Positions 1-64,000 of a stretch of DNA of 64,000 nucleotides are shown one piece after another. A program made the position numbers and the translations under genes. Origin of the DNA: Desulfurispirillum indicum S5 (GTDB taxonomy: Bacteria > Chrysiogenota > Chrysiogenetes > Chrysiogenales > Chrysiogenaceae); contig NC_014836.1 in assembly GCF_000177635.2 (NCBI RefSeq), positions 539,501 to 603,500 of the forward strand, read 5' to 3'. Positions within the stretch are counted from its first letter, which is position 1, and each line of letters starts with the position of its first letter. The notes below the pieces were generated by a model. It was not told where the DNA came from. It made no database searches and worked only from the letters and a program-made list of their open reading frames with translations.

Positions 1-68
1 TATGTTTACCATGCGAAAATCGTATTGACTTTGTCATCTGTTATTTCTCTTTTCGTTTGTGGATATTA

Positions 69-606
69 CCCTTTTTGACCGCGCAAAAAGGGCACAAAAA
101 CGCGCCCCCCGAACGCCCGTTTTTCCGGATCGTTGGCTCGCCTGTTCTGGAGATCCAGCAGACACTGCATCCCTGCAGTGCTACCGGACCACTCACTTCC
201 TGTGAGTGTCCCGTTCGGGTCTTGCCAGCCAGGCGTCGCACTCACCGGACGGGCTCAGGGGGGAACGACCTGTTTCTGCCTCTCCCCCGTGTGCTGGCCC
301 CGCCAGGACGCGCCGACTGTCAGGCTGCTGAAAAACCTCACCTGCGGCGTTGCTCACCAGTGCTCGTCGCTGCGACGTACAGGAAGTACGTCGCACTCCT
401 CACCTTGCTTGCGCCTTGCACTTGAGAACTTTTCAATTGCCTGCATAACGCGATGGACCCGCAGGGTTGACGCCACGAGGGCGGCAACTGCAAACCAAAA
501 GCCATGGATGGCGGTTGTTTGCGGTCCCTAGTTCCAGGCAAGCGGACGGCTGAAAAGGACAGCACTGGGGGCCGCTTCCCAGTCACTTTTTGCGGGTAAA
601 AAGTGG
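69..606 (+). repeat. Repeat family A, copy 1 (long form, interrupted by a B element)
   Basis: The element is bounded by two hairpins: CCCTTTTT/AAAAAGGG at 69-92 and CACTTTTT/AAAAAGTG at 584-605. The interior has several inverted repeats and matches 8420-8698, 35293-35801 (both inverted) and 55255-55547. A 126-bp family B element interrupts it at 321-446. Similarity to the 35.2-kb copy continues beyond both hairpins, to about 45 on the left and about 735 on the right. No convincing gene lies inside. Confidence 0.8.
321..446 (+). repeat. Repeat family B, copy 1 (MITE-like, nested in A1)
   Basis: It starts CAGGCTGCTGAAAA and ends TTTTCAATTGCCTG plus CAT, giving imperfect 14-bp terminal inverted repeats (11 of 14 match). 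A central hairpin has the stem GCGACGTAC/GTACGTCGC. The A copies at 8.4 and 55.3 kb are continuous at this point, so they show the empty site. No clear target duplication is visible. Confidence 0.8.
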
Positions 607-636
607 CAAAAGAATCTCGTATATATGGTGAGGATA

Positions 637-864
637 ATGTCAAGCGACGCAGTCTGTGCAGAACTATTTCCGCCATTCCAACATGGCATCAGGGTCGGCG
701 CTGACAACCTGCCGTTTCGGGGATGCGAAATTTGGGGTACGGTTCTGGCTGGCGCTCGCCATTCTGGCGTGCTTTCGCTGTGCAGGCGAGGTTTGCCAGG
801 CCAGCAGCAACGTGTTTTTCTCAGTACCAGAGTCCCCAGATGTTGCGTCTGGGTCGCCGGATAG
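637..864 (+). other. Small ORF beside A1, homologous to the DUF116 leader ORF
   Basis: An ATG preceded by GGTGAGGAT opens a frame whose first 31 codons match, without indels, the leader ORF at 35165-35263. The shared residues include HGIRVGA and NLPFR. Similarity stops at about 735, and the rest of this frame has no recognisable content and runs into the 3' end of the opposing protease gene. It may be a duplicated leader that has lost its downstream gene. Substitutions between the two copies are mostly nonsynonymous, so coding is not proven. Confidence 0.3.
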
Positions 865-1789
865 TGTCGAAGGGTGATTCAAAAGGCGCGCGTTCTGTTT
901 CCAGGACGGCGGGGGAAATATGGTCTGGAGGGGCCATGGTCAGTATGCGTTCAATGCGTTCAGCGGTGGGCGGATGGGTTCGCAGCAGTGAGGGGTAGGG
1001 AGTTTTGGTGCCGGGCATCAGGGCTCGCTCCAGCCACGAGTGCTGATAGCGTTCGATTTTTTCCAGGGCGACTGCCAGGGCTTCGGGGTCGCCGCTGATC
1101 CGCAGGGACTCCAGATCGGCGTCGTACTCTCTGGTCCGCGAGAGTGCCAGCTGCAGAAGCGCGCTGACGGTGGGCGCGGCAATCAGGGTGATGATCAGGA
1201 GCCAGGAGACCGTGGCTTTTCCGGCGGCAATCAGGGGCAGGTTAATGATCAGCAGAATCTGCCCGGCGAAGCTCAGGGTGGCTGTCAGGCGTGAGGCGAT
1301 ATCAGCCATGGACATCAGGCGCAGATCGCCGCTGGTGATGTGGGCGATTTCGTGGGCCAGAATGGCGCCCAGTTCGCGCATGCCCATGACGTGCAGCAGG
1401 CCGTGGGAAAGGGCGATGGCGGGGTTTTTGCGGCTGCCCACGGTAAAGGCGGTAATGGTATAGCTGGGCAGGAAATAGAGCTGGGGAGGGCGTTCCAGCC
1501 CGGCGCGGCTGCACAGGATGGCCAGCAGGTCGTGAATGCGGGGCGCGTGGCTGTAGCCCATGACTCTGGCGCGATACAGGCGCAGCACCATGTGGGGATC
1601 TATGCCGGGGGTCAGCAGAATCAGCGTGATGCCGAAACTGACGACCCAGAGGGCCCCCAGGGCTCCGGCCAGAAAGTACCCCACCAGGGCCATCAGCAGG
1701 CCCATGCCACTGAGCAGCGCGACGGTCTGCCATAGGTTGCCCAGTTTGGAGGCAACGTAGGAGATTCGGTCAGGACTTTTTCTTCTCAT
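821..1789 (-). CDS. HtpX-like M48 family zinc metalloprotease
   Basis: A 322-residue membrane protease of the M48/HtpX family, which degrades damaged or misfolded membrane proteins. Two hydrophobic segments lie near residues 20-60. The zinc motif HEIAH is at 146-150, followed by two more hydrophobic stretches. A downstream REYDAD block would supply the third zinc ligand (Glu), and the C-terminal THPP motif is typical of the family. The ATG overlaps the end of the small upstream gene by 20 bases and has no clear ribosome-binding site, so translational coupling is likely. The family assignment is secure; htpX orthology itself is not. Confidence 0.88.
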   Translation of the reverse strand: MRRKSPDRISYVASKLGNLWQTVALLSGMGLLMALVGYFLAGALGALWVVSFGITLILLTPGIDPHMVLRLYRARVMGYSHAPRIHDLLAILCSRAGLERPPQLYFLPSYTITAFTVGSRKNPAIALSHGLLHVMGMRELGAILAHEIAHITSGDLRLMSMADIASRLTATLSFAGQILLIINLPLIAAGKATVSWLLIITLIAAPTVSALLQLALSRTREYDADLESLRISGDPEALAVALEKIERYQHSWLERALMPGTKTPYPSLLRTHPPTAERIERILTMAPPDHISPAVLETERAPFESPFDTIRRPRRNIWGLWY

Positions 1790-1913
1790 CTTTTTTTATC
1801 TTTTTCGGCTCGCACAGGTGGCCCTTCTTTTCGGATATCGCCTTGCAGTGCTTGCATTTGTAAGCGCCGGCCTTGGCCGTGGCTTCAGATTTTCCCTTCA
1901 GGCATGATCCCAT
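1770..1913 (-). CDS. Small cysteine-containing lysine-rich protein (47 aa)
   Basis: The ATG at 1913 is preceded by a good GGAGG site. The 47-residue product has CKHC and a later Cys in HLCEPKK, resembling half of a zinc ribbon, and a very basic tail (KKIKKDEKKKS). An additional Cys is at residue 4. It overlaps the protease start by 20 bases, so the two are probably co-transcribed and coupled. Short CxxC/lysine-rich proteins of this kind are common in deltaproteobacterial genomes but have no known function that I can assign. Confidence 0.6.
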   Translation of the reverse strand: MGSCLKGKSEATAKAGAYKCKHCKAISEKKGHLCEPKKIKKDEKKKS

Positions 1914-2207
1914 GGTGCCTCCGGTGAGTAAGGGGTGGAGGTGCTGCGCCTTCACTGCGGAAGAAGGAATCGGACAGCACGCGGGAGTCATAATACGCCA
2001 ACACGTCTGCCGGGTCAAAGGGAGCTGAAGAGAAGCATTATCCACGTTGCTCCCGCAGTACTCGCGCTCCTGCTGAAACAAGTTTGCTGCGTCGCCGTGA
2101 AAAGTTACCCGATTTTTTACACTTTCAGGAAGAGAATATCCTGGATTCGGGGCACGCTGCGTTGGACACGGTTTTTGTCTCAACATCTTTTTCGAAGGAG
2201 TCGTCAG

Positions 2208-4244
2208 ATGAAGATGAGGTTATTTGCCGCGCTGGCGCTGGCTTTGGGTTGCAGTGTATTTATGTTTGGCTGTGGCAGCAGTAGTAGTTCGAAAAATGAT
2301 GATTCAGCGGTGGATTTTTCCCTGCAGCTTCTGCATTTCGCCGATGTGGATGGTGGAGGTACCCGTGCACTGGAGAATGTGGAGTATTTTTCAGCGCTGG
2401 TGGAATATTTTCGCGCTGAAATGCCGGAAAGCACTCTTCTGGTAAGTTCGGGCGACAACTACATCCCCGGGCCGGTTTACCAGGCCAGTGCGGAGCTGCC
2501 GGCGGAGATTATCGGCAAGGCTGGAGTCGGACGTGGCGAAATCGCCATGATGAACGCCATGGGGCTGCAGGTCAGCGCGGTGGGGAACCATGATCTGGAT
2601 GGTGGTCCATCCGCTTTTGCCGGAATCATCACCCCCGATGGTGGCTGGGAGGGGGCGCAATTCCCCTGGATTTCCGCCAACCTGGATTATAGCAGCGAGA
2701 GCAGTCTGGCGAGCTTGACCGTGGAAAGTGCCCAGGAGGCTGACACCATTGCCGGCAAGCTGGCGCCTTCCGTGGTGATAACGGTGAACGGCGAGCCCAT
2801 TGGCCTGGTGGGTGCGGTAACACCGGGTCTGGCCAGTATCACCAGCACGGGGAACATCGACGTACTGCCTGATTCAGACGATATCGACGCGCTGGCGGCC
2901 GTCATCCAGGCAGCCGTTGATGAGCTGCGTGATGCGGATGTCAACAAAATCATCCTGCTGGCGCACATGCAGCAGATATCTGTGGAAAAGCAACTGGCAG
3001 TGCGTCTGAGCGGTGTGGACATCATTGTCGCCGGCGGCTCCAACACCCTTCTGGCCGACTCCAATGATGTGTTGCACCCTGGCGACAGTGCCGCTGATAC
3101 GTATCCCCTGGTTTTTGAATCGCCGGAAAACGAGCCGGTGCTGGTGGTGAACACTGATGGCGACTACAAATACCTGGGACGCCTGGTTGTGGGTTTTGAC
3201 TCCCATGGCCGTATAGTGATGGATTCACTTGATCCCGGCGTCAATGGAGCTTATGCGGCCCTGTCCAGCGTGGTTCCGGCGACAGCAGAGCCAATACCCG
3301 CAGTGGTGGACATTGCCGATGCTCTGCGCGCTGTGCTGCAGGCCAAAGATGGTAATGTGGCCGGATACACCAGTGTTTTCCTGGAGGGGCGTCGCAATGC
3401 TGTGCGTTCCAAGGAGACGAATTTGGGCAATCTCAGCGCCGATGCCAACCTGTGGTACGCTACCAGGGCTGATGGCACGGTGGTCCTTTCCCTGAAAAAC
3501 GGCGGTGGTATTCGCGCCCAGATCGGTCAGGTCATCGCCCCTCCGGGATCGACAGATGCGTCCGATATCTCCCTGCTGCCTCCCCAGGCGAATTCCTTTA
3601 AGGCAGCGGGAGCGATTTCCCAGCTGGATATCGAGACTTCACTGGCTTTCAACAATACCCTTTCCCTGGTCAGCGTCACGGCAGCAGAGCTGTGGGATAT
3701 CATGGAACACGCGGTGGCCAGCGCCAATCCCGGCGCCACGCCAGGCGCTTTCCCCCAGATTGGCGGGCTGCGTTTTTCCTTTGATCCCTCTGCCACCGCC
3801 CGCACTGCAGGCGACACTAATGCGGGCGCGATGACGACTGGTGAGCGCATCAGTGTTCTGATGGTGGGCGACGACGTGCTGGTGAGCGGCGGAGTTCTGC
3901 AGGGTGATCCGTCACGCGCCTTCCGTATGGTAACTCTGAACTTTCTCGTTTCCTGCGTGCCTGACACCGGGGGAGCATTCGATGACAATTGTGGCGACGG
4001 CTATCCTTTCAAGGGATTGAGCGATCCCGACCGTAAGGATCTGGTAGAGGATTTTGCTGCCAGCGCTTATGACCCTGGAGAAGTGGATTTTGCCGACAGC
4101 GGTAGCGAACAGGACGCCTTGGCTGAATTTCTGCGGCATATCCACGGTTCCGTCAATGATGCCTATGCTGTTGAAGAGGTGCCTGTGGCCGAGAACACCC
4201 GCATTGTCAACCTGAGCGCACAGGCGGATATCACGCTCCCCTGA
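2208..4244 (+). CDS. 5'-nucleotidase / metallophosphoesterase lipoprotein
   Basis: The ATG at 2208 follows AAGGAG with a 7-base gap; in-frame codons upstream are unlikely starts. The 678-residue product has a lipoprotein-like signal (hydrophobic, then Cys22 in MFGC, an imperfect lipobox; Cys15 is an alternative) followed by a serine-rich linker. A calcineurin-like domain follows: HFADVDGG takes the place of the usual HxNDxHG, with GNHDLDGG about 100 residues later. The 5'-nucleotidase C-terminal domain contains ETNLGNLSADA and NGGGIR, which bind the nucleotide. It probably hydrolyses nucleotides at the outer or inner membrane surface for phosphate or nucleoside scavenging. The altered first metal motif makes the exact substrate uncertain. 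Confidence 0.88.
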   Translation: MKMRLFAALALALGCSVFMFGCGSSSSSKNDDSAVDFSLQLLHFADVDGGGTRALENVEYFSALVEYFRAEMPESTLLVSSGDNYIPGPVYQASAELPAEIIGKAGVGRGEIAMMNAMGLQVSAVGNHDLDGGPSAFAGIITPDGGWEGAQFPWISANLDYSSESSLASLTVESAQEADTIAGKLAPSVVITVNGEPIGLVGAVTPGLASITSTGNIDVLPDSDDIDALAAVIQAAVDELRDADVNKIILLAHMQQISVEKQLAVRLSGVDIIVAGGSNTLLADSNDVLHPGDSAADTYPLVFESPENEPVLVVNTDGDYKYLGRLVVGFDSHGRIVMDSLDPGVNGAYAALSSVVPATAEPIPAVVDIADALRAVLQAKDGNVAGYTSVFLEGRRNAVRSKETNLGNLSADANLWYATRADGTVVLSLKNGGGIRAQIGQVIAPPGSTDASDISLLPPQANSFKAAGAISQLDIETSLAFNNTLSLVSVTAAELWDIMEHAVASANPGATPGAFPQIGGLRFSFDPSATARTAGDTNAGAMTTGERISVLMVGDDVLVSGGVLQGDPSRAFRMVTLNFLVSCVPDTGGAFDDNCGDGYPFKGLSDPDRKDLVEDFAASAYDPGEVDFADSGSEQDALAEFLRHIHGSVNDAYAVEEVPVAENTRIVNLSAQADITLP

Positions 4245-4392
4245 TCTCTTGTTGTGGCACTGTTCCTGGCGCATGGCAGGCAGGCAGAAGTGGGGAAACG
4301 AATGGGCGGTGAAGCATCTCTTCCGCTAGTGCTCTCGCTGAAAAAAGTCGGCTGTGCAGCCGTGAATGAGTCCTCTGTTTTTTCTTGAGATG

Positions 4393-4424
4393 CCGGAGAC
4401 CCGCACAGGGTCCCCGGTTTTTTT
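4393..4424 (+). terminator. Rho-independent terminator after the nucleotidase gene
   Basis: The stem CCGGAGACCC/GGGTCCCCGG has one mismatch and is followed by a run of seven T, about 150 bases after the stop codon. From here to the next gene at about 4846 I see no convincing coding sequence; short frames there lack ribosome-binding sites. Confidence 0.7.
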
Positions 4425-4780
4425 GCGCTGAGCATGGTGGGAGATGGAGGAGCGTTGCACATATGAACACGTGTTTATATGGAGTGACGATAGGTAAAGG
4501 GATCATTTATGGAAAAGTCGCCGAGGGAAGGCAGCCGCAAGACCCTGGGGATCATCAAGCAAAACATCACCTTTTCCTTGGCGGTCAAAGCGCTGTTTTG
4601 AGTTGAAACTTTTTTGGGTTTCGTCAACTTCTGACTGGCAGTGCTTCCGGATGTGGGAGCATCGCTGCTGGTGAGCCTGAATGCTATGCGGCTGGCCCGC
4701 CAAATCTGCTGACATGATACCAGACAAAAAATAAATGCCTGTCGTGTTTCTCCAAGGTTTAATCTCAGCACAAAAAACCG

Positions 4781-4786
4781 TATAAT
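4781..4786 (+). promoter_or_regulatory. Possible -10 box for the FapA pair
   Basis: A perfect TATAAT lies about 60 bases upstream of the first FapA gene. No good -35 box stands 16-18 bases before it, so this rests on the -10 alone. Confidence 0.35.
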
Positions 4787-4845
4787 GCTGCAGCAATATT
4801 GTACTGCCGTAGTTTGTGACACGTATGCGGCCCAAAGCAGGGGAT

Positions 4846-6642
4846 ATGGAGAAAGCTGAAGAAAAAGTCCTGGGGATCTACTCCACGGAAGATATACAAG
4901 CAACGCTGGAGCGTCTGTCCGAAAGCTTTCGCGTTATCATGCGCGAGCTGCGTTTCATCATCGTCGACGAGACGGAGCCCTATGCTTTGAGTGAACGCCA
5001 GATGGCAAAATCCTGGAAGGTACGGGTTGTTCACAGTAAGCAGCCGTCCCGCCACCAGTTTTTCATGAGTATTACGCCCGATGAGAAGGAGCCTCTGACC
5101 ATGAATCTGCGGGTCTTCCGCCGCAGCGTGGTGGACGCGAACGATGCAAAGCCCTTGCAGGCCATTGAGGAGGAGATCTATCGCACCCTGGCCCTGAACA
5201 AGGTGGTTTTTGGTGTCGTGGGCCAGGGGGCCATTCGCAAAATGGCTCTGGATATATTCAATGAACTGCAGAAACCTTCCACCAGCGGGCCGGCGCCCTA
5301 TATGGATTTTCCCATTGCCCACGGCCAGAAGCGCATTCACGGGCAGGACTCGCGGGTGCAGTACAACTTTGATCGATACAATCCCGTGGGAAAGCTGCGC
5401 CAGGACGGCTCCATGGACTATGCCAAAAAGGATTTCACCCAGTATGTCTACGCCAACAAGGTGATCATGACCTACTATATGCCGGTTCAGGGTCAGCCGG
5501 GCATCACGCCCCTGGGTGAAATTCTGCCCCAGCACGTTGGCCAGGATGTGGAGCGCTTCCCCTTCCGTATCACCTCCGATAATCTCAAGACCATTCATCG
5601 CCTGGGGCGCATGGAAGTGCTCACCCGCAAGGAAGGATACTTTGTCATCGACCGCAATGGGCGGGCAGACATTGTGGATAACCTGGATATTGAGGGTGAG
5701 GTGAACATTGCCGTTACTGGTGATATCTACTTCGACGAACGGCGCAAGGACGTGCGCATCGTCCATGACGAGGTGGACGAGGACGCTGTGGGCCAGGGGC
5801 GCAGTGTTGAAGGCGAGAATATCTACATCAAAGGCAATATCGGCCCCAATGCCAGGATCAAGGGGCGTCGCATCGAAATCACCGGCAGTATTCACTCCAC
5901 GGCAACTATCGAAGGGGAGGAGTCTGTGCGTCTGAGCCGGGGCAGTGGGATTGTCACAGCTCCCGAGGTCGAGGCGAAATCCTTTCAGTCTGCCACAATT
6001 ACTGCCGATAAAGTGTATATTTGGGGAAATGTGGTAAGTACGAAAGTGTTCTGCCGTACTCTTGAACATGCGGGCACCATGAAGAGCACTCAGGTTACTG
6101 CCGCTGGCCCCGATGTGATTCTGGGCCATCTGATTGGTTCGGACAACCTCATCCAGGTGGATTACCACGGAGTTCCTTCGGTGGAGAAGCTGGTTGAGGA
6201 GTACGACAGCGAGCTGGCAAAACTGGAGCTGGAGCTGGCCACCCTCAGTCGTGATATCCGCAATAAGTCCACGGAAATCCAGCACGACCGGGGTCAGGTG
6301 GAGAACGCCCTGAAGGAGATCGCGCGGGTTCGCAAGATGGGCAATGAGCCGCCGGTTGCCATGGTGAAGCTGGTCAAGAAATTCCGCGACAACAGGAGTT
6401 TTCTGGAAGAGGCACTTGTGCGCCTGGAAGCCGGTAAAAAACAGCAGAAGAGCACCGGGATGAAAAAGGAAAAGCTGCTGGAGATCACCCATAAAACCGC
6501 CGTGCATATCAGCGAAGGAGCTGAAGCCGGCAATCGCATACGGTTTTTCGGGCAGAGTCAGCCCAAGGAGATACCGGCCCAGAAACGGGCCATGATGTTG
6601 GAGCTTGGCCCCGATGGCCGATTGAGGGTTCTGCATGGATAG
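4846..6642 (+). CDS. FapA/DUF342 domain protein (first of tandem pair)
   Basis: A roughly 598-residue protein of the FapA (DUF342) family, whose beta-helical core is built of repeated strands such as NIYIKGNIG and RIEITGSIH. Residues 1-160 form an unassigned N-terminal domain. A FapA N-terminal-like block (IAHGQKRIHGQDSRVQYNFD) precedes the beta-helix at about 285-430, and a C-terminal coiled coil spans about 440-530. The ATG at 4846 has AGGGG just upstream; an ATG at 4825 and a GTG at 4816 are alternatives. The next gene overlaps by 8 bases. FapA proteins have been linked to flagellar placement and cell-surface or envelope assembly, but no flagellar genes are nearby, so the role here is unknown. 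Confidence 0.8.
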   Translation: MEKAEEKVLGIYSTEDIQATLERLSESFRVIMRELRFIIVDETEPYALSERQMAKSWKVRVVHSKQPSRHQFFMSITPDEKEPLTMNLRVFRRSVVDANDAKPLQAIEEEIYRTLALNKVVFGVVGQGAIRKMALDIFNELQKPSTSGPAPYMDFPIAHGQKRIHGQDSRVQYNFDRYNPVGKLRQDGSMDYAKKDFTQYVYANKVIMTYYMPVQGQPGITPLGEILPQHVGQDVERFPFRITSDNLKTIHRLGRMEVLTRKEGYFVIDRNGRADIVDNLDIEGEVNIAVTGDIYFDERRKDVRIVHDEVDEDAVGQGRSVEGENIYIKGNIGPNARIKGRRIEITGSIHSTATIEGEESVRLSRGSGIVTAPEVEAKSFQSATITADKVYIWGNVVSTKVFCRTLEHAGTMKSTQVTAAGPDVILGHLIGSDNLIQVDYHGVPSVEKLVEEYDSELAKLELELATLSRDIRNKSTEIQHDRGQVENALKEIARVRKMGNEPPVAMVKLVKKFRDNRSFLEEALVRLEAGKKQQKSTGMKKEKLLEITHKTAVHISEGAEAGNRIRFFGQSQPKEIPAQKRAMMLELGPDGRLRVLHG

Positions 6643-8404
6643 TTCGCATATTGGCATGGTGGAACAGCAGATTGTGGTCAGCAATATTCAGGATGCCCTG
6701 GTGCAGGCATCCCACAAGCACCATATCGCCCTGGAGAACCTGGATTTTTCCATCCACAATATTTCTGATCTGCAGCGGGGAGAAGAGTTCTTCTACCGTG
6801 ATTACACCATCGATATCTTCCAGCGGGGGTTTTCGCCGGTGGAGCTGCACTACTCTCTGAAAACCGCGTCCAATACCACCTCTGTGCGTTTTTATCAGGG
6901 CTCCAGCGTGGATGTCACCATGGCAACTCCCCTGGAAGTCCTTACGGAAATCAAAAAGGTGCTGGCCAAGGAGGGCGTGGTCTACGGGGTCTATGACGAC
7001 GAAACCCTCTACCGGATTGCTGCCGCCGTGCACCGGGCCTTTGTGGAGAAATCCGATATTCCCGATGAACCCTTCGCCGTGGCCAGTGGCCAGAACCCCA
7101 GGGCCAGCGCTGATCTGGCCTACCCCACCTACCACTTCGACCGCCACGGACTGATTGCCAGCGGTGGTGGTCAGGAGCCCATGCTCTCTCCCTTTGAGAT
7201 GGGCAAGGACACCTTTATCGTCCGCGAAGGCGAGCTGCTGATCACCGAGCCGATTCTGCGGGAGTCGCAGCTGCAGATCAGCACCTCCGGCTACATTGTC
7301 AATCCCGTCAACGGCCCGCGCCTGCCCTTCCATGACTTCTCCCCCGATATCCGCCGTGAACAGACCCCCGAAGCCTATCTCTACTACGCCGAAAAAGACG
7401 GCTACCTGTCGGTGGAAAAGGGCACACTGCTGATTCGTCCCCAGGTGAGCTTTGAGTCCGATGTCCTGGACAGCAAAGATGCCGCCCAGGCAAAAAAACG
7501 CGAGGACATTGTCCTTGGCGCCAGCGATGAAACCAAAGACGCCGTCAGCGCCGGTCAGGTCATCGAAGGCCGCAATGTCACCATTAACGGCCACGTGGGA
7601 GCGGGTGCCATCATCCGGGGGCTCAATGTCACCATCAACGGTGTCCTGCACAAGGATGCCTGCATCGAGGCAGAGCATGAAGCGGTGGTGGACATCTCCA
7701 AAGGAACCGTACGGGCTGATCGCGCCAAAATCAACATGCTGGAAGGGGGAACCGTCGAAGCCACCTCCAGTGTGGAGGTGCTGGGGAAATCCATGCAAAG
7801 CGTCATCAAGTCGCCGCGCATTTTCATCAACGAGCTGAAGAATTGCAGTGTGACCACCGGTGGCTACCAGATCCGCATCAACACCGTTTCCGACGGCACC
7901 AATTTTTTCACCATTGATCCCCTGACCATCGAGAGTGTCAATACACGCTACCAGATGGCCCTCGGCCAGCAGAAGGAACTGCTGAAAAAACTGAAGGCCA
8001 TTCGTCAGTCCTATAACAGCAAGAAGAACCAGCTGGCCGACGTGCGCAAACAGTACGAACCCCTGCGGGGTAAGATCGAGAAGCTGCGCCGCCAGTCAAG
8101 TGCCGTGCCCTCAGCCTTTCAGAATATTGTTGAACGCCATAACAGCCTGACCAAGGAAGTCATCAGCCTGAAGCAGCAGGCCCAGGTGATCGTGCGCCAG
8201 CTCTCCACCCTGGAGGACTTCATCTATCGCATCCAGTATGTGGAAACCACCACCTCCTTCACCGTCTACAAGCGCCTGCCCAAAGGCAATATCCTCAAGT
8301 ACGGCAAGAGCAGCGCCCACATCACCATCGACCAGGATCTGGCCGGAGTAACCGTGGGTAAAAATCGCGCCGGCAAGCTTGAATACCGCCTGGTACGTGG
8401 ATAG
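6635..8404 (+). CDS. FapA/DUF342 domain protein (second of tandem pair)
   Basis: A 589-residue paralogue of the preceding protein with the same order of parts: a divergent N-terminal domain, a FapA N-terminal-like segment around residues 160-175 (LAYPTYHFDRHG), the beta-helix at about 300-430 (for example NVTINGHVGAGAIIRG), and a C-terminal coiled coil at about 440-540. It starts 8 bases inside the upstream gene, so the two are co-translated and probably form a hetero-complex. The C-terminus ends 15 bases before repeat A2. A second pair of FapA-type genes lies at 32.0-34.3 kb. Confidence 0.8.
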   Translation: MDSSHIGMVEQQIVVSNIQDALVQASHKHHIALENLDFSIHNISDLQRGEEFFYRDYTIDIFQRGFSPVELHYSLKTASNTTSVRFYQGSSVDVTMATPLEVLTEIKKVLAKEGVVYGVYDDETLYRIAAAVHRAFVEKSDIPDEPFAVASGQNPRASADLAYPTYHFDRHGLIASGGGQEPMLSPFEMGKDTFIVREGELLITEPILRESQLQISTSGYIVNPVNGPRLPFHDFSPDIRREQTPEAYLYYAEKDGYLSVEKGTLLIRPQVSFESDVLDSKDAAQAKKREDIVLGASDETKDAVSAGQVIEGRNVTINGHVGAGAIIRGLNVTINGVLHKDACIEAEHEAVVDISKGTVRADRAKINMLEGGTVEATSSVEVLGKSMQSVIKSPRIFINELKNCSVTTGGYQIRINTVSDGTNFFTIDPLTIESVNTRYQMALGQQKELLKKLKAIRQSYNSKKNQLADVRKQYEPLRGKIEKLRRQSSAVPSAFQNIVERHNSLTKEVISLKQQAQVIVRQLSTLEDFIYRIQYVETTTSFTVYKRLPKGNILKYGKSSAHITIDQDLAGVTVGKNRAGKLEYRLVRG

Positions 8405-8419
8405 CAAGGGTTTCTCCTT

Positions 8420-8698
8420 GCCACTTTTGGGTCGCCAAAAGTGGCTGGGAAGCGACCCCCAGTGCTGTCCTTCTCAGCCGTCCGCTTGCCTGGAACTGGG
8501 GACCGCAAACAACCGCCCTCCATGGCTTTTGGTTTGCGGTTGCCGCCGTCGTGGCGTCAACCCTGCGGGTCCGTCGCGTTCCAGTCGGCGCGTCCTGGCT
8601 GGGCCAGCCCACGGGGGAAAGGCAGAAGCAGGCCGTTCCCCCGTGAGCCCGTCCGGTGAGCGGTTTTTTGGTCCTTTTTTGGCCGTACCAAAAAAGGA
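8420..8698 (-). repeat. Repeat family A, copy 2 (short form)
   Basis: This copy is inverted relative to copy 1. It is bounded by hairpins GCCACTTTT/AAAAGTGGC at 8420-8445 and TCCTTTTTTGG/CCAAAAAAGGA at 8672-8698. It lacks the roughly 150-bp segment next to the left hairpin of copy 1 and has no B insertion. It starts right after the FapA stop, where its first hairpin could also act as a transcription stop. Between 8699 and the next gene I see no gene. Confidence 0.8.
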
Positions 8699-8951
8699 TA
8701 ATGTACGAGCCTGGATGGCGTGAGCGGCAGAGGCTGAACCAGGGACGAAAGTGGGCGTTTCTGGGAGGAATGCTGGCGCGAGTGCCGTTACGCCGCGACG
8801 AGTTATCAATGGTATTTCTCCGCATCTCAGGTGAGCGCAGCAAACGGGCGAGAGGCATTGCCTTTCCTCCTTCCAAATCGCAATGTATGCTATCATGGTG
8901 ATGTGTTCTGCATTCCACTTATGAACCCTGACCCGCAAAGTGAGGCATCCC

Positions 8952-11900
8952 TTGAGTATTCGCGTTGCCATCCGCCACAGGACCAGTTACACCTTCGATC
9001 GTCCGGTGAATCTCTCGCCCCACATTTTCCGTCTGCGTCCGGCTCCTCACTGCCGTACGGCCATTGAAGCGTACTCACTGAAGATTGAACCGGAGCATCA
9101 CTTTCTTAACTGGGTTCAGGACCCTTTCAGTAATTTTCAGGCCCGGGTGGTCTTTCCCGAGAGGGCGACCAGGCTTTCCATTGATGTGGAGCTGATTGCC
9201 GATATGACGCCCCTGAATGCCTTTGATTTCTTTGTGGAAGAATACGCGGAAACCTTTCCCTTTCGCTATGACGAGCAGATGGAGCGGGAACTGATCCCCT
9301 ATCTGGAAATTCTGCCGGGCTGCCCGCTGACCGATGCATGGACCAGCGCACACCGTCCCGCCACCCAGGTGCGAACGGTGGACTTCCTGGTGGAGCTGAA
9401 TCGCCTGCTGGCTCAGGATATCAAATACACCATCCGCATGGAGCCGGGGGTGCTGTCGCCCGACGAAACCCTGCAGCGCGCTCTGGGCTCCTGTCGCGAC
9501 TCCGCCTGGCTGCTGGTGCAGATTGCCCGCAGGCTTGGCTTGGCCGCCCGCTTTGTCAGCGGATATCTGGTGCAGCTGACAGCCGACGTCCCGTCCCTGG
9601 ATGGCCCTTCGGGCCCCAGTGAGGACTTTACCGACCTGCACGCCTGGACGGAGGTCTATATCCCCGGCGCGGGGTGGATAGGCCTTGATCCCACCTCCGG
9701 ATTGCTGACCGCCGAAGGACATATTCCCCTGGCGGGAACCCCTGACCCTGTCAGCGCGGCTCCGGTCACCGGTTATACCGACGTCTGCCAGACGGAGTTC
9801 TCCTTCCATAACCGTGTGGAGCGCATTTACGAAACCCCACGGGTGACCCGACCCTACAGCGACAGCCAGTGGCAGCGCATAGACGCTCTGGGGCAGCAGG
9901 TGGAGGCGCAGCTGCAGGAACAGGATGTCCGCCTGACCATGGGTGGCGAACCCACGTTTGTCTCCATTGACGACATGGATTCGGCCCAGTGGAACATCAC
10001 AGCCGATGGCAAGCATAAACGGCACCTTTCGGCTCAACTGCTGCGCCGTCTGCAGCAGACCTTTGCTCCCGGCGGCTTGCTCTACTACGGCCAGGGTAAA
10101 TGGTACCCCGGTGAACCCCTGCCCCGCTGGCAGATGGCCTGCTTCTGGCGTCATGATGGCGTGGCAGCCTGGCGCAGCCCGTCGCGAATGGCGAATCCCC
10201 AGGCGGATGGTTCCCATACCCCCGGCGACGCCCGCCGCCTGCTGGAGGCGCTGGCAGGGGTTTTCTCCATCGACCCTTCCCATATCAAGGCGGCCTATGA
10301 GGATGCTTTCTACTACCTGTGGAAAGAGGGCACCCTGCCTGCCAATGTCAACCCGTTGCAGTGCAACCTGAAAGACCCCCTGGAGCGCAAGTATCTGGCC
10401 GAACTGCTGGGACGCGATATGGGAGAGCCCACCGGTTTTGTGCTGCCCCTGCGCTGGCACCATGAACATTGCCGCTGGGAAAGCTCGGTCTGGAAATTGC
10501 GGCGCGGTGAGCTCTTTCTGATCCCCGGTGCTTCGGCCATGGGCTTTCGCCTGCCCCTGGACTCGCTGGAGAGCGCCCCCGAAAGCGAGTGCTACCACGA
10601 CCCCGGCCACAGCCAGCTGGAACAGCAGGCTCCCCTGGAGGATTTCAATCAGCTGATTGCTGAGCGCGCTGCCGGCCAGCGACCGTGGCCCCGTGCCCAC
10701 GTGCCGGAAAAAGACCTGGTACGCTTTGCCCTCTGCGTGGAAGTGCGCCGGGGGAATATCCATGTCTTCCTGCCTCCCATGGCGCGCCTGGAAAGCTACC
10801 TGGAATTGATTGCCATTATGGAGATGCTGGCAGAGCAGCTGGATATTTTCATCGTCATTGAAGGTTATGAGCCGCCCCGCGACAATCGTCTCAAAAAACT
10901 GGCCATCACTCCCGACCCTGGTGTGGTGGAAGTGAACATTCACCCTTCCCATACGTGGCAGGAGCTGGTCAGTAATACGGAACAGCTTTACGAGCAGGCC
11001 CGCCTCTGTCGCCTGGGTACCGAGAAATTCATGCTGGATGGGCGCCACACCGGCACCGGCGGCGGCAATCACGTCACCCTGGGCGGCCCCACCCCCGCCG
11101 ACAGCCCCCTGCTGCGCCGTCCCGACCTCCTGCGCAGCCTGATTGGCTACTGGCAGAATCACCCCGCGCTGTCCTATCTGTTTTCGGGGCTCTTTATCGG
11201 CCCCACCAGCCAGGCTCCCCGGGTGGATGAAGGCCGCGACGATCGCCTCTATGAACTGGAAATCGCTTTCAACCAGATACCCGGCCGCGACGAGAAGGCC
11301 TCCCTGTGGCTGGTGGACCGGGTACTGCGCAACCTGCTGACCGACCTGACCGGCAATACCCACCGCAGCGAATTCTGTATCGACAAGCTCTACTCGCCCG
11401 ACAGCCCCACCGGCCGTCTGGGCCTGCTGGAAATGCGCGCCTTTGAAATGCCGCCCCACAGCCGCATGTCCCTGATGCAGATGCTGCTGATCCGCTCCCT
11501 GGTGGCCTGGTTCTGGCGTGAACCGTACACCCGGCCCCTGATCCACTGGGGAACCCGGCTGCACGACCAGTTTCTGCTGCCCCACTATGTGCGACGGGAT
11601 ATGGCGGATGTGGTTGAGGATCTGAACCAGGCCGGTTATGCCTTTGAAATGGACTGGCTCGACCCCTTCTTCGAATTCCGCTTCCCCCATTACGGTTCCG
11701 TCTGCGTCAAGGACATAGTCATCGAGCTGCGCATGGCCATTGAACCCTGGCACGTGCTGGGTGAAGAGAGTGCCAGCAGTGGCACCGCCCGCTATGTGGA
11801 CTCTTCCGTGGAGCGGCTGCAGCTGAAGGTCAACGGCCTCAATGACGCCCGCTACCTCATCACCTGCAACAGCTATCCCGTGCCCATGCAGCCCACAGGA

Positions 11901-12329
11901 GTGCACGGCGAATATGTGGCCGGCATCCGCTACCAGGCCTGGCAGCCCCACTCGTCCCTGCATCCCACCATCGGCATTCACTCGCCCATAACCTTTGACA
12001 TTGTTGATACCTGGAATAAACGCTCCATCGGCGGCTGTGTCTACCACGTCAGCCACCCCGGAGGGCGCAGCTATGAAACCCTGCCCGTCAACGAATTTGA
12101 AGCCCAGTCACGCCGCATCAACCGCTTCTGGGACATGGGGCACACAGCTGGCGTGCAGGAAGACGTTCTGCAGGTACCCACCAGTGGCCCCGTGACACGG
12201 CGCACCTTTACCCCCAGAACCGATGTATCCACGGATGTGCAGATCCTCTCCATCGAAAAGAACCGCGACTATCCCCACACGCTGGATCTGCGGCGCATGC
12301 CGCGAAAGCAGGAGACGCAAAAACGCTAA
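8952..12329 (+). CDS. Transglutaminase-like protein with DUF2126 domain
   Basis: A roughly 1125-residue protein. The N-terminal region begins SIRVAIRHRTSYTFDRP, typical of bacterial transglutaminase-like proteins. The Cys-His-Asp triad appears as GSCRDSAW (Cys181), DLHAWTEV (His near 230) and GLDPTSG (Asp near 245). From about residue 315 (LTMGGEPTFVS) onward it matches the large DUF2126 region. The TTG at 8952 gives the family-typical start; GTG at 8940 is in frame. In many genomes this gene is clustered with circularly permuted ATP-grasp and alpha-E proteins, thought to make or process a peptide. Neither partner is in this window. A B element abuts the stop codon. Confidence 0.85.
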   Translation: MSIRVAIRHRTSYTFDRPVNLSPHIFRLRPAPHCRTAIEAYSLKIEPEHHFLNWVQDPFSNFQARVVFPERATRLSIDVELIADMTPLNAFDFFVEEYAETFPFRYDEQMERELIPYLEILPGCPLTDAWTSAHRPATQVRTVDFLVELNRLLAQDIKYTIRMEPGVLSPDETLQRALGSCRDSAWLLVQIARRLGLAARFVSGYLVQLTADVPSLDGPSGPSEDFTDLHAWTEVYIPGAGWIGLDPTSGLLTAEGHIPLAGTPDPVSAAPVTGYTDVCQTEFSFHNRVERIYETPRVTRPYSDSQWQRIDALGQQVEAQLQEQDVRLTMGGEPTFVSIDDMDSAQWNITADGKHKRHLSAQLLRRLQQTFAPGGLLYYGQGKWYPGEPLPRWQMACFWRHDGVAAWRSPSRMANPQADGSHTPGDARRLLEALAGVFSIDPSHIKAAYEDAFYYLWKEGTLPANVNPLQCNLKDPLERKYLAELLGRDMGEPTGFVLPLRWHHEHCRWESSVWKLRRGELFLIPGASAMGFRLPLDSLESAPESECYHDPGHSQLEQQAPLEDFNQLIAERAAGQRPWPRAHVPEKDLVRFALCVEVRRGNIHVFLPPMARLESYLELIAIMEMLAEQLDIFIVIEGYEPPRDNRLKKLAITPDPGVVEVNIHPSHTWQELVSNTEQLYEQARLCRLGTEKFMLDGRHTGTGGGNHVTLGGPTPADSPLLRRPDLLRSLIGYWQNHPALSYLFSGLFIGPTSQAPRVDEGRDDRLYELEIAFNQIPGRDEKASLWLVDRVLRNLLTDLTGNTHRSEFCIDKLYSPDSPTGRLGLLEMRAFEMPPHSRMSLMQMLLIRSLVAWFWREPYTRPLIHWGTRLHDQFLLPHYVRRDMADVVEDLNQAGYAFEMDWLDPFFEFRFPHYGSVCVKDIVIELRMAIEPWHVLGEESASSGTARYVDSSVERLQLKVNGLNDARYLITCNSYPVPMQPTGVHGEYVAGIRYQAWQPHSSLHPTIGIHSPITFDIVDTWNKRSIGGCVYHVSHPGGRSYETLPVNEFEAQSRRINRFWDMGHTAGVQEDVLQVPTSGPVTRRTFTPRTDVSTDVQILSIEKNRDYPHTLDLRRMPRKQETQKR

Positions 12330-12451
12330 CAGGCTGCTGAAAACCCCCATCTGCGGTGTTGCCCGCTGCCGCTCGTTGTTGCAACGTACGGGGAGTACGC
12401 TTCACGCCTCGCTCTGCGGGCGCCTTGCACCTGTGGGTTTTCAATTGCCTG
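12330..12451 (+). repeat. Repeat family B, copy 2 (abuts a stop codon)
   Basis: CAGGCTGCTGAAAA begins at the base after the transglutaminase TAA, and the copy ends TTTTCAATTGCCTG. The central hairpin is CGTAC/GTACG around GGGGA. On the right it carries the extra flank TTTGAGGTACTTCAGTAAGC, also found with copies 3-7 but absent from copies 1 and 9. The next gene's ribosome-binding site lies about 40 bases beyond. Confidence 0.8.
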
Positions 12452-12502
12452 TATGATTTGAGGTACTTCAGTAAGCATGCCTCTCGGGAAAAGGAGGAGG
12501 CA

Positions 12503-13150
12503 ATGAAACGCTCTCCAATGACACCACGACCAGAGAGCCTGGGAGAAGAGATCGCCAGCAGCGTCAGCCACGGTGTCGGTTTCCTGGCAGCCGTTGCCGC
12601 AACGCCAGTGCTGATCCTCTTCGCCGCAGAACGGGGAAGCGCCTGGGGCATTGTGGGTGCCAGCGTCTTTGCCGCCACCATGCTGCTGCTCTACATTGCC
12701 TCCACCCTCTACCATGCCCTGGCGAAAAACCGGGCCAAACAGGTATTCCAGATTCTCGACCACGGTGCCATCTTTCTGCTGATCGCGGGAACCTATACCC
12801 CCTTCACCCTGGGCGTCCTGCGCGGCCCCTGGGGCTGGACACTGCTGGGCCTCGTGTGGAGCATCGCCATCGGTGGTATTGTGTTGAAATCCATGGGAGG
12901 CATCCGCTTCGAAAAGCTTTCCACGGCGCTGTACCTGGTCATGGGGTGGCTGATAGTCATTGCCATGAAACCCCTGTGGCAGAGCATGGAGCCATGGGGC
13001 CTCTTCTGGCTGGTGGCGGGCGGAAGCGCCTATACCACCGGCGTACTCTTCTACCTGGTCAGGATTCCCTACGCCCACTTCGTATGGCACCTGTTCGTGA
13101 TGGCCGGAACCACAAGCCATTTCTTTGCCGTGCTGTACTACGCGTACTAA
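12503..13150 (+). CDS. Hemolysin III / PAQR-type membrane protein
   Basis: A 215-residue protein with seven hydrophobic segments. Conserved family motifs are SxxSHGVG near the N-terminus, STLYHAL (residues about 72-78), ILDHGAIFLLIAGTYTPF (about 90-107) and a C-terminal WHLFVMAGTTSHFFAV. The spaced histidines and Asp are the putative metal-binding residues of the progestin/adipoQ receptor superfamily. The start follows AAGGAGGAGG, a very strong site. The bacterial members were named for haemolysis in a heterologous test, and their native role is unclear. Confidence 0.9.
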   Translation: MKRSPMTPRPESLGEEIASSVSHGVGFLAAVAATPVLILFAAERGSAWGIVGASVFAATMLLLYIASTLYHALAKNRAKQVFQILDHGAIFLLIAGTYTPFTLGVLRGPWGWTLLGLVWSIAIGGIVLKSMGGIRFEKLSTALYLVMGWLIVIAMKPLWQSMEPWGLFWLVAGGSAYTTGVLFYLVRIPYAHFVWHLFVMAGTTSHFFAVLYYAY

Positions 13151-13284
13151 GCAAAACGGCAAGCCAGCCGGAATGGGGGATGGGAAATAGAGAAAGGCCA
13201 TTTTGGTCCGTAGATTTAGAGGGGGAAAAGGCAGGGTTTCACACAAAGGCCTACTAACAGCTTACTGAAATACCTCAAAATACG

Positions 13285-13408
13285 CAGGCAATTGAAAAAT
13301 GCTCAGGTGCAAGGCGCTCGCGGAGCGTGGAATGAAGCGTACTCCCCGTACGTTGCAATGACACGCGACGGCGAGCAACACCGCAGATGAGGGTTTTTCA
13401 GCAGCCTG
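13285..13408 (-). repeat. Repeat family B, copy 3
   Basis: A 124-bp copy from CAGGCAATTGAAAA to TTTTCAGCAGCCTG with the CGTAC/GTACG hairpin in the middle. It carries the left extension ACAGCTTACTGAAATACCTC, as do copies 4-7. Confidence 0.85.
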
Positions 13409-13599
13409 CCAGGCACCAAGGAAAGACAGTGAGCGGGAGTACAGCCGGATTTACCGCGAATGGACACGAATACACGCGAATCTTGAAGAGTTATGCAGGT
13501 CTCTCGCCGTTCGCTGTGCTCACCGGAAACGCGGAGGGGGAAAAGGCAGGGTTTCACACAAAGGCCTACTAACAGCTTACTGAAATACCTCAAAATACG

Positions 13600-13723
13600 C
13601 AGGCAATTGAAAAATGCTCAGGTGCAAGGCGCTCGCGGAGCGTGGAATGAAGCGTACTCCCCGTACGTTGCAATGACACGCGACGGCGAGCAACACCGCA
13701 GATGAGGGTTTTTCAGCAGCCTG
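13600..13723 (-). repeat. Repeat family B, copy 4
   Basis: A 124-bp copy essentially identical to copy 3, about 315 bp downstream, with the same flanks. The flanking DNA is duplicated too, so it probably spread by duplication of a larger segment. Confidence 0.85.
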
Positions 13724-14094
13724 CCAGGCACCAAGGAAAGACAGTGAGCGGGAGTACAGCCGGATTTACCGCGAATGGACACGAATACACGCGAATCTTG
13801 AAGAATGATGCAGGTCTCTCGCCGTTCGCTGTGCTCACTCAAGACGCAGAGGCGCAAAGGTAAAGCACTGACTACTGGCCACTGACTACTTACTTGCCAA
13901 TAGAGTTCCCTGCTGGCTTTTGCCTTTATCTGCGAAAATCGGTGAAATCTGCGGATAAATTTCTTTGGCTGTTTTGGAGGTTGCGGAGGAAGCCAGGTCT
14001 CACACGAAATTCACGGAGCCACGAAGAAGGGCATGGGGAAGGGTTATAGGACATCTCTCTACCGACTACACACTACTTTCTCATCACCTCTTCC

Positions 14095-14394
14095 CTACCC
14101 ATGCGCACGGTGAAGTTCGGTGTCAGCGCGGTGGGCGGAGAGGTCGGTGGCAACGGCATCGATTTTTTTGCTGAGTTTGTCATCAACGTCATCGATACGC
14201 TTGCTGAGTTCGGTTTTAACTTCATTCAGGCGGTTATTGACCACATCAACCTTGAAGTCTACATCATCGATTTTTTGGTTCAGTTGGTCAAACTTCCGTC
14301 CAAACTCCTGCCGCAGGGAGTTATGCCCTTCCAGAACAAGGTCAAACTTGCTGTTCATCTCTTCCATCAGAATTTCGAAGTACTTTTGTTCCAT
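14095..14394 (-). CDS. Coiled-coil cassette protein 1 (subtype I, 99 aa)
   Basis: It starts at an ATG with GGGGTGAG 2 bases upstream and ends in the conserved tail HRADTELHRAHG. The head (MEQKYFEILMEEMNSKFDLV) is shared with the other subtype I copies. The middle is a short heptad/hendecad coiled coil with NQKIDDVDFKVDVVNNRL, then SKRIDDVDDKLSKKID. There are no cysteines, signal peptide or membrane segment, so it is probably a cytoplasmic oligomer. It is the copy with the shortest stalk. The function is unknown; similar small coiled-coil proteins with an AHRADTE-like tail occur in other bacteria, annotated only as hypothetical as far as I know. Confidence 0.75.
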   Translation of the reverse strand: MEQKYFEILMEEMNSKFDLVLEGHNSLRQEFGRKFDQLNQKIDDVDFKVDVVNNRLNEVKTELSKRIDDVDDKLSKKIDAVATDLSAHRADTELHRAHG

Positions 14395-14419
14395 GGCTCA
14401 CCCCTTGAATGCCAGGCAG

Positions 14420-14425
14420 TATATA
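14420..14425 (-). promoter_or_regulatory. Conserved TGGTATATA motif upstream of the coiled-coil genes
   Basis: On the minus strand, TTGCCCGCACTCTGG runs into TATATA about 26 bases before the cassette 1 start. The same block precedes cassettes 2 (16919-16924), 3 (17563-17568), 4 (18259-18264) and 5 (19562-19567), always with a short leader and a strong ribosome-binding site. The TG before the box resembles an extended -10; no consensus -35 is visible. Cassette 3 has TGTTATATA instead of TGGTATATA. Confidence 0.5.
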
Positions 14426-14556
14426 CCAGAGTGCGGGCAATGGGAAGTGTTGTTCGTGATAGGATGGAGTTGGGATTTGTCCGCAGGTTTGGAGAGGGAA
14501 AAGGCAGGGTTTCACACAAGGCCTACTAACAGCTTACTGAAATACCTCAAAATACG

Positions 14557-14680
14557 CAGGCAATTGAAAAATGCTCAGGTGCAAGGCGCTCGCGGAGCGT
14601 GGAATGAAGCGTACTCCCCGTACGTTGCAATGACACGCGACGGCGAGCAACACCGCAGATGAGGGTTTTTCAGCAGCCTG
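14557..14680 (-). repeat. Repeat family B, copy 5
   Basis: A 124-bp copy, near identical to copies 3, 4, 6 and 7, lying upstream of cassette gene 1 with the same flanking extension. Confidence 0.85.
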
Positions 14681-14966
14681 CCAGGCACCAAGGAAAGGCA
14701 GTGAGCGGGAGTAGCAGCCGGTTTTACCGCGAATGGACACGAATACACGCGAATCTTGAAGAATGATGGTTTGCTGTGCTCACGGGGGTCGCCAAGCTGC
14801 CAAGGGAAGACACGCGAACTGCTCACTGAAGGCAGTGGGAGGAGGCGATAAGGACTCTCGCTCATCACGTATCACTATAGTAGCGGGGAAAGGCCACCAC
14901 GGAAAGCGCGGAAGCATGCGTTTGCGCTGACAATGTGGGTGTCATGTCTTCGATTCTGAACACTTG

Positions 14967-15001
14967 CAAAAAAAAAGCACCTCCGCGAAATGCGGAGGTG
15001 C
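14967..15001 (-). terminator. Rho-independent terminator of the porin gene
   Basis: GCACCTCCGC/GCGGAGGTGC forms a perfect 10-bp stem with a 5-base loop, followed on the minus strand by nine or ten T. It lies 45 bases after the porin stop codon. Confidence 0.92.
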
Positions 15002-15045
15002 AGAACATCCATGAGGATAAAAGATGGTGCTTATGCACCGGGAAA

Positions 15046-15987
15046 TCAGAAGTCGTGACGGATACCGAAGCCCCAGTCAGTTGCATCAGGGCGGCTTCCA
15101 TCGCCTTCGTCAAACATGGCAACGCTGGCATAAAGCCAAGTGCGCTGTCCAAGATTTTTCTTCACGCCGACGTTGATGTTGATTCCATCGTCGTCACCGT
15201 CTTCATCCCAGCGAACCAGAGCAGCGTTGGCGGAAAGACCACCACCCAGGTTGAATTCAACAGGAATAAGGATAGTGTTCACTTTGTATCCATCAAAGTC
15301 CTGAGTGTCATAACCGAAGCCTACTGTCAGGTCGCCCATTTTGTAAACAGCAGTCAGGGCCAGCTGAGTGAAGTCGCCATCGTCGGCAGAAACATAACCA
15401 AGACGCAGGTCAAGGTTCTCTACACCTTTGAAGCCAACAGCAACAGAAGGTGCAAACTTGGTGTCTTCTTCAACGGTGTCAACTTCTTTGCTGAAGCTGA
15501 TGGCATAGGTCAGATCGTCAGCTTTGCCAGCGTACTTGATAGTGCGGTTAGTGCGTCCATCGTCGAACGCGCCTTCCATGTTGCCGCTGAAGCTTACGTC
15601 TTTGTTCGCCAGTACCCAGTTGTTCAGGTTGCCCAGCATGCTCTGAAATGCAGTTGTCTGGTGACCGAAAGAAACAGTACCGAAGTCGCCCTGCAGTCCA
15701 ACCCAAGCTTGACGGCCATTGAAGTTGCCTTTTGCGCCGCCACCGTTGCCAGCAGCAGTTTCAACGGAGCTTTCCAGCATGAAGATAGCCTTCAGGCCGC
15801 TGTCGAGGTCCTGTGAGCCACGGATACCAAGGCGTGAGCTTACTGAGTTGCCAGTAATGTACTCGCCATCATTTGCAGATTGGATTTCATAGTTAGCACG
15901 GCCGTACCAGGTGGTGTTTGCAGAGGCGGGGATGATCATGGCTGCGGCAGCCAGACCAGCGAGGGAAACTTTGACCATTTTGTTCAT
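15046..15987 (-). CDS. Gram-negative porin (outer-membrane beta-barrel)
   Basis: The 313-residue product starts MNKMVKVSLAGLAAAAM with a signal peptide cut after ASA (about residue 24). The mature protein begins NTTWYGRANYE, contains RLGIRGSQDLDSGLKAIFMLE, typical of general porins, and ends in Phe, the beta-barrel sorting signal. A GGAGAG site decides the start; an in-frame ATG four codons upstream is less likely. It has its own near-consensus promoter and strong terminator, so it is a monocistronic, probably highly expressed gene. Within the repeat island it is the only gene not of the coiled-coil family. It probably forms a trimeric diffusion channel for small solutes. Confidence 0.93.
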   Translation of the reverse strand: MNKMVKVSLAGLAAAAMIIPASANTTWYGRANYEIQSANDGEYITGNSVSSRLGIRGSQDLDSGLKAIFMLESSVETAAGNGGGAKGNFNGRQAWVGLQGDFGTVSFGHQTTAFQSMLGNLNNWVLANKDVSFSGNMEGAFDDGRTNRTIKYAGKADDLTYAISFSKEVDTVEEDTKFAPSVAVGFKGVENLDLRLGYVSADDGDFTQLALTAVYKMGDLTVGFGYDTQDFDGYKVNTILIPVEFNLGGGLSANAALVRWDEDGDDDGININVGVKKNLGQRTWLYASVAMFDEGDGSRPDATDWGFGIRHDF

Positions 15988-16034
15988 GTGTCTCTCCATT
16001 TTTTTGGATTTGTGGAAAAAATATCGTGGTTCAA

Positions 16035-16063
16035 CATATACTGGCTTAAAATCTGGTTGTCAA
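16035..16063 (-). promoter_or_regulatory. Sigma-70 promoter of the porin gene
   Basis: On the minus strand a perfect TTGACA (16058-16063) and TATATG (16035-16040) are separated by exactly 17 bases, about 48 bases before the porin start codon. Confidence 0.85.
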
Positions 16064-16267
16064 CGAAAAAAGTGCAGGAAGTGCGCAATTTTGGCGTACC
16101 CCTGAAAAAACTCTGAAACGGTTCATGGAAAAAGTGCCGGGACGTTTCTTGTTATTTTACTTGGAGTTTACGTTTTGGCGATGATTTGCAGTAAAAGGTG
16201 ACTATGTGTGTCGGTTACTGGCTGATTAGAGGTGTATTGTCATTGAGGGGTTTTGTGGCAGGGAGAG

Positions 16268-16352
16268 CGGGTAGCAGGTAGCGGGTAGCAGGTAGCGGGT
16301 AGCAGGTAGCGGGTAGCAGGTAGCAGGTAGCAGGTAGTTAGTAGTTAGGTAG
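16268..16352. repeat. 14-bp tandem repeat (minisatellite)
   Basis: Four perfect units of CGGGTAGCAGGTAG are followed by two 7-bp half units CAGGTAG and a degenerate end. It lies between the porin promoter region and cassette gene 2 and encodes nothing evident. The 16064-16267 stretch beside it holds no gene. Confidence 0.9.
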
Positions 16353-16561
16353 AGGGGTGGAGAGAAGCCATTGTGTCCGCAGATTGCGCAGATGGGCGCA
16401 GATTTGGAGGGGGAAAAGGCAGGGTTTCACACAAAGCCCTCAAAGGCACCAGGAAGGGCAGTCAAGAGAAGAGGCAATATATCACGCCCGTTCGCTACGC
16501 TCACTTAAGACGCTGGGAGCGCCAAGGAAAAGCACTGACTACTCGCTACTGGCTACTGACT

Positions 16562-16894
16562 CTATCCATGGGCACGGTGGAGTTCGGTGTCAGCTCGCTG
16601 GGCGGTGAGGTCGGTGGCAATGTCATCAACTTTTTTCTCCAGCTTGTCAATGCGCTTGCTGAGTTTGGTGTCAACTTCGTGAATCTGTTTGCTGAGTTTG
16701 GCATCAACAGTGTCAATCTTGTGATTTAACGCAAGTATCTGGGTATCCACTTGCTTAAAGCGGGTATCCACTTCATCGCGGAAATCATCAATTTTGCGAC
16801 CGAGTTCCTGACGAAGAGAGTCGTGTCCTTCGATAACTGCTTTGAAGCCGCTGTTCATTTCTTCCATCAGAATTTCAAAGTAATTTTGCTCCAT
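16562..16894 (-). CDS. Coiled-coil cassette protein 2 (subtype II, 110 aa)
   Basis: The head MEQNYFEILMEEMNSGF is followed by the subtype II block (RKIDDFRDEVDTRFKQVD, then ILALNHKIDTVD) instead of the NQKIDDVDFKV block of subtype I. A stalk of SKQIHEVDTKLSKRID plus KLEKKVDDI leads to the constant tail AQRADTELHRAHG. AGGAGATGAG precedes the ATG. It is charged throughout, with no membrane segment. It is the closest relative of cassette 4 and the first cassette after the porin gene. Function unknown. Confidence 0.75.
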   Translation of the reverse strand: MEQNYFEILMEEMNSGFKAVIEGHDSLRQELGRKIDDFRDEVDTRFKQVDTQILALNHKIDTVDAKLSKQIHEVDTKLSKRIDKLEKKVDDIATDLTAQRADTELHRAHG

Positions 16895-17205
16895 GTCTCA
16901 TCTCCTGATGGTTGGCAATATATACCAGGGTGCGGGCAATGGGAAGTGTTGTTTGTGATAGGAGGGAGTTGGGATTTGTCCGCAGATTTGGAGGGGGAGA
17001 AGGCAGGGTTTCACACAAAGGCCACAAAGGCACCAAGGAAAGGCAGTGAGAGGGAGTAGCAGCCGGATTTACCGCGAATGAACACGAATGAACGCTCATC
17101 TTGAAGAGTGATGCAGGTCTCTCGCCCGTTCGCTGTGCTCACTTAAGACGCAAAGCCGCTAAGGTAAAGCACTGACTACTGGCCACTGACGACTCGCTAC
17201 TGACT

Positions 17206-17538
17206 CTATCCATGCGCACGGTGGAGTTCGGTGTCAGCGCGATGAGCGGTGAGGTCAGCAGCGACACCATCCACTTTTCTTTCCAGCCGGTCCATGCGAC
17301 CTTCTATTTTGTCCATACGTCCATCAAGTTTATCCATGCGTTTGCTGAGCTTGGTGTCGACTTCATTCAGCCTGTTATTGACCACGTCAACCTTGAAGTC
17401 TACATCATCGATTTTTTGGTTCAGTTGGTCAAACTTCTGGCCAAATTCCTGCCGCAGGGAATTATGCCCTTCCAGAACAAGGTCAAACTTGCTGTTTATG
17501 TCTTCCAGCAGGATTTCAAAGCGATCTTGCTTCTCCAT
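17206..17538 (-). CDS. Coiled-coil cassette protein 3 (subtype I, 110 aa)
   Basis: The start follows a near-perfect AGGAGGTGAG. The head MEKQDRFEILLEDINSKF is slightly different from the others, and the subtype I block NQKIDDVDFKVDVVNNRL is nearly identical to cassette 1. The stalk then changes to 7-residue modules: MDKLDGR, MDKIEGR, MDRLERK. The tail is AHRADTELHRAHG. It looks like a hybrid of the DTKLSKR-type and MDKLDGR-type stalks and shares the latter with cassette 5. No catalytic or binding motif is visible. Function unknown. Confidence 0.75.
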   Translation of the reverse strand: MEKQDRFEILLEDINSKFDLVLEGHNSLRQEFGQKFDQLNQKIDDVDFKVDVVNNRLNEVDTKLSKRMDKLDGRMDKIEGRMDRLERKVDGVAADLTAHRADTELHRAHG

Positions 17539-17822
17539 GGCTCACCTCCTGATGGGTGGCAATATATAACAGAGTGTGGGCAAAGGAAAGTGTTGTTTGT
17601 GATAGGAGGGAGTTGGGGATGGGGGAGAGTCATTTGTCCGCAGATTACGCAGATGGGCGCAGATTTGGAGGGGGAAAAGGCAGGGTTTCACACAAAGCCC
17701 TCAAAGGCACCAGGAAGGGCAGTCAAGAGAAAAGGCAATATATCACGCCCGTTCGCTACGCTCACTTAAGACCCTGGGAGCGCCAAGGAAAAGCACTGAC
17801 TACTCGCTACTGACTACTGACT

Positions 17823-18233
17823 CTATCCATGCGCTCGGTGAAGTTCGGTGTCGGCGCGGTGGGCGGAGAGGTCGGTGGCCACTGCGTCGATCTTCCTGCT
17901 GAGTTTGGTATCAACTTCGTCGATGCGCTTGCTGAGTTTGGTATCAACTTCGTCGATGCGCTTGCTGAGCTTGGTATCAACTTCGTCGATGCGCTTGCTG
18001 AGCTTGGTATCAACTTCGTCGATGCGCTTGCTGAGCTTGGTATCTACCGTGTCAACCTTGTGATTAAGAGCAAGGATCTGAGCGTCCACTCGCTCAAAGC
18101 GACCATTCACTTCATCGCGAAAATCATCAATTTTGCGACCAAATTCCTGCCGCAGAGACTCGTGACCTTCTGCAACGGCTCTGAATTCACTTCTCATCTC
18201 TTCCATCAAAATTTCGAAGTACTTTTGTTCCAT
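17823..18233 (-). CDS. Coiled-coil cassette protein 4 (subtype II, 136 aa, expanded stalk)
   Basis: The longest member. The head is MEQKYFEILMEEMRSEF and the subtype II block (RKIDDFRDEV, ILALNHKVDTVD) resembles cassette 2. The stalk is an 11-residue repeat, DTKLSKRIDEV, present four times with a fifth diverged copy, followed by the constant tail. Eleven-residue periodicity suits a right-handed or nearly straight coiled coil. AGAGGTGAG precedes the ATG. Compared with cassette 2 the gene has gained whole 33-bp units, so the frame and coil register are kept. Function unknown. Confidence 0.75.
   Translation of the reverse strand: MEQKYFEILMEEMRSEFRAVAEGHESLRQEFGRKIDDFRDEVNGRFERVDAQILALNHKVDTVDTKLSKRIDEVDTKLSKRIDEVDTKLSKRIDEVDTKLSKRIDEVDTKLSRKIDAVATDLSAHRADTELHRAHG
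17898..18062. repeat. 33-bp tandem repeat inside cassette gene 4
   Basis: Four nearly identical 33-bp units begin GCTGAGCTTGGTATCAACTT (17898, 17931, 17964, 17997), with a fifth, diverged unit from 18030. Units 1-2 differ from 3-4 by a single C/T, so the expansion is recent. Each unit encodes 11 residues. Confidence 0.95.
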
Positions 18234-18682
18234 GGCTCACCTCTTGAATACAATGCAGTATATACCAGAGTACGGGCAAAGGAAAGTGTTGTTTGTTGTA
18301 GGAGTGGTTAGGGGTTGGGGATGGAGATGGAGAATAGAGAATGGGTGATGGGGGAGAGTCATTTGTCCGCAGATTGCGCAGATGGACGCAGATTCGGAGG
18401 GGGAAAAGGCCAGGTTTCACACAAAGCCCTCAAAGGCACCAGGGAAAGGCAGTGAGAGGGAGTAGCAGCCGGGTTTACCGCGAATGAACACGAATGAACG
18501 CGAATATTGAAGAATAATGCGGGTCTCACACCATGGCAGCAAAGGTGCAGAAGGTTGAGGGCAACCGGGGAATGGAAACCATTGTGTCCGCAGATTACGC
18601 AGATGGACGCAGATTTGGAGGGGGAGAAGGCAGGGTTTCACACAAGGCCTACTAACAGCTTACTGAAATACCTCAAAATACG

Positions 18683-18806
18683 CAGGCAATTGAAAAATGC
18701 TCAGGTGCAAGGCGCTCGCGGAGCGTGGAATGAAGCGTACTCCCCGTACGTTGCAATGACACGCGACGGCGAGCAACACCGCAGATGAGGGTTTTTCAGC
18801 AGCCTG
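18683..18806 (-). repeat. Repeat family B, copy 6
   Basis: A 124-bp copy with terminal CAGGCAATTGAAAA and TTTTCAGCAGCCTG, between cassettes 4 and 5. The uninterrupted block C at about 17000 (CACAAAGGCCACAAAGGCAC) shows the corresponding empty site. Confidence 0.85.
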
Positions 18807-19164
18807 CCAGGCACCAAGGAAAGGCAGTGAGCGGGAGTAGCAGCCGGGTTTACCGCGAATGAACACGAATGAACGCGAATCTTGAAGAATAATGCGGGTC
18901 TCTCGCCGATTCGCTGTGCTCACGGGGGTCGCCAAGCTGCCGAGGGAGGACACGGGAACTACTTACTTGCAATAGAGTTCCCTGCTGGAATTTGCCTTTA
19001 TCTGCGAAAATCTGCGAATAAATTTCTTTGGCTGTTTTGGAGGTTGTGGAGGAAGCCAGGTCTCACACGAAATTCACGGAGCCACGAAGAAGGGTATGGG
19101 GAAGGGTTATAGGGCATCTCTCTACCGACTACACACTGCAGGCTACTTTCTCGTCACCTCTTCC

Positions 19165-19536
19165 CTACCCATGGGCGCGGTGAAGTTCGGTGTCAGCGCG
19201 GTGGGCGGAGAGGTCGTCAGCGACACCATCCACTTTTCTTTCCAGCCGATCCATGCGACCTTCTATTTTTTCCATGCGGCCATCCAGCTTGTCCATGCGG
19301 CCTTCTATTTTGTCCATGCGACCATCAAGCTTATCCATGCGGTTGCTGAGCTCGGTTTTAACTTCATTCAGTCGGTTATTGACCACGCCAACCTTGAAGT
19401 CAACATCATCAATTTTTTGGTTCAGTTGGTCAAATTTCTTTTCAAACTTCAGGTCAAGTGCAGAATGGCTTTCCAGTACAAGTTCAAACTTGCTGTTCAT
19501 CTCTTCCATCAGAATTTCGAAGTACTTTTGTTCCAT
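19165..19536 (-). CDS. Coiled-coil cassette protein 5 (subtype I, 123 aa)
   Basis: The head MEQKYFEILMEEMNSKFELV is followed by a slightly divergent segment (SHSALDLKFEKKFDQ) and the subtype I block NQKIDDVDFKVGVVNNRL. The stalk has five 7-residue modules: MDKLDGR, MDKIEGR, MDKLDGR, MEKIEGR, MDRLERK. That is two more than cassette 3. The tail is AHRADTELHRAHG. GGGGTGAG precedes the ATG. With cassettes 1-4 it completes the order I-II-I-II-I. No enzyme motif, signal or membrane segment is present. Function unknown. Confidence 0.75.
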   Translation of the reverse strand: MEQKYFEILMEEMNSKFELVLESHSALDLKFEKKFDQLNQKIDDVDFKVGVVNNRLNEVKTELSNRMDKLDGRMDKIEGRMDKLDGRMEKIEGRMDRLERKVDGVADDLSAHRADTELHRAHG

Positions 19537-19932
19537 GGCTCACCCCTTGAATGCCAGGCAGTATATACCAGAGTACGGGCAAAGGAAAGTGTTGTTTGTG
19601 ATAGGAGGGAGTGGGGGGCATTTGTCCGCAGATTACGCAGATGGACGCAGATTCGGAGGGGGAAAAGGCCAGGTTTCACACAAAGCCCTCAAAGGCACCA
19701 GGGAAAGGCAGTGAGAGGGAGTAGCAGCCGGGTTTACCGCGAATGAACACGAATGAACGCGAATATTGAAGAATAATGCGGGTCTCACACCATGGCAGCA
19801 AAGGTGCAGAAGGTTGAGGGCAACCGGGGAATGGAAACCATTGTGTCCGCAGATGGGCGCAGATTTGGAGGGGGAAAAGGCAGGGTTTCACACAAGGCCT
19901 ACTAACAGCTTACTGAAATACCTCAAAATACG

Positions 19933-20056
19933 CAGGCAATTGAAAAATGCTCAGGTGCAAGGCGCTCGCGGAGCGTGGAATGAAGCGTACTCCCCGTACG
20001 TTGCAATGACACGCGACGGCGAGCAACACCGCAGATGAGGGTTTTTCAGCAGCCTG
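19933..20056 (-). repeat. Repeat family B, copy 7
   Basis: A 124-bp copy near identical to copies 3-6, with the same extension, upstream of cassette gene 5. Confidence 0.85.
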
Positions 20057-20708
20057 CCAGGCACCAAGGAAAGGCAGTGAGCGGGAGTAGCAGCCGGGTT
20101 TACCGCGAATGAACACGAATACACGCGAATATTGAAGAATAATGCGGGTCTCTCGCCGATTCGCTGTGCTCACCGGAAACGCGGAGGGGGAAAAGGCAGG
20201 GTCTCACACAAAGGCCACAAAGGCACCAGGGAAAGGCAGTGAGAGGGAGTAGCAGCCGGGTTTACCGCGAATGAACACGAATGAACGCTCATTTTGAAGA
20301 ATGATGCAGGTCTCTCGCCTGTTCGCTGGCTCACGGGGGTCGCAAAGCACGGGAACGATTCACTTGCCATGGATTTCCCTGAGCTCACTGGCTTTTGCCT
20401 TTATCTGCGAAAATCTGAAAAATCTGCGGATAAATTTCTTTGGCTGTTTTGGAGGTTGCGAAGGAGGTCAGGTTTCACTCCATGGCCGCAAAGGTGCAGA
20501 AGGTTGAGGACAACCGGGGGATGGAAAGCATTGTGTCCGCAGATTGCGCAAAATGTTGACAGACCACGAGGGAAGACTCCCCCTACCCCCTACCCCCTAT
20601 CGCGGGGCTTGCGGTGAGAATTCTCCCGGCGTATGCTGGTGCTGTGTTCCCGGTTTTCCTGTTGCTGCGGATGCCGGTGAAGGCTATGTTTCTGCGGAGG
20701 TTTGGTTT

Positions 20709-21131
20709 ATGCGTGCAGGTTTTGTTGCTGCCCTGCTGGTCAGTGGTCTGGTGTTTGTGAGCGGGTGCAGTGAGCAGTCTGCTCCCGAGGTTTCGGGTGC
20801 GTCGTCCGCTCCTGCTGCTGCGCAGCAGCAGGCTCATCTGATGGGTACGGTTATCGAGACGATGAATGTGGCTGGTTATACCTATGTGCAGCTTGACGCT
20901 GATGGTGAGATTCTCTGGTTCGCTGGTCCCGAGACGGTGGTCAGTGAGGGCGACCGGGTTATGGTTATTGACGGGATGGTGATGGAGGACTTTTACAGTC
21001 GTTCCCTTGACCGAACGTTTGAAAAGCTGATTTTTGTGGGTGCTTTTGTGCTGGAGGGTGGCGAGATGCCACAGCAGCAGCCTGGCTTGCCGGCGGGGCA
21101 TCCACCTCTTGGGGCTGATGTTCAGAAGTAA
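20709..21131 (+). CDS. Small NrfJ-like lipoprotein
   Basis: The 140-residue product starts at an ATG 8 bases after GGAGG. Its signal sequence ends in the lipobox VSGC, giving Cys near residue 20, followed by an Ser/Ala/Gln linker. The folded part (GTVIETMNVAGYTYVQLDAD, then LWFAGPETVV) resembles the small beta-barrel domain found in NrfJ-type proteins, which occur with multihaem cytochrome and other anaerobic respiratory genes. It would be anchored in the periplasm. Its neighbour is the convergent hcp gene, sharing a terminator. Ligand and function are unknown. Confidence 0.7.
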   Translation: MRAGFVAALLVSGLVFVSGCSEQSAPEVSGASSAPAAAQQQAHLMGTVIETMNVAGYTYVQLDADGEILWFAGPETVVSEGDRVMVIDGMVMEDFYSRSLDRTFEKLIFVGAFVLEGGEMPQQQPGLPAGHPPLGADVQK

Positions 21132-21152
21132 TTTCTCTGTTGTTGTACATGC

Positions 21153-21184
21153 GCAAAAGCCCGGTCATGTGACCGGGCTTTTGC
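21153..21184. terminator. Bidirectional terminator between lipoprotein and hcp
   Basis: GCAAAAGCCCGGTC/GACCGGGCTTTTGC forms a perfect 14-bp stem with loop ATGT and T-rich arms in both directions, between the convergent gene ends. Confidence 0.85.
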
Positions 21185-21216
21185 TGTATCTGGTGAAGGA
21201 GGAGAATGGGTGTTGG

Positions 21217-22524
21217 TCAGCCCAGCATGTCCTGCAGGTCCTGCTGGGGGTCGCCGGTGAGCTTGAGGTTGAAGTTGTCAATGAGGAAGTTGAAGATGTC
21301 CTCGTTGAAGAACTGGGGCGCGCGTGGTCCGACGCGGATGTCCTTGACTCCGATGCTGAGCAGGCCAAGCAGGATGGCGACGGCTTTTTGTTCCATCCAG
21401 GAGAGGACGATGCTCAGGGGCAGGTCGTTGACGCCACAGCCGAAGACTTCGGCCAGTTTGCTGGCGATGATGACGCCGCCGATGGAGTCGTTGCACTGTC
21501 CAAGGTCAAGCAGGCGGGGAATTTCGGTTCCGGGGACGTTGCCGAATTCCATGTCGTTGAAGCGGAACTTTCCGCAGGATGAGGTGAGGATCACGCAGTC
21601 CTGGGGGACGATTTTCGCCAGTTCACGGTAGTATTCTCCGCCTTTGCCGGGGGAGTCGCAGCCGGCGATGACGAAGAAGCGGCGGATTTTTCCGCTCTTG
21701 ACGGCTTCCACGACCTGGGGGGCCAGGGAGAGGATCACGGAGTGGTGGTGGCCGGTGGGTACGGTTTCATCGGATGCCCAGTTGGTGTCGGGCAGCGACA
21801 GTGCTTTTTCAATGATGGGGCTGAAGTTGTCGTTTTCAATGTGGGTGGCGCCGTCGATTCCCACCTGGGCATAGGTGAAGACGCGGTCGGCGTAATCCTT
21901 GCCTTTGGGGGGCACGATGCAGTTGGTGTTGACGAGGATGGCGCCGTTAAATTTGCTGAACAGGTCTTTCTGGTCAAACCAGGCCTTGCCGACGTTGCCC
22001 TTGAGGTGCTTGTATTTGGACAGTTCGGGGTAGGCGTGGGAGGGCAGCTGCTCGGAGTGGGTGTAGACGTTGACGCCTTTGCCTTCGGACTGTTCCAGCA
22101 GTTTGCGCAGGGCGTGGTGGTCGTGGCCGGAGACGAGAATGGCCTTTCCTTCAACGCGGTTTTGGGATACTTTGACAGGCTGTGGCATGCCGTAAGTGTC
22201 GGTGTGGGCCTTGTCCAGAATGCTCATCATGTCAACGGCGGCCTGGCCGACTTTCATGGTCTGGGCGACGTGCTGGTCGAAGTTGAAGTTGGAGTTGGTG
22301 AGGGTGAAGTAGAGGGTCTCGTTCACCACGTTGTCAACGGCGGAACAGTCGGCGCCATAGTGGGCAGCCTGGACACGATAGGCGGCGATGCCCTTGAGGC
22401 CGAAGATCATGATATCCTGGAGTCTCGCAAGGTTTTCGTCTTTACCGCAGGTGCCGACGGTCTGGCCTTTGGCGCCGCAGCCTTCGGGCATGGACATGGA
22501 ACACTGGTAGCAGAACATACTCAT
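21217..22524 (-). CDS. hcp: Hybrid-cluster protein / hydroxylamine reductase (class III-like)
   Basis: A 435-residue hybrid-cluster (prismane) protein, which reduces nitric oxide or hydroxylamine and protects anaerobes from nitrosative stress. The N-terminal cluster cysteines are Cys5, Cys8, Cys16 and Cys26. The spacing between the last two (9 residues) is wider than the usual CxxCx7-8Cx5C. Hybrid-cluster ligands appear in SGHDHHALR, NTNCIVPP, AGCDSPGKGG, TSSCGKFRFND and LGQCNDS. The length (about 435 versus about 550) matches the short class that lacks part of the helical domain. GGAGGAT precedes the ATG. It is divergent from a Crp/Fnr gene with an FNR-like operator between them. Confidence 0.95.
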   Translation of the reverse strand: MSMFCYQCSMSMPEGCGAKGQTVGTCGKDENLARLQDIMIFGLKGIAAYRVQAAHYGADCSAVDNVVNETLYFTLTNSNFNFDQHVAQTMKVGQAAVDMMSILDKAHTDTYGMPQPVKVSQNRVEGKAILVSGHDHHALRKLLEQSEGKGVNVYTHSEQLPSHAYPELSKYKHLKGNVGKAWFDQKDLFSKFNGAILVNTNCIVPPKGKDYADRVFTYAQVGIDGATHIENDNFSPIIEKALSLPDTNWASDETVPTGHHHSVILSLAPQVVEAVKSGKIRRFFVIAGCDSPGKGGEYYRELAKIVPQDCVILTSSCGKFRFNDMEFGNVPGTEIPRLLDLGQCNDSIGGVIIASKLAEVFGCGVNDLPLSIVLSWMEQKAVAILLGLLSIGVKDIRVGPRAPQFFNEDIFNFLIDNFNLKLTGDPQQDLQDMLG

Positions 22525-22571
22525 AACACTTATCCTCCGTTTGTTGGGGTTTTCGTTGATGCATGACCGGA

Positions 22572-22612
22572 ATAGTAAACAACTCTGCGAAAACGAAATT
22601 GATACAGGTCAA
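22572..22612 (-). promoter_or_regulatory. FNR-like operator and -10 box for hcp
   Basis: TTGAT-ACAG-GTCAA at 22599-22612 matches the FNR/DNR palindrome TTGATnnnnATCAA in 9 of 10 positions. On the minus strand TACTAT at 22572-22577 can serve as -10. A start about 7 bases further places the operator centre near -41, the class II activator position. The site also lies 3 bases before the regulator's likely ATG, so autorepression is possible. Confidence 0.6.
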
Positions 22613-22615
22613 AAA

Positions 22616-23281
22616 ATGGAAAAAAAGCAGGCCATTGAGGTTTTTCAGAAGAAATTTCTGGGTGAAGTGGATGCCGCTCTTACCGACGCTTTGATTCCGG
22701 CGTGTACGCTGGTTGGCAAGGAAAAGAAGGATATCCTCTTCTACGAGGGTGACGAGGGGGAACAGGTGTTTTTCCTGCTGGAGGGCAGTGTGCGTCTGTT
22801 TCGTACTACGGACCAGGGGAAGGAGACGGTGGTGCACTTTGTGCACGCCGGAGAATTGTTCGCGGAGATCCTGCTGGCCCGCGAGACCCGCTACCCGGTC
22901 AGTGCCATGGCTCTGGAGCCCTGTATGCTGCTGGGTATGAGCGCGCGGCGTCTGCGGCAGATTATTCAGGGGAATCCGGATTTTGCGTTGCGCTATATTG
23001 GTGCTCTGACCAAGCGTCTGAAGTACCTGGTGAACATGGTGGAGCATCTGAGCTCGCGGGATGTGCAGGAGCGTTTTCTGCTCTATCTTGGCCACTTGAG
23101 TGCTTCCCAGCGTCTCAAGACGGTTCAGTTGCCGGTTCCCAAGGGCGAGCTGGCGCTGCTGCTGGGGACAACGCCGGAAACCTTTTCGCGCCTGCTGAAG
23201 AAACTGGTGGAAGAAGGGGCGATTGCCGTTGATGGTCGCGAGATTACGCTGCTGCAAAAAATGCCGCTGGCAGGCGGCTGA
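22616..23281 (+). CDS. Crp/Fnr family transcriptional regulator
   Basis: A roughly 221-residue regulator with an N-terminal cyclic-nucleotide-type beta-barrel (FYEGDEGEQVFFLLEGSVRLF, residues about 40-60, split here by sense only) and a C-terminal winged helix whose recognition region reads LALLLGTTPETFSRLLKKL. There is no N-terminal cysteine cluster like that of FNR, so it more likely senses NO via haem (DNR/HcpR type) or another ligand. It is divergent from hcp and probably regulates it through the FNR-like site. In-frame starts at 22559 and 22541 exist; 22616 gives the normal family length. Its last codons and TGA lie inside a B element, so the native C-terminus may have been altered. Confidence 0.88.
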   Translation: MEKKQAIEVFQKKFLGEVDAALTDALIPACTLVGKEKKDILFYEGDEGEQVFFLLEGSVRLFRTTDQGKETVVHFVHAGELFAEILLARETRYPVSAMALEPCMLLGMSARRLRQIIQGNPDFALRYIGALTKRLKYLVNMVEHLSSRDVQERFLLYLGHLSASQRLKTVQLPVPKGELALLLGTTPETFSRLLKKLVEEGAIAVDGREITLLQKMPLAGG

Positions 23282-23398
23282 AAAGCCCCCATTTGCATTG
23301 CTGTCCGCTGTGCTCGTCATTCACCGTACGAGGGGCTTCACTTCTGGTTCTGCGGACGCCTGGCATCTGGGTGTTTTTCCATTGCCTGTCTGTTGATT
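23271..23398 (+). repeat. Repeat family B, copy 8 (degenerate, supplies a stop codon)
   Basis: It begins CAGGCGGCTGAAAA and ends TTTTTCCATTGCCTG with a diverged middle that keeps a GTACG-like core. The first 11 bases encode the end and stop codon of the Crp/Fnr gene. The right flank is a worn form of the TTTGAGGTATTTCAG extension of copies 2-7. Confidence 0.65.
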
Positions 23399-23484
23399 TG
23401 GTATTTTCGCAGTGCGCTGGAGTAGCTTTTGTGCTGCTGTTGTTCTATGATGCTTCGCGATTTCTGTTTCCCCGGAGATGATAC

Positions 23485-25611
23485 ATGGTATATCGGCTTT
23501 CTGCCTATAGAGTGGTCCTTGTCTTTTTTCTTGTTCTTTCGGTGATGGCTGGCCTGGCGCAGGCGTCCCGCACGTCTGACGCTCCCCTGATTCTGCAGTT
23601 GAACTGGTATCACCAGTTCCAGTTCGCGGGCTATTACGCGGCCCTGGAGAAGGGTTTCTATAAAGAGGAAGGCCTGAACGTGGTTATCCGCGAGGGGCGG
23701 CCGGAAATCCGCATTGATGAGGAGCTGCTCTCGGGGCAGGCCCATTTCGGTGTGCTCTCTTCGGAAATTCTGATCCGCGCGGCCCATGGTCTGCCACTGG
23801 TGGTGCTGGCTCCGATCATGCAACACTCTGCCTATGCTTTGCTGGTTGCTCAGGATTCGGATATTCACGGGCCGGCTGACCTCAAGGGCAAGACAGTGAT
23901 GATCAACAGCAACAAGCAGAGTGAGTTCCTGGCGATGCTGACGCGGGCTGGCCTGAGCCGCGATGATGTCACTATCATGGAAAAGGATACTTCGGCACTG
24001 GTGAAGCTGATGAGCCGCGAGGTGGATGCCATCAGTGGGAGCATCGCCTCGGATCCCTACCTGTTCCGGGCCATGGGGGTGAGCGTACGGACCATTCAGC
24101 CCTTCCACCATCAGGTGGATGCTTACGGGGACACGCTCTTTACTACTCGCCAGCAGGTTGAGAAAAATCCCGAGCGCATAGACGCTTTTATCCGGGCGAC
24201 CATTCGCGGCTGGGAGTATGCCTTCCTCCATCAGGACGAGATCATTGACCTGATTCTGACGCGCTATAACACCGACAAGACCCGTGAACACCTGGAATAT
24301 GAAGCCAAGGCGCTGCGTCAGCTGGTGCTGCCCGACCTGATTCAGATCGGGCATATCAACCCGGAGCGCTGGCAGGACATCGCGGCCATTTTCAGTGAAG
24401 TGGGCCTGATGAGCAGCAACTTCTCCCTGGAGGGTTTCCTGCACAATGTGAAGTTTCCGCCGGGCTACCTGAAGTACCTGTGGGCTATCTGGGCGCTGGT
24501 GTTTCTGGTGGTGGTGTCGGTGGCCCTGGCGGTGCTGCTGTTCACCTTCAACAAGCGCCTGAAGACGGAAGTGGGCAGCCGCACCAAAAAGCTCGACCAG
24601 ATGAACCGCGCCCTGATCCGCGAGGTGACGGAGCGCAAGCAGGCTGAAGACGATCTGCGCAACAGCATCCAGTTTCTTTCCACCTTCCTGGATACTATCC
24701 CCAGTCCGGTATTTTACAAGGACGCCAGGGGTGTTTTCCGGGGCTGTAACGAGGCCTTCGCCCGCGATATTTTCGGTGTCACCACGGCCGACGTGGAAGG
24801 GCGTTCCCTGCGCAGTTTTCCCGATGTGATCGCTTCCCAGGATGTGGAGGACGAGGAGCAGCGCGATCGCCTGTTGCTGGAAAATCCCGGGCAGCCAATA
24901 TCCTACGAGGCGAGTTTTCCCGTCAGCGATGGCAGTCGCCATGACTTTATCATCAGCAAGGACGCCTATCGCGATGTGGCTGGCGAACTCAGGGGTATTA
25001 TCGGTGTCATGGTGGATATCACCCAGATGCGGCGTGTGGAGCGGGAGCTGCTGGAGAAGGAGAACCGCCTGCACTACCTGAAGCACCACGACGCCCTTAC
25101 GGGGCTTGCCAACCGCCAGTTACTCCACGAGCGCATTCGCCGCTTCTCAAAAGCACACCATGCCCATGCAGGCAAGGCGGCGATTCTGATTGTGGATTTT
25201 GACCACTTCAAGCAGATTAATGAAGCCTATGGTACCAGGGTTGGTGACGAGGCTCTGAAGGCGTTCGCCAAGCGCTTGCTGGGATGTGTGCGCGGTGAGG
25301 ATCTGGTGGCCCGTATCGGTTCTGACGAATTTGGCATTCTGCTGGAGGATATTGAGAGTGAGAGCACGCCCGATGTGGTGATCCGCCGTATCCGGCAGCA
25401 TTTCAGTCGGCCGGTGAGTGTTCAGGGGAATGAAATCATGGCTGGTTTGAGCATTGGCGTGAGTTTCTACCCTGAGGACGCTGACGATGGTGAAGAGCTG
25501 GTGGCGCGGGCGGATTTTGCGATGACCACGGTGAAGGGTCAGGGCGGCGCTGGTGTGCGCTACTATCGCGAGGTGGCCGGACAGCGCGAGCGCGAAAAGG
25601 GTGCGGGCTGA
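23485..25611 (+). CDS. Periplasmic NMT1/THI5-type sensor with PAS and GGDEF domains
   Basis: A 708-residue membrane receptor. Signal peptide at about 1-28, then a substrate-binding domain of the NMT1/THI5 type (LNWYHQFQFAGYYAALEKGF) to about 300. One membrane helix lies at about 328-356, then a coiled linker with ERKQAEDDLR, a PAS domain at about 393-520, and a GGDEF domain from about 533 (HHDALTGLANR) to 695. The active-site motif reads GSDEF (near residue 611), with Ser replacing the second Gly, and the usual end motif is changed, so cyclase activity is uncertain. No EAL domain is present. It likely reports a small organic ligand to c-di-GMP signalling. Confidence 0.88.
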   Translation: MVYRLSAYRVVLVFFLVLSVMAGLAQASRTSDAPLILQLNWYHQFQFAGYYAALEKGFYKEEGLNVVIREGRPEIRIDEELLSGQAHFGVLSSEILIRAAHGLPLVVLAPIMQHSAYALLVAQDSDIHGPADLKGKTVMINSNKQSEFLAMLTRAGLSRDDVTIMEKDTSALVKLMSREVDAISGSIASDPYLFRAMGVSVRTIQPFHHQVDAYGDTLFTTRQQVEKNPERIDAFIRATIRGWEYAFLHQDEIIDLILTRYNTDKTREHLEYEAKALRQLVLPDLIQIGHINPERWQDIAAIFSEVGLMSSNFSLEGFLHNVKFPPGYLKYLWAIWALVFLVVVSVALAVLLFTFNKRLKTEVGSRTKKLDQMNRALIREVTERKQAEDDLRNSIQFLSTFLDTIPSPVFYKDARGVFRGCNEAFARDIFGVTTADVEGRSLRSFPDVIASQDVEDEEQRDRLLLENPGQPISYEASFPVSDGSRHDFIISKDAYRDVAGELRGIIGVMVDITQMRRVERELLEKENRLHYLKHHDALTGLANRQLLHERIRRFSKAHHAHAGKAAILIVDFDHFKQINEAYGTRVGDEALKAFAKRLLGCVRGEDLVARIGSDEFGILLEDIESESTPDVVIRRIRQHFSRPVSVQGNEIMAGLSIGVSFYPEDADDGEELVARADFAMTTVKGQGGAGVRYYREVAGQREREKGAG

Positions 25612-25723
25612 TCCTGCCTGTGGCTGGAGAGCGTTTTTTGCTGGGAATTTTCGAAAAACTTCTGTAATATCAATCGTTTGTTGATAAAAATCGTCCAATA
25701 GAGGCTTGTCAAAAGAGGTGCAA

Positions 25724-27055
25724 ATGAAAGTCGAACTGAAGAACCTGGAGAAATCTGCGAAGGAAGTGACGGTAACCATTCCCGGTAAGGTGATGGACGA
25801 TGCCCTGGAGAGCGAAATCAAGAAAATAGCCAAAAAGGCCAAGATCAGGGGCTTTCGTCCTGGGAAAGCGCCTTTGGCGGTTGTTCGTCAGGAATATGGT
25901 GCCAATGCCTACAACCTGGCCTCTGAGCGCGTTATTCAGGATGCGGTGACTTCCTCGCTGCAGTCGGAGGACATCAGCTATGTCTCCCGGCCGGAGGTAA
26001 CGGATCTGCAGCGCAACGAAGACAATGACCTGGTTCTGAAATACACCGTGGATACGTTCCCGGAAGTGACCCCCGAAATCTACAAGGGTTTTGAGCTTGA
26101 GCGCGAGCGCTACGAGGTGACCGACAAGGATGTGGAAGAGGCAATCGGCCGCATTCTGGAGCAAAGGGCTGAGTTCAGCGCGGTACAGCGCGAAGCCCGC
26201 ACTGGTGACGAGGTGGTGATCGATTTCAAAGGCAAAATCGACGGTGAGTACTTTGAAGGTGGCACGGCGGAGCGATTCAAACTGGTGCTTGGCTCCGGAC
26301 AGTTTATTCCCGGTTTCGAACCTCAGCTGGAAGGCATGACCATTGGCCAGGAGAAGGTTATCGATGTGAGCTTCCCCGACGACTACCACGCGGAAAGCCT
26401 TAAGGGCAAAGCAGCTCAGTTTGAGGTGACCCTCCACGAGGTCAACGAGAAGGTGACCCCGGTTCTGACTGATGAGCTCGCCAAGGAGGTCTCCCGTGAT
26501 CGCGAGGTGGCTGGCGCCGACGAATTCCGCCAGCTGATCCGCAAGGATATCGAGGAGTACATGGATTCCGAAAGCAAGCGCAAGTTCCGTGAGCAGATTG
26601 CTCAGAAACTTATGGACAGCAACGCCTTCGATGTGCCCGAATCCATGATTCAGGATCAGGCCCGTCGCATTGCCGGCAATATTCTGATGCAGTATGTGCA
26701 GTCGATTCCTGACGAGCAGACCTTCCGTCAGCAGATGGAGCGTCTGGCCCCTGCCTATAGCGATATGGCGGAAAAGCAGGTGCGCACCAGTGTGCTGCTC
26801 CATGCCGTCGCCAAGCTGGAAAGCATTGATGCCTCTGAAGAGGACATGGAGAAGGCCATCGCCGAGGAGGCCACTCGCGCCCAGGCTTCGGTGGAGGATA
26901 CCAGAAAGCGCCTCAATGCCCAGGCACTGGAGAGCATCAAGGCGAATATCATTGAAGACAAAGTGGTGGATTTTATCGGCGCCAACTCCAGTGTAACCGA
27001 GAAGACGGTTACCAAGGAGGACCTGGAGCGTCAACGTGAAGAAGTGAACGCATAA
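25724..27055 (+). CDS. tig: Trigger factor (ribosome-associated chaperone)
   Basis: A 443-residue protein with three classic parts: the N-terminal ribosome-binding domain with GFRPGKAP (residues about 44-51), a central FKBP-type prolyl isomerase domain (about 150-245, from GDEVVIDFKGKIDGEYFEGG onward), and a long helical C-terminal domain. It binds nascent chains at the ribosome exit. The ATG follows AGAGG; an in-frame start six codons earlier is weaker. It stands 11 bases upstream of clpP, giving the common tig-clpP-clpX order. An AT-rich stretch near 25640-25690 probably holds the promoter, but I see no consensus boxes. Confidence 0.97.
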   Translation: MKVELKNLEKSAKEVTVTIPGKVMDDALESEIKKIAKKAKIRGFRPGKAPLAVVRQEYGANAYNLASERVIQDAVTSSLQSEDISYVSRPEVTDLQRNEDNDLVLKYTVDTFPEVTPEIYKGFELERERYEVTDKDVEEAIGRILEQRAEFSAVQREARTGDEVVIDFKGKIDGEYFEGGTAERFKLVLGSGQFIPGFEPQLEGMTIGQEKVIDVSFPDDYHAESLKGKAAQFEVTLHEVNEKVTPVLTDELAKEVSRDREVAGADEFRQLIRKDIEEYMDSESKRKFREQIAQKLMDSNAFDVPESMIQDQARRIAGNILMQYVQSIPDEQTFRQQMERLAPAYSDMAEKQVRTSVLLHAVAKLESIDASEEDMEKAIAEEATRAQASVEDTRKRLNAQALESIKANIIEDKVVDFIGANSSVTEKTVTKEDLERQREEVNA

Positions 27056-27066
27056 GAGGTTGAAAT

Positions 27067-27657
27067 ATGCCATTGGTACCTATAGTCGTCGAACAGACAG
27101 CTCGCGGAGAGCGATCCTATGATATCTACTCGCGGCTGCTCAAGGATCGCATCGTTTTCCTGGGTACCCAGATCGATGATCAGATATCCAATGTGATCAT
27201 CGCCCAGCTGCTTTTTCTGGAAGCGGAAGACCCGGAAAAGGACATTTTCCTTTATATCAACAGCCCCGGCGGTGTGGTAACCGCCGGCATGGCTATCTAT
27301 GACACCATGCAGTATATCCGGCCCAAGGTCTCCACCATCTGTGTGGGGCAGGCTGCCAGTATGGGCGCGGTGCTGCTGGCTGCCGGTGAGAAGGGCAAGC
27401 GCTTTGCGCTGCCCCACTCCCGCATCATGATTCACCAGCCTTTGGGTGGTGCCCAGGGGCAGGCCACCGATATCGAAATCCAGGCCCGCGAGATCCTGCG
27501 CATCAAGGAGATGCTCAACGATATCCTGGTTCGTCACACGGGAGCCGATCTGGAAAAAATCCAACGGGATACCGACCGGGATTTCTTCATGACCGGCGAG
27601 CAGGCCCGCGCCTATGGTATTATTGACGAGGTTATCCAGAGCAGGAGTGCAGAGTAA
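27067..27657 (+). CDS. clpP: ATP-dependent Clp protease proteolytic subunit
   Basis: A 196-residue serine protease that forms the tetradecameric chamber of ClpXP. The catalytic triad is Ser98 (GQAASMGA), His123 (SRIMIHQP) and Asp172 (DRDFFM). The NSPGGVV substrate-binding loop is intact. Length and motifs are standard. Its TAA overlaps the clpX ATG by one base, so the two are translationally coupled. Confidence 0.98.
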
Positions 27658-28946
27658 TGGCAAGGAAGAAAACTTCCGACAGCAGTGGCCCCCAGTGCTC
27701 ATTCTGCGGGAAGAACTATGACGAAGTGGATCGCCTCATCGAGGGCCGCTTCGGCGTGTATATCTGCAATGAGTGCGTGTATCTGTGCAATGATGCTATT
27801 GAAACCGAACATGCCCATGGTGCCGATGAGGCTCCACAGGATGTGGAAGAGTATATGGGCTCCCTGCCTCGCCCTTCGGAAATCAAGGAGTCCCTTGATG
27901 AGTATGTGATCGGGCAGGAGCGCAGTAAGAAAATTCTCAGCGTGGCGGTTTATAACCACTATAAGCGCATTTACTCCCTGCTGGACAGCCGCGGGGCGGA
28001 AGGCGAAGATGTGGAGATCAGCAAGTCCAATATACTGCTTATCGGGCCGACGGGCAGTGGAAAGACCCTGCTGGCCCAGACCCTGGCGCGGGTGCTCAAT
28101 GTGCCCTTCGCCATCGCCGATGCCACCACGCTGACCGAGGCGGGCTATGTGGGCGAGGATGTGGAGAATATTCTGCTGAAACTGCTGCAGAGCTGTGACT
28201 TTGATGTGGAACGCGCCCAGCGCGGGATTATCTATATCGATGAAATCGACAAGATCTCCCGCAAGAGCGAGAACGTCTCCATTACCCGCGACGTCTCGGG
28301 TGAGGGTGTGCAGCAGGCACTGCTGAAAATCGTCGAGGGCACGGTGGCCAATGTTCCTCCCAAGGGTGGTCGCAAACACCCCAACCAGGAGTTCATTCAG
28401 ATTGACACCACCAATATCCTCTTTATCTGTGGTGGAGCTTTTGAAGGGCTTGACGGTATTGTCGGACGGCGACTGGGCAAGAAGATGCTCGGCTTTGGAC
28501 AGGAGCTCAGCGAGAACCGCAAACTCCAGAAGGATGAGCTGCTGGCCAAAGTTCACCCTGAGGACATTATCCGTTACGGGTTGATTCCTGAGCTGGTGGG
28601 ACGTCTGCCGGTTATCGCTGCCCTGGAGGAGCTCAACGAGGCGGCCCTGATCCAGATTCTGCAGGAACCGAAGAATGCCCTTGTCAAGCAGTACGCCCAT
28701 ATGCTGGCCATGGACAGCACAGAGCTTGTCTTTACGCCGGAGGCCTGTACGGAAGTGGCTCGCGAGGCACTGAAACGCAAGACGGGTGCCAGAGGGCTGC
28801 GCAGCATCATGGAGCAGGTCATGCTGGACATCATGTACGATATTCCCGATCAGAAGGGCGATCGCAAACGCTGTATTATTGACGCGGAAGTCGTGCAGGG
28901 AACCAAGAAGCCCGTGGTGGAAGTGCTCAAGAAGAATTCCGCCTGA
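27657..28946 (+). CDS. clpX: ATP-dependent Clp protease ATPase subunit ClpX
   Basis: A 429-residue AAA+ unfoldase that feeds ClpP. The N-terminal zinc domain has [11 protein letters not shown] and CNECVYLC. The AAA+ core has Walker A GPTGSGKT, Walker [10 protein letters not shown], the pore loop GYVGED and the ClpP-docking IGF-like loop (here MLGFGQE). The C-terminal sensor 2 region has TGARGLRS. All catalytic residues are present. It is the last gene of the tig-clpP-clpX run and is followed by a strong terminator. Confidence 0.98.
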
Positions 28947-28964
28947 ATATGATCAATGCTTTGC

Positions 28965-28996
28965 AGCGGCGAACCACTGGTTCGCCGCTTTTTTTT
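28965..28996 (+). terminator. Rho-independent terminator after clpX
   Basis: AGCGGCGAACC/GGTTCGCCGCT is a perfect 11-bp stem with loop ACT and eight T. Confidence 0.92.
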
Positions 28997-29121
28997 GGCC
29001 CATATGTCAAAAAAAACAGCTCAGCAGTCCGGATTTCCCCGCAGGCGGCAGGTGGGATTTTCCTGGCTCGGGTTTATTTATAACATTATTTGAAAACCGG
29101 ATTGCATTGTATACAATTTCC

Positions 29122-29151
29122 TTGACCTTCCCGGCCCTTATCCCTTATAGT
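29122..29151 (+). promoter_or_regulatory. Promoter of the nfnAB operon
   Basis: TTGACC and TATAGT are spaced by 18 bases and lie about 57 bases upstream of the first gene of the operon, in the gap after the clpX terminator. Confidence 0.6.
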
Positions 29152-29207
29152 GGCTTGTGATAAGAGTTTTGTGAAACCAAACAAAAACGGAAAAGGGTGT
29201 TCGAATC

Positions 29208-29537
29208 ATGAAAAAACAAAGTGTCCGAGTATTTGGAAACAACTACGTTCAGGTGGTTGAAGATAATCAGCCCGCCAAAGGCGAAGGCCGTTTTGTCGTG
29301 GAGGATCTGGTCAAGGGTGCTGTGCTGGCCCGTTTTGATGACTATAACAGCGCTCAGAAAATGTACATGACCAAGAGCCAGGAATACATCCAGTCCAGCC
29401 TTGATGACTCCTGTACCATCAAGGGCATGACAGTAGGTGATCTTATCCAGAGCCTGGAAGCTCTGCCCCGCGAGGCAACGGTCGAGTTCTCTGTCAGCTA
29501 CGACCACAGCCAGAACAAGCTCACAGTCTGTAACTGA
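29208..29537 (+). CDS. Unknown 109-aa protein preceding nfnAB
   Basis: I do not recognise this gene. The 109-residue product starts KKQSVRVFGNNYVQVVED and is a soluble, mildly acidic protein with one Cys in the middle and one next to last. It has its own promoter and ends 24 bases before nfnA, so it is very likely co-transcribed with it. A small accessory or regulatory protein for the flavoprotein complex is possible, but nothing in the sequence shows this. Confidence 0.75.
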   Translation: MKKQSVRVFGNNYVQVVEDNQPAKGEGRFVVEDLVKGAVLARFDDYNSAQKMYMTKSQEYIQSSLDDSCTIKGMTVGDLIQSLEALPREATVEFSVSYDHSQNKLTVCN

Positions 29538-29561
29538 AGCAAATCATTTAAGGAGAATAGA

Positions 29562-30398
29562 ATGCCAAAGCTCTACGAAATAGTGGAAAAGCAAGACCTT
29601 GTTCCCGGCATGGCCTTGTTCCACGTATACGCCCCCATGGCCGCGAAAAACATGAAGCCTGGCCAGTTCATCATCCTGCGGGTGAGCGCCAACGGTGAGC
29701 GCATTCCCATTTCCATTTCCGGATGGGATGCTGAAAAAGGCACGGTGCGCATTATTATCATGGCCGCCGGACGCACTTCCACCGAAGCTGTTGCCCTGAA
29801 GCAAGGTGACTGTTTCCAGGATGTGGTTGGCCCCCTGGGTGAAGAGACCCATGTGGAAAAACTCAAAGGTACTGCCGTGGTTATCGGTGGTGGTTACGGA
29901 ACCGGAGCGGTTATGCCTCCCGCCCGCGCCATGAAGGCCATGGGCAACCGCGTGGTTGGTATTATCGGTGCGCGCAGCAAGGATCTGGTCCTGCTGGAAA
30001 AGGAAATGCGAGAAGTGTGCGACGAAGTGATTGTGTGCACCAATGACGGCTCCCAGGGCGTCAAAGGCTTTGTCACGGACGGCCTCGCCGGGCTGATGGA
30101 AAAAGAGGATGTGCAGTGGGTGCTGGCTGTTGGCCCTGTGCCCATGATGCAGGCGGTCGGAAACATGACCAAGCCCAAGAAGGTCAAAACCTTTGTCTCC
30201 CTGAATGCCATCATGGTTGACGGCACCGGTATGTGCGGTGCCTGCCGTGTGACCGTTGGCGGGAAAACCAAGTTTGCCTGTTTCCATGGTCCCGATTTCG
30301 ATGCCCATGAGGTGAACTTCGAAGAGCTCATGCTGCGTCAGAAGATGTTTGTCACACAGGAAAAAATCGCAATGGAAAAACTCCAAGAGGTGAAATAG
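29562..30398 (+). CDS. NfnA-type FAD/NAD-binding, [2Fe-2S] subunit (sulfide dehydrogenase / ferredoxin-NADP reductase)
   Basis: A 278-residue ferredoxin-NADP reductase-fold protein of the SudB/NfnA/PyrK-like group. The FAD segment contains RIPISISG, and the NAD-binding part GGGYGTGAVMPPARAM at about residues 108-123. A C-terminal cysteine motif, MCGACRV with a later FACFHGPDFD, binds a [2Fe-2S] cluster. With the next gene it would form the bifurcating NADH-dependent reduced ferredoxin:NADP oxidoreductase or a sulfide dehydrogenase. The adjacent NfnB homologue favours these over dihydroorotate dehydrogenase. An AAGGAG site precedes the ATG. Confidence 0.88.
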   Translation: MPKLYEIVEKQDLVPGMALFHVYAPMAAKNMKPGQFIILRVSANGERIPISISGWDAEKGTVRIIIMAAGRTSTEAVALKQGDCFQDVVGPLGEETHVEKLKGTAVVIGGGYGTGAVMPPARAMKAMGNRVVGIIGARSKDLVLLEKEMREVCDEVIVCTNDGSQGVKGFVTDGLAGLMEKEDVQWVLAVGPVPMMQAVGNMTKPKKVKTFVSLNAIMVDGTGMCGACRVTVGGKTKFACFHGPDFDAHEVNFEELMLRQKMFVTQEKIAMEKLQEVK

Positions 30399-31835
30399 AT
30401 GGCTGAACTGACCCCCAAAGAGCGCATGGCAATTGAACGTCACCCCATGCCCGAGCAGCGCCCAGAAGATCGTGTGAAAAACTTTGACGAAGTACCCCTT
30501 GGGTTTGCCCAGGAAGTGGCCATGCGCGAAGCGGCCCGCTGCCTCGACTGCAAGTCTCCCCAGTGCGTGGAAGGTTGCCCTGTCAGCATCGATATCCCCG
30601 GATTCCTCAAGCTCATCGAAAAAGGTGACTTCAAGGGATCGGTCAAGAAGATACGTGAAACCAACTTCCTGCCAGCTATCTGCGGTCGCGTCTGTCCGCA
30701 GGATCAGCAGTGTGAGCTGGTCTGTATTGTTGGAAAGCGTGGCAAACCCGTGGCTATCGGCTCCCTGGAGCGCTGGATTTCCGACTACGAACGTGAGAAT
30801 AAAATCCGTGAAATTCCCGAAGTGGCCGCAGCCACCGGCAAGAAGATCGCCGTTGTTGGCAGCGGTCCCGCTGGTATGACTGCAGCCTACGAAATCCGTA
30901 AGCGTGGACATGATGTTACGGTATTCGAGGCTTTCCACCGCGGTGGTGGTGTTCTGGTCTATGGGATTCCCCGCTTCCGTCTGCCCCTCTCCGTTATCGA
31001 TGAGGATCTGAACTTCCTCGAGAAGATGGGCGTGAAGTTCATTTACAACACCATTGTTGGCAAGTCCATGTCACTTGATGACCTGCTCGGTTCCGAGTGG
31101 GGCTTTGATGCCGTATTCGTGGGAACGGGCGCAGGTCTGCCAAAAATGACCGGCGTTCCCGGCGAGAACCTCAATGGCGTTTACTCTGCCAACGAATACC
31201 TGACCCGCGTCTACCTGATGGGCGCCGGTAACTTCCCCGATAACGTCACGCCCCTGTACCAGGGCAAAAAGGTTGGTATCATCGGTGCCGGGAACACGGC
31301 AATGGACGCGGCGCGAACTGCCAAGCGTCTGGGTGCTGATGTTACCCTGTACTACCGTCGTTCCGAGGAAGAGGCACCTGCCCGTACAGAGGAGCTGCAC
31401 CACGCCAAGGAAGAGTTTATCAACTTTAAGTTCCTCTCCAACCCGGTGGAGTTCATTGGTGATGACAACTTCTTCATCAAGCAGATCAAGTGCGATGTAA
31501 TGAAGCTGGGTGAGCCCGATGACTCTGGCCGTCGCAAGCCCGAGGCTACCGGCGAATCCTTTATTGATGACTGTGATACTGCTATCATGGCTCTTGGCTG
31601 TGATGTGAACCCCATCATTCCCACCAGCACTCCGGAAATCGAAGTGAACAAGTGGGGTGTCGTGGTTGCTGATCCCGAGACGGGAGCCACCTCCAAGAAG
31701 GCAGTATTTGCCGGCGGAGACCTGATTACCGGTGGATCTACGGTTATCAACGCCATGGGTCAGGCCAAGCGCGCTGCTGCGGCACTGCATGACTTCGTCA
31801 TGGAACAGGGCAACGCATTCGGTTACTGGAAGTAA
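30399..31835 (+). CDS. NfnB / GltA-type NADPH and FAD-binding subunit (glutamate synthase small-subunit family)
   Basis: A 478-residue member of the glutamate synthase small-subunit family. N-terminal cysteines CLDCKSPQCVEGCP and CGRVCPQDQQCELVC hold two [4Fe-4S] clusters. Two Rossmann folds follow: FAD at VVGSGPAGMTAAYE and NADPH at IIGAGNTAMDAARTAKRLG. The C-terminal AGGDLITGGSTVINAMGQ is typical. It starts directly after the stop of nfnA. No large glutamate synthase subunit is nearby, so NfnB or SudA (electron bifurcation or sulfur metabolism) is more likely than glutamate synthesis. Confidence 0.9.
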   Translation: MAELTPKERMAIERHPMPEQRPEDRVKNFDEVPLGFAQEVAMREAARCLDCKSPQCVEGCPVSIDIPGFLKLIEKGDFKGSVKKIRETNFLPAICGRVCPQDQQCELVCIVGKRGKPVAIGSLERWISDYERENKIREIPEVAAATGKKIAVVGSGPAGMTAAYEIRKRGHDVTVFEAFHRGGGVLVYGIPRFRLPLSVIDEDLNFLEKMGVKFIYNTIVGKSMSLDDLLGSEWGFDAVFVGTGAGLPKMTGVPGENLNGVYSANEYLTRVYLMGAGNFPDNVTPLYQGKKVGIIGAGNTAMDAARTAKRLGADVTLYYRRSEEEAPARTEELHHAKEEFINFKFLSNPVEFIGDDNFFIKQIKCDVMKLGEPDDSGRRKPEATGESFIDDCDTAIMALGCDVNPIIPTSTPEIEVNKWGVVVADPETGATSKKAVFAGGDLITGGSTVINAMGQAKRAAAALHDFVMEQGNAFGYWK

Positions 31836-31851
31836 TTCCCTGTAAATGACA

Positions 31852-31888
31852 AGAGCCCCCTCTCCTGTGGAGAGGGGGCTCTTTTTTT
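31852..31888 (+). terminator. Rho-independent terminator after nfnB
   Basis: AGAGCCCCCTCTCC/GGAGAGGGGGCTCT forms a perfect 14-bp stem with loop TGT and seven T. Confidence 0.95.
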
Positions 31889-32014
31889 GTTCTCCGTTTG
31901 CATGTGCTTCACGGTTTCAATGCGTAGCGATAACGGGCGTGAGATATGGTCTTTCTGAATCTTTGTGGACGTTGTATAAGGCCAGGTTTTTCCGTTTTCA
32001 GCAGGATGTGAGAT

Positions 32015-32890
32015 CTATTCGCGTATCTTCTTGAACTGGACCTTCTCATCTTCCAGGGTGAACTCGACACTGTGCAGGGGCTCCTCCACTCGCATGACTG
32101 AATCCTTGATGCGGATGGTCACGCCGGGGTGAACGGGGCCGCGTACCAGGATGCGCGGCCTGGTGGCGACTTCAGTGATCTTGTTTTCCAGTATCTGCAG
32201 CTGGGTTGCTATTTTCTTTTTCTCTTCGTTAAGCTCGATGTATTTCTTGTAGGCACCGAGCAGTTTCATCTTGGTTTCATCGGGCAGCATATTCACTTTT
32301 TTGCCGAGCTTGGCAACCTTGGTGACCGGTGGCACCAGCTTGGCCATCAGGGGCTGGATCTTGGCGGCTTTCATCTCGTTGAGTTCCTTGAGAAGTACCA
32401 GCTTCTCCAGGGAATATTCCTGCAGCGAGATCATGGTGCGCATGCCGTCGGGGCTGCCAAGGCTGGAAAATTCCATTTTTTCGCAGGCTACCAGGCAGCA
32501 GCCATAGACTTCTCCATAGATAATTGCCGGACCATGGCAGCTGACATGGCTGTAGGGCATGACTTCCTTCATGACCTTCAGTTCGCCAGCCACAAAGACC
32601 TGGGAGTGGACATCAATAAATCCATTCACCACCAGGGGAGCGTCCAGCCGGACACTTTTATGGTGGCGCTCCACGACGTCCACATTGTAGACCCCGCCCC
32701 GTTTTTCAAACTCGGAGATCTGACCATCGTCTATAAAGACCTTGACGTTGCGCAGCTCACGGTTGCGGATTGTCTCGATGATGGCATCGTCGATGATATA
32801 TCCCTTTGAAAGCAGCAGCACGCGGTCTTTATAGATGTTCCGGGCGACCCGGGTGCCGGTTTTCAGTGATCTGATGTCAACTATCCGCAC
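32015..32890 (-). CDS. FapA/DUF342-related protein (C-terminal-half type)
   Basis: A 291-residue protein. The first 70 residues (MRIVDIRSLKTGTRVARNIY) resemble segments found ahead of regulatory domains in envelope signalling proteins. A short FapA-like beta-helix follows (APLVVNGFIDVHSQVFVAGE), then a coiled coil (ELNEEKKKIATQLQILENK) and a short beta domain. It starts with GTG after GGAGGGA and overlaps the upstream FapA gene by 14 bases, so the two proteins are probably partners. It is much shorter than the other three FapA-type proteins in the window. Confidence 0.7.
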   Translation of the reverse strand: MRIVDIRSLKTGTRVARNIYKDRVLLLSKGYIIDDAIIETIRNRELRNVKVFIDDGQISEFEKRGGVYNVDVVERHHKSVRLDAPLVVNGFIDVHSQVFVAGELKVMKEVMPYSHVSCHGPAIIYGEVYGCCLVACEKMEFSSLGSPDGMRTMISLQEYSLEKLVLLKELNEMKAAKIQPLMAKLVPPVTKVAKLGKKVNMLPDETKMKLLGAYKKYIELNEEKKKIATQLQILENKITEVATRPRILVRGPVHPGVTIRIKDSVMRVEEPLHSVEFTLEDEKVQFKKIRE

Positions 32891-34283
32891 TGATACGTCC
32901 CTCCACTATGCTGTAGGTATCCATGTCAAAGCGAAACGAACAGCGGGCCATTTGTTCGTACAACTGTTTCTCAATGCCGTACATATCCAGGATGGTGTAC
33001 TTGTCGACCTTGGAGAGAATATAGATGACACCATCTGTTTTGGATATGAGCTCCTGAAAGACGGATTTGAATCGGTTGATCACATTGAGATTATGGATAA
33101 GTTGCTTGGCTTTTTCCAGGTGTTCCGCGCTGAGTCCTTCAGGAATTTTTCGCTGCTCAAGGATTTCACTGACATTTACCCCGGCATTGGCCAGGTAGAG
33201 CTTACTCATCTCCACGGAAAATTTCAGGCTGGAATATTCGCTGCGCAGGTGGTTGATGACTTCCAGCGCGTTGGGGTCGTAGCCGATGGACAGATTGCAG
33301 GGTGTGGCCATGGAGGAGTTGACATCAACGATGGACAGCTCCTGATAGGCAAAGATACGGCTGGAGGCAACCTTGTCTATGATGACATGGGGCGCGACGA
33401 CAACGGAGCGATTGACGGATTTGATGGCGATGTGCTTGGCGGAAAAGGCTGTGGCATTTTCCAGGAACTCCAGCTGAGCGGTTTTGCGGGCGTGAATTTT
33501 CCCGTAGCAGCCGCTCTGGACAATGATGGTTTCGCCCTTGACCAGAGCATCTTTTTCCACAAAACCTTCAATGACGACGTCGCCAGTGGCTTCCACCTCG
33601 AAGCCGGACTTGACGCTGCCCGAAATGGTCACCGAGCCATTGAAGCGAATATTCCCGGTGGAGTAGTCCACATCGGTTTTAATGATCAGGATTTCACTGA
33701 CGTGCACTTCCTTGCCCTGCAGCAGGACAACGCCTTTCTTGGCGGCGCGGTAGACGACCTTGTCGCCCATGTCATCGACGATGACTCCTTCACCGGCGTT
33801 GACGGTGGTGACGTTCTCTCCGTCCTTGGCGGGCACGGGTTCACCGAAAATGTCGAATCCGGCTTCACCCCTGGAGGCCTTGATCAGCTCCAGGATTTCA
33901 TCCCCTTCATCCACTTCCTTGACCAGATCACGCTCTTTGAAGTTGATCTTGCCCGTTTTTTCGTCAACGGTTCCGGGGTTTTCCTCGAAGTTGATAATGT
34001 AATTTATAAAGGAGTTCTTGCCGTGTTTGGGGGGGATGCCTTTGGCGAGCAGGAGTTCAGCAGGAAAAGCGTTGCTGTTGCCACTTTGTGCCTCGTCAAG
34101 CAGATCAACCAGGTCGTGGGTCAGGTCGATGACATAGGGCTCGGCGATTTCGGCAGCCATATAGGCATCTTCCCAGACGCTGATAGCAAGATCACGGGGA
34201 GCCCTGGCGATGAGGTAAGCTTCCAGCTTATCATCGGTGACTTCCACCGCTACGCTTTGATTGACCGCGACCCGTTTGAACAT
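32877..34283 (-). CDS. FapA/DUF342 domain protein
   Basis: A 468-residue FapA protein with the standard layout: an N-terminal domain, then the hallmark FGEPVPAKDGENVTTV and VDYSTGNIRFNGSVTISGSV. A beta-helix runs to about 345, and a C-terminal helical region includes EQRKIPEGLSAEHLEKA. GAGG precedes the ATG. This copy is closer to the canonical FapA pattern than the pair at 4.8-8.4 kb. No flagellar or chemotaxis genes accompany it. Confidence 0.85.
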   Translation of the reverse strand: MFKRVAVNQSVAVEVTDDKLEAYLIARAPRDLAISVWEDAYMAAEIAEPYVIDLTHDLVDLLDEAQSGNSNAFPAELLLAKGIPPKHGKNSFINYIINFEENPGTVDEKTGKINFKERDLVKEVDEGDEILELIKASRGEAGFDIFGEPVPAKDGENVTTVNAGEGVIVDDMGDKVVYRAAKKGVVLLQGKEVHVSEILIIKTDVDYSTGNIRFNGSVTISGSVKSGFEVEATGDVVIEGFVEKDALVKGETIIVQSGCYGKIHARKTAQLEFLENATAFSAKHIAIKSVNRSVVVAPHVIIDKVASSRIFAYQELSIVDVNSSMATPCNLSIGYDPNALEVINHLRSEYSSLKFSVEMSKLYLANAGVNVSEILEQRKIPEGLSAEHLEKAKQLIHNLNVINRFKSVFQELISKTDGVIYILSKVDKYTILDMYGIEKQLYEQMARCSFRFDMDTYSIVEGRISADS

Positions 34284-34388
34284 TGCGAACCTCGCAAGAT
34301 TTCCGCTCTTTCACCCTTCCGTGCTGCTATGCACAGAATGGAGTAACTGGCGAGAGTATGACACTTACTTACCTTTTCGGCTACAACT

Positions 34389-35168
34389 TTACAAGTCTTG
34401 AACGAAACTTTTTGTCACATACTCGGGTTTTATGAGTTCACGTATGGTTTCTTCCACTTTTGCGGCATCCACGGAGGTGTCCACGCAGGGGCCGTGACGC
34501 AGCTCGTTGAAGATTCCCACCACCGGCAAGGGAAAGGTATCGGAGAGGCCACTGTAGAGATCGCGGCTGCAGGCTACGGCGATGATAACGCGGGGGCGCA
34601 GTTCCTGGATGATCCGGCGGGCCAGGGTTCCACCGGTGGCGGCCTGAACATGGACGCCGTATTTCCGGGAGAGTTCGACAAACTTGTGAATGCTGCAGCG
34701 GCCGCAGAGTGCGCAGCGGCTGATATCCGTGGTGACCCGGTAATCGCAGTCGCGCATTTGCAGACAGTGGGGCAACAGTACCAGCATCCGCTGTGGTTCG
34801 AAGCTCCCGGCGTGCTTGCGCAACACGTATTTGTTGTTGTACTGCACCAGCTCCTGGATAAGCAGATCCCGCTCAATGCGCAGCCGCTCGCCAAAGAAGA
34901 GGATCAGCGGGAAGAATACCCGGATGCAGTAGCGGTTGGCAATCTGGAAGAGGAATGTCCGAAAGCCGCTTTTGAGGCAGAGGTAAAAGACTATGGGCAA
35001 GGCGGCCATGGCTGCGGCCAGCAGGGAGGGCATGGCCCATACGGCGGCGGCTTTCATGCTGACCGGGGCAAAGCGCATGGCTGCGTAGCCGGTGGCGAAG
35101 GAAAAGAGCAGCAGGAGCGCTGTCAGCAGGAAGAAGAGTATCTTGAAGTAGGGTTTCTGAGAGCTCAA
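34389..35168 (-). CDS. DUF116 membrane protein
   Basis: A roughly 259-residue protein starting at TTG with GGAGG 8 bases upstream. Two membrane helices (FFLLTALLLLFSFATGYAA and the AAAVWAMPSLLAAAM region) are followed by a cytoplasmic DUF116 domain with CALCGRCS and further Cys (LLPHCLQMRDCDYR, VACSRDL). The cysteines suggest a metal or Fe-S site. The TTG overlaps the TGA of the small leader ORF (TTGA), a typical coupling arrangement. A longer frame upstream runs into repeat A and is unlikely to be coding. The biochemical role of DUF116 is not known to me. Confidence 0.82.
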   Translation of the reverse strand: MSSQKPYFKILFFLLTALLLLFSFATGYAAMRFAPVSMKAAAVWAMPSLLAAAMAALPIVFYLCLKSGFRTFLFQIANRYCIRVFFPLILFFGERLRIERDLLIQELVQYNNKYVLRKHAGSFEPQRMLVLLPHCLQMRDCDYRVTTDISRCALCGRCSIHKFVELSRKYGVHVQAATGGTLARRIIQELRPRVIIAVACSRDLYSGLSDTFPLPVVGIFNELRHGPCVDTSVDAAKVEETIRELIKPEYVTKSFVQDL

Positions 35169-35263
35169 CTTTCGCACCTCCGAAATGGCAGGTTTTTGGC
35201 GCCGACCCTGATGCCATGCAGTAATGGTGAAAATGGTTCTACACAGACGATATCTCTTGACAT
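35165..35263 (-). CDS. Possible 32-aa leader ORF of the DUF116 gene
   Basis: ATG at 35263 with GGTGAGG just upstream, and a stop overlapping the DUF116 TTG. The peptide contains HGIRVGAKNLPFRRC and is paralleled codon for codon beside repeat A1 at 637-735, including the ribosome-binding site. Just before its stop, TTTCG/CGAAA can form a small hairpin in both copies. It could be a translational leader or a remnant carried with element A. Confidence 0.4.
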   Translation of the reverse strand: MSRDIVCVEPFSPLLHGIRVGAKNLPFRRCES

Positions 35264-35292
35264 TGCCCTCACCCTGTTTATGAGTTTCTTTT

Positions 35293-35801
35293 GCCACTTT
35301 TGACTCGCCAAAAGTGGCTGGGAAGCGACTCCCAGTGCTGTTCTTATCAGCCGTTCGCTCGCCTGGAACTGGGGACCGCAAACAACCGCCGTCGTGGCGT
35401 CAAACCTGCGGGTCCATAGCGTTCCAGTCTTCGCGTTCTGGCTGGGCCAGCACACGGGGGAGAGGCAGAAACAGTCCGTTCCCCCCTGAGCCCGTCCGGT
35501 GAGTGCGACGCCTGGCTGGCAAGACCCGAACGGGACACCTGCAGGAAGCAGGTGGTCCGGCAGCACTGCAAGGAGGCAGGGGTCAGGCAACGCAAAGAGG
35601 CCCAGGTGCAAGGCGCGGGCAAAGCGAGGAGGGAGGCGTACTCCCTGTACGTCGCAGTGACGAGCGATGCCCGGCAACGCCGCAGATGGGGCTCTTTGAG
35701 CAGCCTGCTGCCGGATCTCCAGAACAGGCGAGCCAACGATCCGGAAAAACGGGCGTTCGGGGGGCGCGTTTTTGTGTCCTTTTTGAGCGGACAAAAAGGA
35801 C
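35293..35801 (-). repeat. Repeat family A, copy 3 (long form, B element at a different site)
   Basis: Inverted relative to copy 1, with hairpins GCCACTTTT/AAAAGTGGC at 35293-35318 and GTCCTTTTTG/CAAAAAGGAC at 35776-35801. It carries a B insertion at 35584-35707, where copy 1 is uninterrupted. Relative to copy 2 it lacks about 29 bp between two CCGCC direct repeats near 35390. Similarity to copy 1 continues on both sides. The 35802-35925 stretch holds no gene. Confidence 0.8.
35584..35707 (-). repeat. Repeat family B, copy 9 (nested in A3)
   Basis: A 124-bp diverged copy from CAGGCAACGCAAAG to TTTGAGCAGCCTG with central CGTACTCCCTGTACG. Copy A1 at about 165 shows the uninterrupted sequence (CCAGCAGACACTGC). 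Confidence 0.75.
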
Positions 35802-35925
35802 AATATCCGTAAACGAAACGAGGAATACTCGATGAGTCAAGCAAACACAATTAATATGGTTTTTCGTGTGGTAAATATCTGGATAATAGTGCCTTAACCC
35901 AAGTCGACAAGGTGCGAAACTTCAG

Positions 35926-36864
35926 TTAGAGGAAAGTGTTGCCAACCTGTACTCCATAGCCATTGGCAAAGGCATGGGCGTCAATGACGCGTTTGCCCTG
36001 GGGCTGAACTTTTTTCAGCCGCAGGGCGCCCTGCCTGCAGGCAATTTCTATGCCCTGCAGATCAATGGACAGCACCTGGCCTGGAGCGCCACTGCCCTGG
36101 GTTGGTTCAGCCTCCAGTATCTTGACATCCTTGTCCCGCCAGCGGCAGCGACAGCCCGGCCATGGGGTAAAAGCGCGGATGCGTCGTTCAAGCGTGACAG
36201 CATCTTCATGCCAGGTGAGGATTCCCTCTTCTCTGCGCAGTTTCGGGGCGTAGGTGTGCTGGGAATGATCCTGGGGGGTGAACTGCGCTGTTCCCTGGAA
36301 AACTGCCGCGAGGGCTTCCAGGATGGCCTCAGCGCCCAGAGGGGCCAGGTGGTCATGGAGTTGGGCGGCGTTCATGGCGTCTATGGGGGTCGCTTTTTTC
36401 AGAACCATGTCACCGGTATCCAGCCCGGCGTCCATGCGGATGATGGTGATACCGGTTTCGGGGCAGCCTTCCAGGATGGCGCGTTGAATCGGCGCGGCTC
36501 CCCGGAAATGGGGCAGCAGGGAGGCGTGGATGTTGTAGCAGCCGAATGGTGGGATATCCAGGAATTCCTGGGGCAGGATCTGGCCGTAGGCGACGACCAC
36601 AATGGCGTCCAGGTTTAAATCCGCTATTTGCGCAAGGAACTGGGGGTTTTTGCGAACCCTTGCCGGAGTCAGTACGGGAATGCCCAGCTGGAGTGCCTTT
36701 GTCTTTACCGCTGACGGGGTCAGTTGCAGTGTGCGCCCGGCGGGCCGATCTGGCTGAGTGATGACAATGGGTATTTCGTAGACGCTTGCCAAGGCTTCAA
36801 GTGCGGGGACACTGAATTCCGGGGTGCCCATGAAACCGACGCGCTTTGCCGATGGGGTATTCAC
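35926..36864 (-). CDS. fmt: Methionyl-tRNA formyltransferase
   Basis: A 312-residue enzyme that formylates initiator Met-tRNA. N-terminal formyltransferase fold with GFMGTPEFSVPAL, the catalytic region NIHASLLPHFRGAAPIQRAI, and the family motif GITIIRMDAGLDTGDM. The C-terminal OB-like domain has RAFTPWPGC. It starts with GTG overlapping the def stop by 4 bases (GTGA), so def-fmt are translationally coupled. Confidence 0.97.
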   Translation of the reverse strand: MNTPSAKRVGFMGTPEFSVPALEALASVYEIPIVITQPDRPAGRTLQLTPSAVKTKALQLGIPVLTPARVRKNPQFLAQIADLNLDAIVVVAYGQILPQEFLDIPPFGCYNIHASLLPHFRGAAPIQRAILEGCPETGITIIRMDAGLDTGDMVLKKATPIDAMNAAQLHDHLAPLGAEAILEALAAVFQGTAQFTPQDHSQHTYAPKLRREEGILTWHEDAVTLERRIRAFTPWPGCRCRWRDKDVKILEAEPTQGSGAPGQVLSIDLQGIEIACRQGALRLKKVQPQGKRVIDAHAFANGYGVQVGNTFL

Positions 36865-37376
36865 TGGTACGAACCTTCCTTCATGGCTTTGCGGATTTTG
36901 CGCCTGATCAGATCGCGTTCTGAAGAACCCAGGTGTTCAATGAAGAGTTTGCCGTTGAGATGATCCATTTCGTGCTGGGCGATGATGGCGGTAAACCCGT
37001 CAAGGATCGCGGTCTGCTCCTGGCCCTGCAGGTCGTTGAACTGCACCTGTATGCGCTCGTAACGCTTTATTTCACCGTAATAGCCGGGAACGGAGAGGCA
37101 GCCTTCCTCGAAGGTGGTCAGGCCTTCGCCCGAGAGAATTTGCGGATTGATGAGCACCAGGGGCTGCGCTTCCTCCTCTTTGCCGCTGGCGGGATCCAGC
37201 ACGCATATCCGGCGCAGGATGCCGATTTGTGGAGCGGCCAGGCCGACGCCGTTGGCATTGTACATGGTGTCAAACATGTCGCTGACCAGCTGCTGCAGGG
37301 CACTGTCAAATTGCGTGACTGGCTGGGATATCTTTTTCAGTAGGGGGTCTGGGTACGTGAGTATGGGATGGATCAT
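36861..37376 (-). CDS. def: Peptide deformylase
   Basis: A 171-residue metallo-hydrolase that removes the N-formyl group from new proteins. The three motifs are GVGLAAPQIG (residues about 40-49), EEGCLSVPG (metal-ligand Cys, about 90-98) and HEMDHLNG (metal-ligand histidines, near 135). GAGG precedes the ATG. It sits between the glycosyltransferase pair and fmt in one minus-strand run. Confidence 0.97.
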   Translation of the reverse strand: MIHPILTYPDPLLKKISQPVTQFDSALQQLVSDMFDTMYNANGVGLAAPQIGILRRICVLDPASGKEEEAQPLVLINPQILSGEGLTTFEEGCLSVPGYYGEIKRYERIQVQFNDLQGQEQTAILDGFTAIIAQHEMDHLNGKLFIEHLGSSERDLIRRKIRKAMKEGSYQ

Positions 37377-37385
37377 GGTATTGCC

Positions 37386-38360
37386 TCACACGCCGAAGGC
37401 TTGCAGTTGCTCGATGATATCTTCGGGGTAAATATGGTTGGTACAGCTGTTATCGGCTGGGCAGTGGGCCAGGCTGCATGGAGCGCACCTGATGGTGCTT
37501 TCGATGCAGGTTGCGCGGTGGTGAACCGGGCCCTGCAGGGCGAGGGAGGTTGACCCGTAGAGGGCGCTGACGCGGGCTCCGACCATATCCGCCACATACA
37601 TGGCATCGGACTGCACGCCGGTGTAGATCCCGGCCACCATGGTCATGCCCGCAAGGGACTCCAGGGAGGTGTTGCCACACAGGGATATGCCCATGCCGGA
37701 TGTTTCAATGATGGTGGTGGCTTTGGCAGCGTCTTCAGCGCTGCCGACCAGCACTGGAGTTCTGCCGCGGCTGGTCAGCCACTGACACAGCTCAATGAAG
37801 AACTTTACGGGCCACTGCTGGGATGGCAGTGTTCCCTGCACCGAGAGAATGACCGGGTTTTGCAGCTGCCGGGCAAACATTTCGCCGCGGGTGACTTCGT
37901 CGGAGCCGGGAAGGATGCTCGGGGCGATGGAGAAGCTGTGGATGCCGGTGGCATTTTTCAGCAGATGGTGGTAGCGATACTCCTGGGAAGGGTTGCTGGC
38001 AGGGAAGGAGACCACATTGCTGTACTTTTTCTGGATGTTTTCGGGCAGGTCGCCGAAGCCCCAGTTGTCCTGTTTACGTACCCAGCGCCCAAGAGAGGCG
38101 CTTTCGCGGTTTCCCTGCAGATCAACGACGCGGTCGAAGTGATGGCGGCGCAACTTCCAGTAATTTTTCATTTTCTGAGAGGGTTTCAGGGGAATGACAT
38201 CATCGGCAATGCCGAGAGAGCTGACAAAGCTGGCGTGATCTTCCCGCGCGGCCAGCGCGATGGTGCCATTCATGCGATCTGTATCCCGAACGCCTTTGAG
38301 GGCCAGGGACGACTTGGTAATGCCGGCAATGGTATCTGGCAGAATAAAAAGTGTTTTCAT
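37386..38360 (-). CDS. Glycosyltransferase family 9 (heptosyltransferase-like), first copy
   Basis: A 324-residue GT9 protein, a family that adds heptose or related sugars to the LPS core using ADP-activated donors. It has the two-Rossmann GT-B layout: an N-terminal VDLQGN motif (about 78-83), the conserved middle ILSVQGTLPSQQWPVKFFIEL, and the donor-site GIYTGVQSDAMYVADMVGARVSALYGSTS. C-terminal cysteines (CAPCSLAHCPADNSC) match many heptosyltransferase II proteins. Its ATG overlaps the upstream GT9 stop (ATGA). Confidence 0.88.
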   Translation of the reverse strand: MKTLFILPDTIAGITKSSLALKGVRDTDRMNGTIALAAREDHASFVSSLGIADDVIPLKPSQKMKNYWKLRRHHFDRVVDLQGNRESASLGRWVRKQDNWGFGDLPENIQKKYSNVVSFPASNPSQEYRYHHLLKNATGIHSFSIAPSILPGSDEVTRGEMFARQLQNPVILSVQGTLPSQQWPVKFFIELCQWLTSRGRTPVLVGSAEDAAKATTIIETSGMGISLCGNTSLESLAGMTMVAGIYTGVQSDAMYVADMVGARVSALYGSTSLALQGPVHHRATCIESTIRCAPCSLAHCPADNSCTNHIYPEDIIEQLQAFGV

Positions 38361-39367
38361 TGCATCACCCGCTCACAGGTCCAGTATACTTCGTCAGTGT
38401 CCACCAGATCCATGCAGTAGTGTCCTGGCTTGTCGCAGGTGTCGCTGTTGCACGGGGTGCAGAGAATTCCTTCCGCCTGCATCAGGGCCGCCTTGGGGGA
38501 GATAGGGCCCCAGAGCTGGGAGTCCGAGGGGCCGAACACGGTAACCAGGGGGATATGCATGCTGTCTGCCAGGTGAATCGGTGCCGCTTCTCCGCCCAGT
38601 ACTATCTTTGCGCCGGCAACCAGGCCGATCAGGGTGGTTATATCGGTTTGGGCCACCAGGTTGGTGTGGGGAATATCTCCCAGGGCGCGGGTGATGCTTT
38701 GGCCGATGTACTCGTCCTTGGCTGCGCCTGTGAGCACGATGTGCAGCTGATGGTTTGCACGGAGCCCTTTGGCTACATCCGCCATTCGCTCGGCGGGCCA
38801 GCATTTCAGTGGTTCATCGGCAGGGCCGGTGCAGATCAGCGCGTAGTGACCGAAATGTTCCCGTAGTACGCGTGAGGCTGCCCGCAAAGAGCGCGCAGGG
38901 GGTTCCCAGGGTTCAGCGGTTCGAGCTGATGTCTTGATGAGTCCAAGATCCTGGAGCAGGCTTACGAAGTAGGAGCTGCGATGGTTGGTGGTGTTATGCA
39001 GGCACAGGGTCGACTTTTTGTGCAGGGCGGAGCGTTTCCAGTTTTTCCCCTCGGAGCCCATCAGGCAGGCGATGCGGGCATGGCGTGCGATGGACAGGTG
39101 ATCGGGATTTTCCTCCAGGAGAAGTGCTGTGCTGTACTTCTGGGGTGCCAGGCGCAGGCCGAGTTCTTCGGCACTGCTGCTTGAGTCCTTGCGAAACGGC
39201 AGCAATTTATCTATATAAGGGGTGTCCATGTAGAGAGGTGCGGTGCTGGCGTCCGCAACCAGGTCAATGGGTATGTCTGGGTGATTTTCCCGCAGGGATC
39301 TGATCGCTTTGAATGCCATGATGGCGTAGTTTATCCGACTTGGAAGGAATACCAGTAGCTTTTCCAT
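38357..39367 (-). CDS. Glycosyltransferase family 9 (heptosyltransferase-like), second copy
   Basis: A 336-residue GT9 paralogue. Motifs are ALICTGPADEPLKCWPAERM in the middle and GEAAPIHLADSMHIPLVTVFGPSD at the donor site. A C-terminal CTPCNSDTCDKPGHYCMD cluster parallels that of its neighbour. It overlaps the next gene by 4 bases. With lptD in the window it supports a Gram-negative LPS envelope. Its start codon is only 26 bases from the divergent permease start, so the two promoters must overlap or lie within coding sequence. Confidence 0.87.
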   Translation of the reverse strand: MEKLLVFLPSRINYAIMAFKAIRSLRENHPDIPIDLVADASTAPLYMDTPYIDKLLPFRKDSSSSAEELGLRLAPQKYSTALLLEENPDHLSIARHARIACLMGSEGKNWKRSALHKKSTLCLHNTTNHRSSYFVSLLQDLGLIKTSARTAEPWEPPARSLRAASRVLREHFGHYALICTGPADEPLKCWPAERMADVAKGLRANHQLHIVLTGAAKDEYIGQSITRALGDIPHTNLVAQTDITTLIGLVAGAKIVLGGEAAPIHLADSMHIPLVTVFGPSDSQLWGPISPKAALMQAEGILCTPCNSDTCDKPGHYCMDLVDTDEVYWTCERVMQ

Positions 39368-39393
39368 ACATCCTGTTTCTTTCAGAGGAGTTC

Positions 39394-40485
39394 ATGGCAA
39401 AAAAAGGCCTTGCCAAAATAAAACAGCCTTGGCAAACCATGGGGCTGTTCAGTTTACTTCTGTGTGCGGCCTTTATGCCGACAGCGGCAATGCTGCTGGC
39501 GCAAAAAACCCCGCACCTTGCGCCTGTTGGTATATCATGGGGCTGGGTGCTGCTGGTGCCCATGATCTGCCTGCCGATTTCCATTGGCCTTGGCGCCGCG
39601 ATAGTTTACCTGAGTAAAAACCAGTCCGTTATACTGATATTTACCCTTTTATGCAATTTCTTTATTCCGGCGCACAGCATCATACTTTCGCTGTTGATGC
39701 TCTCTGTTGCCATTCAGGTGTATGTCGTCACCAAGGTTTTCCACGATCCGGCGGCGCGTATTCGGGAGTTGTTTTTGCTGGGAGTGTCGCCGCAGCGGCA
39801 GTTCGTGCACTCTGTGCTGCCTCGGGTTCTGAAGAACCTGCACTGGATGTACCTGTGTTCACTGGCTCTGTGTCTCTACTGTGCCATGAACTGGAACCTT
39901 GACCCGTCCATCAACGCAGGGAAAGTAGTCTTTGCGATGATTATCCCATTTGCCTTCTTCGTAATGGGTTCCTGGCAGGTTTCGCACCTGAGGGATCCCT
40001 ACAGTTCCTCCGCGCCTGCCACGCTTTTTCTCCTGGTGCTGGTGCTTGGGACTCTGGCGAATCAGGGGTATGCGCTGGTGGACCAGTGGCCGCTGGCTGA
40101 AATTCAGTGGGTTTCGAGGGCAATGCTGTTGCTGTTTGCCCCACTGGCAGCTCTGGGAGCCTTGATGGCTGACGCGGGGACAACGGCGCGTAAAACCCTG
40201 CTGGCTCTGGGTGTTATGGTGGTGGGAGTAGGGGATTTCAGCCTTTACGGTTCTTCTTTGCTGGTGGTTTCCGATGTCCTGTCGGTTCGGCAGGTCTGTG
40301 TGGCGCTGGTGGCGGCGGTGACCATGTCCGCTTTCTGGTCGGGGTCGTGGAAGACGGCATTGGCTGCCATGATCCTCTACGGCGCCATTATTCTCTCCTT
40401 CGATCCGGTGGGGAAATATTTCGCCATACCCCTGCTTTTTCTGGTATCATGGCTGAAGCCTCAATTCAGTTTTGGTGGAATATAG
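39394..40485 (+). CDS. ABC transporter permease (binding-protein-dependent type)
   Basis: A 363-residue integral membrane protein with about ten hydrophobic segments. Residues about 119-147 (DPAARIRELFLLGVSPQRQF, then VHSVLPRVL) fit the EAA loop of importer permeases (EAAxxLGASxxxxFxxVxLP), through which the ATPase drives transport. AGAGGAG precedes the ATG. The next gene, 3 bases away, is an ABC-type subunit that lacks its ATPase motifs. No substrate-binding protein gene is adjacent. Resemblance is to iron, spermidine or thiamine importer permeases; the substrate is unknown. Confidence 0.75.
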   Translation: MAKKGLAKIKQPWQTMGLFSLLLCAAFMPTAAMLLAQKTPHLAPVGISWGWVLLVPMICLPISIGLGAAIVYLSKNQSVILIFTLLCNFFIPAHSIILSLLMLSVAIQVYVVTKVFHDPAARIRELFLLGVSPQRQFVHSVLPRVLKNLHWMYLCSLALCLYCAMNWNLDPSINAGKVVFAMIIPFAFFVMGSWQVSHLRDPYSSSAPATLFLLVLVLGTLANQGYALVDQWPLAEIQWVSRAMLLLFAPLAALGALMADAGTTARKTLLALGVMVVGVGDFSLYGSSLLVVSDVLSVRQVCVALVAAVTMSAFWSGSWKTALAAMILYGAIILSFDPVGKYFAIPLLFLVSWLKPQFSFGGI

Positions 40486-40488
40486 GTC

Positions 40489-41508
40489 ATGCTCCATCTT
40501 AAAGGAATCGTCATAGACGGTGCCCAGAATGAATGCGACTTTACCTTCAGGAAAGGTCTTTTCTACAGCCTTTTGGGTGATGATGACTCTGGTGCACCAG
40601 AGTTATTTCGAACCATTGCCGGTCTGCAGGCTCCTGCTTCCGGGAGAATAGTCTTTGGTGGCCGCGATATCACCGGATTCCACCCCTCAAAACGCGGGAT
40701 GATCACCATTACTTCCGAGCCGATCTTTGATATGGAACAGACGGTTATGGAAAACATCATGCTCTTTCGTTCGGCAGAACGCCGGATTGCCCTGGAAGCC
40801 GCAGATCTGATGGGCCTTGGCAACTATGTTCATCGTTCCTGCAGGAAGCTCGATCTGGGAGTACTGCAACGGGTGAGCATGGCACGGGCACTGACCCGCA
40901 AACCCCAGGTTCTCTTGCTGGAAAACCCTGTGGATCGTCTGGGTTTTGCGGAGGGGCTGTACTGTCTGCAGGTTCTCAAGGAGGCCCTGACTCCACTGGG
41001 GAGTCTGATTCTTCACTTTACCGGCTGCTCCCGTGCGGCCATGGAAGGCAGCGACGAGCTGATTGTCGTCGACGATGCCGATTTTGTGGAGGCCGGAGCT
41101 CCCGAAGCGCTGTACTACCATCCCCGCACTCGCCTTGGTGCCGAGCGCACGGGCGAGGTGAACTATATCAGCGCTGTCGGTGTTGAGCAGAATCATCTGC
41201 AGCTGCCCTACGGCTATCCCATCAGCTATCCGCCAACTCGGTGTCGCGTTCAGGAGAAGCGCCCCTATACGATCATGTTCCGCCCTGAAGCCCCCACCCT
41301 CAGTACCCATAACGCGCCTGGCTGCCTGGCTATACCGGTTCAGGTGAAGCAGTGCTCCTTCCGGCGCACGGCCTTTCGGGTTGAGCTGATGGGGCAGCTG
41401 GGTGAAGAGTTTGTGGTCAACTCCTTTGAGCCCCTGGATATTCACCAGGAGCTCATGCTGAATATTCCCACAGCCCGCATGCACCTCATGGGGGCCATGG
41501 ACTCGTGA
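40489..41508 (+). CDS. ABC-type ATP-binding subunit with all catalytic motifs degenerate
   Basis: A 339-residue protein aligning along its length with FbpC/PotA-type importer ATPases, including a C-terminal TOBE-like region. Every nucleotide motif is altered. Walker A is GDDDSGAP (residues 30-37; Lys to Ala, Thr to Pro). The signature is LDLGVLQRV for LSGGxxQRV (121-129). Walker B is LLLENP for LLLDEP, losing the catalytic Glu (143-147). The switch His is FTGC (177-180), and the Q-loop Gln is missing. The frame is intact and coupled to the permease (3-base gap) and to murI (4-base overlap), so it is expressed. It is most likely a pseudo-ATPase with a structural or regulatory role. Confidence 0.8.
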   Translation: MLHLKGIVIDGAQNECDFTFRKGLFYSLLGDDDSGAPELFRTIAGLQAPASGRIVFGGRDITGFHPSKRGMITITSEPIFDMEQTVMENIMLFRSAERRIALEAADLMGLGNYVHRSCRKLDLGVLQRVSMARALTRKPQVLLLENPVDRLGFAEGLYCLQVLKEALTPLGSLILHFTGCSRAAMEGSDELIVVDDADFVEAGAPEALYYHPRTRLGAERTGEVNYISAVGVEQNHLQLPYGYPISYPPTRCRVQEKRPYTIMFRPEAPTLSTHNAPGCLAIPVQVKQCSFRRTAFRVELMGQLGEEFVVNSFEPLDIHQELMLNIPTARMHLMGAMDS

Positions 41509-42287
41509 AAACCATCGGCATATTTGATTCCGGTGTGGGTGGAATCACCGTACTCAAAGCCATCCGCCGCGCCCTCCCCACCTTTGATATTCTCTACCTG
41601 GGTGATACGGCACGGGTTCCCTATGGGACGAAGTCGCGGGAGACCGTTTTGCGCTACTCTCTGCAGGTAGGTGACTTCCTTTACCGTAAGGGAATCGATT
41701 TACTGGTGATTGCCTGTAATACGGCTACGGCCTATGGGCTCCATGAAATACGTGCACGCTACGACATTCCCGTGATTGGCGTGATTGAACCGGGTGCCCA
41801 GGCGACGGTTGCCCTGAGTCGCAGTGGTCGCATCGCAGTGATTGGTACCAGTGCTACGGTGCAGAGCGGTCAGTACCGCTCGACTATCCAGCACTATCTT
41901 CCCGATGCCGATGTCCGTGAGATCGCCTGCCCCATGCTGGTGCCCCTGGTGGAGGAAAACTGGTGTGGCACTGATGTGGCTCACCTGATTCTGCAGCGCT
42001 ATCTTGGCCAGCTGCGTGGCCAGGTGGATACCCTGGTGCTGGGATGTACCCACTACCCCATGCTGAAGGAAGATATCGCCCGCGTGCTGCCGGGGGTTAC
42101 CCAGGTGGACTCGGCGGAAGAGACCGCGCGGACCATTGTCGGCCTGACTGGAGTACCTGCCCCGGGAACGCTGGGAACGCTGGGGACGACAACCTACTAT
42201 ATGACCGATACTTCACAGCGTTTTGCGGAAATTGCCAGCAGTTTTCTGGGTGAGTCCGTGGGGAGCATTGAGCACATCGATCTCTGA
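41505..42287 (+). CDS. murI: Glutamate racemase
   Basis: A 260-residue enzyme that makes D-glutamate for peptidoglycan. The N-terminal GIFDSGVGG motif and the two catalytic cysteines, Cys71 (ACNTATAYG) and Cys181 (LGCTHYPML), are present. It starts with GTG overlapping the upstream stop (GTGA). A short Gly/Thr-rich insert near residue 215 (GTLGTLGTT) is unusual but in frame. Confidence 0.96.
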   Translation: MKTIGIFDSGVGGITVLKAIRRALPTFDILYLGDTARVPYGTKSRETVLRYSLQVGDFLYRKGIDLLVIACNTATAYGLHEIRARYDIPVIGVIEPGAQATVALSRSGRIAVIGTSATVQSGQYRSTIQHYLPDADVREIACPMLVPLVEENWCGTDVAHLILQRYLGQLRGQVDTLVLGCTHYPMLKEDIARVLPGVTQVDSAEETARTIVGLTGVPAPGTLGTLGTTTYYMTDTSQRFAEIASSFLGESVGSIEHIDL

Positions 42288-42340
42288 TGACCTGCTGAAA
42301 TCTCGGCTGCACGGTGAAATGTTATTTTGAAAGGATATAC

Positions 42341-43075
42341 ATGCGAACTCAGAGGGCTCCCCACGAGCTGCGACCGATCACGATCACGAGAAATTACACC
42401 AAATACGCCGAAGGCAGCGTGCTGATTGCCATGGGCGAGACCATCGTGCTGTGCAACGCCACGGTTCAGAAGACGGTTCCCCGCTTTCTGATCGGCAAGG
42501 ACAGCGGCTGGGTAACGGCTGAGTACTCCATGCTGCCCCGCGCCACCGATGTGCGTAATCGCCGGGAATCCCAGCAGGGGCGGCCCTCCGGGCGCACCAT
42601 GGAAATTCAGCGCCTGATTGGGCGTTCGCTGCGCAGCATCATCGATCTGCACGCCATGAGCGGCTACACTATTACCATTGACTGTGACGTGCTGCAGGCT
42701 GACGGGGGAACCCGCTGCGCTTCCGTGAACGGAGCCTTTATTGCTCTGGCTGACGCCGTGGATTCGATGCTCGCGGCGGGCATGATCGGTGAGTCCCCTC
42801 TTCGCAGCACGGTGGCAGCTATCAGTGTCGGCATATTCAACAACTGGCCGCTTGCCGATCTGGATTATCTGGAAGACAGCCAGGCCATGGTGGATATGAA
42901 CGTGGTGGCGACGGGAAAAGGGGAGTTTGTGGAGATTCAGGGGACCGGCGAGAGTCGTCCCTTCTCCCGCAAAGATCACGATATTCTGCTGGAACTGGCG
43001 CTGGATGGTATCGGACAGATCAGCGCCCTGCAGTTCGAACAGTTGAGTGCCCAAATCAGACAGCACCTGGAGTAG
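42341..43075 (+). CDS. rph: Ribonuclease PH
   Basis: A 244-residue phosphorolytic 3' exoribonuclease that trims tRNA ends. Typical segments are GSVLIAMGETIVLCNATV, GWVTAEYSMLPRAT, the phosphate/RNA-binding RGRxxR-like stretch (QQGRPSGRTMEIQRLIGR), the double-Asp region LQADGGTR and YLEDSQAMVDMNVV. The ATG follows AAGGAT. Placement between murI and rdgB is a common arrangement. Confidence 0.97.
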   Translation: MRTQRAPHELRPITITRNYTKYAEGSVLIAMGETIVLCNATVQKTVPRFLIGKDSGWVTAEYSMLPRATDVRNRRESQQGRPSGRTMEIQRLIGRSLRSIIDLHAMSGYTITIDCDVLQADGGTRCASVNGAFIALADAVDSMLAAGMIGESPLRSTVAAISVGIFNNWPLADLDYLEDSQAMVDMNVVATGKGEFVEIQGTGESRPFSRKDHDILLELALDGIGQISALQFEQLSAQIRQHLE

Positions 43076-43079
43076 CACT

Positions 43080-43673
43080 ATGAAGATCATCCTGGCATCA
43101 AAGAATCGCAAAAAACTGATAGAACTCCGTGAGATCCTGCGAGATATCGGGGTTGAGGTGTACTCTCCCGAAGAGCTTGAAATCAACATCCCCGATGTGG
43201 AGGAGGATGGCAGTACTTTTGTGGAAAACGCCCTGAAAAAAGCGCGCTCAGCGCACCTCTACTCCGGGCTTCCGGCCATTGCCGATGACAGCGGTATCTG
43301 CGTGGATGCTCTCGGTGGAGCTCCCGGCGTCTACTCGGCCCGTTATGCCGGCGATCACTGTGACGATGATGACAATAACCGTAAACTCCTGGACGCGCTG
43401 AGCGAGGTGGAGGATCGGCGTGGGCGCTTTGCATGCGCTATCGCCTATGTGGATGACCAGCAGAGCCACACTGTGGAAGGCTTCTGCGAGGGCGTTGTCT
43501 TGCGGGCACCCCGGGGCGAAGGTGGTTTCGGCTATGACCCCCTCTTCCAGCCCACGGGTTTTGAGGAGAGCTTCGGCAGCCTTCCCAAGGAAGTGAAGAA
43601 TCGTATTTCCCATCGTTACAAAGCTATAGTGGCGTTGAAGCAATTTCTGCAGACTGTGCAGCAACCTGTCTGA
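43080..43673 (+). CDS. rdgB: XTP/dITP (non-canonical purine NTP) pyrophosphatase
   Basis: A 197-residue Ham1/RdgB family enzyme that removes dITP and XTP from the nucleotide pool. The motifs are the N-terminal ILASKNRKKLIELREIL, the metal-binding ADDSGICVDALGGAPGVYSARYAG, the conserved GEGGFGYDPLF (about 147-157), and the C-terminal KNRISHRYKA. It lies 4 bases after rph, a conserved neighbour, and just before the DUF2628-like gene. Confidence 0.97.
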   Translation: MKIILASKNRKKLIELREILRDIGVEVYSPEELEINIPDVEEDGSTFVENALKKARSAHLYSGLPAIADDSGICVDALGGAPGVYSARYAGDHCDDDDNNRKLLDALSEVEDRRGRFACAIAYVDDQQSHTVEGFCEGVVLRAPRGEGGFGYDPLFQPTGFEESFGSLPKEVKNRISHRYKAIVALKQFLQTVQQPV

Positions 43674-43682
43674 GGAGGAGAA

Positions 43683-44156
43683 GTGTTACGGAACGCCAGT
43701 AAAACGGAACTTCAGGAGCTGATCGGGCAGCACTGCCAGAAGCCTGAGAAGGTGCCGCTCTTCATGGGAGCCCTTGAAAAGATGCTGGTCAATGGACAGT
43801 TGATTTTCAAACCGACCTGGAGCTGGTGGGCTTTCTTTTTCAGTTGGGCCTATTTCCTCTACCGCAAGCTGTACCTGTGGGCGGCGGTGTTTTTTCTTGT
43901 CAATGTGATTACCGGCATGGTCGGTCTGAATCTGCTGGTGATGGTTGCGGCGGGGATCAGCGCCAAGTACCTTTATTTAAAGAAATTCACCGATGATCTG
44001 CAGGTGGCCGGCTTTGGCAGCCAGACCTTTGTCGAGGTGAAGTCCAACATGCGCCAGCTTGGCGGCTACCATAACTGGGTGGTGGTGCTGATTCTCCTGC
44101 TTGCGGGCATTGCCCTGTTGAGCGCGCTGATGGCTTTGCTGGCAGGAGGAATGTAG
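43683..44156 (+). CDS. DUF2628-like small membrane protein
   Basis: The GTG start has GAGGAGG upstream and lies 9 bases after rdgB. The 157-residue product has a soluble N-terminus, then FKPTWSWWAFFFSWAYFLYRK, the aromatic-rich helix typical of DUF2628 proteins, a second hydrophobic pair (residues about 70-100) and a C-terminal helix. No catalytic motif is seen. Function unknown; probably an inner-membrane protein co-expressed with the murI-rph-rdgB run. Confidence 0.72.
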   Translation: MLRNASKTELQELIGQHCQKPEKVPLFMGALEKMLVNGQLIFKPTWSWWAFFFSWAYFLYRKLYLWAAVFFLVNVITGMVGLNLLVMVAAGISAKYLYLKKFTDDLQVAGFGSQTFVEVKSNMRQLGGYHNWVVVLILLLAGIALLSALMALLAGGM

Positions 44157-44344
44157 TGAAACTGCCGCAGCGCGCTCTTCTGTAGAGGTTCTGTTCAGGT
44201 TTTCGCCGTCCACCAGTTTTGGGGAGACTGTGGCTTTTTTGCTCTGGAGCGGACTTCATGGCCGCTGCGAAGGTTCTTTCCTGTTGACGCATTGCCTCAA
44301 ATGTGCAAAAAATCAGGAACACACTACTTCAAAAGGGTCTTGCC

Positions 44345-45367
44345 ATGCTCAGGCTTTTCAAGAGGTTTTTCTCCAAAGACATTGCCATGGATCTCGGAAC
44401 GGCCAATTCGCTCATTTTCTGCCGTGGAAAAGGTATTGTACTGAATGAGCCAAGTGTCGTTGCCATTGATCGTTACACGGGAGAAGTCATCGCCTGGGGC
44501 ATGGAGGCCAAGCGCATGCTCGGCCGTACCAATAAGGAAATTGAAGTCATCCGGCCCTTGAAGGATGGGGTTATTGCCAACTTCGATGTCACCAACAAGA
44601 TGATGCGCAAGATGCTGGAGGCAGCCTATAATCGCGCCCACCTGGTGCACCCGCGCATGATCATCTGTGTGCCTGCTGGCATTACTTCCGTCGAGAAACG
44701 GGCGGTTATTGATGCTGCCGAACAGTCTGGAGCCCGTGAGTGCTTTCTCATTGAAGAGCCTATGGCCGCGGCTATCGGTGCAGGACTTCCCATATCCGAA
44801 CCCACGGGCAGCATGATTGTGGATATTGGTGGAGGCACCACCGAGGTGGCAGTGATCAGCCTTGGCGGCATTGCCTACTCTGAAAGCATGCGGGTGGCCG
44901 GCGATGAGATCAACGAGGCCATTATCCGGTATCTGCGCCTGGAGCATAACCTGCTGGTGGGTGAAAACCTTGCCGAGCAGGTGAAAATCGCCATCGGGAG
45001 TGCCTATCCCCTGGAGCAGGAGCTCACCTATACCGTCAAAGGACGCAGCGTGGAGACGGGCATACCCGCTTCCAAGGAGATCAGCAGTCAGGAAATTCGC
45101 GAAGCCATTCGCGAACCGGTGGATGTCATCATGAAGACCGTCTTCCGCGCTCTGGAGAAGACGAGCCCCGAACTTATCTCCGACGTGGCCGATTATGGGA
45201 TCGTTATCACCGGTGGCGGCGCGCTGTTGCGTAACCTCAATGTCTATGTGGAAAAGGTTACCGGCGTCAATGTCATCATCGCCGATGATCCACTGACCAG
45301 CGTGGTGCGGGGCACCGGCTGGGCCCTTGAGGATATGGCGACCTATCGGGATGTCTTTGTGAACTGA
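44345..45367 (+). CDS. mreB: Rod shape-determining protein MreB
   Basis: A 340-residue bacterial actin that directs side-wall peptidoglycan synthesis. The actin-fold motifs are AMDLGTANSL (phosphate 1), EPMAAAIGAGLP, IVDIGGGTTEVAVISLGG (phosphate 2) and TGGGALLRN (adenosine). AAGGGT precedes the ATG. No mreC, mreD or rodA follow directly; an Rrf2 gene does, about 65 bases on. It is close to MreB length and could be a second MreB or Mbl paralogue of this genome. I see no clear promoter in the 190-bp gap upstream. Confidence 0.95.
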   Translation: MLRLFKRFFSKDIAMDLGTANSLIFCRGKGIVLNEPSVVAIDRYTGEVIAWGMEAKRMLGRTNKEIEVIRPLKDGVIANFDVTNKMMRKMLEAAYNRAHLVHPRMIICVPAGITSVEKRAVIDAAEQSGARECFLIEEPMAAAIGAGLPISEPTGSMIVDIGGGTTEVAVISLGGIAYSESMRVAGDEINEAIIRYLRLEHNLLVGENLAEQVKIAIGSAYPLEQELTYTVKGRSVETGIPASKEISSQEIREAIREPVDVIMKTVFRALEKTSPELISDVADYGIVITGGGALLRNLNVYVEKVTGVNVIIADDPLTSVVRGTGWALEDMATYRDVFVN

Positions 45368-45431
45368 CTCCCGGCGCTCTCTGTCCTGTCTGTCCGAATT
45401 CCCACTTTCCGGCGCACGCCACGGAGGTTCT

Positions 45432-45875
45432 GTGTCTACTTTCATTCGCAAGGAAACCGACTACGCCCTGCGTATTGCCGTCTACCTGGCCAATAAGCAG
45501 GAACGTGTCAAGGTTTCGGAAATATGTCAGAAGCTGAATCTCACCAAGCCCGTCGTGATCAAAGTCATTCAGATGCTGAAGCGTCACGGCTTGGTCGCGT
45601 CAAAAACCGGGAAATATGGGGGACTGAGCCTTGCCCACCCACCGGAAGAGATCAGCGTGTACGATGTCCTGGTCTCCATGAGTGCTGACCACAGCATCAA
45701 CACCTGCCTGGAGGACGCCTCGTTCTGTCAGCTGCAGCCCATCTGCCGCATATCGCGGTTTTTCTGTGATATTCAGCGGGATTTCAATGCGCGCCTGAAA
45801 TCCGTGAAGCTGGCGGGGCTGACTTTCGATGATGAGCAGCTTGAGGCGTTGCAGCGGGTGAAGGCATTATCGTGA
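45432..45875 (+). CDS. Rrf2 family iron-sulfur transcriptional regulator
   Basis: A 147-residue Rrf2 protein starting at GTG after GGAGG. The N-terminal winged helix begins FIRKETDYALRIAVYLA. Three cysteines, Cys92, Cys99 and Cys105 (Cx6Cx5C), match the [2Fe-2S] or [4Fe-4S] ligands of IscR/NsrR/RirA proteins, and Cys112 is extra. It probably senses Fe-S status, NO or redox. The 3' end overlaps the methyltransferase start by 4 bases. No isc or suf genes are in the window. Confidence 0.9.
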   Translation: MSTFIRKETDYALRIAVYLANKQERVKVSEICQKLNLTKPVVIKVIQMLKRHGLVASKTGKYGGLSLAHPPEEISVYDVLVSMSADHSINTCLEDASFCQLQPICRISRFFCDIQRDFNARLKSVKLAGLTFDDEQLEALQRVKALS

Positions 45876-47125
45876 GTGCCGCTTCCGCCAAGGTCTATCT
45901 GCGAGAAACGGCCGGAATACTGACCGCCTTTTTCTCCGCTCAGCCTTTTTCCATCAAAGCCGTACTGGGAAAACTTCCGCCTGAACAGCGGGGAAACTTC
46001 AGGGAGATGGTGAGTGGCGCTTTTCGTCAGCTCCTTTTACTTGAATCCATCCTGAAGGCTTCCTGTGACCGTCCGTTGCGGGAGCTGGAGCCATTTGTCA
46101 AAGCTCTCCTGGTGCTTTCAGTGTACCGTATCTACTTTCTGCAGGACCCTGATTATACGGTGGTGGACGAAGCGAACGGGCTTTGTGCTCACGATGGGCA
46201 GAAAAGTTTTGTCAATGGCGTGCTGCGCAATGTGACGCGCTACCGCAAGCCCCTTGAGCATTTCATCTATCACGGTAAAGATACGGATCGTCACCTCAGC
46301 GAACGCTTCAGCGTGCCCCGGTGGATCGTTGAAGAGCTGCGCGTTTCCCGTGGGGACTATGCATCCATTCTGGAGGGCCTGAATCAACCCCAGAAAACCT
46401 TTGTGCGCAATGGCCGATATCTGCGACGCGCTGCCACTGTTCAGGATGATCTGCGTCAGGGAGCGGCGGTGATATCGCCGGGCGGTTTTCTGTCGGTGCT
46501 GCACCTGGGGGTGGGGTCCGGGCACGATGTCCTCGACATGGGGTGCGCGCCTGGGGCAAAGTTCTTTCTGTTGCAGGAGCTAGATCCTCGCTCACTGACC
46601 GGGTGCGATATTTCTGTGAAAAGACTTGGGACAATGTATGCCGAGGCGGAGCGCCTTGGTTTGCCGAGGCCCCATCTGATCTGCGGTGACGGTATGAGTC
46701 CGCCTTTTGCGGACGAGAGTTTTGATCGCCTCTATCTGGATGTTCCCTGCACCGCCAGTGGCACCTTCACCAAGCATCCGGAGGGAAAGTTTCTGCGGAC
46801 ACCCCAGGGACTGGAGGAGCTGCTGGTGACTCAGCGGGCGCTGCTGGCCCGGACTTTTCACCTGCTCAGACCCGGTGGGGTCCTGTGCTATGCCACCTGC
46901 TCCGTATTCGACCGGGAAAACGATGGTGTGGTTGCCTGGTTCTGTGCCCAGGAGTCACGGGCACGTGTTCTGCGCCCATCAGTCGGCCTCGAGGATGTTG
47001 ACGCCAGTTGCCGTCACCTGCTGGCAGACTCCCTGGAGATCACCCCCCATGGCTTTTTTCTGAATCCCGCTGCCCATGGTCTGGATGGCTTTTATTTCAG
47101 CTTCATTGAGCGGCAGCAACCATAA
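45872..47125 (+). CDS. RsmB/NOP-family rRNA (cytosine-C5) methyltransferase
   Basis: A 417-residue protein with an N-terminal NusB-like RNA-binding domain (residues about 1-130) and a C-terminal SAM-dependent domain. SAM motif: VLDMGCAPGAKFFLLQEL. The two active cysteines of m5C methyltransferases are in DVPCTASG (near 293) and YATCSVFDREN (near 343). It starts with GTG overlapping the Rrf2 stop (GTGA). The modified site on 16S rRNA (position 967 for RsmB) is inferred from the family only. Confidence 0.88.
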   Translation: MSAASAKVYLRETAGILTAFFSAQPFSIKAVLGKLPPEQRGNFREMVSGAFRQLLLLESILKASCDRPLRELEPFVKALLVLSVYRIYFLQDPDYTVVDEANGLCAHDGQKSFVNGVLRNVTRYRKPLEHFIYHGKDTDRHLSERFSVPRWIVEELRVSRGDYASILEGLNQPQKTFVRNGRYLRRAATVQDDLRQGAAVISPGGFLSVLHLGVGSGHDVLDMGCAPGAKFFLLQELDPRSLTGCDISVKRLGTMYAEAERLGLPRPHLICGDGMSPPFADESFDRLYLDVPCTASGTFTKHPEGKFLRTPQGLEELLVTQRALLARTFHLLRPGGVLCYATCSVFDRENDGVVAWFCAQESRARVLRPSVGLEDVDASCRHLLADSLEITPHGFFLNPAAHGLDGFYFSFIERQQP

Positions 47126-47153
47126 AAAAAGCCGCTCCGGAGAGCGGCTTTTT
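47126..47153. terminator. Bidirectional terminator between convergent genes
   Basis: GCCGCTC/GAGCGGC is flanked by A and T runs on both sides (AAAAA... and ...TTTTT), between the methyltransferase and the S24 regulator, whose 3' ends meet here. Confidence 0.85.
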
Positions 47154-47171
47154 GTGAAGTTGATGTCTCTG

Positions 47172-47837
47172 TCAGGAGAGCTTCTGCATTTTCCAGAGAA
47201 TCTGGAACAGGCTCAGGCTCTGATCTTCTTCCAGATTATTGGGCAGCATGATGGATTGCCCGCTCAGATCCATGGATGCCAGCAGGACAATGCCTTTGTT
47301 GCTGTAGATCCTGCCCAGGAAAATATCTTCATTCATGACGGCCAGCAGCGGCGTGCCATCGGGAACCGGCAGTGAAGAGATGCGGTTGAGCAGTACCAGG
47401 TCGCCCCGGTTAAGCAGTGGCAGCATGCTTTCGTCGTTTACCTTGACCCAGACCGCCGTTTCCTTGGGGTTGGGTATGGAGGAGACAAGCACCTGGGATA
47501 CGGGCAGGTAGTCAACGGCGGAGCGCTCCTCAAAGATGGAACCGCTGACCTGGTTGACGCCTTCGAACACAGGGAGATTGATAAGGTCAAGCCGCTCTTC
47601 CGCAGGGATATCCTTCTTTTCGACAGGCAGTTGTGGGTCAAAGAGCGCGGCGATGTTAACCTCAAGGGCACTGGCCAGTCGCTCCAGGATGATCAGATTG
47701 AGTTTGCGCTTTCCGGTCTCGATCTGGCGCACATAGGAGCCCTCGATTCCGACCGCTTCTCCGAGCTTCTCGGAAGACAAGCGTTTACTTTTGCGTATAA
47801 TGCGTATTTTCCTGCCGATGATCTCAGAAATATTCAT
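47172..47837 (-). CDS. XRE-family regulator with S24 (LexA/CI-like) C-terminal domain
   Basis: A roughly 221-residue repressor. The N-terminal XRE helix-turn-helix (KLGEAVGIEGSYVRQIETGKR) is followed by a linker and a C-terminal peptidase S24 fold. The nucleophile Ser is present in VNDESMLPLLNRGDLVL, but the general-base Lys of the usual VKR motif is replaced (FLGRIYS), so self-cleavage is doubtful. The ATG at 47837 is a weak start; a GTG at 47852 adds five residues. No phage genes are near, so it is probably a chromosomal regulator. The 295-bp gap beyond it (47838-48132) holds AT-rich sequence but no gene. Confidence 0.82.
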   Translation of the reverse strand: MNISEIIGRKIRIIRKSKRLSSEKLGEAVGIEGSYVRQIETGKRKLNLIILERLASALEVNIAALFDPQLPVEKKDIPAEERLDLINLPVFEGVNQVSGSIFEERSAVDYLPVSQVLVSSIPNPKETAVWVKVNDESMLPLLNRGDLVLLNRISSLPVPDGTPLLAVMNEDIFLGRIYSNKGIVLLASMDLSGQSIMLPNNLEEDQSLSLFQILWKMQKLS

Positions 47838-48132
47838 GGAAGTCCGCACCACTTTCTTCGTATTTTCTCCAGCGGCTACTGCTGGCGGTATGTTACAGAA
47901 AAATCTCTTGTTCCACTATTCGCTATGTATCACGAAGCGCTCGGGACTCTTCTGAGTGTCACACGCAATTGTTACTTCTATATCACAAAGCGGGGTAATA
48001 CCCAAGGATAATTAGTTCTCTCAAAAAAAAATATTACGTAACATGACGCTGAGCCCCAATAAGGGATGGTGTTGCGGTATAGAGTGGCGGTCGTGGGTTG
48101 AAACAATATGGCGGCGGTGTGACAGGTTGCGC

Positions 48133-50385
48133 TCAGGTGCGCAGGCCGAAGCCGAAATAGATGCTGCTGTCCACCTCATCGCCACGGGTATAGTCTTCGC
48201 TGTAGCGTATGACCCAGTAGAAGCAGTCGTTTTCGTACAGGGCGCTCAGGCTTCCACGGGCCGGATCCAGTTTGCGGATGGAGTCCTGAAAGTGCTCTTC
48301 CTGGGCCGTGTACTCGTACTCTGCACTGAGCGTCCAACGGGGAATCGCTGTGAGGGTCAGGGCGAGGGTATTGTAATCAAATCCGGGCTCGTTTCTGGCA
48401 GCATTGCGATAGCGAGTATACTGGTGGTCCGTGGAGAGGGTCAGGGCATCCGCAATGGTGTAGCCAAGACGCAGCCGCTGACGCAGGGCCTCATCTTCAT
48501 GGGGGTCGTAGAGAACCTGCCAGGTGGTATGGAATCCTCCGAAGCCCAGGCTGGTATCGCTGACCATGTCGCCGCTGCGCTTTTCCACAGAGTTGGTGGG
48601 TGCGAAGGCCTGGGAGAGGCTGTGGGTCATGGTGGCGCGCCCGTAACGCAGGGTGTTGACCAGGCGGGGTACAAAGAGCACGGTGGTCTGTGTGTCGTCA
48701 TAGAGGCGATAGCCCAGGGGCTGGGCGCTGAAAAATGGGAGCAGGTCGCGATCGGAACCCGTTCGGCCAGATTCACCCACAGAGTCAAAGTCTGCTTCCA
48801 GGCGTATGGAGTGGCGCAGCTGTCCAAAGGTGGCGGCGGGCTCCACGGTGTTGAAGCGGGCCTGGGCAAAGGGCAGGAGGTAGGCGAACCCGTCTTCATC
48901 CTGGCGGTACCAGGGGGCATTGGTTTTCTGCTCATCCAGGGAGAAAAAGGCTGTGGGGAGTCCATCCTGCTCCATCTCCCGTATCGCATCGGCCCGGATG
49001 CCGATGCGGGCTTCCATGGCCCAGTACTGACTGTGAACGGGCTTGGCCACAAAGGCGCTGAGGTTGGCGTACTGCATGGAGCGTACGCGCTCCTGGCTGC
49101 CCGTATAGACGTAGCGGGAGCGATAGCGGTCGAAGTAATCGTAGCTGCGTACACCGGAGTCAGCGGCAATCAGGTCGTAGTCGCGGGTGATCTGATCCTT
49201 CTCCACCTGTCCCGTGCGCAGATTGCCACCCAGTTGCCACTGGTCGCCGATACGTCCCAGGACCAGCGAGATTTCGGGTTCCCTGGCGACGGAGACTTCG
49301 CCCATGCGATTTCCCGGCAAGCGGCGGTACTGCTGCTTCTGATCCACCAGGATGGTTGTGGCCAGCCGTGGCGTCTCGTGGGTCAGGGCAATATGGCTCC
49401 AGTAGCGGTGATTGTCGAAGAGATGAAACTCTCCGTCGATGGCCTGTTCGTCTTTCAGGTAATCCTTGACAAAGTCCATATCGGAAACGCGGTCGTACTG
49501 GAGGTTGAATTTCCAGTGGTCAGTCTGTATCCCGTAGGTGGCGTAGGTTCGGAAACGATCGGGATCGTCCACGGTGGTGTTGTTTTCGCTGATGCGCCGG
49601 TGGGAGAAGAAAGCATCGCCATGGGCAGAGTCGCGGTAACGGTATTCTCCCCCGTAGAGCAGTCCAGTGCGCGTATGCACGTTGGCAAAGACGGAGATAT
49701 CGGACTGGTCATCCAGGGTGTGGTAGTAGGTGTTGTGAATGCCCAGCCCCGTGGTGTTGCCGCTGCTGAAGGATGGCACGAGAAAGCCGGACTGTCGCTG
49801 ATTCTTGACGGGGTAAATCATATAGGGGACGTAGAGCAGAGGAACGCCCGAGAGGCTGAAGGTGACTCCCCGGGCCTGCAGATACTCCTCACTGGTAACG
49901 GTGGCGCTGCGCATGCGGAATGCCCATGAAATGGCATCACCACGGCAGGCGCTGTAGACACTGTCCTGCACCTCGTAAGTGGCAGGCCCGGTTTTCCGCA
50001 GCTCCCGGCTGGTCAGGGTATGTCGCTCGCTGAAGAAGAGCACTGAGCAGCTGGCACTGCCAGTGAACTCGCGGGTGTCCAGGGTTATCTCGTCGGCTTC
50101 GAGAACCTGTTCACCTGCGCCCTCCAGGAGTTCAGACACCTCTTTGCTTCGCACGACGACATTCCCCCGGAGCAGGGCCGTGTGGTTTGCCTGATTGAGG
50201 AAGATCTCATCCGCCTGGATATGGTAGAGCGGCGAAATCATTTCCACAGATCCCCAGGCGTGCATATCGCCAGTGGCCTCGTTGTAGTTCATGGAGTCGG
50301 CATGCAGGGTGATGGTCTGCTGCGTGGCCCAGAGCGGAGTACTCCAGAGAAGGACGACCACCAGGCAGAATTGCCAGTGTCGCAC
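48133..50385 (-). CDS. lptD: LPS-assembly protein LptD
   Basis: A 750-residue outer-membrane protein that inserts LPS into the outer leaflet. Signal peptide (LVVVLLWSTPLWA) at about 1-22, OstA/LptA-like beta-jellyroll in residues about 25-200 (ITLHADSMNYNEATGDMHAW), then a long beta-barrel to the end (FGFGLRT). LptD motifs YVPYMIYPVKNQRQSGFLVP are clear. GTG at 50385, one base after the folC stop, is the likely start; an earlier ATG would overlap folC by 29 bases. The disulfide cysteines typical of enteric LptD are mostly lacking. Chromosomal linkage to folC is unusual to me. Confidence 0.92.
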   Translation of the reverse strand: MRHWQFCLVVVLLWSTPLWATQQTITLHADSMNYNEATGDMHAWGSVEMISPLYHIQADEIFLNQANHTALLRGNVVVRSKEVSELLEGAGEQVLEADEITLDTREFTGSASCSVLFFSERHTLTSRELRKTGPATYEVQDSVYSACRGDAISWAFRMRSATVTSEEYLQARGVTFSLSGVPLLYVPYMIYPVKNQRQSGFLVPSFSSGNTTGLGIHNTYYHTLDDQSDISVFANVHTRTGLLYGGEYRYRDSAHGDAFFSHRRISENNTTVDDPDRFRTYATYGIQTDHWKFNLQYDRVSDMDFVKDYLKDEQAIDGEFHLFDNHRYWSHIALTHETPRLATTILVDQKQQYRRLPGNRMGEVSVAREPEISLVLGRIGDQWQLGGNLRTGQVEKDQITRDYDLIAADSGVRSYDYFDRYRSRYVYTGSQERVRSMQYANLSAFVAKPVHSQYWAMEARIGIRADAIREMEQDGLPTAFFSLDEQKTNAPWYRQDEDGFAYLLPFAQARFNTVEPAATFGQLRHSIRLEADFDSVGESGRTGSDRDLLPFFSAQPLGYRLYDDTQTTVLFVPRLVNTLRYGRATMTHSLSQAFAPTNSVEKRSGDMVSDTSLGFGGFHTTWQVLYDPHEDEALRQRLRLGYTIADALTLSTDHQYTRYRNAARNEPGFDYNTLALTLTAIPRWTLSAEYEYTAQEEHFQDSIRKLDPARGSLSALYENDCFYWVIRYSEDYTRGDEVDSSIYFGFGLRT

Positions 50386-50386
50386 C

Positions 50387-51628
50387 TCAGCACTCCCAGG
50401 CCATATGAGGTTCAAGCAGGGGCAGGATTTCGCCCAGCAGGTAGATGGATCCGGTGATAACCAGGGAGTAATGTTTCCCTTCGGCCAGGATGTTGTCCAC
50501 CATGGAGATACCCTTCATGGGGCCCTGGACAACCATGACGCGGCTGTGGTCCAGGTGGGACACCAGGGAGAAGAGCTCCTGGAAGGTCTTGCGGCCGCGA
50601 TGGTGCTTCAGGGGGAAGAGCACGATGATGTCAAAGGACTCCCAGAAGGCTTTGGTGATGGGGTCCAGCTCGCGGTCTGCCAGCAGGGTGGTGATCAGCA
50701 CGGTTTTGTGTCCGCCACGGCGGGCGTGTTCCAGAATATGGGAACCCATCTTTTCCAGGGCCGGGGGGTTGTGGGCGCTGTCCATGAGGGCCGGATTGCC
50801 CCGGTAGCAGAAGGGCTGCATGCGGCCGAAAACCCGGGTACGGGCCACTTCCTCCAGCAGGTTTGTATCGGTGATGTCCATGGCGGCCAGAAAGGCCGCA
50901 GCCAGGCGAAAGTTCTCCTCGAAATAGGGGTAGCTGAGGGCAGCACCCACAGTTTCGGGCAGCTGCCAGGCGGATGCATCCACCAGCTGTGATTTCGTAT
51001 CAGTGGCCTTCTGCCTGGCCAGCTCTCCCCAGGCCGCGCTGGCATCGGTTACCAGTAGGGTCTTCTCCTTGAGAATGGCCAGCTTCTCTTTGGCAATAGT
51101 CTCGATGTCTTTTCCCAGAATGGCCACATGCTCCAGGGCGATGGTGGTGACGATGGAGGCGAAGTTGGGGTGCACGTTGGTGGAGTCCAGGCGACCGCCC
51201 AGTCCCACTTCAATGACGGCGATATCGCACTGGTGGCGGGCGTAGTAGCGGGCACCCACCACCGTCATCATCTCGAAGAAGGTCAGGTGAACCTGGTTGT
51301 TCTCGCAGGCCTCGAAGGTCTCCTCCAGCAGCTGGCGCAGCTCTTCGTCCTCGATGGGCCTGCCGCCAATGCTGATGCGTTCATTGAGGCGCACAACATG
51401 GGGCGAGCTGAAGAGGCCGGTTTTATAGCCTGCCAGCTGCAGGCCGCGATGGATGTAGGCAGACGTGGTTCCCTTGCCGTTGCTGCCCGCCACCAGGATG
51501 CTGCGGTACTGGTGGTGGGGATTGCCGAAGAGGGCCATGGCGCGGGTGGTGTTTTCCAGGCCCAGTTTCACGTGGCCTTCGGTGCGCTTGAGCAGCTGCT
51601 CCAGATAGTGATTCATGTCAGTGGGCAT
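50387..51628 (-). CDS. folC: Bifunctional folylpolyglutamate synthase / dihydrofolate synthase
   Basis: A roughly 413-residue Mur-ligase-family enzyme that adds glutamate to folates. The P-loop VAGSNGKGTTSAYIHRGLQ (about residues 45-63), SSPHVVRLNERISI, and VIEVGLGGRLDSTNV are family hallmarks. The C-terminal domain has the substrate region MDSAHNPPALEKMG. The ATG at 51628 has AGGTG 7 bases upstream and overlaps miaB by 11 bases. An ATG at 51616 right after the miaB stop is the alternative. Confidence 0.95.
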   Translation of the reverse strand: MPTDMNHYLEQLLKRTEGHVKLGLENTTRAMALFGNPHHQYRSILVAGSNGKGTTSAYIHRGLQLAGYKTGLFSSPHVVRLNERISIGGRPIEDEELRQLLEETFEACENNQVHLTFFEMMTVVGARYYARHQCDIAVIEVGLGGRLDSTNVHPNFASIVTTIALEHVAILGKDIETIAKEKLAILKEKTLLVTDASAAWGELARQKATDTKSQLVDASAWQLPETVGAALSYPYFEENFRLAAAFLAAMDITDTNLLEEVARTRVFGRMQPFCYRGNPALMDSAHNPPALEKMGSHILEHARRGGHKTVLITTLLADRELDPITKAFWESFDIIVLFPLKHHRGRKTFQELFSLVSHLDHSRVMVVQGPMKGISMVDNILAEGKHYSLVITGSIYLLGEILPLLEPHMAWEC

Positions 51629-52943
51629 GGGCAAGCACCTCGCCGTACAGGGTAAACTCACGGGTTTCGTTGATATGGACATCCACCAGCCTGCCGATCA
51701 GCTCCGCACCACCAGCAAAGTGAACAATGGTATTGAAGTCGGTGCGCCCTGCCAGCATGGCGGGATTATTTTTTGAAGCGCCCTCCACCAGCACCCCCAG
51801 GGTGGTGCCCAGGTAGGTCTGCTGCAGGCGGTGGGAGATGGACTGCTGGGCGGCAAAGAGGCGGTTGAGGCGCTCGTTCATCACCTCAAAGGGCACCTGA
51901 TCAGCCATGGTGGCGGCTTTGGTCTCGGGTCGCACCGAGTAGTTAAAGCCGAAAATCTGCTTGTACTCCACCTGCTCCAGGATATCCATGGTCTGCAGGA
52001 AATCCTCCTCGGTCTCGCCGGGAAAGCCCACCAGGAAGTCGGAAGACAGAGCCACGCCGGGAATCCGCTCCTTGAGCCGGGCGATCTTTGCCAGGTACTC
52101 CTCGCGGGTATAGCCCCGGTTCATCAGCTTCAGGATGCGGTTGGAGCCAGCCTGGATGGGCAGGTGGAGGTATTTGCACACCCGGGGCAGGGCCATGGCT
52201 TCCATCATGGCTTCGCTGAAATCCTTGGGGTGGGAGGTGACAAAACGGATGCGCTGCAATTCGGGGATATCGTGCACCAGGTGCAGGAGCTGTGGAAAGT
52301 CCACCAGCGCCCCTGCCTTGTCCTGCCAGCGATAAGAGTTCACATTCTGCCCCAGCAGGGTGACTTCCCGTACGCCATCGTCCACCAGCTGACGGATTTC
52401 CGCCAGGATGGAAGGCGCCGAGCGGGAGCGCTCCCGCCCTCGGGTATAGGGCACGATGCAGTAGGAACAGTAGTTATCGCAGCCGTTCATGATAGTCACG
52501 AAAGCCTTCATGGCATCTTCGCGCTGGCTGGGCATATCGTACTCGCTCTCGAAAAACTCATCTTCCACCCGGCAGGTGCGTTTGCCCTGCTGCGCCTCGG
52601 CGATAAAGTCCATGAGACCGGAGATATTGTTCACGCCGAAGACGATATCGATCAGGGGATTTTTGCGCAGAATACCCTCGCGCTGTACCTGGGGAATGCA
52701 GCCGCACAGGGCGATCCTGAAGCCGGGGTGGCGCTCCTTCTGACCGCGCAGGCGCCCGATGTCGGAGAAGACCTTCTGCTCCGCCTTCTCACGCACACTG
52801 CAAGTATTGAAAATTGCCAGATCGGCCTCTTTCACATCGCTGACCATCTCGTAGCCGTGGGCCACGAGAATGCCGCGAATGCGCTCGGAGTCGCCGGAGT
52901 TCATCTGGCAGCCGTAGGTTTTGATAAAAGCGCGCTGGGTCAT
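51618..52943 (-). CDS. miaB: tRNA-2-methylthio-N6-dimethylallyladenosine synthase
   Basis: A 441-residue radical-SAM methylthiotransferase that thiomethylates A37 of tRNA. The N-terminal UPF0004 domain has three cluster cysteines (YGCQMN, NTCSVREKA, ALCGCIPQ). The radical-SAM motif CDNYCSYCIVPYTRGRERSR holds the CxxxCxxC cluster. The C-terminal TRAM domain runs from about 375. GAGG precedes the ATG. It is the first gene of the miaB-folC-lptD run. Confidence 0.96.
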   Translation of the reverse strand: MTQRAFIKTYGCQMNSGDSERIRGILVAHGYEMVSDVKEADLAIFNTCSVREKAEQKVFSDIGRLRGQKERHPGFRIALCGCIPQVQREGILRKNPLIDIVFGVNNISGLMDFIAEAQQGKRTCRVEDEFFESEYDMPSQREDAMKAFVTIMNGCDNYCSYCIVPYTRGRERSRSAPSILAEIRQLVDDGVREVTLLGQNVNSYRWQDKAGALVDFPQLLHLVHDIPELQRIRFVTSHPKDFSEAMMEAMALPRVCKYLHLPIQAGSNRILKLMNRGYTREEYLAKIARLKERIPGVALSSDFLVGFPGETEEDFLQTMDILEQVEYKQIFGFNYSVRPETKAATMADQVPFEVMNERLNRLFAAQQSISHRLQQTYLGTTLGVLVEGASKNNPAMLAGRTDFNTIVHFAGGAELIGRLVDVHINETREFTLYGEVLAHAH

Positions 52944-52949
52944 GTATTC

Positions 52950-53206
52950 CTCGTCAGTGCATGTAAAGAAGAGAAGAGTCTCTCACGCCAAGTCCGCAAA
53001 GGCACCAAGAAAGGCATGCGGCAAAACAAAGACAATCTTCTCTCGCAAAGCCGCAGAGAACGCCAAGAAGATGGTCAGCCAAATCAAGTCTTCTTGTATT
53101 TCCCCTGCGTCCTTCTCTGTCGTTGTTCACCGTGAAGAGTTCCTTCTCCTCCTTGGCGAACTTTGCGTCTTGAGTAAGCGCAGCGAACGGGCGTGAGAAA
53201 TGCCCT
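52950..53206. repeat. Block C-like repeat sequence between miaB and sua5
   Basis: Contains the same kind of text as the 13-20 kb island: TCTCACGCCAAGTCCGCAAA, GGCACCAAGAAAGGC, and an end with GCGCAGCGAACGGGCG. No gene or B element. Confidence 0.6.
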
Positions 53207-53821
53207 TTATTTTTTTATGAACACGGCACGCAACTGTGCCTCAGGTATTACCCCTTCCCGGTACACCCGCAGCTCCCCGTCGTCCCAGCCAATGACCGTG
53301 GAAGGCACACTGCTGGTGCTGGGGTCGTCCATGATGATGGCGTCGGGCTGCAGGTGCAGGCACGCTTCGGCGCTCATGGCCGGGGCTTCGCCGCTGCGGT
53401 TGGCGCTGGTGGCGATCATGGGGCCGGCGTAGTCAATGACGGTTTTCAGCAGACGGTGGGAGGTAATGCGTGCCGCCACCCGGCCTTTGCCGTCCAGTAC
53501 ACCGCTGGGGAAGGGAACTCTGGCAGTCAGGGCCACGGTCAGTGGTCCGGGCCAGAAATGCTCCAGCAGAACCTCCAGTTCCGCCGGAATCTCCAGGTAG
53601 CGCTCCACCTGCTGGCGGTGGGCAAACAAAACCGGTAAGGGAGCACCCTGGGGGCGCCCCTTGACCTGGAAGACTTCGTCGGCAACTTTCTGGCTGGTGG
53701 CCAGCCCACCAAGGCCATAGAGGGTTTCGGTGGGAAAGCACAGCAGGCTTTCGGCCTTGACGGTCTTGACGATGTGCAGCAGCTGGCTGAAAACCAGGAA
53801 TTCCGTGTGGACGGTGCTCAC
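53207..53821 (-). CDS. Threonylcarbamoyl-AMP synthase (Sua5/YrdC family)
   Basis: A roughly 204-residue YrdC-domain protein that makes threonylcarbamoyl-AMP for the t6A modification of tRNA. Typical motifs are CFPTETLYGLGG (residues about 28-39), VKGRPQGAPLPVL (the KxR element), the WPGPLTVAL block and TSANRSGEAP (the SxN motif). GTG at 53821 has AGGAG 8 bases upstream and overlaps purE by 4 bases; a GTG at 53830 is less likely. It is the TsaC-type short form, without the Sua5 C-terminal domain. Confidence 0.93.
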   Translation of the reverse strand: MSTVHTEFLVFSQLLHIVKTVKAESLLCFPTETLYGLGGLATSQKVADEVFQVKGRPQGAPLPVLFAHRQQVERYLEIPAELEVLLEHFWPGPLTVALTARVPFPSGVLDGKGRVAARITSHRLLKTVIDYAGPMIATSANRSGEAPAMSAEACLHLQPDAIIMDDPSTSSVPSTVIGWDDGELRVYREGVIPEAQLRAVFIKK

Positions 53822-54321
53822 ACGTTCCACTCCTGCTCAATGCGCCTGGACTTCTCGATGACCTTGTCGGCCATGTCCTTTTTAAAGGCATCCAGCTTGG
53901 CAGCGACTTCAGGATCGAAGGTGCCGATAATCATGGCTACGTAAATGCCGGCATTTTTGGCGCCAGCCTTGCCGATGGCCATGGATGCCACGGGTACGCC
54001 ACCGGGCATCTGCACGGTGGAGAGCAGGGCGTCCAGGCCGCCCAGGGAGGTGGCGTCAATGGGCACACCCACAACGGGCAGGGTGGTCTTGGCGCTGACG
54101 ACTCCCGCCAGGTGGGCTGCGGCACCAGCACCCACGATGATAGCCTTCAGGCCGCGCTCGCGGGCGGTTCTGGCCCACTCAATGGTGCGCTCGGGGGTGC
54201 GGTGGGCAGAGCTGACAATAACTTCCGCCTTCAGGCCAAATTCCCGCAGCGTGGTAACCGCCTCTTTCATAATCTCCATGTCATTGTCGGAACCCATGAT
54301 AACGCCGATCGTATGTTGCAT
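53818..54321 (-). CDS. purE: N5-carboxyaminoimidazole ribonucleotide mutase
   Basis: A 167-residue PurE enzyme of purine synthesis. MGSDNDMEIMKEA at the N-terminus binds substrate, and VSSAHRTPERT has the catalytic His. GVPIDATSLGGLDALLSTVQMP is the signature. AGGAG precedes the ATG. No purK lies beside it, so the class (N5-CAIR mutase or AIR carboxylase) cannot be decided by context, though the SAHRTP motif fits class I. Confidence 0.95.
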   Translation of the reverse strand: MQHTIGVIMGSDNDMEIMKEAVTTLREFGLKAEVIVSSAHRTPERTIEWARTARERGLKAIIVGAGAAAHLAGVVSAKTTLPVVGVPIDATSLGGLDALLSTVQMPGGVPVASMAIGKAGAKNAGIYVAMIIGTFDPEVAAKLDAFKKDMADKVIEKSRRIEQEWNV

Positions 54322-54344
54322 CGCTTCTTCTCCTGGTTGTGATG

Positions 54345-55103
54345 TCAGCGGGGGAAAATCCCCTGCAGGTAGCTGTTCAGATTGGTTTTGATGGGCATGA
54401 AGTATATATGAAATCCGTCGGTGGCGTGAACAAAATCCAGCGCCTGCCGTGCGAATTCCAGGTTCCAGTTCATAGTGGGTTCAAAGCTGCGGGGGAAGAC
54501 CGCCGCGTTGCGCGTCTCCCAGTAGTGCTGGGAGCGCTCCGCCAGCACCGGGCTCACCCCCCAGTAGACCTGCTCCCCCTCCAGCAGCTCGCCGTACAGC
54601 TCCATCAGGCGCATGTCGAAGAAGGGCTGGGTAAAGAACCCATCAGCCCCCACGTCCAGCTTGTGCTGCACATCCTCCATCTCTTCGCGAAAGCTCTGGC
54701 GGTAAGGGTCAATGGCCGCGTATACCCGGATATGGGGCGCTTCGCGCTTGAACTTGCGGATGATATCCACACTGGTGGAGGGGTAGATGGTGCGGGCGTG
54801 GTTCTGGGGAATATCCCCCGCGATAACCAGCACCTCCTCAATACGGTGCTCCACCAGGTACTCCACCATGGGCAGCGGCTTGCGGGGGTGGATATCGATG
54901 GCGCGGATATGGGCGATGGCGTCCAGCCCATGGCCGCGCACCAGGCGGCATCCCTGCCAGCTGCGCATGTCAAAGCGCAGGATATCGGGAATGTTGACCG
55001 CCGTGACGACGGGAAACTGCTCCAGAACAGCCAGCTCCTCCTGCAGGGATTCATCGCTGCGGGGAACCAGTTCGACGGCTATGCGGGTGGGGAGGGTGGT
55101 CAT
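54345..55103 (-). CDS. Methylenetetrahydrofolate reductase-like protein (MetF family)
   Basis: A roughly 252-residue TIM-barrel protein. Segments matching the MetF family are AVELVPRSDESLQEELAVLE near the start, VLVIAGDIPQ (like the LRGDP motif), VGADGFFTQPFFDMRLMEL and the C-terminal GFHIYFMPIKTN. It is shorter and more divergent than typical MetF, so flavin-dependent reduction of methylene-THF is likely but not certain. The ATG at 55103 follows AAAGGA; an upstream in-frame Met would read into repeat sequence. Confidence 0.75.
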   Translation of the reverse strand: MTTLPTRIAVELVPRSDESLQEELAVLEQFPVVTAVNIPDILRFDMRSWQGCRLVRGHGLDAIAHIRAIDIHPRKPLPMVEYLVEHRIEEVLVIAGDIPQNHARTIYPSTSVDIIRKFKREAPHIRVYAAIDPYRQSFREEMEDVQHKLDVGADGFFTQPFFDMRLMELYGELLEGEQVYWGVSPVLAERSQHYWETRNAAVFPRSFEPTMNWNLEFARQALDFVHATDGFHIYFMPIKTNLNSYLQGIFPR

Positions 55104-55136
55104 GTAATATCCTTTCACGGTATTCAGCGCAAAATA

Positions 55137-55254
55137 GCTGAGTTTCACACAAAGCCCACAAAGGCCCAAAGAAAGACAATGTCTCTCGCCCGTTCGCTGC
55201 GCTCACTCAAGCCGCGAAGGGCGCGAAGAAAGAGCAAAAGAGCGAAGCCATCGT
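55137..55254. repeat. Block C-like repeat before A4
   Basis: AGTTTCACACAAAGCCCACA and CTCTCGCCCGTTCGCTGCGC match the background text of the 13-20 kb island. No gene. Confidence 0.6.
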
Positions 55255-55547
55255 GCCACCGCTTCCTGCAGGTGTCCCGTGTGGGTCTTGCCAGCCAGGC
55301 GTCGCACTCACCGGACGGGCTCAGGGGGGAACGGCCTGCTTCTGTCTCTCCCCCGTGTGCTGGCCCAGCCAGGACGCGCAGACTGGAACGCTATGGACCC
55401 GCAGGGTTGCCGCCACGAGGGCGGCAACCGCAAACCAAAAGCCACGGAGGGCGGTTGTTTGCGGTCCCCAGTTCCAGGCAAGCGAACGGCTGAAAAGGAC
55501 AGCACTGGGGGTCGCTTTTGCGCCACTTTTGGCGAGTCAAAAGTGGC
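55255..55547 (+). repeat. Repeat family A, copy 4 (truncated left end)
   Basis: It matches copy 1 from CTTCCTGCAGGTGTCCCG to the right hairpin GCCACTTTT/AAAAGTGGC (55522-55547). It lacks the left hairpin and any B insertion. The perfect hairpin GGTTGCCGCC/GGCGGCAACC (near 55405-55430) is the clearest of the internal inverted repeats. Confidence 0.78.
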
Positions 55548-55590
55548 AGGAAGTGCAGGAGAGCAGAACCACTCAAGCAATTGGATACGG

Positions 55591-56382
55591 TTATTGAAAG
55601 TTACTTCGTTTTTCAAAACGAAACAATCCCTCCGCATTCCCCCATATCTGCTGCGCCAGCTCTTCCACTTCCACTCCCCGCAGGCGGGCCACGGCTTCGT
55701 AGACGTGCAGTACCAGAGCACTTTCATTCTCTTTGCCGCGCTGGGGAACGGGGGCCAGGTAGGGGGCGTCGGTTTCACACAGCAGACGATCGGCGGGCAG
55801 GAAGCGGGCCACTTCGTGCATGGCGGTGGCTTTGGGGAAGCTCACGATTCCGGGCAGGGAGATAAGGTATCCCATATCCAGGTAGGTGGCGGCTTCCTGG
55901 CAGGTGCCGGTGAAGCAGTGGATGACGCCGCGGCAGGAGTACTGGCGCAGGATGGCGGCGGTATCTTCGAAGGCGTCGCGGCTGTGGACCATGACGGGCA
56001 GGTCGTGCTGCTGTGCCAGCTGCAGGTGGTGGTGGAAGGATTCCTGCTGGTCCTTGATAAAGTCACGGGTCCAGTAGTAGTCGAGTCCGGTTTCGCCGAT
56101 GGCAACGGTTCTGGGGTACCGTACCAGTTCGCTGAAGCTTTGCAGGCTTCGCTCAACGGCCTTGGCGTCCTGGCTTTCCGAGGGGTGGATGCCTACGCTC
56201 ATGAAGACTTCAGGATAGGTTTCGCAGAGGTTGCGGTTGGTGAAGTTATCTTCGTCGTCGGTGCCCACGGTAATGATGCGGCCCACTCCATTGGAGCGGG
56301 CGCGCTTGATTCGTTCATCCACACTGGCTCCGTAGGCGTAGTCCTTGAGGGCCAGGTGGGTATGGATGTCCACCAGTTGCAT
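55591..56382 (-). CDS. TatD family hydrolase
   Basis: A 263-residue metal-dependent DNase of the TatD/YcfH family. Metal ligands are in DIHTHL (residues 4-9), GETGLDYYW (Glu near 95), HSRDAF, HCFTG and the C-terminal ETDAPYLAP (Asp near 206). The ATG overlaps the metG stop by one base. It ends the conserved tmk-holB-ricT-metG-tatD run known from many bacteria. Confidence 0.94.
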   Translation of the reverse strand: MQLVDIHTHLALKDYAYGASVDERIKRARSNGVGRIITVGTDDEDNFTNRNLCETYPEVFMSVGIHPSESQDAKAVERSLQSFSELVRYPRTVAIGETGLDYYWTRDFIKDQQESFHHHLQLAQQHDLPVMVHSRDAFEDTAAILRQYSCRGVIHCFTGTCQEAATYLDMGYLISLPGIVSFPKATAMHEVARFLPADRLLCETDAPYLAPVPQRGKENESALVLHVYEAVARLRGVEVEELAQQIWGNAEGLFRFEKRSNFQ

Positions 56383-58271
56383 CAGCGGATTTCCGTGCCG
56401 GGGGCCACCTCGTCGCTGAGGAAGGGGATTTCGTGGCGGTTGGCGCGGTTCTTGGCGGCCAGAATCATGCCATCGGATTCAATACCCATGATTTTGGCGG
56501 GCTTGAGATTGGCTACCACGGGTACGGTTCTGCCCGGCAGATCTTCGGGTTTATAGGACTGGGCGATGCCGCTGACGATGGTGCGGGGGGTGCCTTCACC
56601 CAGGTCCACGGAAAGCAGCAGCAGTTTGCTGGACTTGGGCACCTTTTCGCAGGTGAGCACTTTGCCGGCCCGTATGGAGACGCTGAGGAACTGGTCGAAC
56701 TCGATGCGCTCCGACTCGGCTGGAGTCTGGGAGGCGGGGGACTCTTCCTGTACCACGGGCACTTCTTCCACCCGGCTGAACAGGGCGGGCATCTGCTCCA
56801 TATGGCAGCCGCTGGCGGCAAAGCTGAAGCTGAAGTCGCCGTCCAGGGTACAGCCCAGCGCCTGCAGAATTTTACGGGACGAGGAGGGCATAAAGGGATA
56901 GACGGCGTTGGCGATGACGCGCAGGCCTTCGGCGGTGGTGGCCAGGGAGGTCTGCAGCTCGGTGGTTTTGCCGGCCTTGTGCAGGGCCCAGGGCTCGGTT
57001 TCCACTATGTACTTGTTGAGGCTGCCTACGATTTCCCAGATTTTCATGAGAGCGCGGTTGAAGGCCATGACCTCCATATCGGCACGGTAGCCCTCCATGC
57101 GCTCGCCTGTGGCCTGAATCAGCGCCTGTTCGCGTTCCTGCAGGGGGCCGGAGGCGGGGGTCAGGCCATCGAAGTAGCGGAACATCATGCCGGAGGTGCG
57201 GCTGAGCAGGTTGCCCAGGTCGTTGGCCAGGTCGCTGTTGATGCGTCCCACCAGGGCCTGCATGCTGAAGTCACCGTCCAGGCCAAAGGGCACTTCCCGC
57301 AGCAGGAAGTAGCGGATGGGATCCACGCCGAATTTCTCCACGAGGATGTTGGGATCCACGGCGTTCATGAGGGACTTGCTCATCTTCTTGCCTTCCACGG
57401 TCCACCAGCCATGGGCGAAGACCTGCCTTGGCAGCTCAATGCCGGCGGCCATGAGAAAGGTGGGCCAATAGACCGTGTGGAAACGCAGGATATCCTTGCC
57501 GACGACGTGGGCGGAAGCGGGCCAGTAGCGTTGCCACTTTTCCTCATCACTGCCGTAGCCGATGGCGGTCATATAGTTGGAGAGGGCGTCGAACCAGACG
57601 TAGATCACGTGCTCGGGATCATCGGGGACTTTGATGCCCCAGTCGAAGGTGGTGCGGGAGATGGACAGGTCGCGCAGGCCGCTTTCGATAAAGCGGATGA
57701 TCTCGTTGCGTCGGCTTTCGGGCTGGATAAAGCCGGGGTTGGTTTTTATGTGTTCCAGCAAGGGTTCAGCGTATTTGCTCATGCGGAAGAAGTAGGATTT
57801 CTCCTTGAGCTTGTCCACACTGCGCCCGCAGTCGGGGCAGTTGATGGCTTCTCCCACCTGGGTCTCGGTCCAGAAGGATTCACAGGGAGTGCAGTACCAG
57901 CCTTCGTATTCGCCCAGGTAAATGTCACCCTGCTCCCGCAGCTGGCGGAAGAGCTTGTGTACTCCCATTTCGTGGCGCTTCTCCGTGGTGCGGATAAAGT
58001 CGTCGTGGGAGATATCCAGGGTGGTCCACAGTTCCTGGAAACGCTTCACCACGCGATTGGCCAGCTCAATGGGGGTCTCGCCGTTCTTGCGGGCGGCCTG
58101 CTCTATCTTCATGCCGTGTTCGTCAGTGCCGGTAAGGAACATAACGTCGCGTCCCATGAGGCGCTGAAACCGGGCTGCCACGTCGCAGGCCACGGTGGTA
58201 TAGGCATGGCCTATGTGGGGGACGTCATTAACATAATAGATTGGCGTGGTGACATAGTAGGTCTGGGACAT
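56382..58271 (-). CDS. metG: Methionyl-tRNA synthetase
   Basis: A 629-residue class I synthetase. The catalytic HIGH motif is PHIGHAYTT (about residues 17-25), and KMSKS is KKMSKSLMNAVDPN (near 295). One zinc knuckle of the single-zinc type, CTPCESF with CPDC, lies near 127-147. The C-terminal EMAP/tRNA-binding domain (about 520-629) has VGxAxSHPxA-like text and GIESDGMILAA. ATG at 58271 has GAGG 6 bases before it; an ATG four codons earlier is weaker. No T-box leader is apparent upstream. Confidence 0.97.
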   Translation of the reverse strand: MSQTYYVTTPIYYVNDVPHIGHAYTTVACDVAARFQRLMGRDVMFLTGTDEHGMKIEQAARKNGETPIELANRVVKRFQELWTTLDISHDDFIRTTEKRHEMGVHKLFRQLREQGDIYLGEYEGWYCTPCESFWTETQVGEAINCPDCGRSVDKLKEKSYFFRMSKYAEPLLEHIKTNPGFIQPESRRNEIIRFIESGLRDLSISRTTFDWGIKVPDDPEHVIYVWFDALSNYMTAIGYGSDEEKWQRYWPASAHVVGKDILRFHTVYWPTFLMAAGIELPRQVFAHGWWTVEGKKMSKSLMNAVDPNILVEKFGVDPIRYFLLREVPFGLDGDFSMQALVGRINSDLANDLGNLLSRTSGMMFRYFDGLTPASGPLQEREQALIQATGERMEGYRADMEVMAFNRALMKIWEIVGSLNKYIVETEPWALHKAGKTTELQTSLATTAEGLRVIANAVYPFMPSSSRKILQALGCTLDGDFSFSFAASGCHMEQMPALFSRVEEVPVVQEESPASQTPAESERIEFDQFLSVSIRAGKVLTCEKVPKSSKLLLLSVDLGEGTPRTIVSGIAQSYKPEDLPGRTVPVVANLKPAKIMGIESDGMILAAKNRANRHEIPFLSDEVAPGTEIR

Positions 58272-58312
58272 GCTGAACCTCATTGTAATAGTAGTCGTCT
58301 CAGTTCGCGAGT

Positions 58313-59707
58313 CTACTTCTGGTCGGAGTTTCCGCCTTTACTGTGATCGTGAACTGTCCCACTGCGACGCTCTTTCCACTGGGGAGCGGCGCGGGAGATG
58401 GAGAAGTTCTGGTTCCTGCCGGAGTCGGCTCCACCGGTAGCCGCAGTGGGGGACTTTTTCTCCCGCTGCTCGGTGCGTTCGCCACCTTTATTCTCACGGC
58501 GATCCTTGCTGCGGCGGCTGCTTTTGCCAGAACGCCTTTTGCGACTGCGCGGAGCAGAGGGCTCCTGCCCGGGCTGCTGCTCCTGGGGCTGCGAGCGGGC
58601 GATTTTTGGCGAGGCCTGATCTTCGGTTATACCCAGGCTGGCCATCTTTTCGCGGTGCAGCGAAGCCAGTTCAGCCAGAGAGTCCCCTTCATCGGCGGGA
58701 GGTGCTTTTTCAATGGCCGGTGCCTTCTTGTGTTCACACATGCAGGCACTCTTGCCGTCATGGCAGCGGGAACAGCCTGCGCCGGACTTGGGGATTTTCC
58801 CGGTCAGGTCGATCTCCTCGTACTTACCATCATGGGTGTAGACGAGGATGGTACGCTTGAGGGGGTTGAGCTTTTTGACGGTTCCCCGGATGCGACCATC
58901 ATCGTATTCGGAGTCGATGGTGGGCATGCCTTCCAGGGCCTGTTCGTACTGGGAGTGCTCATAAACCAGACAGCACATGAGGCGGCCGCACAGGCCGGAT
59001 ATCTTGGAAGGACTGAGGTTGAGGTTTTGCTCTTTGGCCATGCGGATGGAAACAGGGGCAAAGTCGCGCAGGAAGGTGCTGCAGCAGCAGGTGCGTCCAC
59101 AGGGGGCAAAGCCGCCCAGCAATTTGGTTTCATCGCGTACGCCGATCTGACGCATTTCAATGCGGGTCTTGAATTCCTGGGCCAGATCCTTGACCAGTTC
59201 ACGGAAATCCACTCGTCCGTCGGAGGTGAAGTAGAAAGTGATCTTGGTGGCGTCGAAGAGGTATTCCACCCGCACCAGCTTCATGGGAAGTTTGTGTTTT
59301 TTGATGCGGTGAAGGGCGGTTTCAAAGGCGTACTTCTCCATCTCCAGGTTGGCCTTGTGCATGGCCACATCCTCTTCGGTGGCCCGTCGCACGACCCGGC
59401 GGTAGACGCGACCCTTGTCGCGGTCCGTGATGTAGGGAGGATGGACAACCGTGGCGATACCAACGCCTTTTTCCAGGGAGACGATAATGTAGTCGTTGGC
59501 CGCCAGCTCCAGTGATTCATTGTGAAGGAATTCATAGAGTTTTCCGGCGGTGCGGAATTTGACGCTGACGACCTTTATGCGATCCGGCAGCGCCGCTTGC
59601 TCAGCAAGCTCAGCATCTGAAATTTCGGGCTTGAGTGCGTCGTCGAAAGGATCCGGCGAATCTTCGCGATATCCTGAAGAGTTTCTATTATACGGTAAGG
59701 GCTGCAT
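58313..59707 (-). CDS. PSP1-domain protein (RicT/YaaT-like) with long charged C-terminus
   Basis: A 464-residue protein of the PSP1 family, associated with RNA processing and phosphorelay control in Bacillus. The PSP1 core runs from about residue 42 (RIKVVSVKFRTAGKLYEF) to 300, with the cysteine motifs GRTCCCSTF and GRLMCCLVYE. A third Cys cluster (CSRCHDG and CMCEHKK, near 315-330) could bind metal. The last 120 residues are basic, Ser/Arg/Lys/Glu rich and probably disordered. The ATG at 59707 overlaps holB by 133 bases and has no good ribosome-binding site. A start nearer residue 40 is possible, but I see no ATG or GTG there. Confidence 0.88.
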   Translation of the reverse strand: MQPLPYNRNSSGYREDSPDPFDDALKPEISDAELAEQAALPDRIKVVSVKFRTAGKLYEFLHNESLELAANDYIIVSLEKGVGIATVVHPPYITDRDKGRVYRRVVRRATEEDVAMHKANLEMEKYAFETALHRIKKHKLPMKLVRVEYLFDATKITFYFTSDGRVDFRELVKDLAQEFKTRIEMRQIGVRDETKLLGGFAPCGRTCCCSTFLRDFAPVSIRMAKEQNLNLSPSKISGLCGRLMCCLVYEHSQYEQALEGMPTIDSEYDDGRIRGTVKKLNPLKRTILVYTHDGKYEEIDLTGKIPKSGAGCSRCHDGKSACMCEHKKAPAIEKAPPADEGDSLAELASLHREKMASLGITEDQASPKIARSQPQEQQPGQEPSAPRSRKRRSGKSSRRSKDRRENKGGERTEQREKKSPTAATGGADSGRNQNFSISRAAPQWKERRSGTVHDHSKGGNSDQK

Positions 59708-60501
59708 GGGAGTATTTTATACACCTTGTCATATTTTCCGGTTTCCACAAAAACCAGGGCGTCGCGAAAGTACACGTGAAACACACGCAGAATTCGCTGC
59801 CACTGGTCGGCATTGTCCATGAGATACTGCATACTGCTTTCATCAAGGGTTCCCGCGAGGATGCCCCGTGCCAGAGCCACTGCCTGAACGATGAACTGCA
59901 GGTCGTCGCGGCTGGTACAGCTGGTGTCCGCAACTTTAAGGAGCAACTGTATTTCATTTTCCGAAAATTGTAAATCCATTAGATGACGCCGGTACTCTTC
60001 CAGAATCAGTGGCTGGAAGTGGATATACGCCAACCGGGAACGCACCGTGGGCAGGAAGAAGGAGGGGACATCGGAAAGCAGGAAGAGGATGCTGCCTTCC
60101 GGGGGCTCTTCAAGGGTTTTGAGCAGGGCGTTCTCCTGTACCCGGTTGACGGCGTCGCTGGAGGTCATTTTCTCCGCCTGCTCGATAATCAGCGCCTTGT
60201 AGCGGAAATTGCCATCCACGGAGGTGGACTCCAGAAAGTCGCTGCCTTCGCGAATATCATCAATGGTAATCTGCCCCTTTTCCGGCTCAATGTGTCGGAT
60301 TGCCATGTACTCACGCAAACAACAGTAGCACTGGCCGCACGGCTGCACGCCCCGGGGATCAAGGCAGTTGAGGCCCTTGACAAAATAGGTGGCGAAATCC
60401 AGTGCCAGGGGGGCGCCGCTGCCCACCAGGTAGCCGTGGTGGGGTCGCTGGCGGCCCATTTCACGCTGATAGAGGTCCAGATAGGGCGGTGTATCAGCCA
60501 T
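59575..60501 (-). CDS. holB: DNA polymerase III delta-prime subunit
   Basis: A 308-residue clamp-loader subunit. The N-terminal AAA+-like fold begins PYLDLYQREMGRQRPHHGYL, has a degenerate P-loop (GSGAPLALDF) as usual for delta-prime, and zinc cysteines CGQCYCCL. It also has NALLKTLEEPPEGSILFLLS and the SRC-like VRSRLAYIHF. Its 3' end overlaps the PSP1 gene by 133 bases, an unusually long same-strand overlap. Its start overlaps tmk by 8 bases. Confidence 0.92.
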   Translation of the reverse strand: MADTPPYLDLYQREMGRQRPHHGYLVGSGAPLALDFATYFVKGLNCLDPRGVQPCGQCYCCLREYMAIRHIEPEKGQITIDDIREGSDFLESTSVDGNFRYKALIIEQAEKMTSSDAVNRVQENALLKTLEEPPEGSILFLLSDVPSFFLPTVRSRLAYIHFQPLILEEYRRHLMDLQFSENEIQLLLKVADTSCTSRDDLQFIVQAVALARGILAGTLDESSMQYLMDNADQWQRILRVFHVYFRDALVFVETGKYDKVYKILPCSPYRIIETLQDIAKIRRILSTTHSSPKFQMLSLLSKRRCRIA

Positions 60502-61120
60502 CCAGCAATCCGCCTTCGTGCAGTGCTGCTACTATGGATCCATGGACCTGCTCAGGATTGCGGGAGCCATCAATCAGCCGACAGTGCGCATCGTGGGAGG
60601 CCACTTCCCGGAAGCCGGCAACTACCCGACGGTGAAAGTCCTCCGAAAGGGCATCGAAGCTGTTGTTATTCTCCAGGCGCTGCTGAACACGATTTTGCCC
60701 AGCCTCCGCCTCCACGTCCAGTACCAGCTGCATATGGGGAGCCAGGCCACAGGTGGCAATGGCATTGAGCTGGCCAATCAGCTCCCGGTCCAGACCCCGC
60801 CCGTACCCCTGATATACCAGGGTGGAAAGAGTGAAGCGATCGCAGAGCACCCAGATGCCCTTCTCCAGTAAAGGCATAATGCGCTCCTCAACATGCTGGG
60901 CGCGGGCTGCGGCAAACAACAGCAGCTCTGCCCGGGGAACCAGGTTATGGCGGGAATCGAAAATCAGATTGCGGATAGCCTCGGCACCAGGTGTGCCACC
61001 GGGCTCGCGGGTGCAGTGGTGCAGAATATCGCGGTCATCCAGATAGCGGGAGAGCAGGGAGAGCTGGGTGGTTTTCCCGGCTCCGTCCGGCCCTTCAAAG
61101 CTGATAAAGCGTCCGTTCAT
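60494..61120 (-). CDS. tmk: Thymidylate kinase
   Basis: A roughly 208-residue kinase that makes dTDP. P-loop FEGPDGAGKTTQLSLL at the N-terminus, the TREPGGTPGAEAIRNL motif, and the LID/substrate region LCDRFTLSTLVYQGYGRGLD (the usual DRYxxS is DRFTLS here). It overlaps holB by 8 bases. The ATG at 61120 lies two bases after the stop of the upstream cupin-YbaK gene, so the two genes may be co-expressed. Confidence 0.95.
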   Translation of the reverse strand: MNGRFISFEGPDGAGKTTQLSLLSRYLDDRDILHHCTREPGGTPGAEAIRNLIFDSRHNLVPRAELLLFAAARAQHVEERIMPLLEKGIWVLCDRFTLSTLVYQGYGRGLDRELIGQLNAIATCGLAPHMQLVLDVEAEAGQNRVQQRLENNNSFDALSEDFHRRVVAGFREVASHDAHCRLIDGSRNPEQVHGSIVAALHEGGLLDG

Positions 61121-61122
61121 GG

Positions 61123-62046
61123 TTATGCGCCCTGTGTGTCCCTGGCAAAGTCGCATTTGCGCAGGCCAAGGAGAGTTGTCAGTTCGTGAAAGCTGGTGCG
61201 GAATCCATTATTGATTCCACCGGCAGCGGGGAATATTTCCGGGTGGCTCTTCAGGGAGATGTCGGCGTATATCGGAAGTGCTCCCAGGAGAGCAAAGGGG
61301 CTGACAGAACCGGCCAGAAATCCGGTGGCTGCCAGCGTGCGCTCCGGCGAGGCCATGGTGAAGCGATGTCCGAAGTGCTGGCGAACTTTGCCCATGTCGA
61401 TTCTGCGGTCACCGGGGAGTACGACGATAATGCACTGTGCTGTGTCGTCGCTGAGGACAATACTCTTGGCGATCTGGCTCACGTTGACATTCAGAGCGGC
61501 GGCTGCCTCTTCAGCGGTTCTGGTGGGTGTCTTGTGGTCGTAGTAGCGCTCCATCATTCCGTGGTTCAGCAGGTGTGAGAGCACCTGTTCCCGGGAATTG
61601 GCCAGGATGATTCGCTGCAGAAAGGCTTTTGCCCCTTCCCTGTCGGAGTGTTCGGGGGCCCAGGGGGCTTCAGTGAAGCGCTGAGGTTTGCCGTAGTGGG
61701 ACTCATAGAGGATACTGGATGGCTCCAGAGCCAGGACGCTGTGGAAAGTGCCAGAGGGAATTTCCGCGCCCCGGCAGTGCAGATCGCTTCCCAGAATACT
61801 GATATCATCAATGGTATTATCTGGCGTGAAGGTTGCCACCAGGAATTTTCCCTGCACGCACAACAGCATCTTGTCGGTGCCGTGGCTGGCAAAGGGGCGA
61901 ATATAGCCATCGGGTTCGAGGGCATGCAGAAGGCGACGGATGGTTCCATCGGTGGAGCTGTGGAACTCATCAATATGCTGTTTGCGGGGGTTTTCCCTGG
62001 CGCGTTGGGCCAGGGAGTGAAAGAGGCTGCAATCCAAACGCTTCAT
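61123..62046 (-). CDS. WbuC-type cupin fused to YbaK/ProX aminoacyl-tRNA deacylase domain
   Basis: A roughly 307-residue two-domain protein. Residues 1-130 match the WbuC cupin family (RARENPRKQHIDEFHSS, LLCVQGKFLVATFTPD, GAEIPSGTFHSVLALEP), though the usual metal His pair is reduced. Residues 160-300 match the YbaK/ProX editing domain, with AKSIVLSDD, the RIDMGKV block, TGFLAGSVSPFALL and AGGINNGFRTSFHELTT. YbaK domains hydrolyse mischarged Cys- or Ala-tRNA(Pro). AGGAA precedes the ATG. I know no standard protein with this fusion. It sits between a strong terminator and tmk. The YbaK part is secure, the cupin part probable. Confidence 0.8.
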   Translation of the reverse strand: MKRLDCSLFHSLAQRARENPRKQHIDEFHSSTDGTIRRLLHALEPDGYIRPFASHGTDKMLLCVQGKFLVATFTPDNTIDDISILGSDLHCRGAEIPSGTFHSVLALEPSSILYESHYGKPQRFTEAPWAPEHSDREGAKAFLQRIILANSREQVLSHLLNHGMMERYYDHKTPTRTAEEAAAALNVNVSQIAKSIVLSDDTAQCIIVVLPGDRRIDMGKVRQHFGHRFTMASPERTLAATGFLAGSVSPFALLGALPIYADISLKSHPEIFPAAGGINNGFRTSFHELTTLLGLRKCDFARDTQGA

Positions 62047-62130
62047 GATATATTTCCTTTGACCTGTCAGAAACAGGATATTCAGCGGCACAATACTGCA
62101 AAAGTACTTTTTACCATAAAACGTGACATG

Positions 62131-62178
62131 AAAAAAGCAGCAGCTGTTTCCTGTTCTGCAGGAAACAGCTGCTGCTTT
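62131..62178 (-). terminator. Very strong stem-loop terminator upstream of the cupin-YbaK gene
   Basis: AAAGCAGCAGCTGTTTCCTG is followed by TTCTG and its perfect complement (20-bp stem, 5-base loop). On the minus strand a T run (62131-62136) follows. It stops transcription from the preceding small gene, 50 bases away. Confidence 0.85.
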
Positions 62179-62229
62179 ACCGCCGGGGCGGATCAAAAGT
62201 CACAAGCGGTGAAGTTTTTGGGGCAATTC

Positions 62230-62574
62230 CTAGAGGGAGAAGATCTCCTCCAGTTTCAGTCGCTTCCATTGGGATTTGGAGAGATTCGGTATAATTATCT
62301 CCATGGCTTCCACGGGTTCGGCATCTGTCCACTGGTCAAGTTGCGCGGGGTACCCCATGTAGCCGGCAAGGTGCATGAGTATTTCGTCGAGAAAATGGTA
62401 GGTGTCTCCCAGGAGTTTGATCATCTTGGCGTGCTGCTCCCTGAGGTGGGTTTCGCCCCGGGTGATCTGAAAGAGGTATTCTTCGTCGCAGACACCGGAA
62501 AGGTAGTGTATGACATCTTCGGCGCAGGCCTGACGCAGCAGGTATACCGCCCTGGATTTGTCTACAATGGTCAT
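62230..62574 (-). CDS. Unknown 114-aa protein
   Basis: I do not recognise this gene. The 114-residue product starts TIVDKSRAVYLLRQACAED and is acidic and helical by inspection, with no membrane segment, signal peptide or metal motif apart from scattered Cys and His. The ATG at 62574 is preceded by GGAGGAA. It is transcribed alone, between the divergent YqeK-like gene and the long terminator at 62131-62178. Confidence 0.7.
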   Translation of the reverse strand: MTIVDKSRAVYLLRQACAEDVIHYLSGVCDEEYLFQITRGETHLREQHAKMIKLLGDTYHFLDEILMHLAGYMGYPAQLDQWTDAEPVEAMEIIIPNLSKSQWKRLKLEEIFSL

Positions 62575-62731
62575 CGCTTTCCTCCAGCCAGAGTAGTCGG
62601 CAGTCTTTCCTGACTGCCGTCAGGGCTGGATGCAAGGGTCGGGCCAAGAGAGCGTCTTTCTGATTACAGGCGCTTATGCTAGAGTGCTGTGGCATCGACA
62701 GGAAAAATCTTCACCCCAGGCAGGGAAAAAC

Positions 62732-63304
62732 ATGCATTCAGATATACGTCCTCAGCTCAGAAAACACTACCAAAATGAGCCTTTAAAGCTTCGTCAGCAT
62801 GTGGAGCGGGTGGTGGCGCTTGCCCTGGAACTGGCGTGTGTTCACAGTGTTGATCTGGTAGATGTGGAGACAGCTGCCCTGGGGCACGACCTCTTCCGCT
62901 CCCGCTCCGCAGAATTCTACCGGCAAAAGGCGCGGGAGTACGGCTTGAGCCGCCCGGACTATGAAGAGTTCCCATTGATGTACCACGGACCTCTTGCTGC
63001 AGCCTATATGCGCGAAACCTTTGAGTATCACCACTGGCCTGTTCTACAGGCTGTTGCCGAGCACACCAATCTCAGTGGTCAGTCTGCCCTGAACCCCATT
63101 GCTCAGATTCTTTTTCTGGCAGACAAGCTGGAACCAGGCAAGGGTAAACCCTATCAGGATGAACTTACGGCTCTGGCGCGGCAGAGTCTTCCCGTGGCCG
63201 TTTACCAGCTGTGCGGCCTGATGGCCGACTATATGGCAGGTCAGGGGAGCTTCGCAGTGCCTCACGACTTGCTGGAGGCGCGCCAGGTGCTGGCTGCTCC
63301 ATAA
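62732..63304 (+). CDS. HD-domain phosphohydrolase, YqeK-like
   Basis: The 190-residue product carries an HD metal domain: an early His in LRQHVERV, the HD pair in AALGHDLFRS, the MYHGPLAAAYM block, AVAEHTNLSG and LADKLEPGKG. The latter three are hallmarks of YqeK, which cleaves diadenosine tetraphosphate symmetrically. AGGGA precedes the ATG. YqeK is often beside nadD and rsfS, but not here. The C-terminal AVYQLCGLMADYMAG region fits family length. Confidence 0.82.
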   Translation: MHSDIRPQLRKHYQNEPLKLRQHVERVVALALELACVHSVDLVDVETAALGHDLFRSRSAEFYRQKAREYGLSRPDYEEFPLMYHGPLAAAYMRETFEYHHWPVLQAVAEHTNLSGQSALNPIAQILFLADKLEPGKGKPYQDELTALARQSLPVAVYQLCGLMADYMAGQGSFAVPHDLLEARQVLAAP

Positions 63305-63345
63305 AAAAAGCCCCTGAACCAGGGCTTTCGCACAGATTCAGGGGA
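63303..63345 (-). terminator. Terminator of the cupredoxin operon
   Basis: On the minus strand CCCCTGAA/TTCAGGGG closes a loop containing AAAGCCC, followed by a run of T. It serves the cupredoxin gene; the YqeK-like gene ends in the same interval. Confidence 0.7.
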
Positions 63346-63379
63346 AACAGGAGATCGCTATAATGGCTTGTGGCTTGGG

Positions 63380-63763
63380 CTATTCTACGACCAGTGTCCC
63401 TCGCAGTCTCGTATGGAGAGGGCTGCAGATGACACTGCACACAAAACCGAATTCCCCCTTGCGCTCAGGGGTGAATTCAATGGTCTTCATTTTGCCTGGC
63501 TGAATAACGCCCGCGTCAATACCCAGCTCTCCGATGATGAGTCCGTGGGTGACGTCTTCGCTGATCAGGCGCAGGCGAACCGGCTCTCCCTGCTTGACGA
63601 CGATGCGGCTTGGGGAGTAGCCACCGTTTTCCACGGTGCGAATAATCAGGTCGATGGTGTGGGGTGGCTGGCCGATATTTTTGGCCAGGGTTACGCCGAT
63701 GGGGATGCCGATAACCATCAGGGCTATGGCCGCTGCTGCCAGAATCTCTCGGTACGATTTCAT
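63380..63763 (-). CDS. Membrane-anchored cupredoxin (CoxII-like CuA motif)
   Basis: A 127-residue protein with an N-terminal signal or anchor helix (residues about 6-26) and one cupredoxin fold. The metal ligands are His73 (DVTHG), and Cys109, Cys113 and His117 (CSVICSPLH). This is the CxxxCxxxH pattern of the binuclear CuA site of cytochrome oxidase subunit II. The Met three residues later is Leu here, so the site may be altered or mononuclear. GGGAGGA precedes the ATG. It follows a membrane protein gene, cut by the window edge, 18 bases away. Confidence 0.85.
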   Translation of the reverse strand: MKSYREILAAAAIALMVIGIPIGVTLAKNIGQPPHTIDLIIRTVENGGYSPSRIVVKQGEPVRLRLISEDVTHGLIIGELGIDAGVIQPGKMKTIEFTPERKGEFGFVCSVICSPLHTRLRGTLVVE

Positions 63764-63781
63764 GATTCCTCCCTTTGATGC

Positions 63782-64000
63782 TTACAGGAACAGCCAGAGA
63801 AACAGGCCGGTCACGATGGTCAAAAAAGCGGTTACCGGCAGCAGGAGGCGTATTTTCTGTCCGGCTTCCAGGGGATACTTGGCCAGCAGCCTGGCGCCGG
63901 TGTTATTGGAGAAATACAGACCGACCAGCAGGATCAGGGCCTGGATATAGGGGTAGAAGCTGGTGCCAACGGGCTTCCACTCCAGGTCACGTGTGCCGAA
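63782..64000 (-). CDS. Membrane protein, C-terminal fragment (cut by window end)
   Basis: An open frame reaching the window edge encodes at least 72 residues with two hydrophobic helices (ALILLVGLYF and LLLPVTAFLTIVTGLFLWLF) and ends TAA, 18 bases before the cupredoxin start. It resembles the end of an inner-membrane protein. Its position next to a CuA-type cupredoxin makes a respiratory or copper-handling role possible but not shown. Partial. Confidence 0.55.
   Translation of the reverse strand, partial: FGTRDLEWKPVGTSFYPYIQALILLVGLYFSNNTGARLLAKYPLEAGQKIRLLLPVTAFLTIVTGLFLWLFL

Follow-up and report, generated by a model that had tools for sequence, protein, structure and literature searches.

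Five paralogous coiled-coil genes in a repeat-rich island of Desulfurispirillum indicum S5 and the possible surface-polysaccharide link of their protein family

Introduction

In Desulfurispirillum indicum S5, five small paralogous genes lie near each other on the minus strand, and their products fall into two types that follow each other in the order I-II-I-II-I. How did such a regular array arise, and what might its proteins do? The original prediction, made from the DNA letters, took the alternation and the matched promoters as signs of a designed set, such as hetero-oligomers of chosen length. The window used here, the whole stretch of DNA that was analysed, covers 64,000 nucleotides (positions 539501-603500 of the single 2,928,377-bp contig; the published genome size of strain S5T is likewise 2,928,377 bp, PMC3368425). 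The reading that we favour, at a probability of about 0.55, is that the array consists of locally expanded, recombining paralogues encoding homo-oligomeric coiled-coil spacers or scaffolds that are most likely linked to surface polysaccharides. The genetic history of the array is far surer than the function of the proteins.

The genes of the island

All five open reading frames are present (Table 1) and the order of the types is real, with the middle block NQKIDDVDFKV in genes 1, 3 and 5 and RKIDDFRDEV in genes 2 and 4. A strong Shine-Dalgarno sequence precedes every gene, and genes 1-5 share, with small changes, a roughly 60-bp leader that ends in the extended -10-like TGGTATATACT, so that the original prediction was accurate in these respects. 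Its description of the proteins needs correction. The head, described as constant, is not, as gene 3 begins with MEKQDRFEILLEDI, and the supposedly constant tail shrinks to an invariant RADTELHRAHG because gene 2 ends in QRADTELHRAHG. Nor is stalk length the only difference: types I and II diverge across the whole middle, and the stalk repeats of genes 4 and 5 are unlike each other.

Table 1. Features of the island in window coordinates.
Feature	Position	Strand	Remarks
Gene 1, type I coiled-coil protein, 99 aa	14095..14394	-	ORF, subtype motif, dN/dS, tree
Gene 1 leader	14395..14475	-	extended -10-like TGGTATATACT and Shine-Dalgarno
Porin gene (Porin_4, E 1.7e-35)	15046..15999	-	between genes 1 and 2; outside the coiled-coil family
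Gene 2, type II coiled-coil protein, 110 aa	16562..16894	-	ORF, subtype motif, dN/dS, tree
Gene 2 leader	16895..16973	-	
Gene 3, type I, 110 aa, short 7-residue stalk repeats	17206..17538	-	ORF, subtype motif, dN/dS, repeats
Gene 3 leader	17539..17617	-	
Gene 4, type II, 136 aa, stalk of 11-residue (33-bp) repeats	17823..18233	-	ORF, subtype motif, AlphaFold2, repeats
33-bp tandem repeat, gene 4 stalk	17897..18044	-	4.5 copies, 99% matches
Gene 4 leader	18234..18313	-	
236-nt flank, first copy	18360..18595	-	100% identical to 19619-19854; upstream of genes 4 and 5
Query stretch with dispersed repeat (~155-nt core)	18579..18808	-	46 genome matches
Gene 5, type I, 123 aa, stalk of 7-residue (21/42-bp) repeats	19165..19536	-	ORF, subtype motif, repeats
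21/42-bp tandem repeat, gene 5 stalk	19249..19342	-	
Gene 5 leader	19537..19616	-	
236-nt flank, second copy	19619..19854	-	

A sixth paralogue, with type II affinity, lies 2.19 Mb from the island (contig positions 2744949-2745293, minus strand; L009:7950-8294). Reading frame and ribosome-binding site are intact in all six D. indicum copies, and the Shine-Dalgarno sequence is good in these as well as in the homologues of two related genera. For those pairs of D. indicum copies that allowed an estimate, dN/dS is about 0.12-0.27, and the synonymous difference per site is 0.36-0.77. Judging by this substitution pattern, the island genes are kept by purifying selection and are not decaying copies; together with the homologues in other phyla, this shows that the five reading frames are not chance occurrences. 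The split between types I and II is old according to the gene tree, since the sixth copy and the lone family gene of another genus both fall with type II. Type I forms one clade (support 95/96), while the joining of type II with the sixth copy and the other genus's gene, with values of 87/79 and 90/86 that fall short of the strict threshold, is in part weakly supported.

Mosaic identity and the history of the array

Between genes 1 and 5, the upstream 100 nt are 92% identical, the first 45 nt 100%, the middle 77%, the last 45 nt 96% and the downstream region 97%. Genes 4 and 5, although of different types, are 99% identical from -200 to -101 and 53% identical in the middle, and genes 2 and 4 are 97% identical downstream with a middle of 77%. 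Flanks and gene ends that are 92-100% identical thus accompany middles of 53-77% in these pairs. Non-coding flanks that are more alike than the coding middles between them point to recent recombination or gene conversion rather than simple duplication. The same process also explains the matched promoters, which the original prediction had counted, together with the constant ends, as signs of design: the likeness is real, but has in part been homogenised by recent recombination (flanks 92-99% versus middles 53-77%).

Most likely, the array grew by segmental duplication, as a local expansion of paralogues, and continues to be rearranged through recombination or gene conversion at the conserved gene ends, the leaders and the dispersed intergenic repeats. 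Such exchange would homogenise the flanks and ends and leave the middles distinct, with each gene, carrying its own leader, maintained by purifying selection. From their complete identity, the 236-nt upstream regions of genes 4 and 5 appear to have been duplicated or converted recently. The island shows that recombination in repeat-rich DNA can maintain paralogues with constant ends and variable middles.

The spacer used as a query (230 nt) has 46 matches across the genome, and most of these span a shared core, some 155 nt long (GGCAGGCTGCTGAAAAACCCTCATCTGCGG...). Five strong matches lie in the island; besides the query stretch, long matches are located at window positions 13209-13410, 13533-13725, 14482-14682 and 19848-20058. 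As this repeat is dispersed across the whole genome, an integron-like cassette array was rejected. Short repeats of the ATCTGCGTCCATCTGCGTAATCTGCGGACA kind also occur in the island (window 12330-20058), as does a 14-bp tandem repeat of AGCGGGTAGCAGGT (5 copies, 98% matches, window 16266-16337) in the gap that separates gene 2 from the porin gene. No structured RNA was matched in Rfam within window 12300-21300. The conserved leader was considered as an ancient regulatory element and rejected, as the sixth copy and the two related genera share the Shine-Dalgarno region only; a sigma-54 promoter was rejected upon inspection by eye, the spacing being two bases short.

In the two related genera, the search for synteny with the island found hcp in both, at a distance from their family gene. 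The hemolysin III-like membrane protein gene on the opposite, left side of the island (window 12356-13150) has no match in these genera, and the DNA specific to this lineage may therefore reach past the island.

A widespread protein family

One scan of genomes from bacteria and archaea yielded 27 loci, mainly in Geobacteraceae and other deltaproteobacterial assemblies, with some in Latescibacteria, Mariprofundaceae and WOR-1. Many genomes carry one family gene, including those of two other genera within the host's taxonomic family; others have arrays with two to five members. The family consensus consists of MEKDHLEILLEDIRGKFDLVLEGH, a variable stalk and KIDAVAADLxAHRADTExH. A second head type, B (...EDFQHKLDLVxEGHQML), is joined to the same tail; searched against D. 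indicum, it gave tail-side matches only and no match to the head.

Membership in a known family was accepted for a score above the curated cut-off or, where no cut-off is given, for a convincing whole-length match. Pfam and NCBIfam returned generic coiled-coil cross-matches, and none among the matches listed reached its cut-off, while PADLOC and PHROGs returned partial, weak matches with no convincing whole-length one. No relative of the family was confirmed in the viral collection, so the genes are not classed as phage-borne, and the gene 1 protein, the one query used, had no match in the plasmid collection. A toxin-antitoxin module does not describe the island either, as the genes have separate leaders and lie 284-2167 nt apart, and no toxin family was matched. 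The literature search for a description of the coiled-coil family returned nothing relevant, in agreement with the original prediction that no such system had been described; this is a widespread bacterial protein family for which no description was found. At L092:1309-1548, a HEPN-like reading frame ends in HSEAHHGVYRVKDG, near the family tail, as if fused to a coiled-coil gene by recombination. A porin-like gene (MTKFQKQMLTIAAAGALTAVTALPAMAFENEFHG...) adjoins distant family members in two genomes (L124:7823-9265 and L125:6892-8373), which may be compared with the porin of the window and is possibly a coincidence.

Rod structure and stalk length

A single-chain AlphaFold2 model of the gene 4 protein is one uninterrupted helix from residue 2 to 135 with a mean pLDDT of 95.2; being a model of one chain, it carries no information on the oligomer state. 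The best hydrophobic periods are 3.54-3.64, and the product qualifies as a coiled-coil rod, defined here by a continuous helix with 7/11-residue hydrophobic periodicity. The stalk unit is the 11-residue KLSKRIDEVDT in gene 4 and the 7-residue GRMDKxx in gene 5. When the distance between head and tail is taken modulo 11, 52 of the 62 distinct members, which are not independent sequences, fall into four of the eleven classes (22.5 would be expected from an even spread). These four classes are connected by 7-residue steps, which argues that changes in length preserve the phase of the coiled coil.

The product is most likely a cytosolic, parallel, homo-oligomeric rod. Its conserved ends would bind partners, and the stalk, altered in steps of 7 or 11 residues, would set the spacing between them. 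Natural length variants arise through repeat expansion, and if stalk length does set the spacing, the family offers a direct test of how coiled-coil length controls a cellular assembly. A bolder form of this idea, that the family provides stand-alone spacers or rulers for the surface-polysaccharide machinery, adjustable by steps of 7 and 11 residues, with the D. indicum array as a recombining repertoire of rod lengths, is a long shot.

Association with surface-polysaccharide loci

The role in polysaccharide assembly is proposed because family members elsewhere lie mostly in surface-polysaccharide loci. At least two polysaccharide-type genes were found within about 10 kb in 20 of 35 member regions, as opposed to 0 of 25 control regions (Fisher p 8e-7; the regions are not phylogenetically independent). 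This comparison used 15 polysaccharide-type query proteins with self-matches removed. The 35 regions include three pairs from one genome, and the 25 controls were hand-picked at spread positions in seven genomes, the same as or related to those of the members. The order of an EPS-type MarR regulator, a family gene and a Wzx-type flippase recurs in three genomes (L034, L161, L162), and an XrtA/PEP-CTERM-type ATPase directly follows the family gene at five loci (L164, L169, L175, L176, L177); the neighbour matches for the MarR_EPS (TIGR04176)-, Wzx- and XrtA/PEP-CTERM (TIGR03015)-type genes fall under the NCBIfam cut-offs. DegT- and Wzx-type genes occur around the sixth D. indicum copy, the flippase gene being within 3.4 kb, and the region of the copy in genome G002 holds Ugd- and WecB-type genes. 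The five-gene island itself (L207) is not beside polysaccharide genes. For D. indicum, the likeliest role would be a scaffold or spacer tied to polysaccharide assembly, and the wider significance lies in a widespread, undescribed family that is strongly linked to such loci.

Toxin-antitoxin genes are frequent neighbours of many family members as well, which means that polysaccharide loci may simply gather accessory genes. This leads to the most serious competing explanation, in which the coiled-coil gene is a small mobile or selfish-like hitchhiker that, like the adjoining MntA/HepT and GxxExxY genes, builds up in variable islands, polysaccharide loci among them; the array of D. indicum would be one more case of this. 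It fits arrays interspersed with toxin-antitoxin genes (L092, L121, L093-L095), the patchy distribution of the family (44 of 141 genomes in the Geobacter-like order to which Citrifermentans bremense belongs) and the absence of a repeat-rich island near the lone family gene of each of the two related genera. Against this stand the operon-like positions conserved across several species, and neither a transposition enzyme nor terminal repeats were found with the family gene; the negative searches of the viral collection and, with one query, of the plasmid collection point the same way. We regard it as unlikely, though with an appreciable share of the probability.

Alternation of the two types

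A set of five genes, three of type I and two of type II, has ten possible orders, and one of these alternates strictly. Other arrays are arranged as A-B-A (L091), A-B-A-B (L092) and, in a five-gene array, B-A-A-B-A (L121), and three distant relatives are adjacent at L125. The original prediction had proposed a search for further arrays with the same alternation, and the orders found elsewhere vary, so that alternation does not hold as a rule: the first two orders alternate and the third does not. Given the one-in-ten chance of a random order and the different orders elsewhere, the alternation needs no special explanation; it is probably a by-product, or chance. With single homologues common too, reading the alternation as design is not supported, and the proposal of a designed set is upheld only in part. 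The array at L121:6767-11333 (presumably Geotalea uraniireducens Rf4) lies amid MntA/HepT genes in a locus for nucleotide sugars and polysaccharides and is the closest parallel to the island that was found.

A hetero-oligomeric set, in which types I and II, or heads A and B elsewhere, pair through their conserved ends into mixed rods of set lengths, is improbable. Two head types do lie side by side in several genomes (L121, L092 and L091, where A and B are 25 nt apart), both types are maintained by selection, and the ends are conserved across types. Nevertheless, genomes with a single copy are common, the host has no head-B gene, and the array order differs between genomes. The stalks of genes 4 and 5 also differ in repeat length (11 versus 7 residues) and in total length, for which reason pairing of types I and II is not favoured.

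According to the original prediction, single homologues without alternation would mark the array as a passive duplication. Such single copies do exist, both in the host's relatives of the two other genera and in many genomes beyond, but the low dN/dS argues against the conclusion. That the genes are redundant copies without separate importance, retained temporarily by chance, is very improbable: the flanks do carry recent repeat-rich duplications, yet dN/dS is low over a long divergence and the frames and ribosome-binding sites of all six copies are intact.

Comparison with known systems

HepT/MntA (MNT-HEPN) toxin-antitoxin genes often adjoin the family arrays of other genomes, whereas none were seen in the D. 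indicum island, and the coiled-coil family has neither domain. In loci of the MarR_EPS, Wzx and XrtA/PEP-CTERM types, family members occupy conserved positions, while the five-gene island lies outside them. The coiled coil of WbdD sets the length of the O-antigen in E. coli O9a (PMC5082667; structure PMC3482155). Like the rods proposed here, it is a parallel coiled coil that serves polysaccharide synthesis and whose length matters, and at 1.5 A per residue the 134-residue helix of gene 4 would be expected to span about 200 A, near the approximately 200 A of WbdD. WbdD also has a kinase domain, a methyltransferase domain and an end that interacts with the membrane, whereas the island proteins are predicted to be helix only. 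By analogy of function, and with no sequence relation claimed, WbdD is the closest precedent for the island proteins, which are not claimed as its members.

Follow-up and report, generated by a model that had tools for sequence, protein, structure and literature searches.

The window analysed here is a stretch of 64,000 nucleotides of the genome of Desulfurispirillum indicum S5 (contig NC_014836.1, positions 539,501 to 603,500). A single unbroken frame of 307 codons plus stop (61123-62046, minus strand), with an AGGA a few bases upstream of its ATG, encodes a 307-aa protein comprising a cupin and an aminoacyl-tRNA editing domain. The features of this locus, in window positions, are:

56382..58283, minus strand: metG, methionyl-tRNA synthetase (NF008900, 872.5 bits, cut-off 598)
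58313..59707, minus strand: ricT/PSP1 gene (NF041131, 271.4 bits, cut-off 70)
59575..60501, minus strand: holB-like gene, DNA polymerase III delta prime domain (PF13177, 99.9 bits, cut-off 27; TIGR00678, 104.6 bits, below its cut-off of 180.6)
60494..61120, minus strand: tmk, dTMP kinase, starting 2 bases after the fusion stop (TIGR00041, 159.8 bits, cut-off 83.25)
61123..62046, minus strand: fusion gene for a 307-aa protein with a WbuC-type cupin and an INS/YbaK-superfamily tRNA editing domain (profiles; orthologues)
61135..61563, minus strand: INS-type aminoacyl-tRNA editing domain, residues 162-304 (PF04073, 96.4 bits; 2z0k, Z 21.2)
61465..61467, minus strand: K194, the lysine conserved across the INS superfamily (invariant in three fusions, aligned with the Lys of 2cx5)
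61564..61641, minus strand: joining helix, residues 136-161 (AlphaFold2 model)
61669..62046, minus strand: cupin domain, residues 1-126, with the WbuC profile match over residues 4-119 (TIGR04366, 72.1 bits; cupin fold in the model)
61741..61743, minus strand: H102, the sole retained cupin ligand position (alignment)
61870..61893, minus strand: degraded metal site F52, S54, K59, which are H, H, E in other WbuC (alignment columns and ungapped residues)
62134..62178, minus strand: perfect 20-bp hairpin followed by a T run, terminator-like, upstream of the fusion (stem 20/20 paired)

The N-terminal part of the protein matches the WbuC profile TIGR04366 well above its cut-off of 42, as well as PF19480 (DUF6016; 28.0 bits over residues 7-69, cut-off 27), and the C-terminal part matches PF04073 (tRNA_edit) over residues 174-282 (cut-off 25.5). 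The first-pass annotation had proposed that a WbuC-type cupin is fused here to a YbaK-type domain, and had made this depend on a WbuC profile match at the N-terminus; the match is present, and the WbuC cupin and the YbaK-superfamily editing domain are truly on one chain. A chance N-terminal match is ruled out by the score, which reaches 137.9 bits in the orthologue of genome G001 and 62.2 bits in the other orthologue (genome G002). A frameshift or assembly artefact is likewise ruled out, one open frame of full length being found in three genomes. Among solved structures, the top match of the fusion protein by sequence is 2cx5 (E 1.2e-16).

The gene order downstream of the fusion, namely tmk, holB-like, ricT and metG, is the same in all three genomes, tmk and ricT having been called by profile in the window and by eye in G001 and G002. 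The fusion stop and the tmk start are closely spaced in each of them (TAA-CC-ATG in the window, an ATGA overlap in G002 and TAG-T-ATG in G001). The metG products score 872.5, 890.7 and 887.6 bits in the three genomes, and the holB-like products 104.6, 98.9 and 103.0 bits with TIGR00678, all below cut-off. The fusion probably heads its own transcript, since the hairpin and T run separate it from the upstream gene; the count of terminator-like sites (1 found; shuffles average 0.5, sd 1.1) proves nothing by itself. No Rfam family reached threshold in the region 55000-64000 of the window.

Beyond the hairpin lies a gene for a 114-aa protein (62230-62574, minus strand), which has a counterpart upstream of the fusion in G002 (L132:6236-6610) with 58% identity. 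This protein matches nothing in Pfam or NCBIfam and occurs in two of the 11 genomes searched, being absent from G001 and eight other relatives. Among the three fusion genomes, its carriers are the two genera whose cupin has lost the metal site.

The AlphaFold2 model of the fusion protein (mean pLDDT 91.5, pTM 0.77) consists of a beta barrel extending to about residue 126, a single helix (residues 136-161) and an editing fold (residues 162-304); the model of the G001 orthologue is concordant (pLDDT 93.3, pTM 0.80). The barrel resembles cupin structures such as oxalate oxidase (2ete, Z 13.5) and CapF (4yrd, Z 12.6), and a single-sequence query with the G001 cupin half (130 residues) retrieved no solved structure as a sequence relative (best E 1.2). 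Residues 149-303 of the model superimpose on 2z0k with Z 21.2 and an rmsd of 2.1 A over 154 aligned residues, placing the predicted domain within the INS fold. The other matches of the editing half are 1wdv (Z 20.9), YbaK (1dbx, Z 19.4), the prolyl-tRNA synthetase (ProRS) structure 2j3l (Z 14.8) and Caulobacter crescentus 1vjf (Z 12.5). Alignments A3 and A4 were built from 56 of the available rows, and A3 places the initial helices of the single-domain editing proteins wrongly, so that model detail near the junction may suffer.

Four positions of the WbuC family, H52, H54, E59 and H102 in the numbering of the G001 protein, may be assigned as metal ligands by cupin precedent rather than from a WbuC structure. 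They are kept in 51, 52, 53 and 53, respectively, of 53 WbuC frames, which come from 52 loci and of which one (L104) sits within a methyltransferase frame. The G001 cupin retains all four. The corresponding residues are F52, S54, K59 and H102 in the window protein and V, L, K and H in the G002 protein, read from ungapped numbering because the alignment is gapped at E59 in both rows. Two otherwise conserved residues, G77 and P120, are also lost in these two ligand-poor cupins. The metal ligands, whose conservation the first-pass annotation had singled out for checking together with the editing lysine, are therefore intact in one orthologue, with three of the four gone in the window protein and in that of G002. 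The window and G002 cupins are sisters (support 100/99) whose common stem is long, at 1.59 changes per column, and the ligands were therefore likely lost in their common ancestor.

The barrel is nevertheless not decayed. The window and G002 cupins are 53.8% identical to each other, and 37.9 and 42.4% identical to that of G001, near the values for the editing half (60.0, 56.7 and 60.0% across the three fusion pairs), which speaks for a structural job, statements on conservation being weak with three fusion orthologues. Positions that the fusion cupin shares with the WbuC family include Y48, R50, P51, G66, F73, H102 and E115, and part of the barrel is conserved across all three fusions. The net charge of the cupin is -4, -9 and -8 in the three proteins; docking or dimerisation thus fits better than direct RNA binding, and a role of the cupin as an RNA-binding arm is disfavoured.

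The C-terminal domain carries K194 inside the motif QIAKSIV, which, like the loop GSVSPF, is invariant in the three fusions. The corresponding lysine is reported to be strictly conserved in the superfamily and required for A76 binding and deacylation (PMC10164551), and the YbaK-type lysine, which the first-pass annotation wanted checked, is in place. The name YbaK itself does not hold in the narrow sense: with the YbaK/EbsC equivalog profile TIGR00011 the fusion scores 62.9 bits against a cut-off of 153.25, its orthologues score 65.9 and 68.8, and the D. indicum genome encodes a separate YbaK at 176.4 bits (168.5 against a cut-off of 243 under the narrower NF007951). The third PF04073 domain of this genome is the insertion domain of ProRS (NF006625, 761.4 bits). 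In G001 and G002 the PF04073 proteins are the fusion and ProRS only.

Placement of the editing domain in a named subfamily was not obtained from trees with or without long references; throughout, L012 (a long frame) was omitted and frames of more than 230 codons were trimmed to the last 190. In the tree with long references the fusions group with the ProRS insertion domains (51/51), and approximately unbiased (AU) tests gave p values of 0.072 for the fusions with 2cx5 alone, 0.079 with 1wdv, 0.197 with YbaK and 0.279 with YeaK. When both ProRS domains, YeaK, 1wdv, L092 and L111 were left out, the fusions fell into a seven-row set (97/93) with four single-domain proteins (L004, L005, L013 and L093), 2cx5 lying outside; the grouping of the fusions with YbaK was again not rejected (p 0.182). 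The review PMC11295145 lists the structure 2CX5 as representing ProXp-x, which deacylates aminobutyryl-tRNA, and similarity favours a substrate of the ProXp-x kind, but the trees do not settle the subfamily.

Full-length orthologues of the fusion were found in all three genomes examined of the class, D. indicum included, the two other genera having identities of 56% and 48%. When 59 genomes, again including D. indicum, were searched with the window protein, 42 contained matches, and only the three fusion genomes gave a match of whole length. TIGR04366 exceeded its cut-off in four of these 59, namely the three fusion genomes and G057, where the frame has 178 codons. A fusion profile, which recovers 3/3 in the class, found 0/45 and 0/132 genomes at E 1e-25 in two other phyla, inside which there was no positive control. 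One public collection was scanned with two short patterns taken from the fusions, giving 100 stretches that encode a relative; in the best 80 of these 100 loci there were 52 with a WbuC frame and 28 with an editing frame, and none with both domains in one frame or even one locus. The scan itself used the W-A-P-E pattern, so that the conservation of this stretch among other WbuC sequences is in part built in. Scans of genome contigs with the window protein alone (27 pattern matches) and of viral sequences (31 pattern matches) yielded zero relatives. Spread by mobile elements was considered and rejected: records covering 80% of the query were 0 of 791 matching plasmid records for the window protein, 0 of 2734 for the G001 protein and 0 of 6 phage records.

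The three fusion cupins form a clade (99/94) against 53 other WbuC frames, and the three fusion editing domains form one at 100/100 without the long-branch references and at 76/26 with them. Since both halves are monophyletic, one fusion event is likely, and its occurrence before the three genera diverged is the simplest reading. The earlier statement that cupin and editing domains are not normally joined agrees with our searches for the same architecture elsewhere, and is to be qualified by one class, in which the joining is found. A search of the open-access literature, which covered nothing wider, returned no paper combining a cupin with YbaK/aminoacyl-tRNA or with trans-editing. The combination of a WbuC cupin with an INS editing domain thus adds a new architecture to a known kind of enzyme and has so far been seen in one small class.

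The surroundings of WbuC genes elsewhere are mixed, and no single role of WbuC follows from them. Of 97 neighbours found at the 52 WbuC loci, 73 were scanned; six belong to one methyltransferase family, five to a glycosyltransferase family, four are HisRS and three HisG. In four contigs labelled Bacteroidales or Bacteroidia WbuC adjoins hisS (L035:6529-7920, L033:6518-7879, L040:6583-7947 and L043:6537-7913), and all four candidates exceed the cut-off of the histidyl-tRNA synthetase profile TIGR00442, which is possibly a second hint of WbuC touching translation. In a metagenome-assembled genome (MAG) labelled as an uncultured archaeon, one 608-codon frame (L104:4669-6492) carries a WbuC-like stretch (51.4 bits by phmmer, no DUF6016 match) behind a sugar-type C-methyltransferase (Pfam), so that fusions of WbuC with further enzymes may exist. 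Two tandem WbuC frames (L094:5887-6441 and 6441-6971) lie on one bacterial MAG contig. Two other WbuC frames, H27 in a Klebsiella plasmid record and H36 in an Escherichia phage record, carry the annotation tryptophan synthase; this label looks wrong because the match is to WbuC.

From the computed architecture, predicted folds, lysine, ligand loss, single origin and gene order we infer that the protein is an INS (YbaK/ProXp) trans-editing deacylase that acquired its WbuC cupin in a single event, in an ancestor of the class, as a non-catalytic oligomerisation or docking module; we give this reading a probability of about 0.6. The C-terminal domain would receive a mischarged tRNA by its 3' end, K194 would steer A76 into the pocket, and hydrolysis would remove the wrong amino acid, probably a small aliphatic one of the Ala or 2-aminobutyrate kind. 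The cupin, hardly able to hold the usual metal in D. indicum, would set the oligomeric state or dock a partner, comparable to the C-terminal domain of plant ProXp-ala, to which it is unrelated. The reading as a whole is consistent with the high confidence at which both halves are predicted and with the Z of 21.2 to Thermus thermophilus ProX carrying an Ala-sulfamoyl analogue (2z0k). A ligand-poor cupin that has changed, yet has been held near the conservation of the editing half, is as expected of a structural part. Against a purely scaffolding cupin counts G001, which keeps all four ligands, so that at least one member may use metal; against a named subfamily count the association with the ProRS domains at 51/51, the 76/26 grouping of the fusions and the p values for the YbaK clade.

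Cupin barrels commonly bind small ligands, and the cupin might instead be a sensor in which a sugar nucleotide, keto acid or amino acid alters the editing activity. The intact ligand set of G001, the part of the barrel conserved in all three fusions and the glycosyltransferase and methyltransferase neighbours of other WbuC genes agree with such a sensor, but a common ligand should have preserved the pocket, in which three of four ligand positions as well as G77 and P120 are lost in two of three orthologues, and none of the downstream genes tmk, holB-like, ricT and metG is sugar-related; we consider it unlikely. The first-pass idea of a regulated or ligand-sensing deacylase is narrowed accordingly; a different aminoacyl substrate, its other suggestion, may apply. 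In D. indicum the cupin is unlikely to sense or catalyse by means of a metal, given that this protein and that of G002 have other residues at three of the four WbuC ligand positions, and, judged from sequence, metal-based sensing cannot be a general property of the class, two of the three members lacking the site. Metal-dependent sensing would be possible for G001, and metal-free binding would also be possible. The full ligand set and the 137.9 bits of the G001 protein would equally suit a bifunctional protein, in which a metal cupin active in an unspecified reaction would work beside the editing domain, an arrangement that fits neither the window protein nor that of G002 and seems improbable.

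Also improbable is a loss of tRNA editing by the INS domain in favour of binding or signalling. Other INS-fold fusions provide precedents, namely SadB (9qzk, Z 13.4) and Maqu_0641 (3mem, Z 13.2), and SadB is described as joining a YbaK-like domain to HDOD and binding c-di-GMP (PMC6543031). The fusion, in contrast, has K194 and the GSVSPF loop invariant, is closer to the editing enzyme 2cx5 (Z 21.0, 32% identity over 154 residues) than to SadB (14%), and resides in a housekeeping cluster with metG in all three genomes. A more speculative scheme, to which we attach little probability, is metabolite-controlled proofreading, in which a metal cupin of the class ancestor would have read a metabolite and gated tRNA editing; G001 would have retained the switch, and the other two genera would have lost the metal and locked the enzyme in a single state, the small protein encoded upstream perhaps serving them as a substitute partner.

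The fusion is chiefly of interest for how proofreading factors evolve. It represents a bacterial INS member with a stably inherited second domain, encoded in a gene cluster that otherwise has housekeeping functions. With the metal site intact in one orthologue and lost in the two others, the three amount to a natural experiment, which can show whether an added cupin contributes activity or sensing at first and is later retained as a scaffold.

Among known systems, ProXp-x of T. thermophilus (TTHA1699, 2cx5/2z0k) shares with the fusion the editing fold (Z 21.2, 2.1 A, 154 residues, 32% identity) and the conserved lysine and is its best sequence match among solved structures, but it is a single-domain protein, and 2cx5 remains outside the seven-row fusion set in the tree without long references. 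The YbaK/EbsC Cys-tRNA(Pro) deacylases (TIGR00011) have the superfamily, the fold (1dbx, Z 19.4) and the lysine in common with the fusion, which scores far below their cut-off in a genome carrying its own YbaK. The cupin passes the WbuC profile and keeps positions of this family, yet it is without three of four ligands and is fused, the other WbuC frames being mostly of about 155-180 codons compared to 307. The C. crescentus structure 1vjf (CC_0111), which we take to be ProXp-ala, is far more distant from the model (Z 12.5). SadB likewise joins an INS-fold domain to an unrelated one, but is described as a c-di-GMP-binding signalling protein whose YbaK-like domain is N-terminal (PMC6543031), and is distant from the fusion (Z 13.4). 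Fusion of ProXp-ala to ProRS in some protists is mentioned in PMC11295145. Plant ProXp-ala, as reported in PMC9425024, also consists of an INS deacylase and one extra domain, which gives the enzyme dimerisation and better tRNA binding; that domain is helical and C-terminal, whereas the one added in the fusion is an N-terminal cupin.
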